A stretch of 64,000 bases of DNA, taken from assembly GCF_025979885.1 (NCBI RefSeq), contig NZ_CP110139.1, positions 1,054,001-1,118,000 on the forward strand. The letters run 5' to 3'. This DNA comes from Hymenobacter sp. YIM 151500-1 (lineage in GTDB: Bacteria; Bacteroidota; Bacteroidia; Cytophagales; Hymenobacteraceae). A program made the position numbers and the translations under genes. The notes below the pieces were generated by a model that was given only the letters and a program-made list of their open reading frames with translations, searched no databases and was not told where the DNA came from. Below, piece after piece: positions 1-64,000 of this stretch (position 1 is the stretch's first letter; each line of letters starts with the position of its first letter).

Positions 1-1343
1 TAGAGCGAAATCAGCAGTAGGTCCCGGATTTCTCGCCAGCTCGTGCCGTCCGGGAACAGATAGCGCACGTAGTCTTCTAGGCGGAGCAGCGGCTCGGTGG
101 TTTGCTGGTTGGTTTCGTAGTTGCGGCGTTGCAGGCCCACTAGCAGCAGGCGCACTTCGCTGCCGGTGCGGGCTGTGCTCAGGCGCGTAAGAGTGCGCTT
201 GATGGCAGAATCGTCGGTTTCAGTGGCCACGTAGCGAGCCACGTGCGCAATTAAGTCGAGGGTTTTGCGGTCCATAGCCAGCAGGTATTGACAGTAAAAG
301 GCGGTTAATTCAAAAGGAAACGGCTGGTGGCGCGCCCAGGCCCGCATTAGTGGTAGTAGGCTCTGGCCCTGAATCAGCCGCAGGTACACGCTGTTGGGCC
401 ACGCCTGGTACACGGCCGGCTCCACCACCGCAGGTGCTTCGTTGGGCTTGCCGGGCACCAGCAATGCGGTGCTGTCTGGCCGGGCGCGGGCACTCCGGAA
501 CTTGCTGTGGCGGTAGTGCGCCCGCACAAACCACGTCCAGGGCTCTTTGAACACGCTCATCACCTGTCGGTAGAAGTCGAAAACCCAGGCCGACAGATGG
601 TGCAAGGTCACGTCGGGCTTGGCGCCGAAGTTGGTGAAGTTGTACAGCGTGAGGGCCGGAGCCGGGCCAGCTGGAAGTTGAAGACTAGCCTTTTCTACTT
701 CTAGCAAAATGTCGTCAACGAACCTGAAGAGCGTGTTGGCGGCATTGCTGCGGGTTGATTTTGCTAGCCCCGGCTTCAGCTCCGCGTTGGTGGGCCGCAG
801 GTTCTCTTTGAGGTTTTTGGCCGCCAGCAGCGCCGTCACGTCCGGCTGGCTGCTGTGTACCAGAGCTGGATTGCCGCCTACCTCAATGCAGCCCAGCGGC
901 GCGAAATACAGGTGTAGCAGGGTGCTCCGCCCCACGCGCAAGCCTTGCTCCAGGCCGTGGTTGAAGTTCAGGAAAGTACCGGAGCCGGCCAATATCTGAT
1001 TCTCGCGCCCGGCTGGCAGCAGCACTTCGTTGCGGCCCGAAACCCGGCACCACCCTGTTCCGGCGGCTGCCGCATCTTCCAGCAGCGGCTCGTAGTATTC
1101 CAGCGTCCGCTCGGTTTCTTTGCCTTTGTTGGATGGGTTAGTGATGCCCGAGTTCAGGAAGAAGGCGTGCAGCTTGCCCTGCCAGCTTTGCACGTACACA
1201 TCGGTAGCGAAGTGCAGCACCTGTTTGAGCGTCCACTCCGGGTTTTGCGCCAGTAGCTTGCGCAACACCGCCGCACCCACGTCGGCAAATGGGTCGCCGG
1301 ATTGGGTGAGAATTGCGGGAACAGTTGTATTCTGTACTTCCAT
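1..1343 (-). CDS. cas8b1: Type I-B CRISPR-associated protein Cas8b1/Cst1 (partial, runs off the left edge)
   Basis: Large subunit of the type I-B Cascade effector, which recognises the PAM and holds target DNA next to the crRNA. The reading frame opens at the ATG at 1343 and stays open for 447 codons to the window edge, so the C-terminus is missing. The N-terminal text (GDPFADVGAAVL near residue 17) and the following Cys-Ser-Gly motif (WCRVSGR near residue 100) resemble Cst1-family proteins. It follows cas6 by 41 bp on the same strand, the usual cas6-cas8b order in this subtype; cas7, cas5, cas3 and the adaptation genes would lie beyond the edge. Family recognition was by eye. Another Cas8b branch is possible, but a Cascade large subunit is well supported by the neighbour. 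Confidence 0.82.
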   Translation of the reverse strand, partial: MEVQNTTVPAILTQSGDPFADVGAAVLRKLLAQNPEWTLKQVLHFATDVYVQSWQGKLHAFFLNSGITNPSNKGKETERTLEYYEPLLEDAAAAGTGWCRVSGRNEVLLPAGRENQILAGSGTFLNFNHGLEQGLRVGRSTLLHLYFAPLGCIEVGGNPALVHSSQPDVTALLAAKNLKENLRPTNAELKPGLAKSTRSNAANTLFRFVDDILLEVEKASLQLPAGPAPALTLYNFTNFGAKPDVTLHHLSAWVFDFYRQVMSVFKEPWTWFVRAHYRHSKFRSARARPDSTALLVPGKPNEAPAVVEPAVYQAWPNSVYLRLIQGQSLLPLMRAWARHQPFPFELTAFYCQYLLAMDRKTLDLIAHVARYVATETDDSAIKRTLTRLSTARTGSEVRLLLVGLQRRNYETNQQTTEPLLRLEDYVRYLFPDGTSWREIRDLLLISL

Positions 1344-1384
1344 AAGGATGCAGTACTAACAAGTCAACAAAGCCGTGTAAAACC

Positions 1385-2050
1385 CTACTCCAGCGCTCCG
1401 CACCCCAGCCCGGTACTATTGCCTACGCCTACGCACCAGGCAAACCGAATCTGCTCGGCCGTGCCGGTGATGATAACCGGGCACTGGCTGGCACGGCACT
1501 GCACCTGCTTATAGCGGAAGAGCTTAGTCTTGGCACCGGCATGATTCCGGTCGAAGCGGACGGACGCACCGGCGTCGTCGAGGCCGGCCTGGCGGAGTTT
1601 GTGGCACAGGGTGGCGGTGAGCAGCTCGTCGGCGCGCGGGTCGAGGTAGGTGAGGTGGTCGGCGGGCTGGCCGGGCTCCGTTTCCCACTTAACAAAAACG
1701 GGGCTGAGCACGCGAAACCACTGCTCACCGTCCTGAAATGCTGGAGCATTAACCAGTCGGGCGTCGCGTACGGTTAGGCCCAGACCCAGATTGGGCTCCC
1801 GGATAACGCCCCCAACCAAGGCGTGAATCAGCTGGGGGTCGTGGGCGGAGATGCTCCAATGGGCGCCGTCGCGGAACCAGAGGCCGCCGCGGCTGCCCCG
1901 GCTGCCGCGCAGCCAAGAGAGGGAGTAGAGGGAGAGGCCGTCATGCAGCTCATCGTTGTGACCCAGCCAACGGTGGAAAGCGCCTTTCAGCGTAGCGAGA
2001 TGGTCAAATGGAACAGCTTGACTGGCTGTTAGGTACAGCTGCAAACGCAT
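1385..2050 (-). CDS. cas6: CRISPR-associated endoribonuclease Cas6
   Basis: A 221-residue RAMP-fold endoribonuclease that cuts pre-crRNA in the repeat and stays bound to the 3' handle. The diagnostic C-terminal glycine-rich loop GVGNSTGLGCGALE (residues 208-221) ends the protein, and the length is typical. It appears to be the first gene of a leftward cas operon, followed 41 bp later by cas8b1. The 255 bp upstream (2051-2305) are strikingly AT-rich compared with the coding DNA. They probably hold the operon promoter, but no CRISPR repeats are visible there and I could not fix a convincing -33/-7 pair. The start is the first ATG of the frame and gives a normal N-terminus (MRLQLYL). Confidence 0.88.
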   Translation of the reverse strand: MRLQLYLTASQAVPFDHLATLKGAFHRWLGHNDELHDGLSLYSLSWLRGSRGSRGGLWFRDGAHWSISAHDPQLIHALVGGVIREPNLGLGLTVRDARLVNAPAFQDGEQWFRVLSPVFVKWETEPGQPADHLTYLDPRADELLTATLCHKLRQAGLDDAGASVRFDRNHAGAKTKLFRYKQVQCRASQCPVIITGTAEQIRFAWCVGVGNSTGLGCGALE

Positions 2051-2305
2051 AGGATAATTTGTTGTAATATTCCAGCAAGCAGTTTTTGCTCATCCGGATA
2101 AGATGCGGTAATATCTGTATTTTGTTGTTTGCTAAACAATACTTCAAAGCAATATTTTTTTATAAACCTCCATGAGTTTCTAATTTATTCTATAATCTCT
2201 AGAAATAGAACATTTTACTGTTGACTATTTGGTCTCTATTCACGGCAGTGAAGCTCTGGTTGAGCGGGCAGGAGTGGATGCTCCACAATCCAGCCGAGGT
2301 TCCTA

Positions 2306-3121
2306 TTACTGCGGCCGCCACACCACAGTGAGGCCGGCCGTGCCGCCGGGCCACACCATGGGCGAGGCCTGCAGGCCCAGCAGCCGCGGCTTGCGGCCCC
2401 AGCGGTAGCGGTGGGAGAGGTAGCCCAGGTGCGCCGACAAGATGCCGATGCCGGCGCCGGCAAACACGTCGGACTGCCAGTGGCGGTTGTTGAGCATGCG
2501 CAGGGCGGCCACGCTGGTGGCGATGGTGTAGGCGCCCACGCCGTACCACTGGCTTTTGTGCCGAAACTCGGTGTGCACGATGCTGGCCGCCAGAAACGCC
2601 TGCGCCGTGTGGCCCGACGGAAACGCGTTGCGGGTGGTGCCGTCGGGGCGGAGCACCCCCGTGGTTTTCTTAAGCACGGTGGTCAGCACCCCGAAAATCA
2701 GCTCCGACTTGCCAATCACCAGCAGGGTGTTGATTCGGTCGTCGCGCGACTCCACGCCGGCCAGGGCCGCGGCGCCCAGCTCCAGGTAAGGGGCGATGAT
2801 GAGAAAGTCGTCGACGCGGGTGCGGAAGTTGGGAAACTGCTTTTGGATGTCGCGGCGGGCGTCGTAGCTGCTATAAAAGCCCCGGTCGTAGATGGTGGAC
2901 ACGCCGTAGCCGATGAGGGCAGCCGGCACGATGGTGGCCTTGACCAGCTTGCCCCGGTACCAGGGCCGCGGTGGGGCGGGCTGGTCGGCGGGCTGTTCGT
3001 ACTTGTGCAGAGTATCGGCGGCGGGGGCGGCGGGCACCTGCTGGGCCGCCACGGGCAGGCAGCAAACGGCGCTGAGGGCCAGCGGCCCTACCACCAGGCG
3101 GGCAGAAGAGAATTCCAGCAT
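2306..3121 (-). CDS. PAP2-family (type 2 phosphatidic acid) phosphatase
   Basis: A 271-residue integral membrane phosphatase of the PAP2/haloperoxidase fold, likely acting on a lipid phosphate or undecaprenyl pyrophosphate at the periplasmic face. The three signature blocks are present: K151-x6-R158-P159, P168-S-G-H171 and R208-x5-H214-x3-D218. The N-terminus has a hydrophobic signal ending in AVAAQ-like residues near 27, followed by a Pro/Ala-rich linker; several hydrophobic segments follow. It stands alone, with a 255-bp AT-rich gap toward cas6 and a 700-bp gap on the other side. The substrate cannot be told from sequence. Confidence 0.86.
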   Translation of the reverse strand: MLEFSSARLVVGPLALSAVCCLPVAAQQVPAAPAADTLHKYEQPADQPAPPRPWYRGKLVKATIVPAALIGYGVSTIYDRGFYSSYDARRDIQKQFPNFRTRVDDFLIIAPYLELGAAALAGVESRDDRINTLLVIGKSELIFGVLTTVLKKTTGVLRPDGTTRNAFPSGHTAQAFLAASIVHTEFRHKSQWYGVGAYTIATSVAALRMLNNRHWQSDVFAGAGIGILSAHLGYLSHRYRWGRKPRLLGLQASPMVWPGGTAGLTVVWRPQ

Positions 3122-3821
3122 AAAGACAATATGTGGGTATGGCCAGCTTCACGCCTGTGAAAGCCAGGCGTAGTTGCGGGCGGCTACGCAAATAAGCACA
3201 CCCCACGGAAAATGACGGCCGTTCAGGCCTGACTCCCGGCCAACAGCTCGCCGGTTTCCCCGCTACCTCTACCCCGGTAGCCCGCCCCGACAGGGCAAGT
3301 CAAGAAGCAAACGCCCACCACCAAACCAGCCAGAAGCGCATACGCGGAAGCCGAAAAGCAAGCTTTTCGACTTCCGCGCATGGTTGTGAAAAAGGGGACG
3401 GGGAGCGGAAGCTCACCGGGAAAGGAACCCCAGCGAGCAGGAGGGATATGCAAATGTCTTAGATGCCCGGTGCCTGGCCAAGTCCAATTCCCCGCAAATT
3501 GTGACAGGCTATAGCGTAGCATTTGCACCGAATTCCGGCAGCTAAAGCCTGCAAAACAAAGGTGCGTGCCCCGCATAGGCCCTGCAACTGGTGGGTTTGT
3601 GACATAGCGCAGAAGGCAGAGAGGCTTCGGCGGCGCCCCGCAGGGCGGGCCGGCGACTTCCTGAGCTGCTTTCCGCCCCCAGCCAGCCCGGCCCGTTCCT
3701 TCCCGCCAGGTACCCCTGGGCAACTGCACGGGTTTCGGCGCCGGCCCCGCTTCTGCGTGAAGGCGAAGCAGCCCGCCTCCCAGGAAACGACTTGTACCAG
3801 GCGCTTTTGCGCGGCCCGTTG
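3122..3821. other. 700-bp gap without a supported gene; holds a 16-bp-arm palindrome
   Basis: Open frames here have odd composition (Arg/Pro/Gly/Cys-rich), no recognisable domain and no good start context, so none is called. The only clear structure is the near-perfect inverted repeat at 3344-3377, listed separately. No tRNA or riboswitch consensus was recognised on either strand. Confidence 0.5.
3344..3377. repeat. Near-perfect inverted repeat (16-bp arms, 2-bp centre)
   Basis: Arms GCGGAAGCCGAAAAGC (3344-3359) and GCTTTTCGACTTCCGC (3362-3377) match in 15 of 16 positions with AA between them. There is no U-tract, so an intrinsic terminator is not obvious. It could be a cruciform, a protein-binding palindrome or the remnant of a repeat. 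Confidence 0.6.
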
Positions 3822-4907
3822 CTAGGCGGGTAGGGCTGGCACCTCAATGAAAAAGGTGGTGCCGGCACCTTCGGCACTTTCAAGCCAGATGCGGCCCTGG
3901 TGCAGCTCCACGATGGTCTGAATAATCGACATACCCAGCCCGGTGGTCTTCTCCCCGCGCAGCCCGGTCCGCCGCGCTTTCGTGAACTTATCGAACAACA
4001 GCGGTTGGAGTTCTGCCGGAACCCCGATGCCCGTATCGGTAATCGTCACCAGCACGAGGGCGTCCTGGCGGGCCACGCGCACGGTAAGCGTGCCTCCGTC
4101 GGGCGTAAACTTGATGGCGTTGGAAAGGAGGTTGTTGATGACCTGCTGAAACTTGTTGATGTCCAGGCTGACAAAGATGGACTCTTCCGCAGCCTCGAAG
4201 TGAAACTGCAGATGCGTATGCCACTCCGAGCGTTGGTACTCCTCCATAATCGTGCGCAGCCACGCCACCAGGTTGGCCCGCTCCCGCTTCAGCTCCACGT
4301 TGGAAGACTCCAGAAACTCGTTGTCTACAAAGTCGCGGATCAGGTGTACCCCGTCCGTGCAGGTGCGCTCCATCAGGCGCAGCAGCTCCTGTACGCCCGC
4401 GCCGTCCTGGGTTTCCAGCCGCAGGTGCTCGGTTAGCTGCTGCAACAAGACCAGCGGGGCCGCCAAATCGTGCGACAGTATTTCAAGCGTCGCGTCTTTC
4501 TTGGTGTTGAATTTCTGGGCGTTGATGGCCGTTTCCTGCACTTTGGTAATGTCCAGCACCGTGCCGCTGAGGTAGCGCTGCCCGTCGGCAAGAACTTCCA
4601 GGCTGCCCGCAAAGCGCAGCCACTGCACCCCGCCACCAGCAGGGGTAGCTACCCGCACGTCCACATTCTCAACCAGCTCGCCGGCCAGCGCCTGGGTTAG
4701 CTGCTGGTGCAGCAGGGGCCGGTCATCGGGGTGGACGCGGGACAACCAGCGCGGCAGCTCGTCGTCGGCGCGGGCGGCGGGGCCCTCAAACACCCGCTCG
4801 TACGCCTGGCTGACGTACACCACCCGCGCCGCGGCGAGGTCATAGGAAAAATAAACGGCTTGGCCGCCGTCAATCAGGGAGCGAAACAGGGGGGAGAAGT
4901 CTGGCAT
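3822..4907 (-). CDS. PAS-domain sensor histidine kinase (orphan)
   Basis: A 361-residue kinase counted from the ATG at 4907 (MPDFSPLF). The frame also extends 30 codons further upstream, but that text looks non-coding. It has a PAS domain (about residues 15-120, with the WLSRVHPDDR and SGTVLDIT signatures), a HisKA dimerisation helix with phospho-acceptor H146 in LEILSHDLAAPL, and an HATPase domain with the N box around N263, the G1 box DTGIG (291-295) and the G2 box GLGMS. No signal peptide or membrane span is visible, so it is probably cytoplasmic. No response regulator lies next to it. The signal is unknown; PAS suggests a small ligand, redox state or partner protein. Confidence 0.85.
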   Translation of the reverse strand: MPDFSPLFRSLIDGGQAVYFSYDLAAARVVYVSQAYERVFEGPAARADDELPRWLSRVHPDDRPLLHQQLTQALAGELVENVDVRVATPAGGGVQWLRFAGSLEVLADGQRYLSGTVLDITKVQETAINAQKFNTKKDATLEILSHDLAAPLVLLQQLTEHLRLETQDGAGVQELLRLMERTCTDGVHLIRDFVDNEFLESSNVELKRERANLVAWLRTIMEEYQRSEWHTHLQFHFEAAEESIFVSLDINKFQQVINNLLSNAIKFTPDGGTLTVRVARQDALVLVTITDTGIGVPAELQPLLFDKFTKARRTGLRGEKTTGLGMSIIQTIVELHQGRIWLESAEGAGTTFFIEVPALPA

Positions 4908-5425
4908 AGGGCAAGGGGTAGCACCCGAATGTACTGTTGATCCGGCGTTTCGTTGCCTGCCAACCCCAGCCGGAAAAGCGCCGGCCCGCAGCTTCACCCA
5001 GTTGCAGCTGCGTAAGCAGTTTCAAGAAGTGTCGCTTCTGCTGCCAGTAGAGAACAGGCCGGCTATGCAACCGCCCGCTGCGGGCCGAATACAGCCAGCT
5101 AAGCCGGTGTGGGCGCCCCGAAAGCGTGGGTAGCTTCTTGGCTGGTAACTCTTTTGCAGAAAAAACGGTACAGCGTAGAATTCTTTTTGTTTCGCCAGGA
5201 CGAAAGGGGAAGTACCAGCACCCCCACCGCTTGCAGGCCTCCAGCCCCGGCGGACTGTCCGCGCGGGCCAGGAGGGCCCCCAGGGACTGTTGCCGGGGCA
5301 GCGTAGAGGGCGGCGGGCCGGTGTTGGCCGGACCCGCTGTTGCTGCTGGGTTTGTCCGGGCGCCCGGCCGGGTTTGTGCCGGCTTGTTTGCAGTTGCTTG
5401 CTCTTATCGTTTGCCTTCTCCCCGT
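4908..5425. other. Divergent intergenic region between the kinase and the GH1 gene
   Basis: About 520 bp with no supported gene. It must hold divergent promoters. A possible -7-like TATCGTTTG lies at 5405-5413 just before the GH1 start, but its core spacing is one base too long for the TAnnTTTG consensus, so it is not called as a promoter. Confidence 0.4.
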
Positions 5426-6748
5426 ATGATTCCTCGATTTCTGTTTGCCACCGGCATCGAAAACAGCTACCCCACCATCGAGAACGGCCGCCTGCGGGTG
5501 GATGAGATGGAGAAGTGCGGACACTACCAGCACTGGCGCAAAGACTTCGACCTGGTGCAGGAGCTGGGGATTCAGTTTCTGCGCTACGGCCCGCCCATTC
5601 ACACCACCTGGCTGGGGCCCGGCCGCTACAACTGGGACTTCGCCGACGAAACCTTTAACGACCTGTGCCGGCGCAACATCGCGCCCATCGTGGATTTATG
5701 CCACTTCGGCCTGCCCGACTGGCTGGGCAACTTCCAGAACGGCGACTTCCCGGCCTTGTTTGCCGACTACGCCCGCGCCTTTGCCCGGCGCTTTCCGTGG
5801 GTGCAGCTCTACACGCCGGTCAACGAAATGTTTATCTGCGCCACGTTTTCGGCCTTGTACGGGTGGTGGAACGAGCAGCTGACCACCGACCGGGCCTTCG
5901 TGACGGCCCTCAAGCACATTGTGAAGGCCAACGTGCTGGCCATGCACGCCATTTCGGAGGTCCGGCCCGATGCCTTGTTTATTCAGAGCGAGTCGTCGGA
6001 GTACTTCCACGCCGAAAACCCGGCCGCCATCCGGCCCGCCGAGCTGATGAATGCCCGGCGCTTCCTGTCCCTGGACTTGAACTACGGCCGGCGCGTGGAT
6101 TCGGAGATGTACGAGTACCTGCTCGACAACGGCATGACGCGGGAGGAGTACCACTTCTTTCTGCGCCACAAGCTCAAGCACCAGTGCATCATGGGCAACG
6201 ATTACTACAAAACCAACGAGCACCGCGTGAAAGCCGACGGTAGCACCCGCGCCTCCGGGGAGGTGTTTGGCTACCACGTCATCACCCGCCAGTACCACGA
6301 CCGGTACCACCTGCCCGTGATGCACACCGAAACCAACCTCAACCAGGGGCCCTGCGGCGACGAGGCCGTGAACTGGCTCTGGAAGGAGTGGGCCAACGTG
6401 CTGCGCGTGCGCAACGACGGCGTGCCCATCATCGGCTTCACCTGGTACTCGCTCACCGACCAGGTGGACTGGGACACGGCCCTGCGCGAAAACAACGGCC
6501 GCGTGAACCCGCTGGGCCTCTACGACCTGGACCGCAACATCCGGCCCGTGGGCGAGTCGTACAAGCAGCTCATCAAAGACTGGTGCCAGGTGCTGCCCGC
6601 CCAGAGCATCTGCCTGCAAGTGCCCATCGTCATGCCCCACGAAAGCAACCAGGCCTGGGTTCGGCAGCAGCAGGAAGCCGCTCAGCAAGTGCTCCGGACC
6701 AAAACAGCGGCGCCCACCGCCACCGCTCCCGTAGAAGCCGGAGGGTAA
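5426..6748 (+). CDS. Family 1 glycoside hydrolase (beta-galactosidase/beta-glucosidase-like)
   Basis: A 440-residue GH1-type retaining glycosidase. The start is the ATG at 5426 (MIPRFLFATGIENSYP); a 100-codon upstream extension is compositionally non-coding. The acid/base glutamate is E134 in the T-P-V-N-E motif, and E302 in HTETN sits where GH1 enzymes carry the nucleophile. No signal peptide is seen, so it is likely intracellular. It heads a same-strand cluster of De Ley-Doudoroff genes, which suggests that it releases galactose from an imported beta-galactoside (inference from context). The last 25 residues are a Thr/Ala/Pro tail of low complexity. GH1-like subfamilies vary in substrate, so the sugar released needs testing. 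Confidence 0.82.
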   Translation: MIPRFLFATGIENSYPTIENGRLRVDEMEKCGHYQHWRKDFDLVQELGIQFLRYGPPIHTTWLGPGRYNWDFADETFNDLCRRNIAPIVDLCHFGLPDWLGNFQNGDFPALFADYARAFARRFPWVQLYTPVNEMFICATFSALYGWWNEQLTTDRAFVTALKHIVKANVLAMHAISEVRPDALFIQSESSEYFHAENPAAIRPAELMNARRFLSLDLNYGRRVDSEMYEYLLDNGMTREEYHFFLRHKLKHQCIMGNDYYKTNEHRVKADGSTRASGEVFGYHVITRQYHDRYHLPVMHTETNLNQGPCGDEAVNWLWKEWANVLRVRNDGVPIIGFTWYSLTDQVDWDTALRENNGRVNPLGLYDLDRNIRPVGESYKQLIKDWCQVLPAQSICLQVPIVMPHESNQAWVRQQQEAAQQVLRTKTAAPTATAPVEAGG

Positions 6749-6810
6749 CCTGGCCGGCACACCCAGACAGTAGCTTCACCACCTCCTGACTCACCATTTC
6801 ACCTTTTTCC

Positions 6811-7548
6811 ATGAGATTTCAAGATAAAGTAGCTATTGTGACCGGTGGGGCCAGCGGCATTGGCCTGGCTACGGCCAAGCGCCTCGGCTCGGAAGGTGCC
6901 CGCCTGGTGCTGGTGGGCCGCGCCCAGGACAAGCTCGACCAGGCCGCCGAGCAGTGCCGGGCCGCCGGCGCCCCCGCCGTGTGGGGCAGCGTGTGCGACG
7001 TGGCCGACGAGGCGCAGGTAGCCGCCGCCGTGCGGGGCACGCTGGAGCGCTTCGGCCGCCTCGACGTGGTGGTGAACAACGCCGGGGTGATGCAGTTCAA
7101 GCCCCTGGAGGAGCAAACCGGCGCCGACTGGCAGCATGTGCTGGGCGTGGACCTGCTGGGCACATTCTTCTTTATCAAAGAAGCCTTTTTGCACATGAAG
7201 CCCGGCGGCACCATCGTCAACGTGTCCAGCATCCACGCCGTAGAAACCAGCCCGCTGGTGGCGTCTTACGCCGCGGCCAAGGCTGCCGTCAACTCCCTGA
7301 CCCGCTCGGCGTCGCTGGAAGGCAAGCCCAAGGGCATTCGGGTGAATGCCGTGCTGCCCGGCGCCATCGACACGCCCATGCTCTGGGACAATCCCAACGT
7401 GAAGTCCGGCGTCGAAAAGATTGACCCCGCCGACGTGGGCCGCCCCGAAGACGTGGCCGCCACCATTGCCTACCTGGCCTCCGACGACGCCGCCTTCGTG
7501 CAGGGCGCCGCCGTGCGCGTGGACGGGGGCCGCCTCAGCCAGCTGTAA
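6811..7548 (+). CDS. SDR-family oxidoreductase, probable sugar (galactose) 1-dehydrogenase
   Basis: A 245-residue classical short-chain dehydrogenase. It has the nucleotide-binding TGGASGIG at residues 11-18, NNAG at 89-92 and the catalytic Ser139/140, Tyr153 and Lys157. It lies 62 bp after the GH1 gene and 128 bp before dgoA. With lactonase, dehydratase, kinase and aldolase genes all nearby, the missing first step of the oxidative galactose route is a sugar dehydrogenase, and this SDR is the only candidate in the cluster. That assignment is inference from context: the fold and catalytic residues are clear, the substrate is not. A role in fucose or arabinose oxidation is an alternative. Confidence 0.85.
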   Translation: MRFQDKVAIVTGGASGIGLATAKRLGSEGARLVLVGRAQDKLDQAAEQCRAAGAPAVWGSVCDVADEAQVAAAVRGTLERFGRLDVVVNNAGVMQFKPLEEQTGADWQHVLGVDLLGTFFFIKEAFLHMKPGGTIVNVSSIHAVETSPLVASYAAAKAAVNSLTRSASLEGKPKGIRVNAVLPGAIDTPMLWDNPNVKSGVEKIDPADVGRPEDVAATIAYLASDDAAFVQGAAVRVDGGRLSQL

Positions 7549-7676
7549 ATAAAAGGCAGCTGTAAGCCAGCGGCAGCCGGAGCAGGCACCCCGGCCGCTG
7601 CCGCCAACGTCGCTCCGGCGTGCTGCGTAGGCTACTGAGCTGATTTCTGTTATTCACCCTGTATTACCTTCCCCTC

Positions 7677-8312
7677 ATGGCTGCCGTTTTACCTCAATTG
7701 CTCGAGCACAAGCTGGTGGCCATCATCCGCGGTGCCCAGCCCGCGGATCTGGTCCGCATCGTCCGGGCCCTGCACGCAGGCGGCGTGCGGGCCGTGGAAG
7801 TCACCATCAACTCCGACCGTCCCCTGGCCGGCATCGAGCAGCTGACCGATGAGCTGGGTGACCAGATGCTGATTGGGGCCGGCACGGTGCTCGACCCCGA
7901 AACGGCGCGGGCGGTGCTACTGGCCGGGGCCCGGTTCATCATCTCGCCGACGCTTAATAAAAAGACGATTAAGATGACCAAGCGCTACGGGGCCGTCAGC
8001 ATTCCCGGCGCGTTTACGCCCACCGAAATCCTGACCGCCTACGAGCACGGCGCCGACCTGATTAAGGTGTTTCCGGCCTCGCTGGGGCCGGCGTATTTCA
8101 AGGATGTGAAAGGCCCGCTGCCCCACATTCCGCTCATGCCTACCGGCGGCGTGAAGCTGGACAACATCCGGGACTTCCAGCGGGCCGGCGCCGCCGCCTT
8201 TGGCCTGGGCAGCGCCCTGGTGGATACCAGCCAGCCCGTCACCGATGAGTACCTGCGCCAGCTCACCGAGCGCGCCCAGCAGTTTGTGCAGGCCATTTCT
8301 TTAACGCATTAA
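7677..8312 (+). CDS. dgoA: 2-dehydro-3-deoxy-6-phosphogalactonate/gluconate aldolase
   Basis: A 211-residue class I KDPG/KDPGal-type aldolase forming pyruvate and glyceraldehyde 3-phosphate. The Schiff-base lysine is K130 in DLIKVFPAS; E41 in VEVTINS and R18 in AIIRGA are the other active-site residues of the family. Sequence alone does not separate KDPG from KDPGal aldolases. The galactonate dehydratase 18 bp downstream and the KDGal kinase next to it make the galactonate route most likely. It is co-directional with dgoD at very short spacing and so probably in the same transcript. Confidence 0.88.
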   Translation: MAAVLPQLLEHKLVAIIRGAQPADLVRIVRALHAGGVRAVEVTINSDRPLAGIEQLTDELGDQMLIGAGTVLDPETARAVLLAGARFIISPTLNKKTIKMTKRYGAVSIPGAFTPTEILTAYEHGADLIKVFPASLGPAYFKDVKGPLPHIPLMPTGGVKLDNIRDFQRAGAAAFGLGSALVDTSQPVTDEYLRQLTERAQQFVQAISLTH

Positions 8313-8330
8313 TTTCTTGCTCTTGGCTTT

Positions 8331-9479
8331 ATGAAAATCACCGGCTACAAGCTTTACCAGGTGCCGCCGCGCTGGCTGTTTCTCAAACTCGAAACCGATG
8401 AGGGCCTGGTGGGCTGGGGAGAGCCCGTGATTGAGGGCCGCGCGGCCACCGTGGCCGCTGCCGTGCGGGAGCTGATGGAATACCTCATCGGCAAAGACCC
8501 GCTGCCCATCGAAGACCACTGGACCGTGCTCTACCGCGGCGGCTTCTACCGCGGCGGCCCCATTCTGATGAGCGCCCTGGCCGGCATCGACCAAGCCTTG
8601 TGGGACATCAAAGGCAAGTTTTTCAACGCCCCCATCTACCAGCTGCTCGGCGGCAAGGCCCGCGACACCATGCGCGTGTACTCCTGGATTGGCGGCGACC
8701 GGCCCGCCGAAGTGGGGCTGGCGGCCAAGAACATGGTGGACAAGGGCTTTACGGCGGTGAAGATGAACGCCACCGCCGAAATGAGCTACGTGGATTCCTA
8801 CGTCAAGATTGACGAGGCCGTGGCCCGCATTGCCGCCGTGCGCGAGGCCGGCGGCCCGGCCCTGGGCATCGGCGTCGACTTTCACGGCCGGGTGCACAAG
8901 CCCATGGCCAAGATGCTGGCCAAAGAGCTGGAGCCGTTCCGGCCCATGTTTATTGAGGAGCCCGTCCTGGCCGAAAACAACGAGGCCCTGCGCGACATTG
9001 CCCGCAGCACCAGCATTCCCATTGCTACCGGGGAGCGGATGTTTTCGCGCTGGGACTTCAAAAAGCTGCTCATCGACGGCTACGCCGACATCATCCAGCC
9101 CGACCTCTCGCACGCGGGCGGCATCACCGAGTGCAAGAAAATTATTTCCATGGCCGAGGCCTTCGACGTGGCGGCGGCCCCGCACTGCCCGCTGGGGCCC
9201 ATTGCCCTGGCCGCCTGCCTGCAAGTAGATGCCACCTGCCACAACGCCTTCATCCAGGAGCAAAGCTTGGGCATTCACTACAACCAGAGCAACGACCTGC
9301 TCGACTACCTCACCGACGCCACCGTGTTTGAATACCACCAGGGCTTCGCCAACATCCCGGACGGCCCCGGCCTGGGCATCGAAATAAACGAAGCCTACGT
9401 GCAGCAACGTGCCGAAGAAGGCCACAACTGGAAAAACCCCATCTGGCGCAACCCCGACGGCAGCCTGGCGGAATGGTGA
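8331..9479 (+). CDS. dgoD: D-galactonate dehydratase
   Basis: A 382-residue enolase-superfamily dehydratase converting D-galactonate to 2-dehydro-3-deoxygalactonate. It aligns by eye along its whole length with E. coli DgoD, including [26 protein letters not shown] and [13 protein letters not shown]. Metal ligands fall at D183, E209 and E235, with the catalytic histidines at H185 and H285, the same numbering as in E. coli. It starts 18 bp after dgoA. This gene fixes the pathway identity of the cluster as galactonate breakdown rather than the gluconate-type Entner-Doudoroff route. Confidence 0.95.
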
Positions 9480-9481
9480 AA

Positions 9482-9545
9482 AAGCTGCAAGCCGTAAGCC
9501 ACAAGCTGCAAGCTCATTGAACAGGCTTGCAGCTTGCAGCAGTTC
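9482..9545. repeat. Inverted repeat built from GCTGCAAGC words between dgoD and dgoK
   Basis: Arms AAGCTGCAAGC (9503-9513) and GCTTGCAGCTT (9525-9535) pair perfectly around an 11-nt loop, and further copies of the same word flank them. There is no U-tract. It could be an mRNA-stabilising hairpin or a weak terminator between two co-transcribed genes. Confidence 0.6.
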
Positions 9546-9571
9546 TAACTTCTCATATCTAAGTGCTAAAA

Positions 9572-10573
9572 ATGCGTTTTTTGAGCTGTGACTGGGGCAC
9601 CACGTCGTTTCGGCTGAAGCTGGTGGAGGGGCCGGAGCTGCGGGTGGTAGCTGCGGCTACGTCCAAGGAGGGCAACGCGGCCACGTTTGAGCGGTGGCAG
9701 CAGGCTAGGCAGCCGCCGGAGCAGCGGCTGGGCTTTTACCTGGAGGTGGTTCGGCCGCACGTGCGGCGGCTGGAGGAGCAGGCAGGAGAGTCGCTGGCCG
9801 GGGTGCCGCTGGTGGTGTCGGGCATGGCCTCGTCTACCATCGGCATGCTGGAGCTGCCCTACCGGCCGCTGCCCTTCGCCGCCAACGGCTCCGACCTGCT
9901 GACCCGGCTGCTGCCCGCTACGGCCGGGTTTGCGCAGCCCGTGCTGCTGATTTCCGGGGTTAAAACCGACGACGACGTGATGCGCGGCGAGGAAGTCCAG
10001 CTGGTGGGCTGCGGCTTTGCGGCCACGGAGCAGGAGCAGCTGTTTCTGCACCCCGGCACCCACGCCAAGCACGTGCTGGTGCGGCAGGGGAGGGCCGTGG
10101 AGCTGAAAACCTATATGACCGGGGAGTTCTTTGCCCTGCTCACCACCGAAAGCATCCTGGCTTCGGCCGTCGAATCAGGCGCGGGAGGCCTCGACCAGCC
10201 GGCCCACGCCCAGGCTTTTGCCCAGGGCGTGCAGGCCAGCCAACGCGGCAATCTGCTGCACGAGGCGTTTCTGGTGCGCACCAACCGGCTGTTCGAGAAG
10301 CTCTCGAAACCGGAAAACTTCTTTTACCTCAGCGGGCTGCTGATTGGCACCGAGCTGCGCGACTTTCCCACCGATTTCACCGGGCCCGTGGTGCTGGCCG
10401 GGGAAGACGTGCTGGTGCACTCCTACGAAGCCGCGCTCCGCCAGCTCGGCATTACCGGCCGGGTTGCGTCCGTGACGATACAAGGGGCCGAGGCAGTGAC
10501 GCTACGCGGCCAGGCGGCCGTTCTGGAGCGGGCGCAGGCCGCCGGCCAGTTGCTCGCGCCGCCAAGCCAGTAA
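9572..10573 (+). CDS. dgoK: 2-dehydro-3-deoxygalactonokinase
   Basis: A 333-residue sugar kinase phosphorylating KDGal at O6. The N-terminal phosphate-binding motif is SCDWGTTSFRLKL (residues 5-17). Later landmarks include MASSTIGMLE, HPGTHAKHVLV and YMTGEFFALL, all typical of the DgoK family. The ATG at 9572 is preferred, although an in-frame GTG lies three codons upstream at 9563. The upstream gap carries a hairpin of GCTGCAAGC words and the word CTAACTTCTCA just before the start. It follows dgoD by 92 bp and supplies the substrate of DgoA. Confidence 0.9.
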   Translation: MRFLSCDWGTTSFRLKLVEGPELRVVAAATSKEGNAATFERWQQARQPPEQRLGFYLEVVRPHVRRLEEQAGESLAGVPLVVSGMASSTIGMLELPYRPLPFAANGSDLLTRLLPATAGFAQPVLLISGVKTDDDVMRGEEVQLVGCGFAATEQEQLFLHPGTHAKHVLVRQGRAVELKTYMTGEFFALLTTESILASAVESGAGGLDQPAHAQAFAQGVQASQRGNLLHEAFLVRTNRLFEKLSKPENFFYLSGLLIGTELRDFPTDFTGPVVLAGEDVLVHSYEAALRQLGITGRVASVTIQGAEAVTLRGQAAVLERAQAAGQLLAPPSQ

Positions 10574-10668
10574 GCGCTGCGCAAGCAGCCGGCCCGTGAA
10601 AAGCCACCGCCCGGTTATTCGTTGAGCCAGGAAGGCCGTGGCCGTTGGGAATTTTCGGTTACGATAAA

Positions 10669-10711
10669 CCGGGGTCTGCGGGCTTTTCTTTTCACAGTCC
10701 GCAGACCCCGG
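10669..10711. terminator. Perfect 13-bp stem-loop between dgoK and the lactonase gene
   Basis: CCGGGGTCTGCGG (10669-10681) pairs exactly with 10699-10711 across a 17-nt pyrimidine-rich loop. There is no clear U-run after it. It sits just upstream of a good promoter for the next gene, so it is most simply a transcription stop or processing hairpin at the end of the dgoK transcript. Confidence 0.5.
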
Positions 10712-10738
10712 ACAAGTAGATTCTCTCACCAAAGATGC

Positions 10739-10769
10739 TTGGCTATGCTGCTCTGCGAGTGTACGTTTG
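10739..10769 (+). promoter_or_regulatory. Bacteroidota-type promoter for the SMP-30 lactonase gene
   Basis: A TTG at 10739-10741 and TACGTTTG at 10762-10769 are 20 bp apart. This fits the -33 (TTTG/TTG) and -7 (TAnnTTTG) consensus of the Bacteroidota housekeeping sigma factor. It lies downstream of the earliest possible start in the frame (10735), which argues for the ATG at 10831. Confidence 0.6.
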
Positions 10770-10830
10770 CGCCGCTGCGCTCAGCTTGGCGGTTAGGTCC
10801 TTTTTACCACGCACTACCCGTTTCTATCGT

Positions 10831-11742
10831 ATGACGCAGCAACTACAAGCCCCGGCGGTCCGCGTGGCACTGCCGGCGCAGGCGCAGCTGGGCGAAGGCG
10901 CGCTCTGGAACCCGCTGGACCAGCGGCTGTACTGGGTCGATATTGAAGGCCAGCTTTTGCACATCTTCGACCCGGCCACGGGCCAGGGCCGTTCGTTGCC
11001 CACCGGCGCCCGTATCGGGACGGTGGTGCCCACCGGCCAAGCGGAGGAGGTGCTCGTGGCCCTGCAAACCGGCCTGCATCGCCTCAACACCACGACCGGC
11101 CAGCTGACGCTGCTGGTGAACCCGCTACCGGACTCCAGCCTGCGCTTCAACGACGGTAAGTGCGACCCGGCCGGCCGCTTGTGGGTAGGCACCCTGGATA
11201 TGCAGGGCCACCCCCGCCGCGCCGCCCTCTACCGCTACAGCCCCGACGGCCACCTCCAGACCATGCTGACCCAGGTGAGCATCTCCAACGGCCTGGCCTG
11301 GGCGCTGGACCAGCGCACCATGTACTACGTGGACACGCCTACCCGCACCGTGCAGGCCTTCGACTACGACCCCGCTACCGGCGCCATTACGGGCGGGCGG
11401 GTGGTTATCCGCATCCCGGAAGGCCACGGCTACCCCGACGGCATAACCCTGGATGCCGAGGGGCAGCTGTGGATAGCCTTGTGGGGCGGCGGCCGGGTGG
11501 TGCGCTACAACCCCACCACCGGCCAGCTGCTCGCCACTATTGCGGTGCCGGCGCCGCACACCTCGTCCTGCGCCTTTGGCGGCCCCGGCCTGCAAACGCT
11601 GTTTATTACCTCCGCCCGGCAGGATCTTAGTCCGGAGCAGTTGCAGGAATACCCCTTGAGCGGCAATGTTTTCGCCGTGGAGCCTGGCGTAGCTGGCCTG
11701 CCAGCTGCTCTATTCGGGCAGGCCAGCGCCGCGCGCCGCTAG
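10831..11742 (+). CDS. SMP-30/gluconolactonase-family lactonase
   Basis: A 303-residue six-bladed beta-propeller lactonase. The metal ligands expected for the family are visible: E22 in QLGEGALW, N153 in ISNGLAW and D203 in YPDGITLD. R105/N107 in LRFNDGKCDPAGRLWVG form the substrate-side motif. The ATG at 10831 (MTQQLQAP) gives the usual family length, and a promoter at 10739-10769 supports it. In this cluster it would open galactono-lactone made by the SDR dehydrogenase, the second De Ley-Doudoroff step (context inference). It appears to be separately promoted from the other dgo genes. Confidence 0.88.
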   Translation: MTQQLQAPAVRVALPAQAQLGEGALWNPLDQRLYWVDIEGQLLHIFDPATGQGRSLPTGARIGTVVPTGQAEEVLVALQTGLHRLNTTTGQLTLLVNPLPDSSLRFNDGKCDPAGRLWVGTLDMQGHPRRAALYRYSPDGHLQTMLTQVSISNGLAWALDQRTMYYVDTPTRTVQAFDYDPATGAITGGRVVIRIPEGHGYPDGITLDAEGQLWIALWGGGRVVRYNPTTGQLLATIAVPAPHTSSCAFGGPGLQTLFITSARQDLSPEQLQEYPLSGNVFAVEPGVAGLPAALFGQASAARR

Positions 11743-11992
11743 CTGCCGAGCCCCAGAATGGCAAACCCCACGGCCTAGCAGGCGTTGGGCAACCGGTCCG
11801 GCCGCTGCTACGGAGGGCCCTGATGAGCCGGTTAAAACACAAGTTGAGTCTGCAAAGGCAACCCGGACCGGCGGGGTGCGGTATTGCTAGGTACGTATTC
11901 ATGGGCCGGTTTCTACGGCTGGGGCCCGCGTAGCCATCTTGTGTATGCTCCTGCCTCAACTCATCATCTTCAATCATCTTCGCCAGCGCCGT

Positions 11993-12904
11993 ATGACGAG
12001 TACTGACCAGCCCCAGGCCGCGCCCGTCGGCCCCGACGAAGCCTCCAGTCTACTCAACCGCCTGAAAAACCTAGGCCTGATTTTGCTGGGAATTCTGAGT
12101 GCGGGCATGGGGCTGAAAGGGTTTCTGCTGTCGAGCCATTTTATTGACGGCGGGGCCACGGGCATTTCCATGCTGCTGGCCAACGTGCTGCGCCTGCCGC
12201 TTTCCTGGGGGCTGCTGATTATCAACCTGCCGTTTCTGCTGCTGGGCTACCGCCAGATGGGGGCCCGCTTTGCCCTGAAGAGCGCCCTGGCTATTGGCGG
12301 GCTGGCCCTGTGCCTGGCCGTGGTGCCCTACCCCGATGTCACGCCCGACCTGCTCATCACGGCCGTGTTTGGGGGCGTGTTTATTGGGGCCGGTATCGGG
12401 CTGGCTATGCGCGGCGGGGCCGTGCTCGACGGCACCGAAATCCTGGCCCTGCTCATCAGCAAGCGCAGCGCCCTGCTCAAAGTTAGCGACGTCATTCTGC
12501 TGCTTAACATCGTTATCTTCGGCGCGGCTGCCTTTGTGCTAGGCGTGACGGAGGCGCTGTATTCCATTCTCACCTACGTGGCCGCCTCCAAAACCCTGGA
12601 CTTCATCCTCAATGGCATTGAGCAGTACACCGGCGTAACCATCATTTCGGAGCGCAACGAGGAGATTCGCCGCGTCATCACCCAGCAGCTAGGCCGGGGC
12701 GTGACCATCTACAAGGGCGAGCGGGGCTACGGCAAGCGCGGCGAGCAGGAGCGAGACATGGACATCATCTTCACCGTACTCACGCGCCTGGAGCTGCCCG
12801 CGCTGCGCCAAGAAGTTAAGCGCGTCGACCCCAAAGCTTTTATTGTTCAGCATTCCATCGACGACACCGTAGGCGGTATGCTCAAAAAGCGCCCCTTCCA
12901 TTAA
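11993..12904 (+). CDS. YitT-family membrane protein (DUF161 plus DUF2179)
   Basis: A 303-residue protein of unknown function with about five or six transmembrane segments (roughly residues 25-195), including the family text GGATGISMLL and GTEILALLISKRS. A cytoplasmic DUF2179 domain occupies about 215-300 (GVTIISERNEEIRRVI, RGVTIYKGERGYG). The ATG at 11993 (MTSTDQPQ) is preferred; an in-frame ATG exists at 11945. It is single and not obviously co-transcribed with its neighbours. The DUF2179 domain resembles a ligand-binding regulatory module, but no substrate is known. Confidence 0.88.
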   Translation: MTSTDQPQAAPVGPDEASSLLNRLKNLGLILLGILSAGMGLKGFLLSSHFIDGGATGISMLLANVLRLPLSWGLLIINLPFLLLGYRQMGARFALKSALAIGGLALCLAVVPYPDVTPDLLITAVFGGVFIGAGIGLAMRGGAVLDGTEILALLISKRSALLKVSDVILLLNIVIFGAAAFVLGVTEALYSILTYVAASKTLDFILNGIEQYTGVTIISERNEEIRRVITQQLGRGVTIYKGERGYGKRGEQERDMDIIFTVLTRLELPALRQEVKRVDPKAFIVQHSIDDTVGGMLKKRPFH

Positions 12905-13160
12905 GCGCGAGTACCGGCGCGTCTTTACCGGATTTGCCGAAGCCGGCCGGGAAGAGAATCACTGGAGGCGACTCAGGAGCATCATCGGGCGGTGCAGGCA
13001 GTACGAAGCAAATGTGTCGGCTAGCACGTCTGCCTGCTCGCGGCCCACCACGTGATGCGCAGCCACTAATGGCAAGACTACTGGTTGCCGCGTTACCCCG
13101 TGGCGTTTGCGCAGCCGCTGAGCAGGCAAAGAAACTTCTGTCATGGTACAGAGGCTTAGG

Positions 13161-13186
13161 TAAAGCTATCAGTATTGATAGTTTTA
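13161..13186 (+). terminator. Hairpin with U-rich 3' side, possible terminator
   Basis: TAAAGCTATCA pairs with TGATAGTTTTA around a GTAT loop (one G-U pair), so the U-run is part of the stem. It lies 257 bp downstream of the yitT-like gene and could end that transcript. Confidence 0.4.
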
Positions 13187-13397
13187 CTATTACATACACG
13201 AGCCGAAGTTTCCAGGTTGCACGGCGGCGTCCCTATTTTTACAGTGCCCACTCAGAAGCTACTGGCTAAACCCTGTTTCTGCAATCAGAAAGCTAGCCGT
13301 AGCATGCTGGCTACAACTGACTAGGTGGCACCTGATTGATATGCCGGGCCCTTCCCGCGTGATATAACAAGTGACCAACTTCAGGCTTCAGAGTGGC

Positions 13398-13496
13398 TTA
13401 TAGGCAGTTCACAGATGCCTTTAGGTAGGCAGCGGCGAGGATGGAAACAAGGAGGCTAATAAGCAGCAGAGCACCGCAAACAGGCGGGCGCTTCAT
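13398..13496 (-). CDS. Possible 32-residue membrane microprotein
   Basis: ATG (13496) to TAA (13398) encodes MKRPPVCG, then about 17 strongly hydrophobic residues (LLLISLLVSILAAAYL) and KASVNCL. A positively charged N-terminus followed by one membrane helix is the typical layout of small bacterial membrane proteins. No promoter could be fixed and no family is recognised. It could be chance or the remnant of a larger gene. Confidence 0.3.
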   Translation of the reverse strand: MKRPPVCGALLLISLLVSILAAAYLKASVNCL

Positions 13497-13780
13497 GCTA
13501 CTAAAAAAGGGCTGTGAATAGAAATGCGCAAAGTCCTTAGCTGCCAATGGTATTTTTCTACAAATATCAGTGCAGCAACTACGCGCTACTACACTTTTTA
13601 TCTACTATTTATTTCATAAGCTGTGCCCTCGGTGATACTGTTGATGTACAGGAGTGTTTTGTGATTTATATGACGCCGTGATTGGCTGACTATTTTCGTG
13701 GTTTAGTACAAGTATCCCATGAAATGTGGAGCGGTTACACTTATAAAAATCAAAGAAGTCCTCTTACCTTATCGGCCTCT

Positions 13781-15679
13781 ATGCCCCTGCTTACTTTCCT
13801 GCGCCGCCCAACTTGTCGCTTGATGCGCTACACCCTGCTCCTGGTACTCAGCGTGTTCCTGAACTACACTACGTGGGGGCAGCAAGCCAGGATTGACAGC
13901 CTCAAACAGGCACTGACCACCGCCACCGACACGCAGCGGGTGAAGGTGCTACAAGCATTGTCAAAAAGGACATATTTCAGCAGCTATGAACAATCATTGT
14001 CCTATGCCCAACAAAGTCTAGCAGAAGCTAGACAGCTTGATTGGCTACCAGGACAAGCTTTAGCTTTAGAGGTTATTGGAAGACTGCAATGGCGCCAGGG
14101 GCATTTTGAACAAGCCCAGCAGTGTTTCCTTAAGTCATTAACATTGTGGCGCCAGCTACATCGAAGGGAAAACGTTGTACTCCTTAATCACACTATTGGC
14201 ACCTTACTGAGTGCTACACATCAATATGAGAAATCAATGATGTGGCAGAAGAAGGCTTTAATCGGTGCACTAGCTATTAACGATACTGCTGTACTAGCGC
14301 GTGCTTATTCATCAATAGGATTGCTTTATGTTCGACAACATCGTCCAACCATTGGGTTATCCTATTATTCTCGGGCCTTAGAGTTAAGTCAAAGCTTTGC
14401 AAAAGATGTTAACTTAACTACTGCAGTCCTAAACAATTTGGCTGATGCTTACATAGAACTTAATCAGCCCCGACAGGCTCTACCTTACTTATTTAAAGCA
14501 ATCAAAATTGCGCGTCAAACCGATAACAAAGCGGGATTGGCTCTTTATGAACATACTATAGCACAAGCTTATGATAAATTAGGAAAACCAGAAATGGCTA
14601 TATATCACGCGCTTAAGGCTCGGCAATTACATAAAAGAAATCAAAATAAACCTACGTTAGTCATAACAAACGACCTGCTAGACACTCTGTATGCCCAGCA
14701 GGGCAACTACCGCCTGGCTCGCCGCCACACGGCCGAAAACCGCCGGCTGGAAGCCCAGCTGCGCCAGCAGGAGCAAGAAGCCAAGGTCGCCGAGTTGCAA
14801 GGCCGCTACGACACGAAAGAAAAAGAGCGCAGCATCCAGCTACTGCAGCAGCAAAACCGCATTACGCAGCTGGCGGCCCTGCAGCAGCGCACGCTGCGCA
14901 ACGCGGCCCTGCTCACGGCCGGGCTGCTGCTGCTGGCCGTGGGCGTGCTGGTGAACCGCTACCGCCTGCGCCAGCGCACGGTGCAGCAACTGGCGGCGCA
15001 AAAGCAGGTGCTCGAAACCCGCGACCAGGAAAAAGAGCTGCTGCTGCGCGAGAAGACGCTGCTCTTGCAGGAGGTGCACCACCGCGTCAAAAACAACCTG
15101 CAAATCGTGCTCAGCCTCTTAAACACCCAGGTCAACACCCTGCACGAGCCGGCCGCCATCGAGGCCATCCGCGACAGCCAGAGCCGGGTGCAGACCATGG
15201 CCCTGATTCACCAGAACCTCTACCAGTCCGAGAGCTTGGCCCGCATCGACATGCTCAGCTACTTCGGCGAGCTGACCGAAGCCATCAGCGAGGCCTTCCG
15301 GCAGGAGGCCGCCCGCGTGCAGCTGCACGTGAGCGTCGAGCCCCTGCAACTGAACACGCACACGGCCGTGCCCCTGGGCCTGATTGTCAATGAGCTGGTG
15401 ACCAATGCGCTGAAGTATGCCTTTCCGCCCGGCTATCCCGACCAGCGTGTGTGGGTGACGCTGGGGCAGGTGGAGGCCGGCCGTTACCAGTTGGTGGTGG
15501 CCGACTCGGGCGTGGGCCTGCCCGCCAGTGTGGTGCCCACCAAGGTGGCCTCGCTGGGCTTGCGCCTGGTGGCCGGGCTGGCCCAGCAGATGAAGGCCCG
15601 CCTGGAGGTGGCGGCCGCACCGAGCGCCTGCTTTACGCTCACTTTCCGCGAGCTGCCCCAAACGCCGGTGGCTGCCTAG
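13781..15679 (+). CDS. TPR-containing sensor histidine kinase (HisKA_2 type) with AT-rich sensor half
   Basis: A 632-residue kinase from the ATG at 13781; the ATG at 13823 (MRYTLLLVLSVF) is an equally good start directly at the signal peptide. After the signal sequence comes a periplasmic TPR array (about residues 25-320), a coiled coil rich in Gln/Glu and a membrane helix (ALLTAGLLLLAVGVLVNRY). A HisKA_2 phospho-acceptor box EVHHRVKNNLQIVLSLLNTQ and an HATPase domain with NELVTNALKYAF and DSGVGLP follow. No response regulator is adjacent. The TPR part (about 13960-14680) is clearly AT-rich while the kinase part is typical GC-rich DNA, with a sharp switch near 14685. This suggests that the sensor half was exchanged by recombination. 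Confidence 0.85.
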   Translation: MPLLTFLRRPTCRLMRYTLLLVLSVFLNYTTWGQQARIDSLKQALTTATDTQRVKVLQALSKRTYFSSYEQSLSYAQQSLAEARQLDWLPGQALALEVIGRLQWRQGHFEQAQQCFLKSLTLWRQLHRRENVVLLNHTIGTLLSATHQYEKSMMWQKKALIGALAINDTAVLARAYSSIGLLYVRQHRPTIGLSYYSRALELSQSFAKDVNLTTAVLNNLADAYIELNQPRQALPYLFKAIKIARQTDNKAGLALYEHTIAQAYDKLGKPEMAIYHALKARQLHKRNQNKPTLVITNDLLDTLYAQQGNYRLARRHTAENRRLEAQLRQQEQEAKVAELQGRYDTKEKERSIQLLQQQNRITQLAALQQRTLRNAALLTAGLLLLAVGVLVNRYRLRQRTVQQLAAQKQVLETRDQEKELLLREKTLLLQEVHHRVKNNLQIVLSLLNTQVNTLHEPAAIEAIRDSQSRVQTMALIHQNLYQSESLARIDMLSYFGELTEAISEAFRQEAARVQLHVSVEPLQLNTHTAVPLGLIVNELVTNALKYAFPPGYPDQRVWVTLGQVEAGRYQLVVADSGVGLPASVVPTKVASLGLRLVAGLAQQMKARLEVAAAPSACFTLTFRELPQTPVAA

Positions 15680-15787
15680 CCCTAGTGCCGGCTGGGTGCC
15701 TAGACCATAAAGGGTAGTCTAGAAGGTAGCGTCGCGGCTGCTCCGAAGTGAAAGATTCGCGCCCAGGAAACCGAGTGCTCCACACGC

Positions 15788-15835
15788 AAAAAACCCGGAA
15801 ACCCACTTTCGCAGCGCGAGAAGCAAGTTTCCGGG
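15788..15835 (-). terminator. Rho-independent terminator for tRNA-Thr
   Basis: On the minus strand CCCGGAAAC (15835-15827) pairs with GTTTCCGGG (15802-15794), and the 24-nt centre can itself fold (TCGC/GCGA). The stem is followed by six U (15793-15788). It lies 22 bp downstream of the tRNA. Confidence 0.75.
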
Positions 15836-15856
15836 CGTACCGGGGTAGGTAGAATG

Positions 15857-15929
<73 letters not shown>

Positions 15930-16023
15930 GTAAGTGCGGCAAAACTAGTATGCGAGGTTGGTTTTGCCAAGCATCAGTACGGTTTTCTTGCCGCCAGATA
16001 CCTAACCGGTTCGTTAGCAGCGT

Positions 16024-16059
16024 AAAAAACTGCAGCAGGCCGAGGCCCGCTGCAGTTTT
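16024..16059 (-). terminator. Terminator downstream of the DUF349 gene
   Basis: AAAACTGCAGC (16026-16036) pairs perfectly with GCTGCAGTTTT (16049-16059) around a 12-nt GC-rich loop. Read leftward it ends in six U. It begins 22 bp after the DUF349 stop codon and is A/U-flanked on both sides. Confidence 0.8.
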
Positions 16060-16081
16060 AAGTAAGCCAAGCATCCGGCCT

Positions 16082-18448
16082 TTAGCTGCGGATGGTTTTG
16101 AGCTGCTTTTTCAAAGCGTCGATGCGCAACTGGGCCTCGTCGATGCGGCCCTGGTACTCCTGGCGGAGCTGGCTGGCGTTTTTGGAGCGGGCGAAAAACT
16201 CCAGGTTGGTACGCAGAGTGGAAATGTCGTTTTCCAGCTCATTGATTTCCCGGCGCAGGGCTTGTTCTTTCTTATAGAGCTGCTGTCCCGCGTCGGGGGA
16301 GGCTTTTAGCCGCTCCACCTGCAAGCCAAACAACAGTTCCGAACGGTCGGAGTAGGAGAGGCCGGGCACGGTATCCAGGTACTTGCCCATCAGTGCCTGG
16401 AACCGTTCCTCGGCTCGCTCGTTGGAGCGGGCGCCACTAAAGGCCCTCCACTCACTCACGTACTGGCGGAAGCCGTCTAGGGAGCCGGGCTGCTCAGCCG
16501 AAGCGGCGGCCACCTCGGCGGCAATCCGGTCGAGGGTGGCGGCCTGTTCCTGGCCGAGCTGCTGCACCTGCTGCTCGCGCTGCCGGGTTTCCTCCTTGCG
16601 GCGGTCAAAGAACGAGTCGCAGGCGGTACGGAACCGGTTCCACACCTTGTCCGACTGCTTTTCCGGGACGCGGCCAATCAGCTTCCAGTCCTTCTGCAAG
16701 CGGATAACGGTTTCGCGGGCTTCCTCCCAATTCGGATTTTGCAGGGCGGCTTCGGCCTGCTCACACAGCTCCAGCTTACGCTTGAGGTTGGTGTTCTTCT
16801 CCTCATCCAGCGCCTTAAAAAACTGGTTTTTGCGCTGGAAGAAGCCTTTGTAAGCTCCCCAAAATTGCTTGTTCAAGGCTTCGGCTTTGTCGCGGGGGAC
16901 CAGGCCGGCGGCGTCCCATTCCTCCTTGAGTTTCTGCAGCTCGTCGGTTTTGGAACGCCACTCGTTTACGCGCTCCGTCTGGAACTCTCCGAAGGGCCGC
17001 AGGCGCTCCAGCAAAGCTGTTTTTCGCTCCAGATTAGCGTTTTCCTGAGTAGAGCGGGTGGTCAGAAACTCCTTTTTGCGGTCGTGCACTTGCTCGGAGG
17101 CCTGTAGGAAACGCTGCCAGAGCGGCTCACGCTGCTCGTTGGGCACGGGCCCGATGTGCTTCCACTCCTCGTGCAGCTGCCGCAGCTCCTGCAAGGCTTT
17201 GTTGATGCTGGGCTGCTGGGGCAGGGCCTCGGCGCGGGCAATCAGCGCTTCTTTGGCTTCCTGATTGCGGCGCCGGTCCAGCTCCTTCATCTCAAAGAAC
17301 AGGCCGCGGTTGTTGTAGTAGATGTCCAGCAGAGCGTGGTAGGAATTCCACAGCTCCTGGGCGTCTTTCTGCGGCACGGGGCCGGTGGCCTTCCAGTCGT
17401 TTTGCAGGGCCTTGATGCGGGAAGAGCTGTCCTTGGTTTCGGCCGACTCCACCAGCTGCCGCAGCTGCGACAACAGGTACTGCTTGTGGGCCAGGTTTTT
17501 GGCCCGTTGCTCGTCCTCGTTTTTGGCGTCGCGGGCCCGGCTTTCCCGGAACTCCTGCAAGGCCTTGATTAGCTCAACGTGGCCGGCCGGGGCGGCGTCC
17601 GCCGGCTCGTTGCCCTCGATGGCCGGTTGGGTGCGGGCAGCCTGCACGTTGGCTTCGTACTGGCGGTTGAGGTCCAGGATTTGCTTGCGGTTCTGGCGGG
17701 CGTCGGGGCGGCGCAGCAGCTCCAGCAGGTGCGTCGCCTGGGCCGGCAGGTCAAGGGAGGTAAAATCCAGCGCCGCAGCATCGGCCACGTACTCCTCTTC
17801 CTCTTCCGCAGCGTGCTCAGCGGTATGTTCAGCGGCGGCCGCCGCGGCTTCCTTAGCTCCCTCATTATCGGAAGTGGGCAAGGAGGCCAGCGCCATGGGG
17901 GCGTTTTCGATGTCGGCGGCCGTGTGCAGCGGGAAAGCCTCCAGTGTAGTAGTCAGCGGCGCTTCGGGGGCTTCGGCGGGGGCCTGTGCCACTTCCGCCG
18001 CTGGGACCGGGGCGCCGGTCAGTTCCTCCGGAGTAGAGGTAGCCACGCCGGCCGGCGCCGGCTCGTAAGCAGCAAAGTCGGGGATAGGCAGGGCTTCCGG
18101 CGCGGGAGTGGCCGCGGGAACATCTGCTGCGGGAGTGGTGGTGCCGTAATGCGCCAGGGCACGCTCGGCCGGGGCCGAGGGCTGGGCGGCTTCCGGAGCG
18201 TCCGGCGCTGAACTGACCGACTCGGTGGCGGCGCTGGCTTCGGGGGAGCCGGGAGCCGGGGGCACCAGGGGCGCGGCCGGCGGGTTGTTGGCCGGAGCCG
18301 CGGCCGTTTCAGCCGGCGGGGCGGCCGGTTCGTGGGCGGGGTCCTGCTGGGCGCGGATTTCGGCCAGGCGGCGTTCCAGAATGCTCATCGGCGACTCCGA
18401 GGCATTGTCGGAGTGAGTGGGGGCGGAGGTATCGTTGTCGGGTAGCAT
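16082..18448 (-). CDS. DUF349 repeat protein
   Basis: A 788-residue protein in two parts. Residues 1-240 are a low-complexity Ala/Pro/Glu-rich acidic region. Residues 250-700 hold at least four DUF349 repeats, recognisable by W-K-x-x-G-x-V-P motifs (NDWKATGPVPQ, EEWKHIGPVPN, EEWDAAGLVPR, KDWKLIGRVPE) and a fifth weak copy. The C-terminal 80 residues are a coiled coil. No signal peptide is seen. The function of the family is poorly known; the helical repeats suggest binding of protein or nucleic acid. An ATG at codon 21 (MSILERR) is an alternative start. The gene stands alone with its own terminator. Confidence 0.85.
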   Translation of the reverse strand: MLPDNDTSAPTHSDNASESPMSILERRLAEIRAQQDPAHEPAAPPAETAAAPANNPPAAPLVPPAPGSPEASAATESVSSAPDAPEAAQPSAPAERALAHYGTTTPAADVPAATPAPEALPIPDFAAYEPAPAGVATSTPEELTGAPVPAAEVAQAPAEAPEAPLTTTLEAFPLHTAADIENAPMALASLPTSDNEGAKEAAAAAAEHTAEHAAEEEEEYVADAAALDFTSLDLPAQATHLLELLRRPDARQNRKQILDLNRQYEANVQAARTQPAIEGNEPADAAPAGHVELIKALQEFRESRARDAKNEDEQRAKNLAHKQYLLSQLRQLVESAETKDSSSRIKALQNDWKATGPVPQKDAQELWNSYHALLDIYYNNRGLFFEMKELDRRRNQEAKEALIARAEALPQQPSINKALQELRQLHEEWKHIGPVPNEQREPLWQRFLQASEQVHDRKKEFLTTRSTQENANLERKTALLERLRPFGEFQTERVNEWRSKTDELQKLKEEWDAAGLVPRDKAEALNKQFWGAYKGFFQRKNQFFKALDEEKNTNLKRKLELCEQAEAALQNPNWEEARETVIRLQKDWKLIGRVPEKQSDKVWNRFRTACDSFFDRRKEETRQREQQVQQLGQEQAATLDRIAAEVAAASAEQPGSLDGFRQYVSEWRAFSGARSNERAEERFQALMGKYLDTVPGLSYSDRSELLFGLQVERLKASPDAGQQLYKKEQALRREINELENDISTLRTNLEFFARSKNASQLRQEYQGRIDEAQLRIDALKKQLKTIRS

Positions 18449-18504
18449 ACAGTTCTTCGGAAAGGGGGCCGGCCAACCGGGCCGGGCCAGCGGGCAGGCG
18501 GGAA

Positions 18505-19071
18505 TTAGTTGAGCCGGGGGTCGGAGGGGTAGTTGGACAGCACGCGGAAGCGGCCGCCTTTTTCGCGCAGGATGGACTGCCAGAAGGCATCGTTATCCAA
18601 AGTAAATACTTTCCCGGCAGCATTGGGGTGCACAATCCAAACATTTTCCCGCAGTTCTTCGGCCAGCTGACCGGGCGTCCAGCCGGAATAGCCGGCGTAC
18701 AGGCGCACCTCGTCGGGGCTCACCGAGCCGCTGAGCAGCAAGCCCAGCAGCACCTCAAAGTCGCCGCCCCAGTACACGTGCTGGCCCAGGTCCACGGCGT
18801 GGGGCACATCGGGGCGGAGGTGCAGGTAGTGGAGCGTGTCGGGCTGCACGGGGCCACCTACGCCCAGCGGCGTGTGGGCAGCCGGCAGGGCGTGCCCGCC
18901 GGGCAGCTCCAGCACGTCGCCGAGCTCCAGGGAAGAGGGGCGGTTCAGCACCAGCCCAAAAGAACCTTCCTCGTCGGAGTGGCTGCACAGCAGCACCACG
19001 GTCCGCTCAAAGTTAGGGTCGCCCAGAAAGGGCTGGGAAATCAGGAGGCTACCAGGACGAAGGCGAGGCAT
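18505..19071 (-). CDS. YqgE/AlgH family protein
   Basis: A 188-residue protein from the ATG at 19071 (MPRLRPGSLLISQP); the longer frame adds 37 unlikely residues. Family landmarks are GSLLISQPFLGDPNFERTVV, GLVLNRPSS, GGPVQPDTL and RLYAGYSGWTPGQL. The molecular role of YqgE/AlgH is not settled; in pseudomonads it has been linked to transcriptional control of alginate genes. It is co-directional with the DUF349 gene, 57 bp upstream of it, so the two may share a transcript. Confidence 0.9.
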   Translation of the reverse strand: MPRLRPGSLLISQPFLGDPNFERTVVLLCSHSDEEGSFGLVLNRPSSLELGDVLELPGGHALPAAHTPLGVGGPVQPDTLHYLHLRPDVPHAVDLGQHVYWGGDFEVLLGLLLSGSVSPDEVRLYAGYSGWTPGQLAEELRENVWIVHPNAAGKVFTLDNDAFWQSILREKGGRFRVLSNYPSDPRLN

Positions 19072-19260
19072 GAAGGTATAGCTAAGTAGGTAAGACAACA
19101 CAATGCGGCGGGCACGGGGCCCGTCTTCGGCCCTACGCAAGCAGGCAAGCCTAGGGTTGTGCCCGGCCCCCGCAGTGGCCAAAACAACACTGCCCGGCCA
19201 ATTTCAGTGCAACTGCGCCGGCGGGTGTGGTGCAGAAGTGGGCCGCATGGGCGCGGACTC

Positions 19261-19268
19261 TATCTTTA
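19261..19268 (+). promoter_or_regulatory. Possible -7 element for pdxH
   Basis: TATCTTTA matches TAnnTTTG except in the last base and lies 52 bp before the pdxH ATG. No clear -33 TTG is seen at the expected spacing, so the call is tentative. Confidence 0.35.
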
Positions 19269-19320
19269 CGGCCTCATTGGCTGGCCGGCGGCGGCTGCCA
19301 CCTCGCTTTTTCTTGTGTTT

Positions 19321-19971
19321 ATGCTCGATTCTCACCTGGCCGACTTGCGCAAAACCTACGCCCAGCGCACCCTCACCGAGGCCGACGTGCACCCCAACGC
19401 CGTAGAGCAGTTCCGGCAGTGGCTGGACGAGGCCCTGCAAGCCCAGCTCGACGAACCCACGGCCCTGACCCTGGCCACCGTGAACGAGGCCGGCCAGCCG
19501 GCCGCCCGCGTGGTGCTGCTCAAGGGCCTGCCCGACAACGAAGGCTTCCTGTTTTTCACCAACTACGACTCACGTAAAGGCCAGGAGCTAGCCCGCAGCC
19601 CCCTGGCGGCCATGACCTTCTTCTGGCCCGGCCTGGAGCGGCAGGTGCGCATCGAAGGCCGGGTGGAAAAGGCCCCGGCCCAGGTCTCGACCGAGTATTT
19701 CCAGAGCCGGCCCCGGGGCAGCCAGGTGGGCGCCTGGGCCTCGCCCCAGAGCCAGCCCATCGGGAGCCGGCAAGAATTGGAAGAGCGGGAGCGGGCCGTG
19801 GAGGCCCGGTTTGCCGGCCAGGAGCCCCTGCCGCGCCCCGACAACTGGGGCGGCTACGTGCTGCGGCCCCAGCGGGTGGAATTCTGGCAGGGCCGCCCCT
19901 CCCGCCTCCACGACCGTATCGTGTACGAACTCCACACAACAGGATGGCAGCTAAGCCGCCTGGCGCCGTGA
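19321..19971 (+). CDS. pdxH: Pyridoxamine 5'-phosphate oxidase
   Basis: A 216-residue FMN enzyme that oxidises PNP or PMP to pyridoxal phosphate. The ATG at 19321 (MLDSHLADLRKTYAQRTL) matches the usual family start; the longer frame includes non-coding text. Conserved blocks are the FMN-binding RVVLLKGLPDNEGFLFFTNY, SRKGQELARSP and FFWPGLERQVRIEGRV. The C-terminal family signature appears as VEFWQGRPSRLHDRIVY. It is cytosolic and monocistronic by layout, followed by a repeat-filled gap. Confidence 0.95.
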   Translation: MLDSHLADLRKTYAQRTLTEADVHPNAVEQFRQWLDEALQAQLDEPTALTLATVNEAGQPAARVVLLKGLPDNEGFLFFTNYDSRKGQELARSPLAAMTFFWPGLERQVRIEGRVEKAPAQVSTEYFQSRPRGSQVGAWASPQSQPIGSRQELEERERAVEARFAGQEPLPRPDNWGGYVLRPQRVEFWQGRPSRLHDRIVYELHTTGWQLSRLAP

Positions 19972-19980
19972 GGTGTAAAA

Positions 19981-20018
19981 TGAGTGAATGAGTAGATGAG
20001 TGAATGAGTAGATGAGTG
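19981..20018. repeat. Short tandem repeat, 16-bp unit
   Basis: The unit TGAGTGAATGAGTAGA occurs twice (19981-19996, 19997-20012), followed by a partial third copy, directly after the pdxH stop codon. Confidence 0.7.
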
Positions 20019-20023
20019 GTAGA

Positions 20024-20174
20024 GGTCGTCCTGCGGAGCGTAGTCGAAGCATCTCTCCCGCTCCGTTGTGGTGCTATTGTTCTGCTGAGCTTGTCGAAGC
20101 ATCTCTACCGAGGGTAACTGTTGATGACTGCAACGAAGCGGGAGAGATGCTTCGGCAAGCTCAGCAGGACGGTC
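20024..20174. repeat. Dispersed palindromic repeat (CGAAGCATCTCT family), copy 1
   Basis: The outer arms 20024-20067 and 20131-20174 are inverted copies with a few differences, each carrying GAAGCATCTCTCCCGCT. A third, direct half-copy sits at 20082-20109. Related copies lie at 39039-39152 and 61369-61480; copies 1 and 3 share the loop word GTGCTATTG. There is no coding capacity. Confidence 0.8.
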
Positions 20175-20256
20175 TTTTCTCGCTTAGACATTCGTTTCTC
20201 TCCTATCAATTAAGCCCCTAAGTCCTCAAGCCCCTAACCCCTAAGTCCCTATCCAT

Positions 20257-21579
20257 TTGGCTGAAATTCAACCCGTGCGCGGCTGGCGCTATTCAGAAAT
20301 CCTGGGCCGGCAGATAGACGCCTACGTGTCGCCGCTGTTTGATGTGGTGTCGGCCAAGCAGCGCGAGGCGCTGTATCGTAATCCGCTCAACAGCATCCAC
20401 CTCTCGGTGCCGCGCGGCCCAGACCCGGCGGGCGAGGCCCTGCGCCGGCTGCGGGAGTGGCAGGAGCAGGGCGTGCTGCGCCAGGATGAGCTGCCGGGCA
20501 TCTACGTCTACTACCAGTACTTCCGGCTGCCGGGCAGCCCGCGCGAATACTGCCGCAAAGGCTTCATGTGCCACATCCGGGCCACCGACTGGCCGGAAAA
20601 CGTGGTGCTGCGCCACGAAAACACCCTGCCCGTAGCCGTCAACGACCGGGCCGAGCTGCTAAGCCGCACCGAGTTTCAGACCAGCGCCACCCACGGCCTG
20701 TACCGCGACGACAGCTTCGAGCTGGAACGCTACCTCGACGAGGCCATCCAGGCCCCGCTGTATCAGACCGAAGAAGACTATCAGGGTGCCCGCGACGTAC
20801 TGGCCGTGATTCAGGACGTGGCCGTGATTCGGCGGTTTCAGCAGGTGCTGGCTTCGCGCCAGGTAATTCTGGCCGACGGCCACCACCGCTACGAGGCCTC
20901 GGTGGCCTACCGCCACGCCCGGCAGGCGGCGGCCGGAGCGGCGGCCACCGGCCAGGAAGGCTGGAACTACCACCTGATGTATCTGACCAACTCGGCCGCC
21001 GACGACCTGCGCATCCTGCCCACGCACCGCCTGCTGCTGGAGCTGCCCGGTGAGCTGACCGCCGACGAGCTGCTGGCCCGGCTCACGCCCTACTTCACGG
21101 TGCTGACCCTGGACGACCCCTACGACTTGCCCGAGCGGATTGCCGGTAAACTCTGGGCCTTCGGGCTATACCTGGGTGAAGGGCAGGTGTACAAGCTTCG
21201 GCTGCGGCCGGAGGTGCACGCCCAGCTGGCCTGGGACACCACGCCCGAAGTCAAGGCCCTGGACCTGACCGTGCTGCATTACTTTGTGCTGGAAAAAGCC
21301 CTGGGCATCGTAGGGCCCGAGGCTCAGCGCCAGTGGCCGGGCGTGGCCTACGTGCGCAACTTCCCCGAGTGCCTCACCCGCGTAGACCGGGGCGAGGCCC
21401 GCGCCGCCCTTATCACCAACGAGGTGACCATGGACGAGGTGGAGCGCGTCTGCCATTCCGGGGCCGTGATGCCACCCAAGTCCACGTTCTTCTATCCCAA
21501 AACCATCGGTGGCTTCCTGTTCAGCAGCATCCGCCCCAACGAAACCCTGCACCCGTTCTATGACGCTTTCCGCGCCTGA
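20257..21579 (+). CDS. DUF1015 family protein
   Basis: A 440-residue protein with the DUF1015 landmarks AYVSPLFDVVS, NSIHLSVPRG, ADGHHRYEASVAYR and YFYPKTIGG-like text near the C-terminus (STFFYPKTIGGFLF). The frame opens with TTG at 20257 (translated MAEIQPVRGW), and no ATG gives a better start. The family has no established biochemical role. The gene overlaps the following maf gene by 20 bp, indicating translational coupling. Confidence 0.87.
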   Translation: MAEIQPVRGWRYSEILGRQIDAYVSPLFDVVSAKQREALYRNPLNSIHLSVPRGPDPAGEALRRLREWQEQGVLRQDELPGIYVYYQYFRLPGSPREYCRKGFMCHIRATDWPENVVLRHENTLPVAVNDRAELLSRTEFQTSATHGLYRDDSFELERYLDEAIQAPLYQTEEDYQGARDVLAVIQDVAVIRRFQQVLASRQVILADGHHRYEASVAYRHARQAAAGAAATGQEGWNYHLMYLTNSAADDLRILPTHRLLLELPGELTADELLARLTPYFTVLTLDDPYDLPERIAGKLWAFGLYLGEGQVYKLRLRPEVHAQLAWDTTPEVKALDLTVLHYFVLEKALGIVGPEAQRQWPGVAYVRNFPECLTRVDRGEARAALITNEVTMDEVERVCHSGAVMPPKSTFFYPKTIGGFLFSSIRPNETLHPFYDAFRA

Positions 21580-22177
21580 TTCTGGGGCCGCGCCGGCCCG
21601 CCCGCGCCTGGTGCTGGCTTCTGGCTCCCCGCGCCGCCGCCAGCTGCTCACCGACTTGGGCCTGACCTACGAAGTGCGCCTGCGCGAGGTGGAGGAGAGC
21701 TTTCCGCCGGAGCTGCGCCGCGCCGCCGTAGCCGAGTACCTGGCCGCCCGCAAAGCCCAGGCCTACGCCCCCGACCTGGCCCCCGATGAGCTGGTTATTA
21801 CCGCCGACACCATCGTCTGCCTCGACGACGATGTGCTGAACAAGCCCCAGGACGAAGCCGAAGCCGTGCACATGCTCCAGCGCCTGCAAGGCCGCGCCCA
21901 CGACGTGTACACCGGCGTGTGCCTGCTCCCCGCCGACGGCCGCCCGGTGGTCTTCTCCGACCAGACCCGCGTGCACTTTCGCCCATTGAGCCTTCCGGAA
22001 ATCGAGCATTACGTGCAGCACTACCGCCCCCTGGACAAAGCCGGAGCCTACGGCGCCCAGGACTGGATTGGTATGGTGGCCGTGACGCGCCTGGAAGGTT
22101 CCTACTTCAACGTAATGGGCCTGCCGGTGCATCGGCTCTGGGAGGAGCTGGCCAAGCTGGGCGCCGTGGGGGTGTAG
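21560..22177 (+). CDS. maf: Maf-family nucleoside triphosphate pyrophosphatase
   Basis: A 205-residue house-cleaning pyrophosphatase that hydrolyses non-canonical or modified NTPs to NMPs. It has the N-terminal Maf motif LVLASGSPRRRQLL (residues 17-30), the ITADTIVCLDDDVLNKP motif carrying the catalytic acids and the late QDWIGMVAVTRLEGSYFNVMGLP block. The ATG at 21560 lies inside the end of the DUF1015 gene in another frame (20-bp overlap), so expression is probably coupled. Confidence 0.93.
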   Translation: MTLSAPDSGAAPARPRLVLASGSPRRRQLLTDLGLTYEVRLREVEESFPPELRRAAVAEYLAARKAQAYAPDLAPDELVITADTIVCLDDDVLNKPQDEAEAVHMLQRLQGRAHDVYTGVCLLPADGRPVVFSDQTRVHFRPLSLPEIEHYVQHYRPLDKAGAYGAQDWIGMVAVTRLEGSYFNVMGLPVHRLWEELAKLGAVGV

Positions 22178-22238
22178 CCGGCGTTGCTCCGGGCCGTCTT
22201 CTGGCTTACGTTGCCAGCCTATAGCAACTGGGCTTGCT

Positions 22239-22634
22239 CTATTCCAACCGCTTCAATACATCTTCCTGCACGGTTTGCCACTGCGGGAGCCGCCCCGAGG
22301 CCTGCCACTGCTCCCGCAGCTCGGAGTCGTGCAGCACGGCCTGCACGGCCCGGCGGGCCAGGTCGGTTAGTTCTTCTTCGTCGCTGATGTCAAGGTCATC
22401 AACTACCGCTTCCAGTTCGGGCGGCAGGGCCGGGCTGGGCTCCCCCAGCCACGCCGCTACCACTTCGGCAGCGGCCAGAGCTGCGGCGGCCTCATCGGTT
22501 TCCAAGGAGCCGTCGGCTTCGGCAGCCGTGACCAAGGCCTCCAGCAGCAGCACTTCGCTGGGGTCGTCGCGGAACTCGTCGAGAAAATCCGTGGCGGCAG
22601 GGTGGTCGAAGTTGGTGAGGCTGAACGTAGGCAT
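22239..22634 (-). CDS. DUF4259 domain-containing protein
   Basis: A 131-residue acidic protein from the ATG at 22634 (MPTFSLTNFDHPAATDFLDEF). The N-terminal text and the ALVTAAEADGSLETDEAAAALAAAE-type alternation of Ala and acidic residues resemble DUF4259 proteins. No function is known. It follows the flavin reductase gene by 44 bp on the same strand and converges on maf. Confidence 0.75.
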   Translation of the reverse strand: MPTFSLTNFDHPAATDFLDEFRDDPSEVLLLEALVTAAEADGSLETDEAAAALAAAEVVAAWLGEPSPALPPELEAVVDDLDISDEEELTDLARRAVQAVLHDSELREQWQASGRLPQWQTVQEDVLKRLE

Positions 22635-22678
22635 GGGCGGGTAGAAGATGTACGCCGCAAGATACGCGGCCGGGCCGC

Positions 22679-23326
22679 TCAGGAGGCGGCCGGCAGGGGT
22701 CGGGCGCCGCTGTCGTCGGGGCGGGCGTAGTCGTAGCGGGCCAGCAGCCGGGCCGCGTGGTAGCCGTCGAGGCCCGAGACGCACACGGTTTCGGCCGCGT
22801 CCAGGTTCAGGGAGCCGTCGGGGCGCAGCACTTCGTCGGGGAGGTGTACCTGCTGCACGCTGCCAATCAGCAGAATGGTGCCGTTGGCTTCAATGGGCAG
22901 CTCCTGAAGTAGCTCCAAGCCTATCTTGATACGGCTCTCCCGCACGTACGGGGCCCCGAAGCCGGCCAGGGTTTCCGGCGTCAGCCCGCAGGCCGCAAAC
23001 TCCGATACTTCCCGCGGAAAGTTGGCCGACGTGAAATGGGCCGGCCCCATAATACCTGCGTGCACGTGGTTGAGCGTGTACAGCCTGGTGGCGCGGATGT
23101 TCTCGTAGGTGTGGCGGGCCACGCTGGTGGGGCGCATCACAAACCCAATCAGGGCTGGGTTGGACCCCAGGTGCACCACGGAGCTGACAATAGCCAGGTT
23201 GAGGGTTCCATCCGGACCGGCCGTGCCCACCAGGTTGGCGGGCTTGTAGCCGGTGATAGAGTTGATGAGGTTGAGGCGAAAAATCGTATCGAGCTGGGGC
23301 AGCTCGGCGGCAGTGAAATGAGGCAT
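22679..23326 (-). CDS. Flavin reductase family (FMN-binding split-barrel) protein
   Basis: A 215-residue FMN-binding split-barrel protein. Typical text includes NSITGYKPANLVGT, NLAIVSSVVHLGSNPALIGF and RPTSVARHTYENI. Such proteins reduce FMN or use bound flavin in various oxidoreductions; the exact substrate is not evident. It is the first gene of a likely two-gene unit with the DUF4259 gene. Confidence 0.87.
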   Translation of the reverse strand: MPHFTAAELPQLDTIFRLNLINSITGYKPANLVGTAGPDGTLNLAIVSSVVHLGSNPALIGFVMRPTSVARHTYENIRATRLYTLNHVHAGIMGPAHFTSANFPREVSEFAACGLTPETLAGFGAPYVRESRIKIGLELLQELPIEANGTILLIGSVQQVHLPDEVLRPDGSLNLDAAETVCVSGLDGYHAARLLARYDYARPDDSGARPLPAAS

Positions 23327-23490
23327 GGAAGAAGGAAAAGGAAAGCCGCTCTCAGCAAGCTATCCGAGCTGCTGTATGATTGATAGCTGCCGCAAAACTA
23401 CCAGCTGGTTTGGCAAAACAGCGCCGTAGCCGCGTTCCATCCGTGGAGGGCGGCCGAAAACTGCCCTTCTGCAGATTCTAGGCAGCCGGC

Positions 23491-23940
23491 CTACTTTAGG
23501 CGGGCGTCGAACGGGTGGGGTTCCAGGGCCACGATGCGCAGGCGGGCGTGGTCGGGGTGGAGTGGATTGAGCAGGTAGTTCCACTCGTTGGGGGCGTGAG
23601 CCGAGGGCACGCGCAGCAGCCAGGTGCGGCCTGCTTCTATCCAGGCTCGGGTGAGCTGGGCCAGCTCCAGCGGATAAGGCAGCTGCTGCCAGCTGGCCGG
23701 CAGTTCCTCGGGAAGTACCTGCTGATAAGGCGTGCCGTCGGGCACTTCCAGCGTCAGGGCGTGGTAGTTGACGGGCAGCGAGGCCGAGTTGGCCAGTACC
23801 TCCAGCTTGGCCAGCGACAGGTGCTCGGAGGTGTACAGAATCTGGGTTCCGACCTCGTGCCAGCGGCCGGCGTAGTACAGCCCCCCGGCCCCCGACAAGT
23901 CACGAATGTAAGGCAGCTTGCCCAGGCGGTACAGCAGCAC
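23491..23940 (-). CDS. RES-domain toxin (NAD+-degrading) of a RES-Xre module
   Basis: A 149-residue RES-domain protein from a GTG at 23940 (MLLYRLGKLPYI). Upstream codons of the same frame run through repeat DNA and are not credible. Family motifs are GGLYYAGRWHEVG (residues 19-31), ILYTSEHLSLAKLEVL (34-49) and WLLRVPSAHAP with EWNYLLNPLHP. Characterised RES toxins deplete cellular NAD+. The cognate antitoxin gene lies 181 bp upstream instead of the usual overlap, and the gap holds an inverted repeat (23951-24118). Translational coupling is therefore lost here, an unusual layout for this family. Confidence 0.85.
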   Translation of the reverse strand: MLLYRLGKLPYIRDLSGAGGLYYAGRWHEVGTQILYTSEHLSLAKLEVLANSASLPVNYHALTLEVPDGTPYQQVLPEELPASWQQLPYPLELAQLTRAWIEAGRTWLLRVPSAHAPNEWNYLLNPLHPDHARLRIVALEPHPFDARLK

Positions 23941-23950
23941 GAGACCAGGT

Positions 23951-24118
23951 AGAAAGTTGAGAAGTTGAGAAGGGAGAAAGTGGAAAGTTGAGCAGGGGAG
24001 GTCTGGAACGCAAAAAGCATGGCGAATAGAGAAGCGAATAGAAAGCAAGCAGAGGCCGCTGCAACCGTCATCAGCCGCCATTCCACAACTTTTTAACTTC
24101 TCAACCTCCCAACTTCTA
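23951..24118. repeat. Imperfect inverted repeat (GTTGAGAAGTT words) between antitoxin and toxin genes
   Basis: The left part 23951-23993 repeats words such as AAAGTTGAGAAGTTGAGAAG. The right part 24082-24118 carries their complements (ACTTTTTAACTTCTCAACC). Related text occurs at 61901-62009 and 58858-58892. Confidence 0.6.
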
Positions 24119-24121
24119 AAC

Positions 24122-24574
24122 TCAAGAGTAGTGCCCGTACAGAATGCGGCCGAGAATGTCGCGCACCTGCTCCCGCCCAATCACCGACGACAGCAGCTCC
24201 TTGGGCCGAATCCCGCCCAGGGCCACGTTGGGCGTGTTAAGCCAGTGGTGAAAGTCGGCCTCATTCTCGAACACCTCCAGGCCCTTGGCCAGCACCGCCG
24301 ACAACTGAATGGCCTTTTCGCCTTCGTCCAGCGTCAGGTGGCGGTGGGTTTGCTCACGCCGAGTCAGGGTGCTTTCCGACACGCCCAGCACCGTGCTCAT
24401 TTCCTTGTTGGTGAAGCCCAGCCGCTGCTGCAACGCCCGCACCGCCTGCACCGAGAGGCCTTTGATGGCCACAGCCAGTAGGTCCAGCTCGTTCTGTACC
24501 AGCTGCGGAATTACGGCCGGACCGCCCATCAACTCCACCATGCTGGCTACCGAGGTTTTACGAATGGCTGTCAT
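24122..24574 (-). CDS. Xre/MbcA/ParS-type antitoxin (DUF2384) of the RES toxin
   Basis: A 150-residue antitoxin. The central helix-turn-helix (LQQRLGFTNKEMSTVLGVSESTLTRR, about residues 47-73) binds the operator. The C-terminal antitoxin domain (VFENEADFHHWLNTPNVALGGIRPKELL) is typical of the partner of RES toxins and would cover the toxin active site. A palindrome CCGTCA-TT-TGACGG lies 15 bp upstream of the start, a likely autoregulatory operator. It is divergent from kptA. Confidence 0.9.
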   Translation of the reverse strand: MTAIRKTSVASMVELMGGPAVIPQLVQNELDLLAVAIKGLSVQAVRALQQRLGFTNKEMSTVLGVSESTLTRREQTHRHLTLDEGEKAIQLSAVLAKGLEVFENEADFHHWLNTPNVALGGIRPKELLSSVIGREQVRDILGRILYGHYS

Positions 24575-24589
24575 TTGCGTACTTTTAAT

Positions 24590-24603
24590 CCGTCATTTGA
24601 CGG
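24590..24603. promoter_or_regulatory. Probable antitoxin operator (palindrome)
   Basis: CCGTCATTTGACGG has 6-bp arms and lies between the antitoxin ATG (24574) and kptA, close to where the antitoxin transcript should begin. GTAC words flank it on both sides. Binding by the Xre antitoxin is inferred. Confidence 0.45.
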
Positions 24604-24703
24604 CAATATACGTACAAACCAGCTTCTCGTTCGGAAAGATTCCCGCAACAAGCCAAATGGCCGTTCGTGAAAACACTATTCATCTCACCTCTCACTTCCA
24701 TCC

Positions 24704-25279
24704 ATGTCCAACTCGCACATCGTCCGGCTCAGCAAGTTTCTTAGCAAGCACCTGCGGCACGCGCCCCAGGCGCTGGGGCTGACGCTGGAGCTTGGCGGCT
24801 GGGTTGGCGTTGAGGAGCTACTGGCTGCTGCCAACCGCGCCGGGGTAACCTTGGACCGGGCCATGCTCGACGAGGTAGTGGCCTCCAATGACAAGCAGCG
24901 GTTTGCCTTTGATGCCGATGGCACCCAAATTCGGGCCCAGCAGGGCCACAGCGTAGCCGTAGAACTAGACCTGGCGCCGGCCGTACCGCCCGCGGTGTTG
25001 TACCACGGCACGGTGGCCACCGTATTGTCCGCCATTCAGCGCGAGGGGCTGCAGCCGATGCGCCGCCACCACGTGCACCTGTCGGCCGACGAAGCTACGG
25101 CCCGCCGCGTAGGAAGCCGCCGGGGCCAGCCGGTGGTGCTGACGGTGGATGCCGCGGGCCTGCACGCGGCCGGCGGCGTATTCTATCAGTCCGGCAACGG
25201 CGTGTGGCTGACCGAGCACGTGCCGCCGGCGTTTCTGCAGCTGCCCCTGCCTGGCAGGTCCAGCGGGCCGGTCGGGTAG
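24704..25279 (+). CDS. kptA: RNA 2'-phosphotransferase (Tpt1/KptA family)
   Basis: A 191-residue enzyme of the family that removes an internal RNA 2'-phosphate using NAD+. Family motifs are all present: KFLSKHLRHAP (R18, H19), KQRF (R66), QGHS (80-83), YHGT (100-103) and RRHHVHLS (120-127). Bacteria with no tRNA-splicing 2'-phosphate often carry this gene, and its physiological substrate there is unclear. It is divergent from the NAD+-linked RES-Xre pair, an interesting but unproven coincidence. Confidence 0.93.
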   Translation: MSNSHIVRLSKFLSKHLRHAPQALGLTLELGGWVGVEELLAAANRAGVTLDRAMLDEVVASNDKQRFAFDADGTQIRAQQGHSVAVELDLAPAVPPAVLYHGTVATVLSAIQREGLQPMRRHHVHLSADEATARRVGSRRGQPVVLTVDAAGLHAAGGVFYQSGNGVWLTEHVPPAFLQLPLPGRSSGPVG

Positions 25280-25300
25280 GAGGGAAGCCCCAGGGCGCGG

Positions 25301-25308
25301 TACCTTTG
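25301..25308 (+). promoter_or_regulatory. -7 element (TACCTTTG) upstream of the HD hydrolase gene
   Basis: A perfect TAnnTTTG match 99 bp before the ATG of the HD gene and 22 bp after the kptA stop. No obvious -33 TTG is seen. Confidence 0.4.
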
Positions 25309-25406
25309 GCCGGTATCTGCGCCACACATGCGCTGTACAAAGACCACCTCGTCTAAGGTCTACGCTCTAACTTCTCACTTCTTTCTATTTTCTCACTGCT
25401 GCTTCA

Positions 25407-26102
25407 ATGCCTGCCGCTGATTCCGAACTTATTGAGCGCACCGCCGACTTCATCCGCCAACAATTCCTGCACGAAGGTTCCGGCCACGACTGGGAGCATA
25501 TTCGCCGGGTGTGGCAGGTGGCCCGCGCCCTGGCCCGCCACACGCCCCAGGCCAATTCGCTCATCACCGAGCTGGGCGCTTTGCTGCACGACGTGGCCGA
25601 CTGGAAGTTTCACGGCGGCGACGAGGAAGCTGGCCCCCACGCCGCGCGGCAGTGGCTGCACAGTCAGCAGGCCCCCGAAGCGGTAATTCAGGCCGTCGAA
25701 ATCATCATCCGCGAAATCAGCTTCAAAGGGCTGGGGGTGCCCACGCCCATGAGCACGCTGGAGGGCGAGCTGGTGCAGGATGCCGACCGGCTCGACGCCA
25801 TTGGGGCCATTGGCGTGGCGCGGGCTTTTGCCTACGGCGGCCACAAAAACCGCCCCCTGCACGACCCCACCATTCCGCCCGCGGCGCACGATTCCTTTGA
25901 GAGCTACAAGAAGAACACCAGCCCCACCGTCAACCACTTCTACGAGAAGCTGCTGCACCTGCAGGACCGCCTGAACACGCCTGCCGCCCGCCGCGTGGCC
26001 CGGCAGCGCCACGCGTTTATGGAGCAATTTCTCACTCAGTTTATGCGGGAGTGGGACGGGCAGGACGTCGAGGCCAGTGCAGAAGCTGAAGATAAGCCGT
26101 AG
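25407..26102 (+). CDS. HD-domain phosphohydrolase
   Basis: A 231-residue metal-dependent HD hydrolase. The metal ligands appear as H31 (DWEHIRRVW), H61-D62 (ALLHDVADWKF) and the later Asp in LVQDADRLDAIGAIG. This layout matches the single-domain HD family (YpgQ-like), some members of which act as pyrophosphatases. The C-terminal tail is acidic. The gene is preceded by a TACCTTTG box and the word CTAACTTCTCAC, and followed 18 bp later by a small lipoprotein gene. Confidence 0.87.
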   Translation: MPAADSELIERTADFIRQQFLHEGSGHDWEHIRRVWQVARALARHTPQANSLITELGALLHDVADWKFHGGDEEAGPHAARQWLHSQQAPEAVIQAVEIIIREISFKGLGVPTPMSTLEGELVQDADRLDAIGAIGVARAFAYGGHKNRPLHDPTIPPAAHDSFESYKKNTSPTVNHFYEKLLHLQDRLNTPAARRVARQRHAFMEQFLTQFMREWDGQDVEASAEAEDKP

Positions 26103-26119
26103 CTTGAGGCCTGAACCAT

Positions 26120-26392
26120 ATGTTTCCCTGTTCCGTGGCTTCTTTTTCCCTTCGTTTGTTCACTTTTCGCTGGGCGTTGGCGTTACCCATACTAGCCCTG
26201 GGCCTGACCACCAGCTGCCGCACCTGTCCCATGGTATCCTGCCACACGCGCAAGGTGCATTTGCACAACGGCGTGCAGTACCGCGGGCAGCCATTTTACA
26301 AAAAGCAAAACCCCGCCATCGGCGAAAAAATCAAGGTGCACAGGCAGGAAGAGCGCCGGCACAAAAACGACCGGAAAAAGACCCTGAAGTAG
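26120..26392 (+). CDS. Small lipoprotein of unknown function
   Basis: A 90-residue protein with a signal peptide (hydrophobic run [12 protein letters not shown]) and a lipobox LTTSC placing the lipidated cysteine at residue 33. Two more cysteines (C36, C41) follow. The mature part is short and very basic, ending in Lys/Arg-rich [12 protein letters not shown]. It starts 18 bp after the HD gene and is probably co-transcribed with it. A short U-run (26427-26433) after a weak GGCT/GGCC stem may end the transcript. No family is recognised. Confidence 0.65.
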
Positions 26393-26519
26393 TCCTCGAA
26401 TCGGGGTTCTGGCTAGGTTAATCGGCCTTTTTTGTGTATCTTGCAGGCTTACTGTACTACTCATTCACGAGGCCGGAAGCCCTGGTTCACCAGGGATATT
26501 CGGCCACTTAGTTGACCCT

Positions 26520-29099
<2,580 letters not shown>

Positions 29100-29106
29100 C
29101 TTGCAG

Positions 29107-29138
29107 CGGCAGAACTCAACTTTGGGTTCTGCCGTTTG
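29107..29138 (+). terminator. gyrA terminator
   Basis: CGGCAGAACTCAA (29107-29119) pairs with TTGGGTTCTGCCG (29122-29134) with one G-U pair and a tiny loop, followed by TTTG. It starts 8 bp after the gyrA stop codon. Confidence 0.7.
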
Positions 29139-29184
29139 CGTTACAATTCCTTTCATTCACCCGACCATTCTTCAACCTACTCCC

Positions 29185-30330
29185 ATGAAGAAGATACTAT
29201 TGACCCTGATGACCGCGGCCGCGCTACACACCGCTTCGGCTCAGAACTCAGCGGTTACCAACGCCATTCTGTTCCAGCGTCAGGGCACTCTGGACAAGGC
29301 TCGCACCGAGATTGACAAGGCTATTACGCACGAAAAAACTCAGGGCAAGGCTAAGACCTGGTACACCCGGGGCGAGATTTACGAAGGCATGGCGTCGAGC
29401 CCCATTTATGGCAAGTCGCTGGCACCCGGTGAAGGTACCAAGACGGCGTTTGAGTCGTACCAGAAAGCTATTTCCCTAGAGGGCAAAGATGCAGAATATG
29501 GCAAGCTGGCCTCGCAGAAGCTAGACGGGCTGTACGGCCTGGCGCTGAATGCCGGGGTAGAAAGCTACAATGGCAAGGAGTACGACAAGGCTATTGAGTC
29601 GTACCGCATGGCCCAGCAGATTCGCCCGCAGGACACCACGGCCTATCTGTACGCAGCCTTTGCGGCCGAGGCTAAACAAGACTTCGGCTCGGCCAAAGAT
29701 ATGTACAGCAAGCTGCAAGGCATTGGCTACAAGTCGCCGCAGATGTACGGCCGTTTGTTGCAGATTGCCCGCCAGGAAAAGGATGACGCTGCCGCTCGCA
29801 AAGTAGTTCAAGAGGCGCTGGTGGCGTACCCGAACAACAAAGGCTTCATGTTAGAAGACCTGAACATGGAGTTGAGTGCTGGTCGGGGTAGGGAAGCCAT
29901 CAGTAAAATTGAAAAAGCCATTGCGGCTGACCCTACAAACTCCAACCTGTATGCTGTGCTAGGCTCGGTGTACGACCAGGATAAGCAGCCGGCCAAAGCG
30001 CTGGAGGCATATAAGAAAGCCGTTGAAGTTGATCCGAATAACTTTGACGCCAACTTTAACCTGGGTGTGTACAACTACAACAAAGCAGCCGAGCTCTATA
30101 CGAAGGCCAGCAAGATGAGCTTGGCTGAGTATCAGAAGTCAGGCAAGAAGAACGAGGCCGACGGCAAGAAATACTTCCAGGAATCATTACCTTATTTTGA
30201 GAAGGCGCTACAGATCCAGCCCGATGACCGGGCTACCATTTCCTCCTTACAGAAAGCATATCTGCGCGTGGGCCGCACGTCTGATTCAGAGCGGATGTCA
30301 GCCAAGCTAGAAAGCCTGAATAAGAAATAG
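29185..30330 (+). CDS. Secreted/periplasmic TPR repeat protein
   Basis: A 381-residue protein from the ATG at 29185 (MKKILLTLMTAAALHTASAQ), with a clear signal peptide and cleavage after ASA-Q near residue 20. The rest is a string of TPR-like helical pairs, for example AIESYRMAQQIRPQDTTAYL, AISKIEKAIAADPTNSNLYA and KALEAYKKAVEVDPNNFDAN. It probably acts as a periplasmic protein-binding scaffold, but no partner can be named. It lies 86 bp after gyrA beyond a terminator and so is likely separately transcribed. A perfect 20-bp terminator palindrome follows. Confidence 0.85.
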   Translation: MKKILLTLMTAAALHTASAQNSAVTNAILFQRQGTLDKARTEIDKAITHEKTQGKAKTWYTRGEIYEGMASSPIYGKSLAPGEGTKTAFESYQKAISLEGKDAEYGKLASQKLDGLYGLALNAGVESYNGKEYDKAIESYRMAQQIRPQDTTAYLYAAFAAEAKQDFGSAKDMYSKLQGIGYKSPQMYGRLLQIARQEKDDAAARKVVQEALVAYPNNKGFMLEDLNMELSAGRGREAISKIEKAIAADPTNSNLYAVLGSVYDQDKQPAKALEAYKKAVEVDPNNFDANFNLGVYNYNKAAELYTKASKMSLAEYQKSGKKNEADGKKYFQESLPYFEKALQIQPDDRATISSLQKAYLRVGRTSDSERMSAKLESLNKK

Positions 30331-30350
30331 CTTCCCGCAGGTAGGAGACT

Positions 30351-30393
30351 CTATAAAGCTAAGCCCAGCATCGTGCTGGGCTTAGCTTTATAG
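30351..30393 (+). terminator. Perfect 20-bp stem-loop terminator after the TPR gene
   Basis: CTATAAAGCTAAGCCCAGCA (30351-30370) pairs in all 20 positions with 30374-30393 around a TCG loop. It starts 20 bp after the stop codon. The stem ends in U-rich TTAGCTTTATAG, so it may act in both directions. Confidence 0.8.
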
Positions 30394-31138
30394 ATATAAC
30401 TTAACATAATATAAATTATAAGACATATATGCAGAATTATTATGCAGAATTATATTGTTAGTCAGGTCCTACTGTTGTCGTACAATAGTACCAAACTGGT
30501 ACATTTTGTAGCTGCAGTTGCGGGGCTTAGGCTGGATGTGGTGTTGATTTTCGTTCCGTGTAGGATGAATAGAGCAACGGACCCACGAAGAATACTTGGT
30601 GCTGTGTCGAGATGTCGAGGTTGAGATTAAGTGTTAAGGGATATGGTAGTTTCGTTGACAATGACTATTCCCTAAGTTATCAGATGTACTATGTGGGCAT
30701 TTTGAGTTCTATAGTTCTATAATTAGTGAAGCATCAGGCACTATAACTGAAATAGTGAACAGAATCAATGGTCGGTCGTCAAATCTAATGCTGAAGCTGG
30801 TAAGCTCTGTGTCTTCTCGTTGCATATGAAGCGGGTCCCTTATTTGTGAATGTTTAACGTGCCTTAAGACACTCTAACAAAAATAGGCTTCACAGCTGGA
30901 GTTATTCAAGTATTCGATTGTGGATGCGTAAGGCCTGTTTAAGAAAATTTAGGTTTCCCCTACCCAGTTGCTAGTTGCTATGTGCTGGAAAGTATATGGT
31001 ACTTATTTGGTAAAGAGTGCATGGTGGAATAACACTTATTAGTAAAAAAAAGTATATAAAGTATAATAAAGTTAAACTTTTATATACTTTATACTGCTAT
31101 TTAGTACTAAAATTCTCAACTTTATGCCCCATCTTTCG
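30394..31138. other. AT-rich gap without a recognisable gene
   Basis: About 745 bp of clearly lower GC than the rest of the window. A 60-codon frame at 30442-30624 has no domain and poor composition, so it is not called. An AT-rich inverted repeat at 31049-31090 lies at the right end, just before the unknown gene. The region looks like the flank of acquired DNA. Confidence 0.5.
31049..31090. repeat. AT-rich inverted repeat upstream of the unknown gene
   Basis: AAAGTATATAAAG (31049-31061) and CTTTTATATACTTT (31077-31090) are inverted copies with one extra base. It lies about 50 bp before a TATATTTA -7-like box (31139-31146), so it could be an operator or a terminator for leftward readthrough. 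Confidence 0.5.
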
Positions 31139-31176
31139 TATATTTACTACACAATCGCCAACTATATATTCATCAC

Positions 31177-32232
31177 ATGCCTAAAACCATTGACTACCCA
31201 CGTACATCTTATCAAGGGGCTTGGGAAGTAGCTGAAGTTGTAGATGATACTGGTGGCAAGTGTGCCATTGAGACGGCAGCCCGAAAGCTAAACCGTAAGG
31301 TTAGTGGCTCTTTTAAAGCCATTATAGGATCAGCCGTTAAGTTTGGGTTACTAACAAGCAAAAGGGAGTTTCTAACAACCACTAACCTTTTCCGACGCAT
31401 TAAGCATGCGTATGATAAGCAGGAGGAGAAAATCTATCACCGTGAAGCGTTCTTACACCCACCTCTCTTTACACAAATTTGCCGCAAGTTTCGCAACCGG
31501 GAGTTGCCGGTACATATGTTCGACGTCATGCTCATCCGCGAGTTTGGTGTTGAGGAAATAAATGCGCAAAGCGTAGCTAAAGCCTTTATTGATGGCGCCC
31601 GGATGGCTGGAATCATAGATGAGCGCAACGTCATAGCCGATATTGATCAGCTAGCGGCACAACAAGCGCCCCGCCGGGAACTTTCCAGCACCGAGATGCC
31701 TGCTAACCTGTTCAAAGCCGGGACAGTACCCCCTCAGGTTAGTACCTCTCCAGCGGGCGCAACATCACATCCCGTACAGGCGAAAGCTCACTCTCACAAC
31801 TCGTCCAACGAAAGTCTATCCCCTGGAGCAGGTTTTGTACCTGCTGCTGCTAGGGGTTCGGATGCTGTGTCGTCGCTGTTTGGGCTAGATACAGATGATT
31901 TAGAGGAAGATTTTTCTGCTTCGTCTGAATCGGAGAATGAAGCTGTTGGCTCAAGCGCCGCCGAAACGAATACGCATCCTGTTTCACTTGCTGCTCACGC
32001 CGCCAATGAGCTGGCCCCAACGGTACGACAGGTACAACAGAGCCAACCTACTCCTCCAGCTGGTCATCTGGTTGCTGCGGATCCATCGGCTCCGCTACCA
32101 AACCCGAGCATAGCTTATACCATACGCATCAGCGGGCCGGGGATGGACACCCAGCTGTCTGTCCAGGAGCTTGATGATCTGGATATCGTTGAGGCACTCT
32201 TGGGTAGGATTAGGCGACGATTAGGTAGCTGA
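31177..32232 (+). CDS. Protein of unknown function, possible winged-helix N-terminus, AT-rich
   Basis: A 351-residue protein. The N-terminal ~150 residues look like a compact helical domain (EVAEVVDDTGGKCAIETAARKL, AIIGSAVKFGLL, ELPVHMFDVMLIREFGVEE). Its alternation of short helices and a small turn resembles winged-helix proteins, but I cannot name a family. Residues 165-310 are a low-complexity Ser/Ala/Pro/acidic linker, and the last 40 form a second small domain (YTIRISGPGMDTQLSVQELDDLDIVEALL). GC content is below that of its neighbours. A -7-like TATATTTA lies about 30 bp upstream. Acquired origin is likely. Confidence 0.6.
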   Translation: MPKTIDYPRTSYQGAWEVAEVVDDTGGKCAIETAARKLNRKVSGSFKAIIGSAVKFGLLTSKREFLTTTNLFRRIKHAYDKQEEKIYHREAFLHPPLFTQICRKFRNRELPVHMFDVMLIREFGVEEINAQSVAKAFIDGARMAGIIDERNVIADIDQLAAQQAPRRELSSTEMPANLFKAGTVPPQVSTSPAGATSHPVQAKAHSHNSSNESLSPGAGFVPAAARGSDAVSSLFGLDTDDLEEDFSASSESENEAVGSSAAETNTHPVSLAAHAANELAPTVRQVQQSQPTPPAGHLVAADPSAPLPNPSIAYTIRISGPGMDTQLSVQELDDLDIVEALLGRIRRRLGS

Positions 32233-32407
32233 TATACGGACGGACCTCTTCCCTCCTAGAATAGCCTTCCTTATCTCATAAACTTAAATTCCTAAGTATG
32301 TTTATTAGTTATGTTAATGTGAATTGAGGCGTTCAATAATATTTGATGAATCCTGAGTATCTGCTCCTTCCACCGCACCGTCTTGCGTGACAACCTCGCC
32401 TACCTAA

Positions 32408-33397
32408 ATGACTTCCATTCTAGTAACCGGATGTGCCGGATTCATTGGCTCGCATGTAGCAGAACATTTGCTTCAGCAGGGATATCGAGTTGTCGGTCTC
32501 GACAATTTTGACCCATTCTATAGCCGCAGTGTAAAGCAGCATAATCTTTCCTTCTGCCTGCAACATCCCCATTTCAGCTTTCACGAGGCTGACCTACGCC
32601 ATGGCGTTGATGCGCTGGTGGATGCCTTACCAGCTGATCCACTAGTTGCAGTTATTCACCTGGCGGCCAAAGCCGGTGTGGGTCCCTCAGTACAGGCCCC
32701 CGTGGCTTACTTGGAGAATAATGTGCTGGGTACAACACACCTGTTGGAATGGATGCGGCACCGTGATATTAAGAAGCTCTTCTTCGCCTCCTCCTCCTCG
32801 GTGTATGGTAACAGCCCCACCCGCCCCTTCCGGGAAGACATGGACGTGCTGACAGCCTGCATATCCCCGTACGCCGCTTCCAAACTGGCCGGCGAGCAGC
32901 TTACCCACACCTACCACCACCTCTACGGCCTGGATGTATTGAATGCCCGCTTTTTTACCGTGTATGGTCCGCGCCAGCGCCCTGACCTTGCTATTCACCG
33001 GTTTGTGCGCCAACTACGGGCCGGACAACCCATTTCGGTCTTTGGCGACGGTACCACCGCTCGCGACTATACCTACGTGCTGGACACCGTGGATGGCATC
33101 GTGCGGGGGGTAGACTATTTACTGCGACATACCCACGTTCACGAAACCATTAACCTGGGCAACCATCGCCCCGTACCGCTGCTGGAACTGGTTCAGACAA
33201 TTGGGCAAGTGCTAGGCATTGAACCCCAGGTGGAGTACCACCCCATGCAGGCCGGAGACGTGGAGGTCACGTACGCCGACATTCACAAAGCCCAGCAACT
33301 GCTCGGCTACGCCCCCCAGACCTCGTTGCGGGAAGGATTAGGCGCATTTATCCAGTGGCTGGACAGGGCTGGCTTACCGGAAAGGCTGTCCGTCTAA
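32408..33397 (+). CDS. NAD-dependent epimerase (nucleotide-sugar, UDP-glucuronate 4-epimerase-like)
   Basis: A 329-residue extended-SDR enzyme. It has the NAD-binding G8-x-x-G11-x-x-G14 in VTGCAGFIGSH, SSSSVYG around 128-134 and the catalytic Y155-x-x-x-K159 in SPYAASK. The FFTVYGPRQRPDLAI and VFGDGTTARDYTYVLD signatures are typical of UDP-glucuronate/UDP-galactose epimerases. It probably supplies sugar nucleotides for surface polysaccharide. The first ~150 codons are somewhat less GC-rich than usual, in line with the adjacent AT-rich island. A glycosyltransferase gene lies nearby on the other strand. Confidence 0.88.
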   Translation: MTSILVTGCAGFIGSHVAEHLLQQGYRVVGLDNFDPFYSRSVKQHNLSFCLQHPHFSFHEADLRHGVDALVDALPADPLVAVIHLAAKAGVGPSVQAPVAYLENNVLGTTHLLEWMRHRDIKKLFFASSSSVYGNSPTRPFREDMDVLTACISPYAASKLAGEQLTHTYHHLYGLDVLNARFFTVYGPRQRPDLAIHRFVRQLRAGQPISVFGDGTTARDYTYVLDTVDGIVRGVDYLLRHTHVHETINLGNHRPVPLLELVQTIGQVLGIEPQVEYHPMQAGDVEVTYADIHKAQQLLGYAPQTSLREGLGAFIQWLDRAGLPERLSV

Positions 33398-33454
33398 CTT
33401 CCGCTTACACCACCTCTTCCCTACCCTATTACGTGCTGGCCGGCCGCCGCCTGA

Positions 33455-34114
33455 CTATGGCTCTTGTACGGGCTGGGCTGCCGGCCGCCGGGCTTGCTGC
33501 CGCCGTAGCAGCACGATGTTGCGGGCGTAGACCACCGTTCCAAACATGTTGCCGAGGATCAGCACCTCGTCGCGGCGTAGGAGGGCGTACACCAGAATCA
33601 GCACCGAGCCGACGAAGCTGATAACCCAGAAGCTCAGGGGCAAAGACGATTCGCCTTTGCGCTCTGAATACAGCCACTGGTAGACGAAGCGGAGCAGAAA
33701 GATGGCTTGGCCAAGGAAGCCCAGCACCAGCACTCCTCCCGGAATGCGGCGGCCCAGCATGGTCTGCAAGCTAAAATGCCGGTTGCCGGCCACAAACCAC
33801 CCCAGCATGGCCACCGGAAACGCGTAGGCTCCCGCCCGAAACCAGGGGCTGAGCTTCTTCCACTCGCCTAGCAGCTGGAGGTTGCGGATGTAGATACCGT
33901 AGCTGATGAGCTGGGCCCCCAGAATCACGGGGTCGTGCCGCAGGATACCATAGACAATCATCAGAAACGAGGACACCAGGCTAATCTGCCAGAACAACGT
34001 GGGCACCAGTACGCGCTTGGCCCGCTCGCTCTGCACCCATTGCAGCACAATGCGGCTCGAAAACAGCAGCTGCGACACCAGTCCAATGGCCAGGGCAACA
34101 GAGTGCGGGCTCAT
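33455..34114 (-). CDS. Membrane protein with two tandem LAB_N (lipid-A-disaccharide synthase N-terminal-like) domains
   Basis: A 219-residue protein with about six membrane helices. Two copies of the same unit are visible. Copy one has LLFSSRIVLQWVQSERAKR, VPTLFWQISLVSS and YGIYIRNLQLL; copy two has AIFLLRFVYQWLYSERKGE, LPLSFWVISFVGS and TVVYARNIVLL. LAB_N units are found fused to lipid A disaccharide synthase or standing alone beside glycosyltransferases. It begins 9 bp after the GT2 stop codon and so is almost certainly co-transcribed with it. A transport or accessory role in lipid-linked sugar transfer is plausible but unproven. Confidence 0.82.
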   Translation of the reverse strand: MSPHSVALAIGLVSQLLFSSRIVLQWVQSERAKRVLVPTLFWQISLVSSFLMIVYGILRHDPVILGAQLISYGIYIRNLQLLGEWKKLSPWFRAGAYAFPVAMLGWFVAGNRHFSLQTMLGRRIPGGVLVLGFLGQAIFLLRFVYQWLYSERKGESSLPLSFWVISFVGSVLILVYALLRRDEVLILGNMFGTVVYARNIVLLRRQQARRPAAQPVQEP

Positions 34115-34123
34115 GGCAGCAGG

Positions 34124-34882
34124 CTAGCGGACCACGGCAACGGAGGCCCGCTGCTGCTCACTGATGTCGTAGTTTTTCCAGCGGCTGCGAATCCAGCGGA
34201 ACCCGAACGTATCGACCAGCGGCTTCCAGGCGCGGTTCCAGAGCGTGTACTTGGCCGTGCCGGCAAACCGCGGGAAGTGGCGCACCGGCAGCTGCTGCAC
34301 GCGCCCACCCTGCAACTGCACCAGCGCCCCCAGAAACCGGTGCATGCCGTGAAACAGCGGAATCCGGCGGGCATATTCCGCCTTGATGATTTTCAGCGGG
34401 CACCCCGTGTCCTGGATTCCGTCGTTGATGAGGGTGCGGCGCACGGCGTTGGCTACCTTCGAGGACAGCTTCTTCACCACCGTATCCTGGCGCTGGGCCC
34501 GAATGCCGTTCACCATATCGTACTCAGGGAAAAACGGCAGAAACTCCAGGAAGTCGAGCGGGGTGGTCTGGATGTCGGAGTCGATGTAGCCAATCAGGGT
34601 GGTGCGGGCGTGGTCGATGCCGGCTTTCAGGGCCGTGCTCAGCCCCCGGTTCTGGCGCAGCGACAGGTACTCGTACTGGGGGTTAGTCTGGCAGATGGTG
34701 CGGAGCAGGGCCAGGGAACCATCCGTGGAGCCGTCGTTGATGAACAGCACAGTGGTGGGCACCGGGCTCAGGGCCAGAAACTTGTCCATTTCCACCACAA
34801 ACTGCCCCAGGCTCTCTTCTTCGTTGAAGACGGGCACGAGCACCGTCAGGCTTTGCTGGGCGAGGTAGGCGGCAGTAGACAT
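34124..34882 (-). CDS. Family 2 glycosyltransferase (dolichol-phosphate-mannose-synthase-like)
   Basis: A 252-residue GT-A-fold transferase: LTVLVPVFNEEESLGQFV at the N-terminus, FINDGSTDGSLALL, NRGLSTALKAGIDHA, and the metal-binding D-x-D-like YIDSDIQTTP. It resembles the enzymes that put a sugar on a polyprenyl phosphate. There is no C-terminal membrane span; the co-transcribed LAB_N-like protein could provide membrane association. It is preceded by TACCTTG-like text at the expected distance for a promoter. Confidence 0.88.
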   Translation of the reverse strand: MSTAAYLAQQSLTVLVPVFNEEESLGQFVVEMDKFLALSPVPTTVLFINDGSTDGSLALLRTICQTNPQYEYLSLRQNRGLSTALKAGIDHARTTLIGYIDSDIQTTPLDFLEFLPFFPEYDMVNGIRAQRQDTVVKKLSSKVANAVRRTLINDGIQDTGCPLKIIKAEYARRIPLFHGMHRFLGALVQLQGGRVQQLPVRHFPRFAGTAKYTLWNRAWKPLVDTFGFRWIRSRWKNYDISEQQRASVAVVR

Positions 34883-34944
34883 GAGGGCAGGCAGGTAACG
34901 GGCGGCAAGGTACTCAAGAAGTAAGACGTTGCCCCTCTCCTACG

Positions 34945-34975
34945 TAAAAGCGCCCAGCCGGATAAGCCGGGCGCT
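34945..34975 (-). terminator. Terminator downstream of the SDR gene
   Basis: AGCGCCC (34949-34955) pairs with GGGCGCT (34969-34975). Read on the minus strand the stem is followed by UUUU (34948-34945). It lies about 100 bp past the SDR stop at 35072. Confidence 0.65.
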
Positions 34976-35071
34976 ACCCACTCACTTTCCATCAAGCAGA
35001 CCCCAGGCTGGGCGCTTCAAGGTAGGTTGGAATTTCACTTAATGAAAAAGGACAGGAAAACGCAGGCGTGC

Positions 35072-35929
35072 TCAGCCACCCACCGGCGCGACGGTGACGC
35101 CCTCAAAGGCCGTGTTTTCACCGACCGAACGCCATTGGGCGAGTTCCTGGTCCAGGGCGGCGCGCTTTTTCTCCCACAGGCCATAGGCATCGGCGCCCAG
35201 CATCAGCCGCAGGGGCGGCCCGGCCGACTCAACGGCAGCCATCATGGCCAGGGCGGCTTTGTGCGGGTCGCCGGGCTGCTGGCCGGCCCCGCCGTACAGA
35301 TACTGCCGGATGGGCTCAATGACCGGCTGGTACTCTTCGATGGTCTGGGCCGGGCGCATGTTTTTGTCGCCGGCAAACTCGGTGCGAAACGCCCCCGGCT
35401 CCACGATGGTGACGTGAATGCCCAGCGGCTTTACTTCGTCGTGCAGGGCTTCGGAAAAGTCTTCCAGGGCGAACTTCGAGGCGCAGTACGCCGAGAATCC
35501 GCCCACCCCGGCCAGGCCACCTATGCTAGTCAGGTTGAGAATGTGCCCGGACTTCTGCCGGCGAAACGTCGGCAGAAAAGCGCGCGTGAGTTCGGCGGCG
35601 CCCCAGAAGTTGACTTCCATTTGCTGCCGCAACTGCTCGGAGGAAAACTCTTCCGCTGCGCCCAGGCTGCCTTGCCCGGCGATATTAGCCAGCACGTCTA
35701 CCCGCCCGAACCGCTCCACCGCCGCGCGCACGGCAGCCTCGCGCGCGCTGGCGTCGGTTACGTCTAAAGCCACGAACAAGGCGGTATCAGGGTAACGCTG
35801 GGTCAGGTCGGCCACGGAATCGGCCTTGCGGGCGGCTAGCACGGCCTGGTGCCCGTCGGCCAGTACGGCTTCGGCTAAGGCGCGACCAAAGCCGCTGGAG
35901 GTCCCGGTAATGAAGTAGGTTTTGCTCAT
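35072..35929 (-). CDS. SDR-family oxidoreductase
   Basis: A 285-residue classical SDR. It has TGTSSGFG at residues 8-15, NIAG at 82-85, catalytic S135, Y148 and K152 in TSIGGLAGVGGFSAYCASK, and the late VEPGAFRTEFAG motif. The C-terminal extension (about 60 residues) with RLMLGADAYGLWEKKR is typical of the DltE/YusZ-like oxidoreductase branch. The substrate is unknown. It is monocistronic by layout, with a terminator on its downstream side. Confidence 0.88.
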   Translation of the reverse strand: MSKTYFITGTSSGFGRALAEAVLADGHQAVLAARKADSVADLTQRYPDTALFVALDVTDASAREAAVRAAVERFGRVDVLANIAGQGSLGAAEEFSSEQLRQQMEVNFWGAAELTRAFLPTFRRQKSGHILNLTSIGGLAGVGGFSAYCASKFALEDFSEALHDEVKPLGIHVTIVEPGAFRTEFAGDKNMRPAQTIEEYQPVIEPIRQYLYGGAGQQPGDPHKAALAMMAAVESAGPPLRLMLGADAYGLWEKKRAALDQELAQWRSVGENTAFEGVTVAPVGG

Positions 35930-36127
35930 GAGCTTTTGCGAGTGCAGATGAAGAGGCTGGAACTAAGCATTAAATGGAGCCTGCCGTTTTAACCAGACTG
36001 GAAATTCAATGTTCAGGTAGTTCGCTTTTTCTATCTTACTCGTAAAGGCTCACGCTCAAACAGGCCCAGCAAGCGGGCACCATTCGGGAGCTGCTTGCTG
36101 GACCTCTTATTTGAGGACCCGCGCTTC

Positions 36128-36406
36128 CTAATTGATACCCGTCTGCCGCAGGGGCACCTGCTGCCAGCGGGCAAATGCCAGCCACTGCCGCCGCCAGTAC
36201 GTATACTCGCCCAGCACGCAAATCACCTTATCGCCCCGGAAGTAGATACGGGTTTTCACTTGCTGATTTTTCCAGGCAATCGGGCCGGCTTCATCGGGCT
36301 CCATATCTTCCACGTTCTGCCACAGAAAGGAACGGGGAGTTTCGTGTTCTTGGCCCAGCATATCCTGCCAAAGCCGCATAGCGTGCGCAACGGGAGAAGG
36401 GAACAT
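36128..36406 (-). CDS. Small protein of unknown function
   Basis: A 92-residue frame with balanced composition: Trp-rich (SFLWQNVEDM, YTYWRRQWLAFARW) and basic toward the C-terminus. On the minus strand a TACCTTTTTG box lies about 10 bp before the ATG. No family is recognised. The Trp-rich basic tail could bind nucleic acid or membranes. The 246 bp upstream (36407-36652) are AT-rich and otherwise empty. Confidence 0.5.
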   Translation of the reverse strand: MFPSPVAHAMRLWQDMLGQEHETPRSFLWQNVEDMEPDEAGPIAWKNQQVKTRIYFRGDKVICVLGEYTYWRRQWLAFARWQQVPLRQTGIN

Positions 36407-36652
36407 ACAAGCAAAAAGGTATTCGAAAACAATGCGCAGGTGCTACTGAATTCTGAGCAATGCCAATATAATATAAACGCTAACGGTAGCTTATCTTCTA
36501 CCAAAAAATATTATCTCCAACTGGTCACACTACGCATAAACAAGTAGCAAAGCTTTTAAAGTCGGTTCAGTAGTTTTAAGAGTTGAACTATACACACATT
36601 ACTTCTGGCACATCTAGTTTACCATCACTAAGAATAATACAGTATTTCATCT

Positions 36653-37291
36653 TTACTCCCGCCGCAAGCCGCTGGCAATAGTAGTGTGCCGCTGGCGCAG
36701 CACCTGCACTACATCCTCGAGCGACAGGCCGGAGGCGGTGAGCAGCACCAGCAAGTGGTACAGCAAATCGGCGGCTTCGCCTTGCAAGCCTTCCCGGTTG
36801 CCGGCTACGGCATCAATCACCGTTTCCACGGCCTCCTCCCCTACTTTCTGGGCAATCTTAGGCAGGCCTTTGCGAAAGAGCGAGGCGGTGTAAGAGTTCG
36901 GGTCTTCGTCGGGGAACTGCTGCCGGCGCTGCACCAGGCGCTCCAGCTCGGCCACGAAGCTCACGGCCGGGGCCGGGTAGGCCATTTGGTCGGGCTGCTC
37001 GAAGCAGCTGGTGGTGCCGCGGTGGCAGGTGGGTCCGTCGGGAATAGCCCGGATGAGCAGGGCGTCTTGGTCACAGTCGGGGTGCTCACTGACCACCGTG
37101 AGGTAGTGGCCCGACGTTTCACCCTTGGTCCAGAGGCGCTGCTTGGAGCGGGAATAGAACGTGACGCGGCCCGTTTGCTGGGTGACGCGCCGGGCCTCCT
37201 CGTTCTGGTAGCCCAGCATGAGCACCTGGCCCGTGTGGGCATCCTGTACAATAACTGGGATAAGCCCATCGGGCATTTTGGCAAAGTCCAT
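36653..37291 (-). CDS. hisIE: Bifunctional phosphoribosyl-AMP cyclohydrolase / phosphoribosyl-ATP pyrophosphatase
   Basis: A 212-residue fusion catalysing steps 2 and 3 of histidine synthesis. The HisI part (1-105) has FYSRSKQRLWTKGETSGH, the metal-site HPDCDQDALL and CHRGTTSCF. The HisE part (about 115-212) has DPNSYTASLFRKG, KIAQKVGEEAVETVIDA and EAADLLYHLLVLL. It is the last gene of the his operon and is separated from hisF by 107 bp that carry an inverted repeat. Confidence 0.97.
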   Translation of the reverse strand: MDFAKMPDGLIPVIVQDAHTGQVLMLGYQNEEARRVTQQTGRVTFYSRSKQRLWTKGETSGHYLTVVSEHPDCDQDALLIRAIPDGPTCHRGTTSCFEQPDQMAYPAPAVSFVAELERLVQRRQQFPDEDPNSYTASLFRKGLPKIAQKVGEEAVETVIDAVAGNREGLQGEAADLLYHLLVLLTASGLSLEDVVQVLRQRHTTIASGLRRE

Positions 37292-37295
37292 TGTC

Positions 37296-37394
37296 TTGGT
37301 TTGTGGTGGGTGGTTTTTGGTAGTCGTTCTTACTTTTTTCGGTCGTCACTTTATGCCCAAGAGCCAAAAGCCAAAAACCGCTAACTAAAAACCA
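37296..37394. repeat. Imperfect inverted repeat (CCAAAAACC words) between hisF and hisIE
   Basis: The left part 37296-37321 (GGTGGGTGGTTTTTGG) and the right part 37356-37394 (AAAAGCCAAAAACCG, AAAAACCA) are complementary in several blocks. Similar words make up the hisA-hisF gap. Confidence 0.55.
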
Positions 37395-37398
37395 GATG

Positions 37399-38157
37399 TT
37401 ACAGCCTAACCGGTATACCGTCCTGGCGCAGGTGTTCCTTCAGCTCCCGGATGCCGATTTCGCCGAAGTGGAAGATACTGGCAGCCAACCCAGCGTCGGC
37501 CTGGGCCTGCTGAAAAACGTGGGTGAAATCCTGCTTGGAACCAGCCCCACCCGAGGCCACCACCGGCACCGACACAGCCCGGCTCACGGCCCCGGTCAGG
37601 TCCAGCGCAAAGCCATCCTTGGTGCCGTCGTTGCTCATGCTGGTGAGCAGGATTTCACCGGCGCCACGGTCGGCGGCCTCCCGGCACCACTGCACGGCGT
37701 CGAGGCCGGTGTTGTGAGTGCCGGCGCGGGTGTAAATCTGCCAGCCTTCCGGCGCGTGGTAGCGGGCATCGGCGGCCACCACAATGCACTGGCTGCCAAA
37801 GCGGGCGGCCAGCTCATCAATCAGCTCGGGCCGGGCCAGGGCGGCAGAGTTGATGCTTACTTTGTCGGCCCCGTTCAGCAGCAGGGCCTCCACGTCGGCT
37901 ACCGTGCCGATGCCCCCGCCCACGGTGAAGGGAATGTCCAGCTCCCGGGCCACGTCGCGCACCAGGGCCACCAGCGTGGCCCGCTTCTGGTTGGTGGCCG
38001 TGATGTCGAGAAACACCAGCTCGTCGGCGCCCTCGCGGGCGTAGCGGGAAGCCAGCGCCACCGGGTCGCCGGCGTCCCGCAGGCCCTCGAAGCGCACCCC
38101 TTTCACCGTGCGCCCGTCCTTCACATCGAGGCAGGGAATGATTCGTTTAGTTAGCAT
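37399..38157 (-). CDS. hisF: Imidazole glycerol phosphate synthase, cyclase subunit
   Basis: A 252-residue TIM-barrel cyclase that with HisH makes IGP and AICAR. The N-terminus [20 protein letters not shown] carries the catalytic D11, and the second half has the matching strand text [15 protein letters not shown]. Phosphate-binding glycines appear in [15 protein letters not shown]. It lies between hisA and hisIE with repeat-filled gaps on both sides. Confidence 0.97.
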
Positions 38158-38161
38158 TTGC

Positions 38162-38287
38162 TTGGTTTTTGGTGGGCGGTTTTTGGTTTTTGGCTGATGT
38201 TGTGGTGCTTTCTATTTTGTTTTTGATTCTTATAGGGAATGCTATCCAATAAGAGCCAACAACCAAGAACCACCCACCAAAAACCAA
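38162..38287. repeat. Inverted repeat with 15-bp perfect arms between hisA and hisF
   Basis: TTGGTTTTTGGTGGG (38162-38176) is the exact reverse complement of 38273-38287; further TTTTTGG/CCAA words lie inside. The spacer is 96 bp and has no coding capacity. Confidence 0.75.
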
Positions 38288-38290
38288 CTA

Positions 38291-39007
38291 CTACAGCCAG
38301 GGCTGCAACTGCTCCAGGGTAATGGTGCCTTCATAAATAGCTTTGCCGATGATGGCGCCATGCATCCCCATGGCGGCCAGGGCTTCCACGTCGGCCAGGG
38401 TCGTGACGCCGCCGCTGGCAATGAGGCGGGCGGCGGGCAGCTGCTCGCGCAGCTGCTGGTAGGTAGCCACCGACGGCCCCTGGAGCTTGCCATCCTTGCT
38501 TACGTCGGTGCAGATAAAGGTGGTGGCGCCACTGGTCAGGTAATCGGCCACAAACTCCCGCAGGGTCCGCTCACTCTGCTCGGCCCAGGCGTTGATGGCA
38601 ATGTGGTTGTCGCGGTAATCGGCCCCAATAATAACGCGCGCGGCCCCGAACGTCTGCAGCCAGCCGGCTACGGTGGCCGGCTCGCGCACGGCAATGCTGC
38701 CCGCGGTAATCTGCCCGGCGCCAGCGTCGAAGGCCTGCCGCACAGCCTCTTCGCTCTGCAGTCCCCCACCAAAGTCGATGTGCAGGCTCGTGTGGCGGGC
38801 AATGCGCTCCAGCACCGGCAGGTTGACGGGGCGCTTAGCGCGGGCCCCATCCAGGTCGACCAGGTGCAGGCGCCGCACCCCGTGCTGCTCGAAGCGCTGG
38901 GCCACGGCCAGCGGGTCGGCGTCGTAGGTGGTTTGCTGGGCAAAGTCGCCCTCGGTCAGGCGCACACACTGCCCGTTGATAAGGTCAATGGCAGGAATTA
39001 TTTCCAT
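38291..39007 (-). CDS. hisA: ProFAR isomerase
   Basis: A 238-residue TIM-barrel isomerase (step 4). MEIIPAIDLINGQCVRL includes the catalytic D8; the opposite aspartate lies in ICTDVSKDGKLQGP (about residue 168). The half-barrel glycine motifs FGGGLQSEE and ASGGVTTLADVEAL are both present. It lies downstream of hisH, with dispersed repeat copy 2 in the gap. Confidence 0.96.
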   Translation of the reverse strand: MEIIPAIDLINGQCVRLTEGDFAQQTTYDADPLAVAQRFEQHGVRRLHLVDLDGARAKRPVNLPVLERIARHTSLHIDFGGGLQSEEAVRQAFDAGAGQITAGSIAVREPATVAGWLQTFGAARVIIGADYRDNHIAINAWAEQSERTLREFVADYLTSGATTFICTDVSKDGKLQGPSVATYQQLREQLPAARLIASGGVTTLADVEALAAMGMHGAIIGKAIYEGTITLEQLQPWL

Positions 39008-39038
39008 GTGGTGGTTATTCAGGGCTGGAACTACTATA

Positions 39039-39152
39039 CTGTCCTGCTCTATCTGGCGTCCGACCTGGCGTCCGCGCAGCCGAACCGAAGGTCGCCGTAG
39101 GTAAGCATCTCTACTTCTGGCTAAGATGCTTCGCGGGACTCAGCATGACGGT
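39039..39152. repeat. Dispersed palindromic repeat (CGAAGCATCTCT family), copy 2
   Basis: It begins CTGTCCTGCTCTATCTGGCG and ends AGCATGACGGTC, with GCATCTCT and AGATGCTTCG inside. It shares its left end with copy 3 at 61369-61480. It is degenerate compared with copy 1 and occupies the hisH-hisA gap. Confidence 0.7.
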
Positions 39153-39162
39153 CAATATGCAC

Positions 39163-39753
39163 TTACAGCTTGAGAAAATTTTCCAGGATGCGGGTGCCGA
39201 CCGGGCCACTCTTTTCGGTGTGGAACTGCACGGCGTAGAAGTTCTGATGCTGCACGGCGGCGCTGAAGGGCGCGGGGTACGTGGCCTGGGCAATGGTGTA
39301 GCTGCCCACCGGGGCGAAGTAGCTATGCACGAAGTACACGTAGTCTTCTTCGCGCAGGTCCTGGAAGAGCGGACCGTGCAGGGCGTGCAGGGTATTCCAG
39401 CCCATGTGCGGCACCTTATACTCCGGCGCCGCCGGAAACCGCACTACGTCGAAAGGCAGGATGCCGAGCAGTTCGGTGCCGCCTCCTTCCTGGGTGTGGC
39501 GCCCCAGCAGCTGCATACCCAGGCAGATACCCAGGAAGGGTTGCGTAAGCGTGGGCAGCAGAGCGTCGAGGCCTTGGGCGCTCAGCTCCCGCATGGCCGA
39601 GGCTGCCTCCCCCTCTCCCGGAAACAGCACCTTGTCGGCCCGCCGGATTACCTCGTGGTCGGCCGTAAGCGTGGCTTGCACCCCCAGGCGCTCCAGGGCA
39701 AACAGCACCGACTGCACGTTGCCGCCTTTGTAGTCTACAATTGCTATTTCCAT
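39163..39753 (-). CDS. hisH: Imidazole glycerol phosphate synthase, glutaminase subunit
   Basis: A 196-residue class I amidotransferase that hydrolyses glutamine and channels ammonia to HisF. The catalytic triad is C77 in LGICLGMQLL with H178 and E180 in VQFHTEKSG. It starts 198 bp after the hisB stop, an unusually wide gap for this pair. That gap holds a 28-bp perfect palindrome and two direct copies of CATTTGAAAAAT. Confidence 0.97.
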   Translation of the reverse strand: MEIAIVDYKGGNVQSVLFALERLGVQATLTADHEVIRRADKVLFPGEGEAASAMRELSAQGLDALLPTLTQPFLGICLGMQLLGRHTQEGGGTELLGILPFDVVRFPAAPEYKVPHMGWNTLHALHGPLFQDLREEDYVYFVHSYFAPVGSYTIAQATYPAPFSAAVQHQNFYAVQFHTEKSGPVGTRILENFLKL

Positions 39754-39922
39754 TTGAAAAATACAGAACTAGTTGAGGCCTTATCCATTTGTTTTAACAT
39801 TTGAAAAATCTGATTCGTACTGTCAAAATCAGGCGAGCTTGACTTTGCACGTTAGGCGAAGAACAACAGAAACAACCGTCATGCCAGGCGTCAACTATCA
39901 GCTGGGAGAATTTAGAGACGGC

Positions 39923-39950
39923 TTACCCATATGTTTAAACATATGGGTAA
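39923..39950. repeat. 28-bp perfect palindrome directly after hisB
   Basis: The half-site TTACCCATATGTTT (39923-39936) is followed at once by its exact reverse complement (39937-39950), with no loop. It ends one base before the hisB stop codon. It could be an RNA hairpin at the transcript's mid-point or a protein-binding palindrome. Confidence 0.85.
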
Positions 39951-39951
39951 A

Positions 39952-41064
39952 CTACAGAACCCCCTTCGTGCTAGGTATTTCCATGCGGCCGGCGTCGCGC
40001 ACCAACGCCATTTTGATGGACTTGGCTACGGCCTTGAAGATGGCTTCAATTTTATGGTGCTCGTTCTGCCCCTCGGCTTTGATGTTGAGGTTGCAGCGGG
40101 CGGCATCGGAAAAGCTCTTGAAGAAATGGTAAAACATTTCGGTAGGCATGTCCCCTATTTTCTCGCGCTTAAACTCAGCCTCCCACACCAGCCAGGGGCG
40201 GCCTGAGAAGTCGATGGCGGCTTGGGCCAGCACGTCGTCCATGGGCAGTAGGAAGCCGTAGCGGGCCAGGCCGCGCTTGTCGCCCAGGGCCTGAGTGAAG
40301 GCCTCGCCCAGGGCAATGGCCGTGTCTTCGATGGTGTGGTGCTCGTCGATGTGCAGGTCGCCCTGCACGGTGATGCGCATGTCCACGCCGGAGTGCTTGC
40401 TGAGCTGGTCGAGCATGTGGTCGAAGAAGCCCAGGCCGGTGTGCATGTCGGGGCGCCCCTGCCCGTCCAGGTTCAGCTCGATGCGAATCTTGGTTTCGTT
40501 GGTGTCGCGCTGCACTAGGGCGGTGCGGGCCGGCAGGCGCAGAAACTGGTAGATCTTCTCCCAGCTCATGGTCGTCAGGACCGCGCGCGGGTCCCCCTCC
40601 CCTTCCGGCCGGAGCAAGATGGCCTGGCAGCCCAGGTTCTGGGCCAGCTCCACATCGGTCAGCCGGTCGCCGATGACGAAGGAGTTTGGCAGGTCGTAGC
40701 CGCTGGCCTCGCCCAGGTACTGCTGCAACATGCCGGTGCCGGGCTTGCGGGTGGGCAGGTTCTCGTGCGGAAAGCTCCGGTCGATATGCTCCCGCGCAAA
40801 CGCCACGCCTTCCGCGCGCAGCACGTCGAGCATGAGCTGGTGGGCCGGCCAGAAGGTGTCTTCCGGGAAGCTCCCGGTGCCGAGGCCATCCTGGTTGCTG
40901 ACCAGCACCAGCTCATAGTCCAGCTCCCGGGCAATGCGGGCCAGCCCGGTAACAGCGCCCGGCACAAATTGAAACTTGTCCGGCGTCAGCGCGTCAATCT
41001 GCTGGCTGGGCTGGGGCTCGATGAGGATGGTACCGTCACGGTCAATGAAGAGAACTTTTTTCAT
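39952..41064 (-). CDS. hisB: Bifunctional histidinol-phosphatase / imidazoleglycerol-phosphate dehydratase
   Basis: A 370-residue fusion. The N-terminal HAD phosphatase (1-165) has [12 protein letters not shown] with nucleophile D8 and D10, [12 protein letters not shown] and [12 protein letters not shown]. The C-terminal dehydratase (about 178-370) has the metal-binding [17 protein letters not shown] and [16 protein letters not shown]. The ATG at 41064 ([12 protein letters not shown]) is the true start; 15 upstream codons in the frame are not conserved. Confidence 0.97.
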
Positions 41065-41180
41065 GTGTGGGTGTAGCGCAAACTGTTTAGTTCGCACTTG
41101 GTAAGTCAAAGAATGCGTGCCATATGAGCCACTCGCTACTACGGAACTACAACCGACGATCCGCGTAGCTAAAGTTCGCG

Positions 41181-42233
41181 CTACCCTGGAAACTCCCGTA
41201 GCGCCTGCAGCAGTTCCTCGTTTTCCTGAGGCGTGCCCACGGTGAGGCGGAGCGTGCCAGCGCAGCCAGGCTGGGTGGTGCGGTTGCGTACGATGATGCC
41301 GCGGCTCACCAGGTAGTCGTACACGGCCGTAGCGTCGGGGCGGAAGCGCACCAGCAGGAAGTTGGCATCCGAAGGAAACACCTCTTCCACAATATCCACC
41401 GCGGGCAGGCGCTGGGCCAGCCAGTCGCGGCCGGTGAGCAGCTGCTGACGCAGCGCCTCGAAGCGGGGCGCGTCGTGCAGGGCGGCCAGGGCGTGCTGCT
41501 GGGTGGCCGCGGATACGTTGTACGGCGGCTTGATTTTGTTGAGGTAGCCGATGATGGCGGGCGAGGCGAAAGCCATGCCCAGGCGCAGACCGGCCAGGCC
41601 CCAGGCTTTGGAAAAGGTTTGCAGCACTACCAGGTTCGGGAATTCGCTCAGGCGGGTGGTCCAGCTGGGCGCGGCGGCGAAGTCGGCGTAGGCCTCATCT
41701 ACCACCACCAGCCCGCGGAAGCCGCGCAGGATTTCCTCCAGGTACTCGGCGTGGAGCAGGTTGCCGGTGGGGTTGTTGGGCGAGCAGAGCCACACGAGCT
41801 TGGCCTCCGAAGCCAGCACCCCGGCCACGATGTCGGGCGAGAGCTGGAAATCCGGGGTCAGCGGCAGGCGCTCCACCCGCACGTCGTTGAGGTTGGCGGC
41901 CACCTCGTACATGCCGTAGGTGGGCGGCAGGATGAGTAGGCTGTCCTGGCCCGGCGTACAGGTCAGGCGCACCAGCAAGTCAATGGCCTCGTCGGAGCCG
42001 TTGCCGAGGAAGATTTGCTCGGGACGGACGCCCTTCAGCCGGGCCAGCTCCTGCTTCACGGCCCGCTGCAAAGGGTCGGGGTAACGGTTGAACCGGTCGG
42101 GGCCGGCGCTGCCGAGGCTGTTCTCGTTGGCGTCGAGCATGACCTGGGCCTCGCCCTGGAATTCGTCGCGGGCCGACGAGTACGGTTTCATAGCCCGAAT
42201 ATTGGGCCGCACAAGGCTAGCAAGGTTGAACAT
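41181..42233 (-). CDS. hisC: Histidinol-phosphate aminotransferase
   Basis: A 350-residue fold-type I PLP aminotransferase. The PLP lysine is K209 in [16 protein letters not shown]; other landmarks are [20 protein letters not shown] and [10 protein letters not shown]. It transfers the amino group from glutamate to imidazole-acetol phosphate. It sits between hisD and hisB. The hisD-hisC gap contains a C-rich/G-rich inverted repeat. Confidence 0.97.
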
Positions 42234-42249
42234 AAATCACGGATTTAGG

Positions 42250-42422
42250 ACCCCACCCCAACCCTCCCCAAAAGATGCCGCGCATCAAGCGGGAGGGGCT
42301 TATTTTACTTTGGCAACGAATCAGCATTGCCATGAAAAAGCGGTAGGGTTTAATGAGAGAAACGAACTGTCGTTGTGATGCTATTCTAAGCCCCTCCCTG
42401 TTGGGCAGGGGTTGGGGTGGGG
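42250..42422. repeat. C-rich/G-rich inverted repeat, one arm inside the 3' end of hisD
   Basis: CCCCACCCCAACCC (from 42250) is matched by GGGTTGGGGTGGGG (to 42422). A second pair, GGGAGGGGCTTA and TAAGCCCCTCCC, lies inside. The right arm overlaps hisD codons upstream of its stop at 42386. Confidence 0.75.
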
Positions 42423-43717
42423 TTCCCGCCAGCCAACGCCTCCAGGCGGAGCGTGACGGCGCGGGCGTGGGCGCGGAGGCCTTCGGCTTCGGCCATGGTT
42501 TCGACTACGGGACCCAGGTGGCGCAGGCCTTCGGGGGTGAGGCGCTGGAAGGTGATTTTCTTCAGGAAAGAATCCAGCGACACGCCGCTATAGTTGCGGG
42601 CGTAGCCGTTGGTGGGCAACGTATGGTTGGTGCCCGAGGCGTAGTCGCCGACGGCTTCGGGCGTAAGGTGGCCCAGAAACACCGAGCCGGCGCTGGTGAT
42701 GCTCTCGGCCAGCTGCTCGGGGTTGCGCACGGCCAGAATCAGGTGTTCGGGGGCGTACTGGTTCGAGAAGTAGAGCATTTCCTCCGGAGTACGCAGCAGA
42801 ATGGCCCGGCTTTCCGTCAGGGCCTGAGCAGCTACTTCGGCCCGGGGCAGCTCGCGCAGCTGCCGTTCTACCTCTTGCATTGTCCTCTCCAGCACCTCCG
42901 GCGAATCCGACAGCAAGATAACCTGGGAGTCGGGGCCGTGCTCGGCCTGGCTGAGCAGGTCGGCGGCCACGAAGGCGGGGCTAGCTGAGCTGTCGGCAAT
43001 GATGAGCACTTCGGACGGGCCGGCCGGCATGTCGATGGCCACGCCGTAGCGGGTGGCCAGCTGCTTGGCGGCCGTGACGTAGCGGTTGCCGGGCCCGAAA
43101 ATTTTGTCTACGGCCGGTACCGATTCGGTGCCCCCGCTAAGGGCGGCCACGGCCTGGGCCCCGCCGGCTTTCACAATGGTGGTAATGCCGAGCAGCTGGG
43201 CCGTGAACAGGATAACCGGGTGTACCGAGCCATCCGGCTGCGGGGGCGTGCAGAGCACAATATCGGGGCAGCCGGCCAGGCGGGCCGGCACGCCCAGCAT
43301 AAGCAAGGTGCTAAACAGAGGCGCCGTGCCGCCCGGAATGTAGAGGCCCACCCGCTGCACCGGCACCGCCCGGCGCCAGCACGTCACGCCCGGCATGGTC
43401 TCGACGCGTTCCTCCTGGGGCACCTGGGCTTTGTGAAACCGCAGAATGTTGGCCTGGGCCTGGCGAATGGCAGTTTGCAGCGCGGCCGGCACCTGGGCCG
43501 CGGCCGCCGCTAGCTCCTCCGGCCCCACGCGCAGGCCCTGGGCTAGCTCCACCCCGTCGAAGCGGCGCGTGTAGTCGAGCAGGGCCGCGTCGCCGCGCTG
43601 GCGCACATCGTCGAAAATCTGCTGCACGCGCTGCTCCACGTCCTGGGCCTGCTGCTGCATGGCCCGCTGCTGCAAAGCCGCCCACTCGGCCTGGGCTGGG
43701 TAGTGAATAAGTTGCAT
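42386..43717 (-). CDS. hisD: Histidinol dehydrogenase
   Basis: A 443-residue zinc enzyme doing the last two oxidations to histidine. Conserved blocks include VGLYIPGGTAPLFSTLLML, VPAVDKIFGPGNRYVTAAK, DMPAGPSEVLIIAD, and the zinc/catalytic region QAEHGPDSQ and YAPEHL. The C-terminal tail (NPTPTPAQQGGA) is encoded by one arm of a G/C-rich repeat and is not part of the usual fold. It is the second gene of the operon. Confidence 0.97.
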   Translation of the reverse strand: MQLIHYPAQAEWAALQQRAMQQQAQDVEQRVQQIFDDVRQRGDAALLDYTRRFDGVELAQGLRVGPEELAAAAAQVPAALQTAIRQAQANILRFHKAQVPQEERVETMPGVTCWRRAVPVQRVGLYIPGGTAPLFSTLLMLGVPARLAGCPDIVLCTPPQPDGSVHPVILFTAQLLGITTIVKAGGAQAVAALSGGTESVPAVDKIFGPGNRYVTAAKQLATRYGVAIDMPAGPSEVLIIADSSASPAFVAADLLSQAEHGPDSQVILLSDSPEVLERTMQEVERQLRELPRAEVAAQALTESRAILLRTPEEMLYFSNQYAPEHLILAVRNPEQLAESITSAGSVFLGHLTPEAVGDYASGTNHTLPTNGYARNYSGVSLDSFLKKITFQRLTPEGLRHLGPVVETMAEAEGLRAHARAVTLRLEALAGGNPTPTPAQQGGA

Positions 43718-43722
43718 CTAGG

Positions 43723-43837
43723 TTAGAAGTGAGATGTTAGAAGCGAGAAGTGAGACTTGGTTCGGCGTCAGTAGGGCGAAGCATGCAGTGTAGTAAAACG
43801 ATTCTCACTTCTCATGTCTCGCCTCTCACTTCTCAAC
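43723..43837. repeat. Imperfect inverted repeat (AGAAGTGAGA words) between hisG and hisD
   Basis: The left part 43723-43757 carries AGAAGTGAGATGTTAGAAGC and GAGAAGTGAGA. The right part 43802-43837 carries TCTCACTTCTCATGTCTCGC and CTCTCACTTCTCAA. A perfect 13-bp version of the same word pair occurs at 62783-62825. Confidence 0.6.
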
Positions 43838-44684
43838 TAATCATTTTCTCAATGGGCAGCACCAGGATGCCTTCGGCGCCGACGGCTTTGAGCTGGCCGG
43901 TGATGTGCCAGAAGTCGTCCTCGTTCACCACCGACTGCACCGACACCCAGCCTTCCTCGGCCAGGGGCGTAACGGTGGGCGACTTGATGCCGGGCAGCAG
44001 GGCCTTTACCGCGTCGAGGGCGGCTGCGGGGGCGTTCAGCAGGATGTATTTGTTGCGGCGGGCCCGGCGCACGGCCTGCATCCGAAACTGCAACTGCTCC
44101 AGCAGCTCCCGCTTCTCGGCCGTCAGCTGTTGGTGGGCAATGAGCACAGCTTCGGAGCGAAACACGGTTTCTACCTCGCGCAGGCCGTTGCCGAGCAGCG
44201 TGGAGCCGCTGCTCACAATGTCGCAGATAGCCTCGGCCAGCCCGATGCTGGGGGCAATTTCCACCGAGCCGCTGATGGTGTGCAGGTGGGCCTCCACGCC
44301 CCGCTCCCGCAGGTAAGCGCCCAGAATCTGCGGGTACGAGGTGGCCACGTTCTTGCCGTGCAGGTCCGCCACCGAGTCGTAGGCGGCGGCGCGGGGCACG
44401 GCCAGGCTCAGGCGGCACTTGCTGAAACCCAGGCCTTCCAGCTCCAAGTGGGGCAAACCAGCCTCCACCAGCACGTTCTGGCCCACGATGCCCAGGTCGG
44501 CCACGCCATCCTGCACGTAGCCGGGAATGTCGTCGTCGCGCAGGTAGAGGATTTCCAGGGGGAAGTTGGTGGCTTCGGTTTTGAGCTTGTAGGACGAGCT
44601 AAGGAAGCTAATGCCGCATTCCCGAATCAGGTTCAGGGAATCTTCGCTGAGGCGGCCCGATTTCTGGATGGCCAGACGGAGCAT
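43833..44684 (-). CDS. hisG: ATP phosphoribosyltransferase, long form
   Basis: A 283-residue enzyme of the first, committed step. The N-terminal catalytic text is LRLAIQKSGRLSEDSLNLI, with the phosphate-binding DIVSSGSTLLGNGLREVE. The C-terminal ~75 residues (IKSPTVTPLAEEGWVSVQSV to EGILVLPIEKMI) are the ACT-like regulatory domain of the long form, so feedback inhibition by histidine is expected and no HisZ is needed. It is the first structural gene of the operon. A His-rich leader ORF lies 205 bp upstream, pointing to transcriptional attenuation as a second control. Confidence 0.97.
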   Translation of the reverse strand: MLRLAIQKSGRLSEDSLNLIRECGISFLSSSYKLKTEATNFPLEILYLRDDDIPGYVQDGVADLGIVGQNVLVEAGLPHLELEGLGFSKCRLSLAVPRAAAYDSVADLHGKNVATSYPQILGAYLRERGVEAHLHTISGSVEIAPSIGLAEAICDIVSSGSTLLGNGLREVETVFRSEAVLIAHQQLTAEKRELLEQLQFRMQAVRRARRNKYILLNAPAAALDAVKALLPGIKSPTVTPLAEEGWVSVQSVVNEDDFWHITGQLKAVGAEGILVLPIEKMIS

Positions 44685-44688
44685 GTCT

Positions 44689-44889
44689 AATTAATTAAAA
44701 ATTAAGAATTAGGAATTAAAAATTGGCCGGTGGTTGGGCCGCTTAATTCTAATTCGGAATCGGGTGGTGAGGGCAGGGAGCAGACCCAGCGTTGGGGGTG
44801 GCCATGTGCTGGCCGGGCCACCGGTTTGCGGGGGCCGGCCAGCCACGGTGCGGCTTGCCCAACGGGGTCAATATGATGCGTGCATTCCT
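44689..44889 (-). promoter_or_regulatory. Candidate his attenuator region between leader ORF and hisG
   Basis: Minus-strand stems: GCTGGCCGG (44843-44835) with CCGGCCAGC (44816-44808), and the competing GGTGGCC (44822-44816) with GGCCACC (44803-44797). They share bases, so only one can form. Closer to hisG, GGCC (44740-44737) pairs with GGCC (44728-44725), followed by AATTTTTAATT, a weak terminator-like element. Function is inferred from the position behind the His-rich leader. Confidence 0.55.
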
Positions 44890-45024
44890 CTAGAAAGAGG
44901 AATGATGCCCGTGGTGATGGTGATGCTTCGGCTGCTGCGACGCGCACAGCCCGGCCTGGCGGCGGCCCGCTGCGGGGGCGGCCGGGTGGCACTGGGGGCT
45001 CAGAAAAAGCGCGGAGCAAAGCAT
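44890..45024 (-). CDS. Histidine-rich leader peptide of the his operon (candidate)
   Basis: A 44-codon ORF, ATG at 45024 and TAG at 44890. Near its end it reads PKHHHHHGHHSSF: seven His codons within eight (44925-44902, CAT/CAC mixed). A -7 box TACATTTG (45054-45047) lies 22 bp upstream, giving an expected short 5' UTR. The stop codon sits inside a 9-bp hairpin (CATTCCTCT with AGAGGAATG, 44904-44883) that also includes the last His codon. A ribosome stalling at the His run when charged tRNA-His is scarce would change folding of the following 200 nt before hisG, as in enterobacterial hisL. The N-terminal two thirds are unremarkable. A chance run of seven His codons exactly here is very unlikely. 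Confidence 0.72.
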   Translation of the reverse strand: MLCSALFLSPQCHPAAPAAGRRQAGLCASQQPKHHHHHGHHSSF

Positions 45025-45046
45025 ACGGGGCTGGCGGATAGCGGGG

Positions 45047-45054
45047 CAAATGTA
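45047..45054 (-). promoter_or_regulatory. -7 element of the his operon leader
   Basis: TACATTTG read on the minus strand (CAAATGTA on plus) is a perfect TAnnTTTG match, 22 bp before the leader ATG. A pyrimidine-rich TTTTTCATC lies about 20 bp further upstream at the -33 position. It is back-to-back with a TACTTTG box (45095-45101) for the rightward DUF2911 gene. Confidence 0.55.
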
Positions 45055-45214
45055 CACCCCGATCCGGAAGATGAAAATTTTTCGGGAAGAATTTTACTTT
45101 GCCTCCCCACCTTTACGTTTCCGATGCCCCGCCACTGCAAAGTTGGCATTATTGTTTCAGAAACCGCCGAAGCCTGACGCGGTCCGCTGCTTTCCTTTCT
45201 CACGCCTCTTGCCT

Positions 45215-46177
45215 ATGCGTTTTGCCCGGTTTTCAGCCCGTTGGGGGCTGGGAGTAACTATCCTGCTGGCCTGCTCGGCCCCAGCCTGGGCCCAGAGTCC
45301 GGCCCCGACCAGCCCTGCTCCCCAGGAGCCCACGGCCACCCCGGCGGCCCCTGCTGCCCCGGCCAGCGGGCAACCGGTGCAGTTGCCTTTGCCCCAGGCC
45401 AGCCCGCGCGCCGTGGTTACCCAGACCTTCGGCCTGACGGAGGTAACAGTGGACTACCACGCGCCTTCCGTGCGGGGCCGGACGATCTGGGGCAACCTGG
45501 TGCCCTACGAGCAGGTATGGCGGGCCGGAGCCAACGAAAACACGCTCATCCGCTTTTCTACCCCGGTGCTGCTGCGGGGCCAGACCATTCCGGCCGGGCA
45601 GTACTCGTTTTTTGTGGTGCCCCACCAGGAGCGGGAATGGGAGCTGGTGCTCAACCGCGTCACCACCCACTGGGGCACCGAGGGCTACCAGGCCGCCCAG
45701 GACATCGTTCGGGTGCCGGTGATGCCCGAAACGGCGCCGTTTCACGAGAACCTGCTGTACTGGTTTTCCGACATCAAGCCCACCGGCGCCCACCTCAACC
45801 TGACCTGGGAAAAGCGCACCCTCACCCTGCTTATCGAAACCGACGTGCACAACCAGGTGCTGGCCGGCATCGAGCAGGTGCTCCAGCAAAACCCCGGCAA
45901 CTGGCAGCTGCTGGCCCAGGCCGCCGACTACCTGGTGCAAAACAACCTCCAGCCCGAGCGCGCCCTCACTTACATTAACGAGTCCATCAAGCTTCAGGAC
46001 GCGGCCACCAACAACTGGATTAAGGCCCGCCTGCTGGCCCAGCAGCAAGACTTCGGCACGGCCATCGTGTACGCCCGCCGGGCCATCAAGCTCGGCGACA
46101 AGGAAGACACTGCCTTCAAGTCTCAGCTGCCCAACATGCGCATCGCCCTCACCGAGTGGCAGGCCAAGGCGTACTGA
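45215..46177 (+). CDS. DUF2911 domain-containing secreted protein
   Basis: A 320-residue protein from the ATG at 45215 (MRFARFSARWGLGVTILLAC). The signal peptide ends near APAWA-Q, followed by a Pro/Ala-rich linker (about 28-60). The DUF2911 domain (about 62-210) shows VTVDYHAPSVRGRTIWGNLVPYE-type text, WRAGANENTLIRFSTPV and GQYSFFVVP. The remainder is helical and TPR-like (LQPERALTYINESIKLQD, AIVYARRAIKLGDKED). The function of the family is unknown. A TACTTTG box at 45095-45101 may be its promoter, back-to-back with that of the his leader. Confidence 0.87.
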   Translation: MRFARFSARWGLGVTILLACSAPAWAQSPAPTSPAPQEPTATPAAPAAPASGQPVQLPLPQASPRAVVTQTFGLTEVTVDYHAPSVRGRTIWGNLVPYEQVWRAGANENTLIRFSTPVLLRGQTIPAGQYSFFVVPHQEREWELVLNRVTTHWGTEGYQAAQDIVRVPVMPETAPFHENLLYWFSDIKPTGAHLNLTWEKRTLTLLIETDVHNQVLAGIEQVLQQNPGNWQLLAQAADYLVQNNLQPERALTYINESIKLQDAATNNWIKARLLAQQQDFGTAIVYARRAIKLGDKEDTAFKSQLPNMRIALTEWQAKAY

Positions 46178-46191
46178 AGCGGCGAGGCTGC

Positions 46192-46199
46192 TACCTTTA
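46192..46199 (+). promoter_or_regulatory. -7 element immediately before the Crp/Fnr gene
   Basis: TACCTTTA ends six bases before the ATG at 46205. Transcription would start at or next to the start codon, suggesting a leaderless mRNA. Confidence 0.4.
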
Positions 46200-46204
46200 G
46201 CTGC

Positions 46205-46771
46205 ATGGATGAGTTTCTGCGGGTTTGCTCCGCCATTCAGCCCTTGTCGGCGCCGCTGGAGGCAGCCCTGCGCCAGCTGGTTCGGCGGGAACCAATAGCG
46301 CCGGGAGAACAGCTCCTGGCGCCCGGCCAGACGGCGCAGCGGCTTTACTTTCTGGAGCAGGGCCTGGTGCGCGGCTTTTACTTGAAGGATGGCAAGGAAG
46401 TGACGTCGTGGTTTATGCGGGACGGCGACTTCGTGATTTCGATTCTGAGCTTTCTCTCCCGCCAGCCATCCCAGGAATATCTACAGGCCCTAACGGCGGG
46501 CGTGGTGTGGTCGTTGGGGTATGAGCAGCTGCAGCAGCTGTATCGGCAGTTTCCCGAGTTCAACTTTGTGGGCCGGGTGCTGACGGAAAAGTACTACGTG
46601 CTTAGTGAGCGGCGGGCCCTGCACCTGCGGATGCTGTCGGCCACGGAACGCTATCATCTGCTTTTGCAGGAGTTTCCGGACATTTTTCAGCGGGTGCCGC
46701 TCAAGATGCTGGCTTCCCACCTGGGCATTACGCCCGAAACCCTGAGCCGCTTGCGCGCCCGCCGTTCTTGA
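46205..46771 (+). CDS. Crp/Fnr-family transcriptional regulator
   Basis: A 188-residue regulator. The cyclic-nucleotide-binding-like domain (10-120) has EQLLAPGQTAQRLYFLEQGLVRGFY. The C-terminal helix-turn-helix lies at about 163-186 (PLKMLASHLGITPETLSRLRAR). No cysteine cluster is present, so it is not an FNR-type oxygen sensor. The predicted -7 box TACCTTTA lies six bases upstream. It is followed 58 bp later by the sterol-desaturase-family gene, a likely target or operon partner. Confidence 0.9.
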   Translation: MDEFLRVCSAIQPLSAPLEAALRQLVRREPIAPGEQLLAPGQTAQRLYFLEQGLVRGFYLKDGKEVTSWFMRDGDFVISILSFLSRQPSQEYLQALTAGVVWSLGYEQLQQLYRQFPEFNFVGRVLTEKYYVLSERRALHLRMLSATERYHLLLQEFPDIFQRVPLKMLASHLGITPETLSRLRARRS

Positions 46772-46829
46772 CAAATGTCAAGCGCAATGGCCGGTAGAGA
46801 GCTGACTTTTGGAACATGGTTTCACCCTC

Positions 46830-47627
46830 ATGTTCAATGTCATGCCTATCTCCCCGTTTCCATTATCCGTGTCAACCGTGAGTGAGCTGAATTGGAGCCC
46901 GCCACCCCTGCTCACGGTTATTTTTGGCGCCTTTGCATTCTGCTTCTTGCTGGAGCGCCTGGTGCCGGGCTGGAAGCTGCCCCACGTACCCACGTGGCCC
47001 CTGCGGGTACTCACCATCAACCTAGCCCAGCTGCTAGTGGTTGTGGTGGCGGGCCTCACCTGGGAAAAGTGGTTTTCGGCGTACTCGCTCCTGCACGTGT
47101 CGCGCTACCTCGAGCCGGTAGCGGGCGGACTGCTGGCCTATGTGGTGGCCACGTTTGTGTTCTATTGGTGGCACCGCTGGCGCCACACCCAGGATTTTCT
47201 GTGGCTGCATTTCCACCAAATTCACCACAGCCCGCAGCGCCTCGAGGTCATTACCTCCTTCTACAAGCATCCGCTGGAAATGACCGTCAACTCGCTGATT
47301 GGCGGCTTGCTGGTGTACACGCTGCTCGGACTGGATCCGGCGGGTGGCGCCGTCTACACGCTGTGCACGGCCTTGGGCGAGTTCTTCTACCACACCAACG
47401 TGCGCACGCCGCGCTGGGTCGGCTACATTTTCCAGCGGCCTGAGATGCACCGCGTCCATCATCAGTACCAGCAGCACAGCCACAATTACGGCGACCTGGT
47501 CGTCTGGGACTGGCTGTTCGGTACCTACCGCAACCCCGCCACTTTCCAGGCTACCTGCGGCTTCGACCCGGAGAAAGAAGAACAGCTTGGCTCCATGCTA
47601 CGCTTTCGGGACGTGCATAAAAGCTAA
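46830..47627 (+). CDS. Sterol desaturase / fatty acid hydroxylase superfamily protein
   Basis: A 265-residue membrane di-iron oxygenase. The histidine boxes are HRWRH, HFHQIHHS and HRVHHQYQQHSHNYGD. Four hydrophobic segments surround them. The frame also opens at a TTG at 46809, but the ATG at 46830 (MFNVMPISPF) is preferred; 46842 is also possible. It may hydroxylate or desaturate a lipid or carotenoid; the substrate is not evident. It follows the Crp/Fnr regulator. Confidence 0.88.
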   Translation: MFNVMPISPFPLSVSTVSELNWSPPPLLTVIFGAFAFCFLLERLVPGWKLPHVPTWPLRVLTINLAQLLVVVVAGLTWEKWFSAYSLLHVSRYLEPVAGGLLAYVVATFVFYWWHRWRHTQDFLWLHFHQIHHSPQRLEVITSFYKHPLEMTVNSLIGGLLVYTLLGLDPAGGAVYTLCTALGEFFYHTNVRTPRWVGYIFQRPEMHRVHHQYQQHSHNYGDLVVWDWLFGTYRNPATFQATCGFDPEKEEQLGSMLRFRDVHKS

Positions 47628-47741
47628 CTGCCAGGCAGTTTTCGCGTCGTAGCCGCATAAGCCCACTTAGTTGACCACAGCTGCCAGCTGAGATTTTCAG
47701 GACGCAAACACATCATAACTCGCCTTTAACTCCTGCTGCTC

Positions 47742-48278
47742 GTGTTACTTTCGTTACTTTCTCCATTCCTAGCATTCCTGACCATTGGGCTATGGTTCAC
47801 GCTCATAAAGAAGAGGTTAGGCGTCAATTTGCCTCTGCCAACGGCCACACTCTTATCCCTAGCTCTTGCACTTATCAATAACGTAATCGGGCATTTCTTT
47901 CCTCCTAATGGCATACTGCTAACCCCGGCGGTTGTGAGTGCCGCAGCGTGTCTGATTGGCACTGCGGGGCCTGGGGGAAAGTCCATTACAAAAGTGTTCC
48001 TTATTGCCTTTGTAGTTTCTGTGCACGACGTAGGCACAAAACTGTACGCTGGAGGAACTCACGATGCGGAGGGATTTGGCTTTATGTTCCTTTTCCTGCT
48101 CTATGGACTGATTCCCTCCTACCTCATGCTCATCATCTTACTGATCCGAGACCGACAAGAAACTCTCTTTAGTAGAATAACAGCCATCCTTTTGTTTCCT
48201 GTGCTGCTATTTGTCCATCTGCATTTTTCTAACGGGCTGGGAGCTGGCCGCCATTACGATTCCCTTTTTAGCTACTGA
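47742..48278 (+). CDS. Hypothetical multi-pass membrane protein
   Basis: A 178-residue protein with a GTG start (MLLSLLSPFLAFLTIGLWF) and about five hydrophobic segments. No family is recognised. Codon use is less GC-rich than that of its neighbours. It is convergent with the TonB receptor gene, with 60 bp between the stops. An alternative is a chance frame, but the even spacing of membrane helices and the polar loops support a real gene. Confidence 0.68.
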   Translation: MLLSLLSPFLAFLTIGLWFTLIKKRLGVNLPLPTATLLSLALALINNVIGHFFPPNGILLTPAVVSAAACLIGTAGPGGKSITKVFLIAFVVSVHDVGTKLYAGGTHDAEGFGFMFLFLLYGLIPSYLMLIILLIRDRQETLFSRITAILLFPVLLFVHLHFSNGLGAGRHYDSLFSY

Positions 48279-48338
48279 TGTTACCAGGAGCCGACCTTGC
48301 GTAAATCCTCACTTACTCGTTACCCCTAAGACTCCACC

Positions 48339-50891
48339 TCAAAACCTGGCAATAACCCGCAGGTTGACGAGGCGGCGGGAAAGGAAGTTAGGCACGGCGT
48401 AGGTGCGGGCGTTCAGGTCCTGGATGTAGCTGTAGCCAGCCAGGTTATTGGCGCCCAGCACGTTCAGGATTTCCAGGCCCAGCCAGAGGCTTTCCAGCTG
48501 GCCGGGGCGGCGGGTTTGCTCATTACCCGTGTGCAGGCTCACCACCTTGGAGAAGCCTAGGTCGACGCGGCGGTAGGCGCGCGTGAGGCGGCTGGTGCCG
48601 CGCAGCTCCGGCAGCGTGGGCGGGCTGAAGGGCAGCCCCGTCCCGAACACGAAGTTCACGTAGCCCTTCACCGAGGGGTTGCCCGGCAGCTGGTCCTGGA
48701 AAAACGCCCCGAACGTGACGCGCTGGTCGGAAGGCCGGCGAATGAAACCCTTGGACTCCCGCCCAATCAGCTGGCCATCGGCGTCAAATACACTCAGCGA
48801 GTCGGCGGTCAGGTTTTCGCGGGTAGTCAGCACGCCCAGGCTGAACCACGATTCCACGCCGGGCACAAACTCCCCGCTCACCCGCGTGTCGAGGCCGGCG
48901 GCGTAGGCCTTGGCGTTGTTGCGGGCAAAGTAGCGCAGGCGCACGTTGTCCACGTCGTAAGGGACCACGTCGGTCAGGTACTTGTAGTAGGCCTCGGCCG
49001 TTAGCTGGAACGGCCGATTGCGCAGGCGGAAGCGCCGCTCCTGCCCCACAATAAGGTGGTAGGAGCGTTGGGCCCGCAGCTCCGGGTTCAGCACGCCCTG
49101 CTGGTTTTGCGGGGCGCCGGCCTGGGCGCGCAGCTCCCGGTAAAACGGCGGCTGCACGTACACGCCGGCGGCAGCTTTCCAGGCTACCTGCGGGCGGCGG
49201 GCCGGCCGGAATGCATACTGCAGGCGGGGGCTGAAGGTGGTCTGCCCATTCACGGTCCAGTGGTGCACGCGGGCCCCGTAGGTGAGCGTGCGGAGCGTGT
49301 CGAGCTGCCAGGTGTGCTGCACGTAGCCCTGGAGGCGGGTGCTTTCCAGGTCCAGGCTGGAGCGCAGGCGGGTGCGGCGGGCATCGGGCACGAAGTCGGC
49401 CGAATCCACGAAGCTGTACTCGTTCAGTACATCCTTGATCTGCTCCCGCCCGGCCTTAAGGCCCCAGCGCACGGCGTGGCGGAGGCCGGGCGTCCAGGTG
49501 CCGCGGGTTTCCAGCGTGGCCAGCAGGGCCGTGAGGTTGTTGCGCGAGTGGTCGAAGCGCGCCCCCACGTCGCGCTGGCGGATGGGCAGGTTGAAGTCGG
49601 GCGAGTTGGGGTCCCGGTTGATGTCGGCCAGGCGGTAGGCGGCTTCGACGTCGCGGTACTCAAACTCACGCGAATAGAGCAAGCCGGCCAGCAGCTCGGC
49701 GCGCAGGGTGGGCCGCAGCTCGTGGCGTAGGCTCAGGCCGCCCTGGTAGGTGTCGTACTGCATTCGCTCCCGCCCCTGATAGCCAATATTGAGACGGCTG
49801 AGCTGGTTGACCGCCGTGCTGAAGGTGGCCTCGCCGCTTTCGGGGTTGAAGCGGAAGTCGTTATGGGCCACCGTGTTCAGCAAACTTAATGTAGTGCGCT
49901 CCAGGTTGCTTTTCGGGCCCAGGGCCACCGTAATCAGGCTTTGCGCGTCGTAGAAGGTGGGGTTGAAGCCGCCTTGCTGCTGGCGCAGGGTGCGCAGCAC
50001 GTAGGTGGCGTTTTTGTAGCGCACCCCGGCCAGGTAGCGCACCCGCTGGTTGGGGGAGGCCGCCTCCACGTGGGCCGTACCGCCCACCAGGCTGCCCGTG
50101 GCCGAGGCCGCAAACCGCGTGGGCTGCTTGTACTCAACATCGAGCACCGACGACAGCCGGTCGCCGTACTTGGGCTGCCAGCCCCCGCTCGAAAACTCCA
50201 CCCGGTTCACCAGGTCGGGATTCACGAAGCTCAGCCCCTCCTGGGCCGCCGCCGTCACCAGAAACGGCCGGTACACCTCGAAGCCGTTGACGTAGACCAG
50301 GTTTTCCTCGTAGTTGCCGCCCCGCACCGAGTAGGTGCTGGTCAGCTCGTTGGTGCTGGCCACGCCGGGCAGGGTTTTCAGAATGGCCGTGAAGTCGCCG
50401 AAGGGCGAGGGCAGCTCCTTGGCCGCGCGCGGGTCCAGGGGAATGATGCTGACTTGCTCGCGGGTGTCGGCGGCGTCGGAGCGGCCGCGGATGGTTACGT
50501 TGTCGAGGGCCCGGGAGTCTTCAAGCAGCGTGATGCTGAGTTCCCGCTGCTGGTCCAGGTCGAGGGGCAGGCGCTGGGTGGCGAAGCCCAGGCGCCGCAC
50601 CACCAGCACGGGCGGGCGCCCGCCCAGCGGGCGTACCACGCTCACGGCAAACCGGCCCCGGTCGTCGGTGCTGGTGCCGCCGGGCAGGCCCTCCACTCCT
50701 ACCGCCACCTGGCCCAAGGGCTGGCCGGCGGCGTCCAGCACCGTGCCCGTTACCAGCACGCGGGCGGCCTGCTGGGCCACGGCCACGGGCCGGAAGGGCG
50801 CAGCCAGCAGCGCCGGCCCGGCCAGCACACTGGCGCGCAGAGCCAGCCGGAGCAGCGGCGCTTGGCTTAACAAGGGCAGAAAGGGCCGCAT
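48339..50891 (-). CDS. TonB-dependent outer-membrane receptor
   Basis: An 850-residue receptor. After the signal peptide comes a carboxypeptidase-regulatory-like domain (about 45-125: VTGTVLDAAGQPLGQVAVGVEG, GTSTDDRGRF). A plug domain (about 135-250) has TYSVRGGNYEENLVYVNGFEVYRP and NRVEFSSGGWQPKYGDRLSSVL. The remainder is a 22-strand-type barrel ending in the C-terminal aromatic motif VNLRVIARF. There is no SusD partner next to it. It starts 3 bp after the rpe stop codon and is thus co-transcribed. The ligand is unknown. An ExbB/ExbD/TonB-like set at 60462-62751 could energise it. Confidence 0.92.
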   Translation of the reverse strand: MRPFLPLLSQAPLLRLALRASVLAGPALLAAPFRPVAVAQQAARVLVTGTVLDAAGQPLGQVAVGVEGLPGGTSTDDRGRFAVSVVRPLGGRPPVLVVRRLGFATQRLPLDLDQQRELSITLLEDSRALDNVTIRGRSDAADTREQVSIIPLDPRAAKELPSPFGDFTAILKTLPGVASTNELTSTYSVRGGNYEENLVYVNGFEVYRPFLVTAAAQEGLSFVNPDLVNRVEFSSGGWQPKYGDRLSSVLDVEYKQPTRFAASATGSLVGGTAHVEAASPNQRVRYLAGVRYKNATYVLRTLRQQQGGFNPTFYDAQSLITVALGPKSNLERTTLSLLNTVAHNDFRFNPESGEATFSTAVNQLSRLNIGYQGRERMQYDTYQGGLSLRHELRPTLRAELLAGLLYSREFEYRDVEAAYRLADINRDPNSPDFNLPIRQRDVGARFDHSRNNLTALLATLETRGTWTPGLRHAVRWGLKAGREQIKDVLNEYSFVDSADFVPDARRTRLRSSLDLESTRLQGYVQHTWQLDTLRTLTYGARVHHWTVNGQTTFSPRLQYAFRPARRPQVAWKAAAGVYVQPPFYRELRAQAGAPQNQQGVLNPELRAQRSYHLIVGQERRFRLRNRPFQLTAEAYYKYLTDVVPYDVDNVRLRYFARNNAKAYAAGLDTRVSGEFVPGVESWFSLGVLTTRENLTADSLSVFDADGQLIGRESKGFIRRPSDQRVTFGAFFQDQLPGNPSVKGYVNFVFGTGLPFSPPTLPELRGTSRLTRAYRRVDLGFSKVVSLHTGNEQTRRPGQLESLWLGLEILNVLGANNLAGYSYIQDLNARTYAVPNFLSRRLVNLRVIARF

Positions 50892-50894
50892 GGG

Positions 50895-51602
50895 CTAGCG
50901 GTAGTCGGGGGGCGGGGGCGCTACCAGGGCCGACAGCTGCTCCCGCATCTGGGCCAGCGTCGCTACCGGGTCGGGCGAGTTGAACACGAAGGAGCCGGCC
51001 ACCAGCACGTCGGCACCGGCTTCCACCAGGGCGGCGGCGTTGTCGAGGCTCACGCCCCCATCAATTTCAATCAGGGCCTCCGAGCCGCTGTCCACCAGCA
51101 GCTCCTTGAGGGCCGCCACTTTGCGCAGGGTGTTCGGGATGAAAGCCTGGCCGCCGAAGCCAGGGTTTACCGACATCACGCACACCAAATCGAGGTCGGC
51201 GGCCACTTCTTCGAGCACCCACACCGGCGTGTGGGGGTTCAGGGCCACCCCGGCGCGGCAGCCCAGCTGCTTGATTTGCTGCACAACGCGGTGCAGGTGG
51301 GGGCAGGCTTCGTAGTGCACCGTGAGGGTGGTGGCGCCGGCGTCGCGGAAGGCGGCCAGGTAGTGCTGGGGCTCCTCAATCATGAGGTGCACGTCCAGGG
51401 GCTGGCGGGCGTGGCGGTGGATGGCTTGCAGCACCGGCAGGCCAAAGGAAATGTTGGGCACAAACCGCCCGTCCATCACGTCGCAGTGCAGCCAGTCGGC
51501 GGCGCTGCCGGCCAGGCGCTCGGTTTCGGATTGCAGGTTGCCGAAGTCGGCGGCCAGAAGCGAAGGCGCCAGCAGCGGCGCCATACGACGGGTTGGGTTC
51601 AT
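50895..51602 (-). CDS. rpe: Ribulose-phosphate 3-epimerase
   Basis: A 235-residue TIM-barrel epimerase interconverting ribulose 5-phosphate and xylulose 5-phosphate. Signatures are LLAPSLLAADFGNL, DWLHCDVMDGRFVPNISFG with catalytic Asp, LDVHLMIEEP, VMSVNPGFGGQAF and LIEIDGGVSLDNAA with the second Asp. A TACCTTCG box lies five bases before the ATG, so its mRNA may be nearly leaderless. It is followed 3 bp later by the TonB receptor gene, an unusual metabolic-transport pairing. Confidence 0.96.
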   Translation of the reverse strand: MNPTRRMAPLLAPSLLAADFGNLQSETERLAGSAADWLHCDVMDGRFVPNISFGLPVLQAIHRHARQPLDVHLMIEEPQHYLAAFRDAGATTLTVHYEACPHLHRVVQQIKQLGCRAGVALNPHTPVWVLEEVAADLDLVCVMSVNPGFGGQAFIPNTLRKVAALKELLVDSGSEALIEIDGGVSLDNAAALVEAGADVLVAGSFVFNSPDPVATLAQMREQLSALVAPPPPDYR

Positions 51603-51703
51603 GCTGCGAAGGTAGGAAATAGCCTCGGGATGAGGTAGCTGCCTTGTGGCGGGCCGCTACCCTCGGCTGCCGGTTTTTGCCCACTGAAAACGGCACCACA
51701 TGC

Positions 51704-51740
51704 AAAAGCCCCTGACGCCAACGCCGGCGTCAGGGGCTTA
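51704..51740 (-). terminator. Terminator downstream of the zinc-ribbon gene
   Basis: GCCCCTGACGCC (51708-51719) pairs perfectly with GGCGTCAGGGGC (51726-51737) around AACGCC. Read leftward it ends in UUUUGC; read rightward it continues with TTATTTT. It may work in both directions. Confidence 0.85.
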
Positions 51741-51776
51741 TTTTATAGTCGGGCGGCAAAGTTTGCCGCCCGCTGC

Positions 51777-52100
51777 TTACTTGGCTTCCTTTTCCCAGAC
51801 GCGCCAATCGAGCTTGCCGTCTTCGGTTTTACGCAGAAACACGGTCTGGTCGTCGTCCTGGCGCTTGCCGAAGGTCACGTCGCCGCGGCAATCCAGGCAT
51901 TTCAGGGAGGTGTACTTGAACTTGTCCTGGGCCACGCGGGCGGTGAGGTCGAGGTTGTCGGAGCCGCAGAGGCCGCACTTGGCCACGTCCGGGAAACTCA
52001 GCCGGTCATACTCGGCCACAACTTCGTGAAAATTGGCACCCTGCACGGTAAAGTGAAACTGCCGGCGCCCCAGGCGCTTGGTGACCATCATTTGCAACAT
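51777..52100 (-). CDS. Small zinc-ribbon protein of unknown function
   Basis: A 107-residue protein with two C-x-x-C pairs (KCGLCGSDN and KCLDCRGDV, about 30 residues apart), the layout of a zinc ribbon. The N-terminal half is aromatic and basic (KRLGRRQFHFTVQGANFHEV); the C-terminal part ends KLDWRVWEKEAK. No family name can be given. It is monocistronic, with a strong terminator after it. A role in nucleic-acid binding is possible but not shown. An ATG at codon 4 or 5 is an alternative start. Confidence 0.75.
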   Translation of the reverse strand: MLQMMVTKRLGRRQFHFTVQGANFHEVVAEYDRLSFPDVAKCGLCGSDNLDLTARVAQDKFKYTSLKCLDCRGDVTFGKRQDDDQTVFLRKTEDGKLDWRVWEKEAK

Positions 52101-52247
52101 ACGGGAAGAGAGAAAATGGGCTGTTAAGCTGAATCAGGTGGCTAAAATAACACATTCAGCAACAAAAGGAGTCCGCCAAAGCTAAATAATTACGCAATTC
52201 GCTAATTACTTTAGCCAATATCTTCTAATCCTCTTGCCAACAACGAA

Positions 52248-53942
52248 CTAGAGCTTCAAAAACCGTATCGTGCGCTGCTCCCGCCCCGCCGTAACGATGC
52301 AGGTGTAGGCGCCCTTAGACAAAATGCCCGGCTGCAACTGCACTTCTGAAGCAGTAGTGGGAGCCAACTTCTGCTCAGCTACCAGGCTGCCCCGGCCATC
52401 GTAAATGCGCACCAGCAGCGGCTGGGCCCGGAACGGGGCGCTCAACTGCAAGTACAGCTCGTTGTCCTTGGTGGGGTTGGGGTAGATGTACAGGTCGGCG
52501 CGGGGCGCCGGGCCGGCTACGGGCAGCGGCGTGCCGGGATTGGCCAGGTTGTAAGCTCGCCCGAAGTTGGGCACGCCGTAGCCCACTTCGTCATCGGGCG
52601 CGGTGGCGCGCGTGCCCGAGCGTTGGAGCAAGCTGATGACCTGCTGGGCCGTGAGCCGGGGGTTAGCCTGCCAGAAGCCCGCCGCCACGCCCGCCAGCAC
52701 CGGGCACGCATACGACGTTCCGTTGCCGCGCACCACCGCGCCGTCGGGCGTCAGCACGGCCGTTTGCGCGCCCATGGCGGCCAGGTTGGGCTTGATGCGC
52801 CCGTCGGCAGTGGGCCCGCGGGAGCTGAAGCCGGCGTAGGTGGAAAGCGAATCCACGGCCCCCACAGTCAGAATAGAATCGGCGTCGGCGGGGGCAAGGA
52901 TGTAGCGCCACTGATGGGCGCCCTCGTTGCCGGCGCTGTTCACCACCAGCATGCCCACACGGGCCGCCACGGTGGCCGCCCGCGTCGAAATGGCCGTGCG
53001 GCCGTTCAGGTCGTTGTAGGTGTAGTCAATCGACGGATAGTCGAAGGTGCTGTAGCCCAGCGAGGAGCTGATAATGTCCACCCCGGCCGAATCGGCCCGC
53101 TCGGCGGCCAGCAGCCAGTTCATTTCCTCCACCGGATGCTCGGAGCCGGTGTCTTCGGTGATGAACAGGTGGTAGCTAGCCTTGGGCGCCGTGCCCACGA
53201 ACAAGCCCGGCTGGTCGGCCGCCAGCACCGACAAGCACCGGGTGCCGTGCTGGTCGCGCTGAAAGACGTTGGCTTGCTTATCCACGAAGTTGAAGGTGCT
53301 GGCCAGGCGCTGCTCCTGCCGCAGGTGGGCGAAGGGCGCGGCCTGGTCGACGCCGGGAAACCCACTGTCGAACACCGCAATGTGCAGGCCTTCGCCCCGG
53401 AAGCCGGCCTCGTGCATCTGCAAGGCCCCTACCTGCTGGTTTTGAGCGTAGGCCGCACCGTACTGGGGGCGGGTGCCGCGGCGCAGGTCGGGCCGCTGCT
53501 CGGCAATGCCGTGCTTGCGGGTGCCGGGCAGGCCGCGGTTGAGCGTGCGCACGGTTTTCACGCAGGGCAGGGCTTGCAGCCGGGTGAGCGTGGCCGAGTC
53601 GCAGGCTACCACGGCCGCGTTAAACCAGCGCGAGGTGTACCACAGCTCGGCGCCCGGCACGGCCTTTACCTGGGCCACGTAGCCGGGGTTCACGGGCAGG
53701 TCGCGGGGCTGCACGGCAATGCCTTGGCGCTGCCGCCGCTGCACGGCCCGCGCCGACAAATAGGCCTGGGGCTGGGCTAGGCTGTAGGGCGAATTCGCCT
53801 TGTCCTGAAAGTAGAGCAGGTGCCGGCGGACGGTGCCCGTCGGCCGATTCGAGGCTGGGGGCGGGTCGTGCGGACGCGTGGGGGCGGCCAGTGCCGCCGG
53901 CGCCCACAGGCTGGCCAAGAGAAGAAGCCGGGGGAAGTGCAT
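52248..53942 (-). CDS. Secreted subtilisin-like S8 peptidase with T9SS sorting domain
   Basis: A 564-residue protease from the ATG at 53942 (MHFPRLLLLASLW). The signal peptide is followed by a propeptide-like region (to about 150). The catalytic triad is D192 in IAVFDSGFPG, H232 in QHGTRC and S410 in NGTSYACPVLAG, with the oxyanion Asn in NSAGNEGA. The last ~80 residues (ADLYIYPNPTKDNELYLQL to IRFLKL) form a type A C-terminal domain for type IX secretion, so the enzyme is exported across the outer membrane. It is monocistronic by layout. Confidence 0.93.
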   Translation of the reverse strand: MHFPRLLLLASLWAPAALAAPTRPHDPPPASNRPTGTVRRHLLYFQDKANSPYSLAQPQAYLSARAVQRRQRQGIAVQPRDLPVNPGYVAQVKAVPGAELWYTSRWFNAAVVACDSATLTRLQALPCVKTVRTLNRGLPGTRKHGIAEQRPDLRRGTRPQYGAAYAQNQQVGALQMHEAGFRGEGLHIAVFDSGFPGVDQAAPFAHLRQEQRLASTFNFVDKQANVFQRDQHGTRCLSVLAADQPGLFVGTAPKASYHLFITEDTGSEHPVEEMNWLLAAERADSAGVDIISSSLGYSTFDYPSIDYTYNDLNGRTAISTRAATVAARVGMLVVNSAGNEGAHQWRYILAPADADSILTVGAVDSLSTYAGFSSRGPTADGRIKPNLAAMGAQTAVLTPDGAVVRGNGTSYACPVLAGVAAGFWQANPRLTAQQVISLLQRSGTRATAPDDEVGYGVPNFGRAYNLANPGTPLPVAGPAPRADLYIYPNPTKDNELYLQLSAPFRAQPLLVRIYDGRGSLVAEQKLAPTTASEVQLQPGILSKGAYTCIVTAGREQRTIRFLKL

Positions 53943-54101
53943 AGGTATCACCAAGTCGCCTGGTAAGCAGGCGGAAGTTACGCAGGATTCCAGGAGAATT
54001 GCACTTTTCTGCCGAGCATCCGGGCCTGTTCAACGAGCAAGCGGCTGGCCCTACCCAGAACCAGCCGCTCGTAAAGCCTCTCTTTTCTTGCGGCAGCCAG
54101 G

Positions 54102-54848
54102 CTACCGGCCGCTTTCCACCAGGATTTCGCTGCGCGACTGGCCCTGGTGAATGTAGGTGGGCCGGGGCACGCAGGTAGGGTCGTTGCTGCAAAACGTGAA
54201 GCGGCGCCGCACCCGGTACACCGGCCCCACGCCCTGGGCAAACACGTCGCGCCGGATGGTGGCGTAGAACGCGTTGACGTCGTAGCGCACGTCGTTGATG
54301 GTAGTTACGGTGTTGGGGTACTGAAACTGCCGGCCGTTGCTGCTGACGGTCAGGGGCCGGCCCACGTGCACGTACAGGCGGTTTTCGGCCTCAATGGTGT
54401 CGAGCGTATTAAAGGCGTTCAGGTTCCAGACTTTGCCTTCTTCCACCGGAAACACCAGCTCCACGGTGCGGCGGTTGTTGCGCGCAAGCAGCACGTGCTT
54501 GGGCGTGGCCGTTACGGTAAACACACTGTCGAACTGCCAGCTGTCGGCCGGGGTGGCGCGGCGGCTGCGGATGATGCGGTAGGCCGGCTGCCCGGTGGCG
54601 TCGGGCTCCATCTGCGCATCTACCTGCTCCCGAAACTGGAAGCGGCTCACCGTGGGCACGTTGGCCCGAAAGGTGGTGTCGGCTACGTCGTAAATGCGGT
54701 ACGAGCCCAGCTCCAGCGGGTAGTAGCTCTGGCCCTGGTCGGGGGCGGGCTCGGTTTCGGTCTGGCAGCTGGCCGCCAGCAGTCCGGCGCCAGCCAGCAG
54801 CAACTCCGCCACCTGCTTAATGCGGCGCGGGGCTTTCGTAATCATCAT
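54102..54848 (-). CDS. Lipoprotein of unknown function
   Basis: A 248-residue protein from the ATG at 54848 (54845 is equally possible). The signal peptide has a lipobox LLAAS-C (Cys about residue 20). The mature protein starts with an acidic linker, then the text YYPLELGSYRIYDVADTTFRA and many beta-type segments. This opening is common in uncharacterised Bacteroidota lipoproteins. A cysteine pair near the C-terminus (FCSNDPTC) may form a disulfide. No function can be given. Confidence 0.82.
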   Translation of the reverse strand: MMITKAPRRIKQVAELLLAGAGLLAASCQTETEPAPDQGQSYYPLELGSYRIYDVADTTFRANVPTVSRFQFREQVDAQMEPDATGQPAYRIIRSRRATPADSWQFDSVFTVTATPKHVLLARNNRRTVELVFPVEEGKVWNLNAFNTLDTIEAENRLYVHVGRPLTVSSNGRQFQYPNTVTTINDVRYDVNAFYATIRRDVFAQGVGPVYRVRRRFTFCSNDPTCVPRPTYIHQGQSRSEILVESGR

Positions 54849-54983
54849 TGAAACGTAGGAATGGAACATATATTCAGGCCTTATACATGAGAATGTAGCG
54901 CGTAAACAGTGAATGCACTGCTAATCGGGCGTGGTAGTTTCTTCAGCCAGCAAGATACGCAGGGAACAGCCACCGCAGTTTGT

Positions 54984-55028
54984 CAACGGCCAGCTTCCGG
55001 CTAGTGGTATACCGGGAGCTGGCCGTTG
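54984..55028 (-). terminator. Strong 17-bp hairpin downstream of mnmA
   Basis: CAACGGCCAGCTTCCGG (54984-55000) and CCGGGAGCTGGCCGTTG (55012-55028) match in 16 of 17 positions around an 11-nt loop. It lies 12 bp past the mnmA stop. There is no U-tract, so it may stabilise the 3' end rather than terminate. Confidence 0.6.
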
Positions 55029-55040
55029 AAAGAAACCACC

Positions 55041-56189
55041 TTAGCCAGCCGCGGCCACGGCCGCCGAGGGCTCGGGAATCTCGCCGATGGTGTGGCGCTC
55101 AATCCAGCCCCCGCCCAGCACGTCGGGCCCGTCGTAGAACACGGCGGCCTGGCCGGGCGTGACGGCGTGCACGGGCGCCTCGAAGTAGACGTAGATTTTG
55201 TCGCCGTGTTGCTCCAGGAAGGCCGGGGCCCCGTCGTGGTTGTAGCGGATTTTGGTGATGCTGGGCACCAGCCCGCGGCCTTCCAGCGTGGCGTACTTGC
55301 CCATGTTGAGCTTGCCCACCACCGTGCGGGTGCTGGCCAGCTCCTCGAAGTTGCCGAGCACCACCTGGTTGGTATCGGGGCGGATTTCGGTGACGTAGGC
55401 CGGGAAGCCCAGGGCCACGCCCAGGCCCTTGCGCTGCCCGATGGTGTAGAACGGGTAGCCCTCGTGGCGGCCCACCACGGTGCCGTTGCGCAGCACAAAC
55501 TCGCCGCCGGCCACGCGCTCCTCCAGGCCCGGCACCCGGCGCCGCAGAAAGCCGCGGTAGTCGTTGTCGGGAATAAAGCAGATTTCGTAGCTCTCGGGCT
55601 TGTTTACCAGCTCCGTAAAGCCCCGTTGCCGGGCAAAGTCGTAGATGGCCGTCTTGCGCAGCTGGCCCAGCGGGAACAGCGTGCGGGCTAGGCTCTGCTG
55701 GGTGACGCCCCACAGAGCGTAGCTCTGGTCTTTGTTGTCGTCGAGGCCCTTGCTGATGACGTAGCGGCCGTTTTCATGGCGCACCTGGGCGTAGTGGCCG
55801 GTGGCAATAAACTCGCAGCCAAGCTGGTCGGCGCGGCGCAGCAGGGCGTCCCACTTGATGTGGGTGTTGCAGAGCACGCAGGGGTTAGGCGTGCGGCCGG
55901 CCAGGTATTCTTCGGTGAAGTTGCTGATGACAAAATCCCCGAACTCGTCGCGAATGTCAATGATGTAGTGCGGGAAGCCCAGGTCCACGGCAATCTGGCG
56001 GGCGTCGTTGATGGAGTCCAGCGAGCAGCAGCCGGTTTCCTTTTTGCTGCCGCCCGCCGAAGCGTAGTCCCAGGTTTTCATGGTCATCCCGACCACCTCG
56101 TAGCCTTGCTCGTGCAGCAGCACCGCCGCCACCGAGCTGTCGATGCCGCCGCTCATGGCAACCAGCACCCGTCCTTTCGAAGTTTGCAT
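55041..56189 (-). CDS. mnmA: tRNA-specific 2-thiouridylase MnmA
   Basis: A 382-residue enzyme that thiolates U34 of tRNA-Lys/Glu/Gln. The start is the ATG at 56189 (MQTSKGRVLVAMSGGIDSSV); 92 upstream codons of the frame are repeat and spacer DNA. It has the PP-loop SGGIDSS (13-19), the catalytic cysteine in TPNPCVLCN and the second cysteine in ESYEICFIPD. A TACCTTTG -7 box lies at 56244-56237. It is divergent from the trpF-like gene, with inverted repeat arms in the shared upstream region. Confidence 0.95.
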   Translation of the reverse strand: MQTSKGRVLVAMSGGIDSSVAAVLLHEQGYEVVGMTMKTWDYASAGGSKKETGCCSLDSINDARQIAVDLGFPHYIIDIRDEFGDFVISNFTEEYLAGRTPNPCVLCNTHIKWDALLRRADQLGCEFIATGHYAQVRHENGRYVISKGLDDNKDQSYALWGVTQQSLARTLFPLGQLRKTAIYDFARQRGFTELVNKPESYEICFIPDNDYRGFLRRRVPGLEERVAGGEFVLRNGTVVGRHEGYPFYTIGQRKGLGVALGFPAYVTEIRPDTNQVVLGNFEELASTRTVVGKLNMGKYATLEGRGLVPSITKIRYNHDGAPAFLEQHGDKIYVYFEAPVHAVTPGQAAVFYDGPDVLGGGWIERHTIGEIPEPSAAVAAAG

Positions 56190-56236
56190 AGTAACTGAAA
56201 AAGCGCCCGAAGCGTGAAAGGTTCCGGCCGAATACG

Positions 56237-56244
56237 CAAAGGTA
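56237..56244 (-). promoter_or_regulatory. -7 element of mnmA
   Basis: TACCTTTG on the minus strand, 47 bp before the mnmA ATG, is a perfect TAnnTTTG match. No clear -33 TTG is seen at the right distance. Confidence 0.45.
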
Positions 56245-56257
56245 AGGGCTGGCGCGC

Positions 56258-56416
56258 GGTTCGTTTTTTTGTTGTTCGCCGTTCGTTTGTCGTCTTTTGC
56301 GGCTCGTTTCAGCTTTCGGCGCTTGGTTTCGGCTTGCTGAAAAGCGGCCGGCATCTGGCTCGGCCATGTCGTACGCGGCGTCCAGGCCCTTCTCGAACAA
56401 CGAAAAACAAAAAACC
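56258..56416. repeat. Inverted repeat in the mnmA / trpF-like divergent region
   Basis: GGTTCGTTTTTTTGTTGTTC (from 56258) and the word CGAACAACGAAAAACAAAAA (56394-56413) are inverted copies with small gaps. The right arm ends 8 bp before the trpF-like start, the left arm next to the mnmA -7 box. Confidence 0.6.
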
Positions 56417-56424
56417 AACTCCCT

Positions 56425-57048
56425 ATGTCCTTGCTTGTTCCCGTCATGGTGCGTGGCATCAACAACCTGTCGGATGCCCGCTACTGCGCCGGCATGGGCG
56501 CCGACTCGCTCACCTTCCGCCTCGACCCGGCCCTGACGGAGGCCCTCACGCCCGAAGCCGTGCAGGAGCTGAGCGGCTGGGTGGCCGGCGTGCAGCTCAT
56601 CGGGGAGTTCGACACGCTGCCGGTAGCCGACATCAGCGCCGTGGTGCAGCAGTGCGGCCTGCACGCCGTGCTGCTGCACCGCCGCCGCCCCGCCCACGAG
56701 CTGGCCCAGCTACCCGTGCCGGCCCTGCGCCTGCTGCCCTGGGTTCCCGACATGCTGCCCGAGGACGTGGACCTGCGCTTCCGCGAGTTGGCCTCGCACC
56801 ACCACGGCTTCGTGCTGGCTGCTCCCCCCACCCCGCTGCCCACACCCGCCGACCTGGTTCGCCTCACGGAGCAGGCCCGCACCTACCCCCTGTGGCTGAG
56901 CGCCGGCTATGCCCCTACCACACTGCGCGACTTCGTTGAACTGGTGCAGCCCGCCGGCATCGTGCTGGAAGGCGGCGACGAAATCAAGCCCGGCCTGCGC
57001 GACTTCGACGAAATGGAAGCCGTATTTGAGCAGTTGGAAGAGCAATAG
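56425..57048 (+). CDS. TrpF-like protein lacking the catalytic cysteine (possible pseudoenzyme)
   Basis: A 207-residue protein with the phosphoribosylanthranilate isomerase outline. N-terminal VMVRGINNLSDARYCAGMGADSLTF stands where TrpF has K-x-C-G-I-T, and the C-terminal GDEIKPGLRDFDEMEAVFEQL stands where TrpF has S-G-V-E-x-x-P-G-x-K-D. The catalytic cysteine position is Arg9 here, and the usual mid-barrel acid motif is not recognisable. The barrel is otherwise complete in length. It stands alone, not in a trp operon, and is divergent from mnmA. It probably does another reaction or is a binding protein; no function is claimed. Confidence 0.72.
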   Translation: MSLLVPVMVRGINNLSDARYCAGMGADSLTFRLDPALTEALTPEAVQELSGWVAGVQLIGEFDTLPVADISAVVQQCGLHAVLLHRRRPAHELAQLPVPALRLLPWVPDMLPEDVDLRFRELASHHHGFVLAAPPTPLPTPADLVRLTEQARTYPLWLSAGYAPTTLRDFVELVQPAGIVLEGGDEIKPGLRDFDEMEAVFEQLEEQ

Positions 57049-57051
57049 TCA

Positions 57052-57098
57052 AAAACAGAAACCGCCCCGCAGCCAAGCTCCGCAGCGGTTTCTGTTTT
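57052..57098. terminator. Bidirectional terminator (14-bp perfect stem)
   Basis: AAAACAGAAACCGC (57052-57065) pairs exactly with GCGGTTTCTGTTTT (57085-57098) around a 19-nt loop. It lies between the convergent trpF-like and DinB/MDMPI-like genes and has U-rich ends in both directions. Confidence 0.85.
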
Positions 57099-57103
57099 CT
57101 ATC

Positions 57104-57943
57104 CTAACCCATTACTGTCACCAGGGAAAAAATGGGTTGCGTCAGCTCCGTGGGGCCTTGTAAGCGCAGGTGCGACGCGGCTTCGGCCGGGGGCAGGCTT
57201 TTGGTGAACAGCCGCCAGGCCACTAGCCCGTCCAGCTCTATTTCGGCTTGCACCGGGCCGGGGTAGTGCTGGCCCAGCGTCCATCCCGTGGCGGTACGCA
57301 CCAGAAACCACGTATTGGCAGCCGGGCCGCTGATATGCAGGCGCACGGCCACACCGGGCGCGGCTGGCACCGGGCGGTAGTGGTGCGGTAAAGCCTGTAC
57401 GCAGGTGGCCAGAAAAGGCCCGTACAATTCGGGACGCAGCAGCGGCTCCTCCTGCCCCACCGCCTGGCGAATCTGCTGCTGGTGGTGCCATTTTTCGGTG
57501 TACTCCCGCGCTACGTGAAAGTGGTTGGATGAAGTGGTTTCCCCAGCCCAGGCTACGGCGAAGGCGGCCGGAGTGGCTGGGTCCAGGGTGGCCAGGAAGC
57601 CGTTGTAGGCCGGCCCCACCAGCTCCAGCAGCCACGTCAGCACCGCCGGGCTCAGGCGCTGCCCGGCCTGCACCCAGGCACCGTTCAGCGCATTCAGGTA
57701 GCGCACCACGTCGGTGTACTCGCCGCTGGCCGGTCCCGTGCCGGCAACGTGGCCGTCGCGCAGCATCGACAACGTACGCAGGCTGCCATCGAGCAGGTGC
57801 AGAGCTACCTCGTGCACCCGCCAGCCAGGGGACAGCGTGGGCCACTGCCACTCAGCGGGCGGCAGGCCGCGCAGCACCTCCAGCAGCAGTCGGTCCAGTT
57901 CCGGGAATAAGGGCAGGGTTTCGGGGATGGGAGCCGCTTGCAT
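57104..57943 (-). CDS. DinB/maleylpyruvate-isomerase-N-like metal-binding protein
   Basis: A 279-residue protein from the ATG at 57943 (MQAAPIPETLPLFPEL). The N-terminal four-helix bundle (about 10-180) has the metal-type histidines in WRVHEVALHLLD and the late REYTEKWHHQQQIRQAVG motif of the MDMPI/DinB superfamily. The C-terminal ~100 residues resemble the SCP-like second domain of the same family (WRLFTKSLPP). Characterised relatives are thiol-dependent isomerases or transferases. The substrate here is unknown. Confidence 0.82.
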   Translation of the reverse strand: MQAAPIPETLPLFPELDRLLLEVLRGLPPAEWQWPTLSPGWRVHEVALHLLDGSLRTLSMLRDGHVAGTGPASGEYTDVVRYLNALNGAWVQAGQRLSPAVLTWLLELVGPAYNGFLATLDPATPAAFAVAWAGETTSSNHFHVAREYTEKWHHQQQIRQAVGQEEPLLRPELYGPFLATCVQALPHHYRPVPAAPGVAVRLHISGPAANTWFLVRTATGWTLGQHYPGPVQAEIELDGLVAWRLFTKSLPPAEAASHLRLQGPTELTQPIFSLVTVMG

Positions 57944-58064
57944 GAGGTTGAAAAACAACGATGTGGAACACCATGCGGCGCAAATCGTACCCTGCCTCTT
58001 TCGGTAGGGCGACCTGGGGCGCTTAAGGAGCGGTTGGAGTTATTGGTCGAGAGGCCAGCGCGGG

Positions 58065-58138
58065 GTAGAGACGCGACCCTTCGCGTGTCCCCGCCGAACA
58101 GTACGCCCGCGAAAAGACCCAGGATGTTGCGTCTCTAC
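58065..58138. repeat. Inverted repeat with GTAGAGACGC arms
   Basis: GTAGAGACGC (58065-58074) and GCGTCTCTAC (58129-58138) are perfect 10-bp arms. Between them lie GACCCTTCGCGTGTC and CGCGAAAAG, which look like decayed inner arms. The gap between trmB and the DinB-like gene holds nothing else. Confidence 0.65.
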
Positions 58139-58189
58139 ACCGGTCAACCAACCTGGTAGCGTAACGCAAACCGCTTCTAACCCAGCCTT

Positions 58190-58852
58190 CTAACCCAGCC
58201 GAAATTGCAGGTACTTGATGGGCACGCCCAGGGTGCGGTATTTCCGCTCGAAGGTGGTCTGGATGTCTTCGGCGTGCGGGAGCAGCTCGGGGGTGGCGTA
58301 GAGGTCCTTGGTGTGGGCCAGGATGGTGGCGCCGGGGCGCCGCTGCACGGTGGCCAGGGTGAAGTCGAACAAGTCCTCGTTGTCGGTTTTGAGGTGGACG
58401 AGGCCGCCGGGACGCAGGAGCTGCTGGTAGAGGTCGAGGAAGCGCGGGGCGGTGAGGCGGCGCTTGATGTCCCGGTCGCGGGGGCGCGGGTCGGGAAAGG
58501 TAATCCAGATTTCGTGCAGCTCCTGGGGCGCGAAGTGCGTGAGCAGCTCGTGGGCCCGGGTGCGGATAAAGCCCACATTCAGCAGGCCCAGGGCCTCGGC
58601 GCGGGTGCTCCCCCGCCAGATTCGGTCGCCCTTGATGTCGAGGCCCAGGAAGTTGCGCGCGGGGTAGCGCGCGGCCAGGCCCACGGTGTACTCGCCTTTG
58701 CCGCAGCCCACTTCCAGGGTAATCGGGTTCGGGTTTCGGAAAAACGCCTCGTGCCAGCGCCCACCCAGCTGCTGGTAAGTAGGCTTGCCCGGTTCCACAA
58801 CGTCGGCCCGCTGGGCATTATCGGCAAAGCGCTTCAGTTTAACGCGACTCAC
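58190..58852 (-). CDS. trmB: tRNA (guanine-N7-)-methyltransferase
   Basis: A 220-residue SAM-dependent enzyme modifying G46 of tRNA. The frame starts with GTG at 58852 (MSRVKLKRFADNAQ). Motifs are LEVGCGKGEYTVGLA (SAM binding), FLGLDIKGDRIWRG, ITFPDPRPRDRDIKRRL and LKTDNEDLF. A TACCTTTC text with the word CTAACTTCCCC lies just upstream. It lies 130 bp downstream of folC on the same strand. Confidence 0.94.
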   Translation of the reverse strand: MSRVKLKRFADNAQRADVVEPGKPTYQQLGGRWHEAFFRNPNPITLEVGCGKGEYTVGLAARYPARNFLGLDIKGDRIWRGSTRAEALGLLNVGFIRTRAHELLTHFAPQELHEIWITFPDPRPRDRDIKRRLTAPRFLDLYQQLLRPGGLVHLKTDNEDLFDFTLATVQRRPGATILAHTKDLYATPELLPHAEDIQTTFERKYRTLGVPIKYLQFRLG

Positions 58853-58982
58853 GGGGAAGTTAGAAAGGTAAGAAGTGGTGAAGTTGGGAAGTGAAGGTCA
58901 GCGGCGCGGCGTAGGCGTCCGAGCAGCAGGCCCGCTGGAAAGCAGGGTGCAGAATGGTGGTTGCCTGGCTTGCGCCGCGCGG

Positions 58983-60284
58983 CTACAGCCCCTCCACTTC
59001 CGCTACCACAAAAGTACTGCCCCCAATGAAGACCACATCTTCGGGAGCGGCGGCGGCACGGGCGGCGGCTACGGCGGCAGGTACCGGCCCCCACTCCTGC
59101 CCTACCAGGCCCACGGCCGCCGCTTGGCTGGCCAGCTCTCCGGCTGGCAAGGCTCGCGGAATGTTGGCCTGGCAGAAGTAGTATGTGGCTTCTTTGGGCA
59201 GCAAGGCCAGCATCTTGCTCATATCCTTGTCATTGACGACGCCCAGCACGAAGTGCAGCCGGCGGTAGGGCAGCCGCGCCAGCTGGCCCGTAATGAAGCG
59301 GATGCCCGCCTCATTGTGGCCCGTGTCGCAAACCACCAGGGGGCGGCGGCCCAGGACGGTCCAGCGGCCCCGGAAACCGGTAAGGCGACCTACCTCGCGC
59401 AGGCCCTCCCGCACGGCCGCTTCGGGCAGCTCGAACCCCTGGCGGCGCAGCTCATCCAGGGTGGCCAGCACGCCGGGCAGGTTCAGGCGCTGGTAGTCGC
59501 CCACTAGGCCTAGCTCCAGCTCATCCAGGTACAGGCGGCCGTCGTGGTCCACGCGCAGGAGCTGGGTGGCTTCGTCGGGGGCCGGCTCGCGCAGCAGGGT
59601 CACGCGGTAGTGCTGGTCGGCCAGCAGCAGCGGGGCTTGCTCCTGGGCGGCTTTCTGCTCGAACACGGCTTGCACTTCGAGCTGGGTCTGGCTGATGATG
59701 GCCGGCACGCCGGGCTTGATGATGCCGGCTTTTTCACTAGCAATCTGGGGCAGCGTGTCGCCCAGCAGGGCCTGGTGGTCGTAGCTGATGTTGGTGATAA
59801 GCGAGACCAGGGGCCGGATGATGTTGGTCGAATCTAGCCGCCCACCCAGGCCCACTTCCACCACGGCCACGTCTACCTGTTCGGCGGTAAAATAGTCGAA
59901 AGCCAGGGCCACGCACATTTCAAAAAACGAAGGCTGCACCTCGTCAAAGAGCCCGCGCCAACGTGCCACCCAGGCCACCAGGTAGTCCGGGGCCAGGTCC
60001 TGGCCGTTGACTTTGATGCGCTCCATGAACTCCTTGAGGTGGGGCGAGGTGTAGAGGCCTACCCGGTAGCCGGCGGCTTGCAACACCGCCGCCAGCAGGT
60101 GGCTGGAGCTGCCCTTGCCGTTGGTGCCGGCCACGTGCACGCAGTGCAGGCGCCGCTCGGGGTTTCCCAGGGCGGCGGCCAGTTGCTCGGTGCGCTCCAG
60201 CCCCGGCTTGTACCCCGCCGCCCCCACCCGCTGAAACATAGGCAGCTGCTGGTAGAGGTAGTCGAGGGTTTGCTGGTAGGTCAT
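58983..60284 (-). CDS. folC: Bifunctional dihydrofolate / folylpolyglutamate synthase
   Basis: A 433-residue Mur-ligase-family enzyme adding glutamate to dihydropteroate or folate. Motifs are the P-loop VAGTNGKGSSSHLLA, the SPHLKEFMERIKVNG omega-type loop, VEVGLGGRLDSTN and the C-terminal DTGHNEAGIRF. The gene starts one base after the left arm of a 43-bp inverted repeat that separates it from the tonB-like gene. Confidence 0.94.
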   Translation of the reverse strand: MTYQQTLDYLYQQLPMFQRVGAAGYKPGLERTEQLAAALGNPERRLHCVHVAGTNGKGSSSHLLAAVLQAAGYRVGLYTSPHLKEFMERIKVNGQDLAPDYLVAWVARWRGLFDEVQPSFFEMCVALAFDYFTAEQVDVAVVEVGLGGRLDSTNIIRPLVSLITNISYDHQALLGDTLPQIASEKAGIIKPGVPAIISQTQLEVQAVFEQKAAQEQAPLLLADQHYRVTLLREPAPDEATQLLRVDHDGRLYLDELELGLVGDYQRLNLPGVLATLDELRRQGFELPEAAVREGLREVGRLTGFRGRWTVLGRRPLVVCDTGHNEAGIRFITGQLARLPYRRLHFVLGVVNDKDMSKMLALLPKEATYYFCQANIPRALPAGELASQAAAVGLVGQEWGPVPAAVAAARAAAAPEDVVFIGGSTFVVAEVEGL

Positions 60285-60465
60285 CTGAATCGCGGATTGA
60301 ACGGATTTAAGGATTGCGCGGATTTTGGTGACGGCTTGGTTCAGCTAAGGCACGTTAGGCTACGGCCCGGTTCGGCTACGGCCCGGTTCGGCTACGGCAT
60401 GTTAGTCTAGCTGCTTCGTAAGCAAAATCCGCACAATCCTTAAATCCGTTCAATCCGCGATTCAG
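60285..60465. repeat. 43-bp near-perfect inverted repeat between tonB-like and folC
   Basis: The arms 60285-60327 and 60423-60465 match in 42 of 43 positions; each begins at its outer end with CTGAATCGCGGATTGAACGG. The right arm covers the tonB-like stop codon (60462-60464) and the left arm abuts the folC start codon. The 95-bp centre contains a 16-bp tandem unit GGCTACGGCCCGGTTC repeated about 2.6 times (60358-60398). Confidence 0.9.
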
Positions 60466-61346
60466 CGCACCGTAATGCGGAAGGTGTAGAAACCCGTGGC
60501 CCCGCCCTCAGCCGAGCTGGTGCGGCGAAACTCCACGTTTTCCAGAGCGTCGCGGCAGGCTTTTTCCTGGGCCGGCGTCACGTTGCCCGATACTTTAGTT
60601 ACGGACTCAATCTCGCCGTCGGCGTTAATCTTGATTTTGAAGCGCACAAAGCCCGAGGTATTGTCGATGGCCGGGGCTACGGGCTTGCTCACAAAGGCCC
60701 AGCCGGCCATTTCGAGGCCGCCGCTGCCGGGGCTGGTGCCACGGCCACCGCTGCCTGGTTCGCCGCTGTAGGCCGTGCCGCCGTAGGTGCCGCGCGGGTC
60801 ACCCTTGTCGCCCACGGTGCCGGGGTTGTCGCCGTTGTTGTTGCCGGTGGGCGCGTTGCTGGTGCCGTTCACGCCGTTGCCGCCCCCGTCAGTGCGGTTG
60901 GCGCGGGGCGTAAATACGGCCCGCTGGTCTACTTTCGGGCGCGGGGGTTCGGGCTGAACTTCTTCCTTAGGCGGAGCAGGCTTTTCCACGGGCGGCACCG
61001 TCACGGGGCTTTCCTCGGCTTCGCTGGTGACGACTCGCTCCTCGCTGGGCGGGGTCGGGTCGGGTTGGGCTACGGGCTGGGGCGGCGTGGGGTCGGGCTG
61101 GGCGGCCGGCGGGCGGCTGTCCTCCCGGTTCGGTGACTCATTGGCCGGGGCCTGGCTCTGCACGTCGCCGGAGCCCACTTCGTCGACGCCGTAGTTCAGC
61201 TCCACGCCGTCGCCGCCCAGGGTTTCCAGCGGCGGGTCGGGGCCTTTGAACACGGTAAACACAAACAGCGCCGCCAGGGCCGCGTGCAGCACCACGGTCC
61301 CAATTACTGCCTCGCGCCGGTGTTCTTCCCGATACTCCATGTTCAT
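60462..61346 (-). CDS. TonB-like energy transducer
   Basis: A 294-residue protein with a short cytoplasmic N-terminus, one membrane anchor (VIGTVVLHAALAALFVFTVF, about residues 14-33) and a Pro/Glu-rich spacer (70-150) that can span the periplasm. A Gly/Asn/Ser-rich linker (150-215) and a C-terminal domain (VRFKIKINADGEIESVTKVSG, ITPAQEKAC-like text, ending FYTFRITVR) follow. With exbB and exbD directly upstream on the same strand it forms a complete Ton-type motor. Repeat DNA separates it from both exbD and folC, and one repeat arm covers its stop codon. Confidence 0.85.
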   Translation of the reverse strand: MNMEYREEHRREAVIGTVVLHAALAALFVFTVFKGPDPPLETLGGDGVELNYGVDEVGSGDVQSQAPANESPNREDSRPPAAQPDPTPPQPVAQPDPTPPSEERVVTSEAEESPVTVPPVEKPAPPKEEVQPEPPRPKVDQRAVFTPRANRTDGGGNGVNGTSNAPTGNNNGDNPGTVGDKGDPRGTYGGTAYSGEPGSGGRGTSPGSGGLEMAGWAFVSKPVAPAIDNTSGFVRFKIKINADGEIESVTKVSGNVTPAQEKACRDALENVEFRRTSSAEGGATGFYTFRITVR

Positions 61347-61368
61347 TTTTCGTGGTTTGTTGCTAGCA

Positions 61369-61480
61369 GACCGTCCTGCTCCATCTGGCGTCCGCTTGTC
61401 GAAGCATCTCTACCGCTTCGTTGCAGTGCTATTGATTAGCCAGAGGGAGAGATGCTTCGGCTCCGCTCAGCATGACGGTC
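61369..61480. repeat. Dispersed palindromic repeat (CGAAGCATCTCT family), copy 3
   Basis: It opens GACCGTCCTGCT and closes AGCATGACGGTC, with CGAAGCATCTCTACCGCTTC and GAGAGATGCTTCGG as inner arms and GTGCTATTG in the centre. It lies in the exbD/tonB-like gap. Copies 1 and 2 are at 20024-20174 and 39039-39152. Confidence 0.8.
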
Positions 61481-61489
61481 TTTTCTAAC

Positions 61490-61894
61490 TCACTTCCCCT
61501 GCTGGGCCTGGGTGGCCATGACCATTTTTATCTTCAATCGGTTGCCAATTTCCAGGATGTCCACCAGCTTCTGGACGTTCAGCGAGGCATCTACGCGCAG
61601 CACGGCGGTGGGGCTTTCCAGGCCCTGTACGCGGCGGGCCAGCTCGGGTTCCAGCTGGGCCGGGCTGATGTTCTGCCGGTCGATAAAGTACTGCCCGGCC
61701 GCATCCACCGACACGGTAATGGGCTGCTTCATGGCCTGCTTGCCCGAGCGGGCATTGGGCAGCATGAGCTTGATGACATTGGGGTTCACCATCGTGGACA
61801 CAATCAGGAAGAACAGCATCAGAAAGAACATGATGTCGTTCATCGAGCCCGTCTCGACGTGGGAAGAAAGCTTACGGCGCCGGCTGAGGTCCAT
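61490..61894 (-). CDS. exbD: ExbD/TolR-type biopolymer transport protein
   Basis: A 134-residue protein from the ATG at 61894 (MDLSRRRKLSSHVETGSMND). It has a single membrane helix with the essential Asp at its start (MNDIMFFLMLFFLIVSTMVN) and a periplasmic domain (VSVDAAGQYFIDRQ, AVLRVDASLNVQKLVDILEI). It forms the rotor-like part of the proton channel with ExbB. Dispersed repeat copy 3 lies downstream, and a GTTGAGAAGTT-type repeat lies between it and exbB. Confidence 0.92.
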   Translation of the reverse strand: MDLSRRRKLSSHVETGSMNDIMFFLMLFFLIVSTMVNPNVIKLMLPNARSGKQAMKQPITVSVDAAGQYFIDRQNISPAQLEPELARRVQGLESPTAVLRVDASLNVQKLVDILEIGNRLKIKMVMATQAQQGK

Positions 61895-61900
61895 GCAGTA

Positions 61901-62009
61901 GTTGAGAAGTTGGGAAGTTAAAAAGGTAGAAAGTGCGTGAGGTGCGTTAGAAGCAGGTGTCAATCAGTCCTTTTACTTCCTAACTTCTCAACTTTCTAAC
62001 TTTTTAACT
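61901..62009. repeat. Inverted repeat with permuted word order between exbB and exbD
   Basis: The left part (61901-61934) reads word A (GTTGAGAAGTTGGGAAGT) then word B (TAAAAAGGTAGAAAGT). The right part (61975-62009) carries both words in reverse complement, but read in the same sense the order is B then A. Related words occur at 23951-24118. Confidence 0.65.
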
Positions 62010-62013
62010 GACC

Positions 62014-62751
62014 TTAATTATCCTGAAGGATGTCCATGAACTCGATGGCGGAGTTTTCCATGCGGAAGACCATGCGCTCCACCATGATGCTGAGCCAGTG
62101 GTAGCCGATGTGGGCGATGATGCCCACGATGAGGCCGGCCGCCGACGTTACCATCTTCGTGTACAAGCCGCCGGAAATCTGGGCAATGCCGAAGTCGCCG
62201 GTGGAGCTGATGGCGTAGAAGATTTTGATTACGCCGATGATAGTACCCACGAAGCCCAGCATGGGCGCCACACCGGCCACGATGCCCAGCACGTTGATGT
62301 TCTTTTCGAGGCGGGCAATTTCGATTTTGCCCACGTTCTCCACGCTGGTTTCGATTTCCTTGAGCGGCAGGCCCACCCGCCGGATGCCTTTCTCTACCAT
62401 GCGGGCCAGAGGCGTGGGGTTCTGGGCGCAAAGCATTTTGGCGCCCTGCAAGTCGCCCTTCACCATCAGTCCCCGGATGCCGGGCATAAACGACTCGGGC
62501 ACGGCCCCGGCCTTGCGGATGGTGAGGTAGCGCTCCAGAATGATGTAGATGGAGATGATGGAGAGCAGAAACAGCGGCACCATAATCCAGCCCCCGGCCA
62601 AGATCAGGTCAATCAGCGACAAGTCCGAAGCGGCGGCGTTGGCCGTGGCATTGGCCGCCGTGGCGGCGGAGTCGGCAGCGGCGGGGGCGGCGGCGGCGGG
62701 GGCGGCGCCGCCCACTTGCATTTGGAGCAACAGAGAAAGCAAAAACGTCAT
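62014..62751 (-). CDS. exbB: MotA/TolQ/ExbB proton channel family protein
   Basis: A 245-residue membrane protein from the ATG at 62751 (MTFLLSLLLQMQ). A signal-like segment and an Ala-rich stretch precede the first core helix (GGWIMVPLFLLSIISIYIILERY). The conserved cytoplasmic part holds AQNPTPLARMVEKGIRR. The two C-terminal helices (VAGVAPMLGFVGTIIGVI, MVTSAAGLIVGIIAHIGYHWL) line the channel. It is co-directional with the HU/SPOR gene upstream and exbD downstream. Confidence 0.93.
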   Translation of the reverse strand: MTFLLSLLLQMQVGGAAPAAAAPAAADSAATAANATANAAASDLSLIDLILAGGWIMVPLFLLSIISIYIILERYLTIRKAGAVPESFMPGIRGLMVKGDLQGAKMLCAQNPTPLARMVEKGIRRVGLPLKEIETSVENVGKIEIARLEKNINVLGIVAGVAPMLGFVGTIIGVIKIFYAISSTGDFGIAQISGGLYTKMVTSAAGLIVGIIAHIGYHWLSIMVERMVFRMENSAIEFMDILQDN

Positions 62752-62782
62752 GCGAGCTTGAAATGGGAGAGCGTAAACGGAC

Positions 62783-62825
62783 AAAGTGAGAAGCGAGGGA
62801 GCTTAGGCCGTCCGCTTCTCACTTT
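62783..62825 (-). repeat. Perfect 13-bp inverted repeat between the HU/SPOR gene and exbB
   Basis: AAAGTGAGAAGCG (62783-62795) pairs exactly with CGCTTCTCACTTT (62813-62825) around 17 nt. It uses the same word as the hisG-hisD gap repeat. No U-tract follows on the minus strand, so termination is doubtful. Confidence 0.7.
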
Positions 62826-62849
62826 CGCTGGCGTACTGCCCCGCGGTAG

Positions 62850-64000
62850 TTAATAATTCAGCACCCACAAGTTGCCCATGCGCTTGCGCAGGATGCTGGC
62901 CTGGCGGTCGGCGGAGGTGCGGTCGGCGAAATCGGCCACTGACAGCTTGAACTGGCGGCTGCCGGGCTGGGGCAGAATCACGCGGGCCGGGTGACCCAGC
63001 CGGGCCAGGGCCTGGCGGCCCTTTTCGGCGTTTTTAAGGCTGGTGTAGGAGCCGGCCACCACGAAGAAACGACCGGTGCGGCCTTTAATTGTCGTGGCCG
63101 CTGACCCGGCAGCAGCATTCGTAGCGGCGGCTTTTTCCCAGCCGGGAGCTTTGGGCTTGGCCTTGGCCGGGGTTTTGGCCGCGGGCTTGCGGCCCTGGCC
63201 GGCGCCCGTAGCCGCCAGCTTGGCGGCCCGCGCCGGGGTCTTGGCCTTAGCTGGCGCCGGCTTGGCGGCGGCTTTTGCGGGCTGGGCTGGGGCCACCGTG
63301 GGCGCCGGCGCGGCCGTCAGCTCCGAGGTAGAAGCCAGGGCATTGTTGCCGAGGGCGGCTTGCTGGCGCTGCATGGGCTGGGTGTCGGCAGCCGGCTGGG
63401 CGGTGGATTGGGATGCCGCCGACGCCGCGTCCGACAGGCGCCAGGATTCGGGCAGGTAGTTGTAGCGCTCGGCCACCAGGTAGTTGGCCGACAGCACCAG
63501 GCCGGTAATGACCACGGCCGCTGCTGCGCGAAACAGGCGCAGGGCGCGGGGGCTGCGGCCACTGGCCAGCAGGGGCGCCGGAGCCGGCCGCTCCCGCGCC
63601 AGCAAGGCATCGGTAGCCCGCACGGGCCTCGACACTAATTCGGGCAGGCCGAAGCTGGCGTTGAGCAGGTTTTGGGCGCCGGTGTACTCAAACTCCACCC
63701 CGCGGCCGGGGGCGCGGCGGAAGTTGCCCACCCCGCTCAGCTCCACGCGGCGGCCGTTTTCCAGCTCCTGCTGCATGCGCAGCACCGCTTCGCGCACCAG
63801 CTGCCGGGCCTGGGCCGTGCTCACGCGCAGCGCGCGGCTCAGCGCATCCACCAGCAGTCCGTCGTTGCGGGTCAGGGACTGGTTGAAGGCCACGCGCTTG
63901 GCCGGCGGGGCCAGCGTGTGCCGCACCGGATGAATCTGGGCGGGCGCGTAATCGGCAATCAGGCCGCCGAAATCGGGGATGATAACGCAGTCATGGTCCC
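62850..64000 (-). CDS. HU-CCDC81 and SPOR domain protein (partial, runs off the right edge)
   Basis: At least 383 codons; the frame is open at the window edge, and the text before the GTG at 63926 (VIIPDFGGLIADYAPAQIHP) is part of the conserved HU-CCDC81 N-terminus, so that GTG is not the start. The HU-like domain is in two blocks (the second is LVDALSRALRVSTAQARQLV and VELSGVGNFRRAPGR). A membrane helix (AAAAVVITGLVLSANYLVA) and an Ala/Pro/Lys-rich linker follow. The C-terminal SPOR domain (RFFVVAGSYTSLKNAEKGRQ to NLWVLNY) should bind denuded peptidoglycan. It heads the exbB-exbD-tonB-like unit. Confidence 0.9.
   Translation of the reverse strand, partial: DHDCVIIPDFGGLIADYAPAQIHPVRHTLAPPAKRVAFNQSLTRNDGLLVDALSRALRVSTAQARQLVREAVLRMQQELENGRRVELSGVGNFRRAPGRGVEFEYTGAQNLLNASFGLPELVSRPVRATDALLARERPAPAPLLASGRSPRALRLFRAAAAVVITGLVLSANYLVAERYNYLPESWRLSDAASAASQSTAQPAADTQPMQRQQAALGNNALASTSELTAAPAPTVAPAQPAKAAAKPAPAKAKTPARAAKLAATGAGQGRKPAAKTPAKAKPKAPGWEKAAATNAAAGSAATTIKGRTGRFFVVAGSYTSLKNAEKGRQALARLGHPARVILPQPGSRQFKLSVADFADRTSADRQASILRKRMGNLWVLNY

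Follow-up and report, generated by a model that had tools for sequence, protein, structure and literature searches.

Attenuation of histidine biosynthesis operons is a classical form of control. In Firmicutes, his attenuators have been proposed whose leader peptides carry three to five His codons, according to the accessible part of PMC9413887, in which the string "bacteroid" gave 0 hits. For Bacteroidota, the accessible text of PMC9723704 describes strong indications that amino acid operons of Flavobacterium psychrophilum are attenuated through leader peptides encoded upstream, as well as a structured element upstream of hisG that is conserved in Flavobacteriaceae and has no Rfam hit. Bacteroid-trp RNA (RF01692), by its name a trp element, is listed as a candidate cis-regulatory RNA of Bacteroidetes in the portion of PMC2864571 available to us, and "leader" gave 0 hits in the corresponding portion of PMC8305728, which treats the his genes of this superphylum. 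Experimental his attenuation in Bacteroidota was not found in the open-access literature searched. The original prediction for the present locus knew of no well-established example in this phylum; this stands for experiments, as far as the literature searched shows, but leader-peptide attenuation is already known as a proposal for this phylum, in F. psychrophilum (PMC9723704, accessible text). As far as the open-access literature searched extends, a phylum-wide series of his leaders with alternative pairings is new, as are lineages in which the terminator was not found.

Here we describe a His-rich leader upstream of hisG in Hymenobacter sp. YIM 151500-1, within the 64,000-nucleotide stretch of DNA that was analyzed as a whole (the window). 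Judged from sequence comparisons, His-dependent control of some kind by this leader peptide is highly probable. A ribosome-sensed peptide that controls the his operon via three RNA hairpins in the spacer (hairpins 1 to 3) is the reading that we consider probable.

A histidine-rich leader before hisG

The his operon behind the leader is complete, and the divergent neighbor on the plus strand encodes a DUF2911 protein. The features of the leader and the operon are as follows.

45047..45054, minus strand: -7 box of the promoter for the leader (TACATTTG), 22 nt from box to ATG
44890..45024, minus strand: His-rich leader ORF, 44 codons, the coordinates also covering the stop (ATG at 45024, TAG at 44892-44890, read directly)
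44902..44925, minus strand: His run, seven His in eight codons (read directly)
44685..44889, minus strand: spacer from leader to hisG, without a recognizable U-tract terminator (consensus, strict, and long-loop scans)
43833..44684, minus strand: hisG, long form carrying the regulatory C-terminal domain HisG_C
42386..43717, minus strand: hisD
41181..42233, minus strand: hisC
39952..41109, minus strand: hisB, bifunctional, start codon uncertain
39163..39753, minus strand: hisH
38291..39007, minus strand: hisA
37399..38157, minus strand: hisF
36653..37291, minus strand: hisIE

Direct reading of the minus strand bore out the original prediction of a 44-codon ORF with a TACATTTG box upstream of hisG on the same strand, of seven His codons within eight, and, through the HisG_C domain, of a long-form HisG. 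The peptide ends in KHHHHHGHHSSF-stop, and a GTG at 45057 is a further possible opening of the frame. From leader stop to hisG start (44684), the distance is 205 nt. If the box occupies -12 to -5, the placement given for F. psychrophilum in the accessible text of PMC9723704, the transcript is predicted to start near 45042, with a 5' untranslated region of approximately 18 nt.

The His density lies far above what chance would provide. In the 4.9-Mb genome, the leader holds the sole instance of the pattern (CAY)5-NNN-(CAY)2. As a measure of chance, 600-nt stretches were scored by the highest number of His per 10 codons across three frames. None of the other 836 tiles of the window had a value of at least 6, nor did any of 2292 tiles from the related loci described below (80 loci); a value of 5 was seen in 19 and 5 tiles, respectively. 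Among the upstream regions of hisG (the window plus the best 80 of 552 loci), 40 of 81 had at least 6, 70 had at least 5, and 80 had at least 4, with locus L036 at 3. The ORF before hisG is a genuine leader peptide.

The related loci were the best 80 of 552 hisG loci (single loci are labeled with L numbers) and belong to Hymenobacter, Solirubrum, Pontibacter, Rufibacter, and Adhaeribacter, all of which we take to be Hymenobacteraceae. Within this sample of the best 80, the nearest named hisG loci are from Hymenobacter (94% identity). Absence of the leader from relatives, named in the original prediction as evidence against it, was looked for; a recognizable His-rich leader was present at the same place in all 80 (best 80 of 552), the poorest being that of L036 (3 His in 10 codons). 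The N termini of the leaders diverge among the 80 relatives, while the place before hisG is kept. With the window included, the loci were sorted by eye into clades A (30 loci of Hymenobacter, including that of the window), B (6), C (11), D (8), E (Pontibacter, 19), R (Rufibacter, 5), and F (Adhaeribacter, 2).

In silico, 73 of 81 loci (the window and the best 80 of 552) have an exact TAnnTTTG box in front of an in-frame ATG, i.e., 29/30, 6/6, 11/11, 8/8, 12/19, 5/5, and 2/2 loci of clades A, B, C, D, E, R, and F, respectively. The distance from the -7 box to the leader ATG is 6 to 8 nt in loci of clades C and D (L033-L042, L044-L051, and L053), so that the leader ORF would be almost leaderless there; with the box at -12 to -5, the predicted 5' untranslated region in these clades is 2 to 4 nt. 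Substitutions among the leaders have a modest coding-like pattern: in 73 pairs of equal-length leaders, third positions vary most (526 versus 387 and 326). One conserved His of clade A is written CAT in 14 loci and CAC in 16 (CAT in 28 and CAC in 2 at the next His).

Further boxes were observed between leader and hisG. A second TATCTTTG box lies approximately 38 nt before hisG in Rufibacter (L072, L075, L076, and L080) and approximately 17 nt before it in Adhaeribacter (L055 and L070), a possible hisG promoter independent of the attenuator. In Pontibacter (e.g., L064, L065, and L071), a recurrent TAC[T/G]TTGC sits within a small hairpin approximately 50 nt past the leader stop and matches the TAnnTTGY box (SM5) given in the accessible text of PMC9723704.

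Spacer hairpins and the search for a terminator

Four elements follow or overlap the end of the His run.

44883..44904, minus strand: hairpin 1, whose loop holds the first stop codon base and whose 3' arm holds the other two
44864..44875, minus strand: conserved CAUAUUGACCCC motif (from alignments)
44837..44860, minus strand: hairpin 2, all four inner pairs having changes on both sides (27 rows)
44816..44836, minus strand: hairpin 3, three of eight pairs having changes on both sides

The folding score of hairpin 1 has a mean z of -5.1 in clade A, where 29 of 30 loci are below -2, as are 19 of 19 Pontibacter loci. Scores below -2 for a hairpin anchored at the stop were obtained in 0/6 loci of clade B, 0/8 of D, 0/2 of F, 2/11 of C, and 1/5 of R; clade B has a hairpin upstream of a later stop codon, and clades C and D have larger stems at that place. 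Because six of the eight pairs of hairpin 1 never vary in clade A, its support comes from energy and conservation. A CAUAUUG-C-rich motif is likewise conserved in this clade.

Hairpins 2 and 3 are supported by covariation. In the 27 of 30 clade A rows that were counted (L006, L011, and L012 are absent from the alignment, and the structure was drawn from the same sequences), 93.5% of paired cells can pair versus 87.9 in shuffles. Eight pairs are changed on both sides, giving 36 such cells versus 11.9 in shuffles, and the covariation score is 0.192 versus 0.107, with 0 of 500 shuffles as high. Further pair types were not above the shuffles (18 versus 18.5). Neither the alignments nor the strict and long-loop scans established structures that exclude one another in clade A; a candidate CCC/GGG antiterminator before hairpin 2 is almost invariant there. 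Bacteroidota rarely use Shine-Dalgarno initiation. Pairing of AGAGGAAU with 16S rRNA was an idea that was considered and set aside.

One alternative to a terminator-free switch is a classical intrinsic terminator that is merely hard to recognize, formed by hairpin 3 or by the AT-rich palindrome GGCC..GGCC-AAUUUUU, with hairpin 2 or 1 taking part in an antiterminator. We regard it as possible but doubtful. The consensus scan found no terminator-like site on the his strand of the window, its single match being on the plus strand. A folding-energy scan was rejected as terminator evidence: it gave a mean of -11.6 in clade A versus -8.2 in shuffles and is uninformative in GC-rich sequence, so stricter scans (strict and long-loop) were used. 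The window does contain GGCC-loop-GGCC-AAUUUUUAAUU, found in the sequence and by the energy scan and ending approximately 40 nt before hisG, but this palindrome is part of a dispersed repeat. The match of the energy scan in the window, with a U tail 27 nt before hisG, lies inside the dispersed AT-rich repeat and was not counted. The repeat before hisG (window positions 44690-44765) has 24 further partial copies in the genome, and five sets occur as inverted pairs approximately 35 to 175 bp apart, a MITE-like arrangement.

In clade A, the strict U-tract scan matched 4 of 30 loci, which is shuffle level (4.0 of 20 shuffles equally good). Matches in clades C (6/11) and D (5/8) and in Pontibacter (7/19, 0.7 of 20 shuffles) favor the intrinsic terminator; the remaining clades had 2/6 (B), 0/5 (R), and 0/2 (F). 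The long-loop scan weighs against it, with 10 of 30 clade A loci matched versus a shuffle rate of 0.19, the window not being among them, and, with shuffle rates in parentheses, 0/6 in B (0.40), 4/11 in C (0.39), 5/8 in D (0.47), 1/19 in E (0.03), 0/5 in R (0.13), and 1/2 in F (0.03; the match is L055).

The same long-loop rule found terminators behind the leaders of other operons. As positive controls, trp leaders of the family matched in 15 of 15 cases (shuffle rate, 0.12; 15 of the 30 trpE loci L180-L209 were entered), and thr leaders of the genus matched in 7 of 7 (shuffle rate, 0.26). The latter are 7 of 10 thrA-type loci (the own locus and nine of the genus), from which L215, L216, and L217 were excluded because they lack a Thr-rich frame. 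The absence of a terminator in clade A is therefore not due to GC content alone.

These control leaders carry their own cognate residues. Two or more Trp per 10 codons were present upstream of trpE in all 30 loci, for several of them in multiple frames (a count without a chance estimate); the leaders are of types such as QQAWWWP, LWWWHGR, and AGWWHLLE. The trp leader of the own genome (L180, contig C1 near 1709560) reads MTFSTAQQAWWWPYGESGRDNLCVQ, followed by a AAGCCCGGC..GCCGGGCTTTTTT terminator. A Thr-rich frame was found in 7 of the 10 thrA-type loci (the own L176 and others including L210-L214 and L218; again without a chance estimate). The own leader (L176, C1 near 3732970) ends in TGTGTPVTTTR-stop, has the long-loop terminator GCCCGC..GCGGGTTTTT, and precedes an aspartokinase-type gene with an open frame of 844 codons. 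LeuA had only a weak partial match in the own genome. Positions 290-426 of L210 match RF02901 (Aggregatibacter sRNA 41) on both strands (E values of 1e-11 and 2e-10, below the gathering score), which probably reflects inverted-repeat sequence.

Outside clade A, some relatives have terminator-like hairpins, which also count toward the intrinsic alternative. Pontibacter and Rufibacter seem to occupy an intermediate state. In these two genera, a compact GC hairpin of 4 to 7 bp with compensatory changes and a U-rich tail (mean, 5.0 U in 10) is present in 24 of 24 loci, a figure obtained from a GGG seed without a shuffle control. GCCC or GUCC stands directly before it, the alignment being off by one in several rows, and could be a competitor for the 5' arm of the hairpin. 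In Adhaeribacter, L070 and L055 have a terminator-like stem that shares one arm with hairpin 1 (GAGGAAUAAU..AUUAUUCCUC-AUUUUU in L070). Taken with the Pontibacter and Rufibacter hairpins, these stems make it likely that the leader had an ancestral terminator.

Histidine leaders in other Bacteroidota families

A HisG match was obtained in 252 of 296 Bacteroidota genomes. From the 249 other genomes with such a match, we chose 107 loci outside the family of the window (families other than that of the window are labeled f2 to f50), favoring strong HisG matches and different genera among the matches listed and excluding L082 and L083, which are of the same genus; the upstream 600 nt of each was analyzed. 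In 84 of the 107 loci, a frame that stops no more than 320 nt from hisG holds at least 4 His per 10 codons; 23 fell below. Six further f7 loci have three His per 10 codons. No leader reached this threshold in f17 (0/3, for a large group of weak HisG matches represented by three loci only), f18 (0/3), f47 (0/2), f14 (0/2), f25 (0/1), f37 (0/1), or f38 (0/1). The leader peptides differ in sequence in other families, yet they are again His rich and located before hisG.

Many of these leaders precede an ordinary terminator. A strict U-tract terminator lies between leader and hisG in all loci examined of f7 (17/17), f16 (9/9), f5 (8/8), f8 (5/5), f34 (5/5), f6 (2/2), and f11 (2/2); f2 (4/7), f29 (3/4), f23 (5/18), and f4 (0/7) are mixed or lack it. 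At least half of the loci have one in 16 of the 23 families having a leader, several of the 23 being single loci. The end of the leader pairs with the 5' arm of the terminator at a P value of ≤0.05 versus shuffles in 15/17 loci of f7, 6/9 of f16, 5/8 of f5, 2/5 of f8, 2/5 of f34, 2/2 of f6, 0/2 of f11, and 0/3 of f29. By eye, leader CTCAAGCG stands opposite terminator CGTTTGAG in L104, and leader GGGTAAGC stands opposite terminator GCTTACCC in L106. The antiterminator pair is thus rebuilt with other letters in another family. Terminator and leader-end pairing in these families are, as read from their sequences, the classical design.

Spacer composition follows this division in part. In the 7 families mostly without a strict terminator, C minus G is 0.06 to 0.17, and in the 16 families with terminators it is -0.07 to 0.16, mostly close to 0 or negative (P = 0.0027 for family means, taking families as independent and disregarding relatedness). 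The f23 spacers have a mean G of 0.09 and a C minus G of 0.155 (18 loci, 5 with a strict terminator match).

A proposed route from ribosome position to operon control

We propose that transcription would begin from a sigma-A promoter, approximately 18 nt ahead of the leader ATG. A shortage of charged tRNA-His would make the ribosome stall in the His run, whereas with an ample supply the ribosome would reach the stop codon within hairpin 1 and open this hairpin. The position of the ribosome would thereby alter the folding or exposure of the 205-nt spacer RNA with hairpins 1 to 3, and the state of this RNA would set the amount of transcript or translation that reaches hisG. The output may be premature termination without a canonical U-tract, via Rho, another factor, or a U-poor GC hairpin. 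We infer the stalling, the histidine response, and the output step. Termination is the most likely output because leaders of this kind stand before ordinary terminators in other families of Bacteroidota. For Hymenobacter sp. YIM 151500-1, a transcriptional output seems reasonably likely. As a first guess, noncanonical termination comes first, with cryptic intrinsic and Rho-dependent termination given about equal weight, and translational control stands behind. The ribosome-mediated attenuation claimed in the original prediction stands in part: the conserved, promoter-proximal His leader before a complete his operon argues for it, but a U-tract terminator and antiterminator went undetected in clade A.

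Rho-dependent attenuation, in which Rho would load on the C-rich spacer after ribosome release and a stalled ribosome would change hairpin 1 or block loading, has a limited likelihood, much like a hidden intrinsic terminator. The C-over-G bias of families mostly without a strict terminator and the low G of the f23 spacers speak for it, although the f23 values are raw spacer compositions. The best 60 nt of the window spacer reach a C minus G of 0.30, but 4 of 37 control upstream regions in the window have an equal excess of C, and the terminator-bearing trp spacers go up to 0.35. Composition thus does not single out Rho in the window and was rejected as evidence when taken alone. A ribosome stalled upstream would also leave more naked RNA, so that the polarity of this scheme needs an extra step.

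Translational control, in which translation of the leader would open or close the start region of hisG or reinitiation would feed ribosomes to it, is improbable. Clade A has no detectable terminator, as this scheme would have it, and attenuators that sequester ribosome-binding sites are described in general terms in the accessible part of PMC9413887. However, the hisG start in the window is AT rich and largely unpaired in the predicted fold, and the 205 nt between leader stop and hisG compares with a peak at 11 to 14 nt for Bacteroidetes leaders in the available text of PMC4833913.

His-rich tails can bind metals, but it is very improbable that the leader is a small metal-binding protein, or its His run a product of chance, with no part in his control, given that the place before hisG is kept in 80 of 80 relatives (best 80 of 552) despite N-terminal divergence, that the differing peptides of other families are still His rich before hisG, often with a terminator, and that trp and thr leaders carry their own cognate residues.

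Within the preferred reading of a ribosome-sensed His leader, we tentatively offer a more specific version, itself doubtful: the Hymenobacter leader may have lost its intrinsic terminator, and the stop-codon hairpin may report completion of the peptide and gate Rho-type termination in the C-rich spacer, perhaps separately in f4 and f23. If so, one genome would run two kinds of attenuation, with U-tract terminators for trp and thr and a terminator-free form for his.

In tnaC and mgtL, a ribosome on a short ORF decides Rho-dependent termination without an intrinsic terminator. The present leader resembles such switches in having a short ORF without a recognizable intrinsic terminator, the Rho part being hypothetical here.

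Searches of Rfam gave no counterpart. RF00514 (His_leader) had no match in the window at the gathering score, nor at an E value of ≤5 in 44600-45240. RF01692 had none in the window and none in 11 further loci searched at an E value of ≤0.1. Among these 11, neither this nor any other Rfam family matched four trpE loci or six hisG loci of relatives (L058, L070, L104, L106, L146, and L168) at an E value of ≤0.1.

The leader system is a usable test of transcription-translation coupling in Bacteroidota. Many families combine this kind of leader with an ordinary terminator, and others have the leader but no such terminator; among the latter is a genome whose ordinary trp and thr attenuators are kept. 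This natural series lends itself to asking how ribosome position becomes gene control without an intrinsic terminator.

Compared with the F. psychrophilum candidates described in the accessible text of PMC9723704, the phylum, the gene, and the proposed principle are the same, and neither has an Rfam hit; the clade of the window differs in lacking a recognizable terminator, a comparison made by description. The Firmicutes his attenuators, as presented in the accessible part of PMC9413887, likewise have leader peptides with His codons before his genes, but they have terminator and antiterminator hairpins, whereas the clade of the window has no recognizable terminator. The enterobacterial hisL attenuator (RF00514) differs from the Hymenobacter clade, in which no U-tract terminator was detected, the promoter is of the Bacteroidota type, and the predicted 5' untranslated region is approximately 18 nt. 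It is alike in its short ORF with a run of His codons, on the same strand and directly before hisG, and in a long-form HisG that adds control at the enzyme level. His leader-peptide control would extend from the described proteobacterial and Firmicutes groups to much of Bacteroidota.
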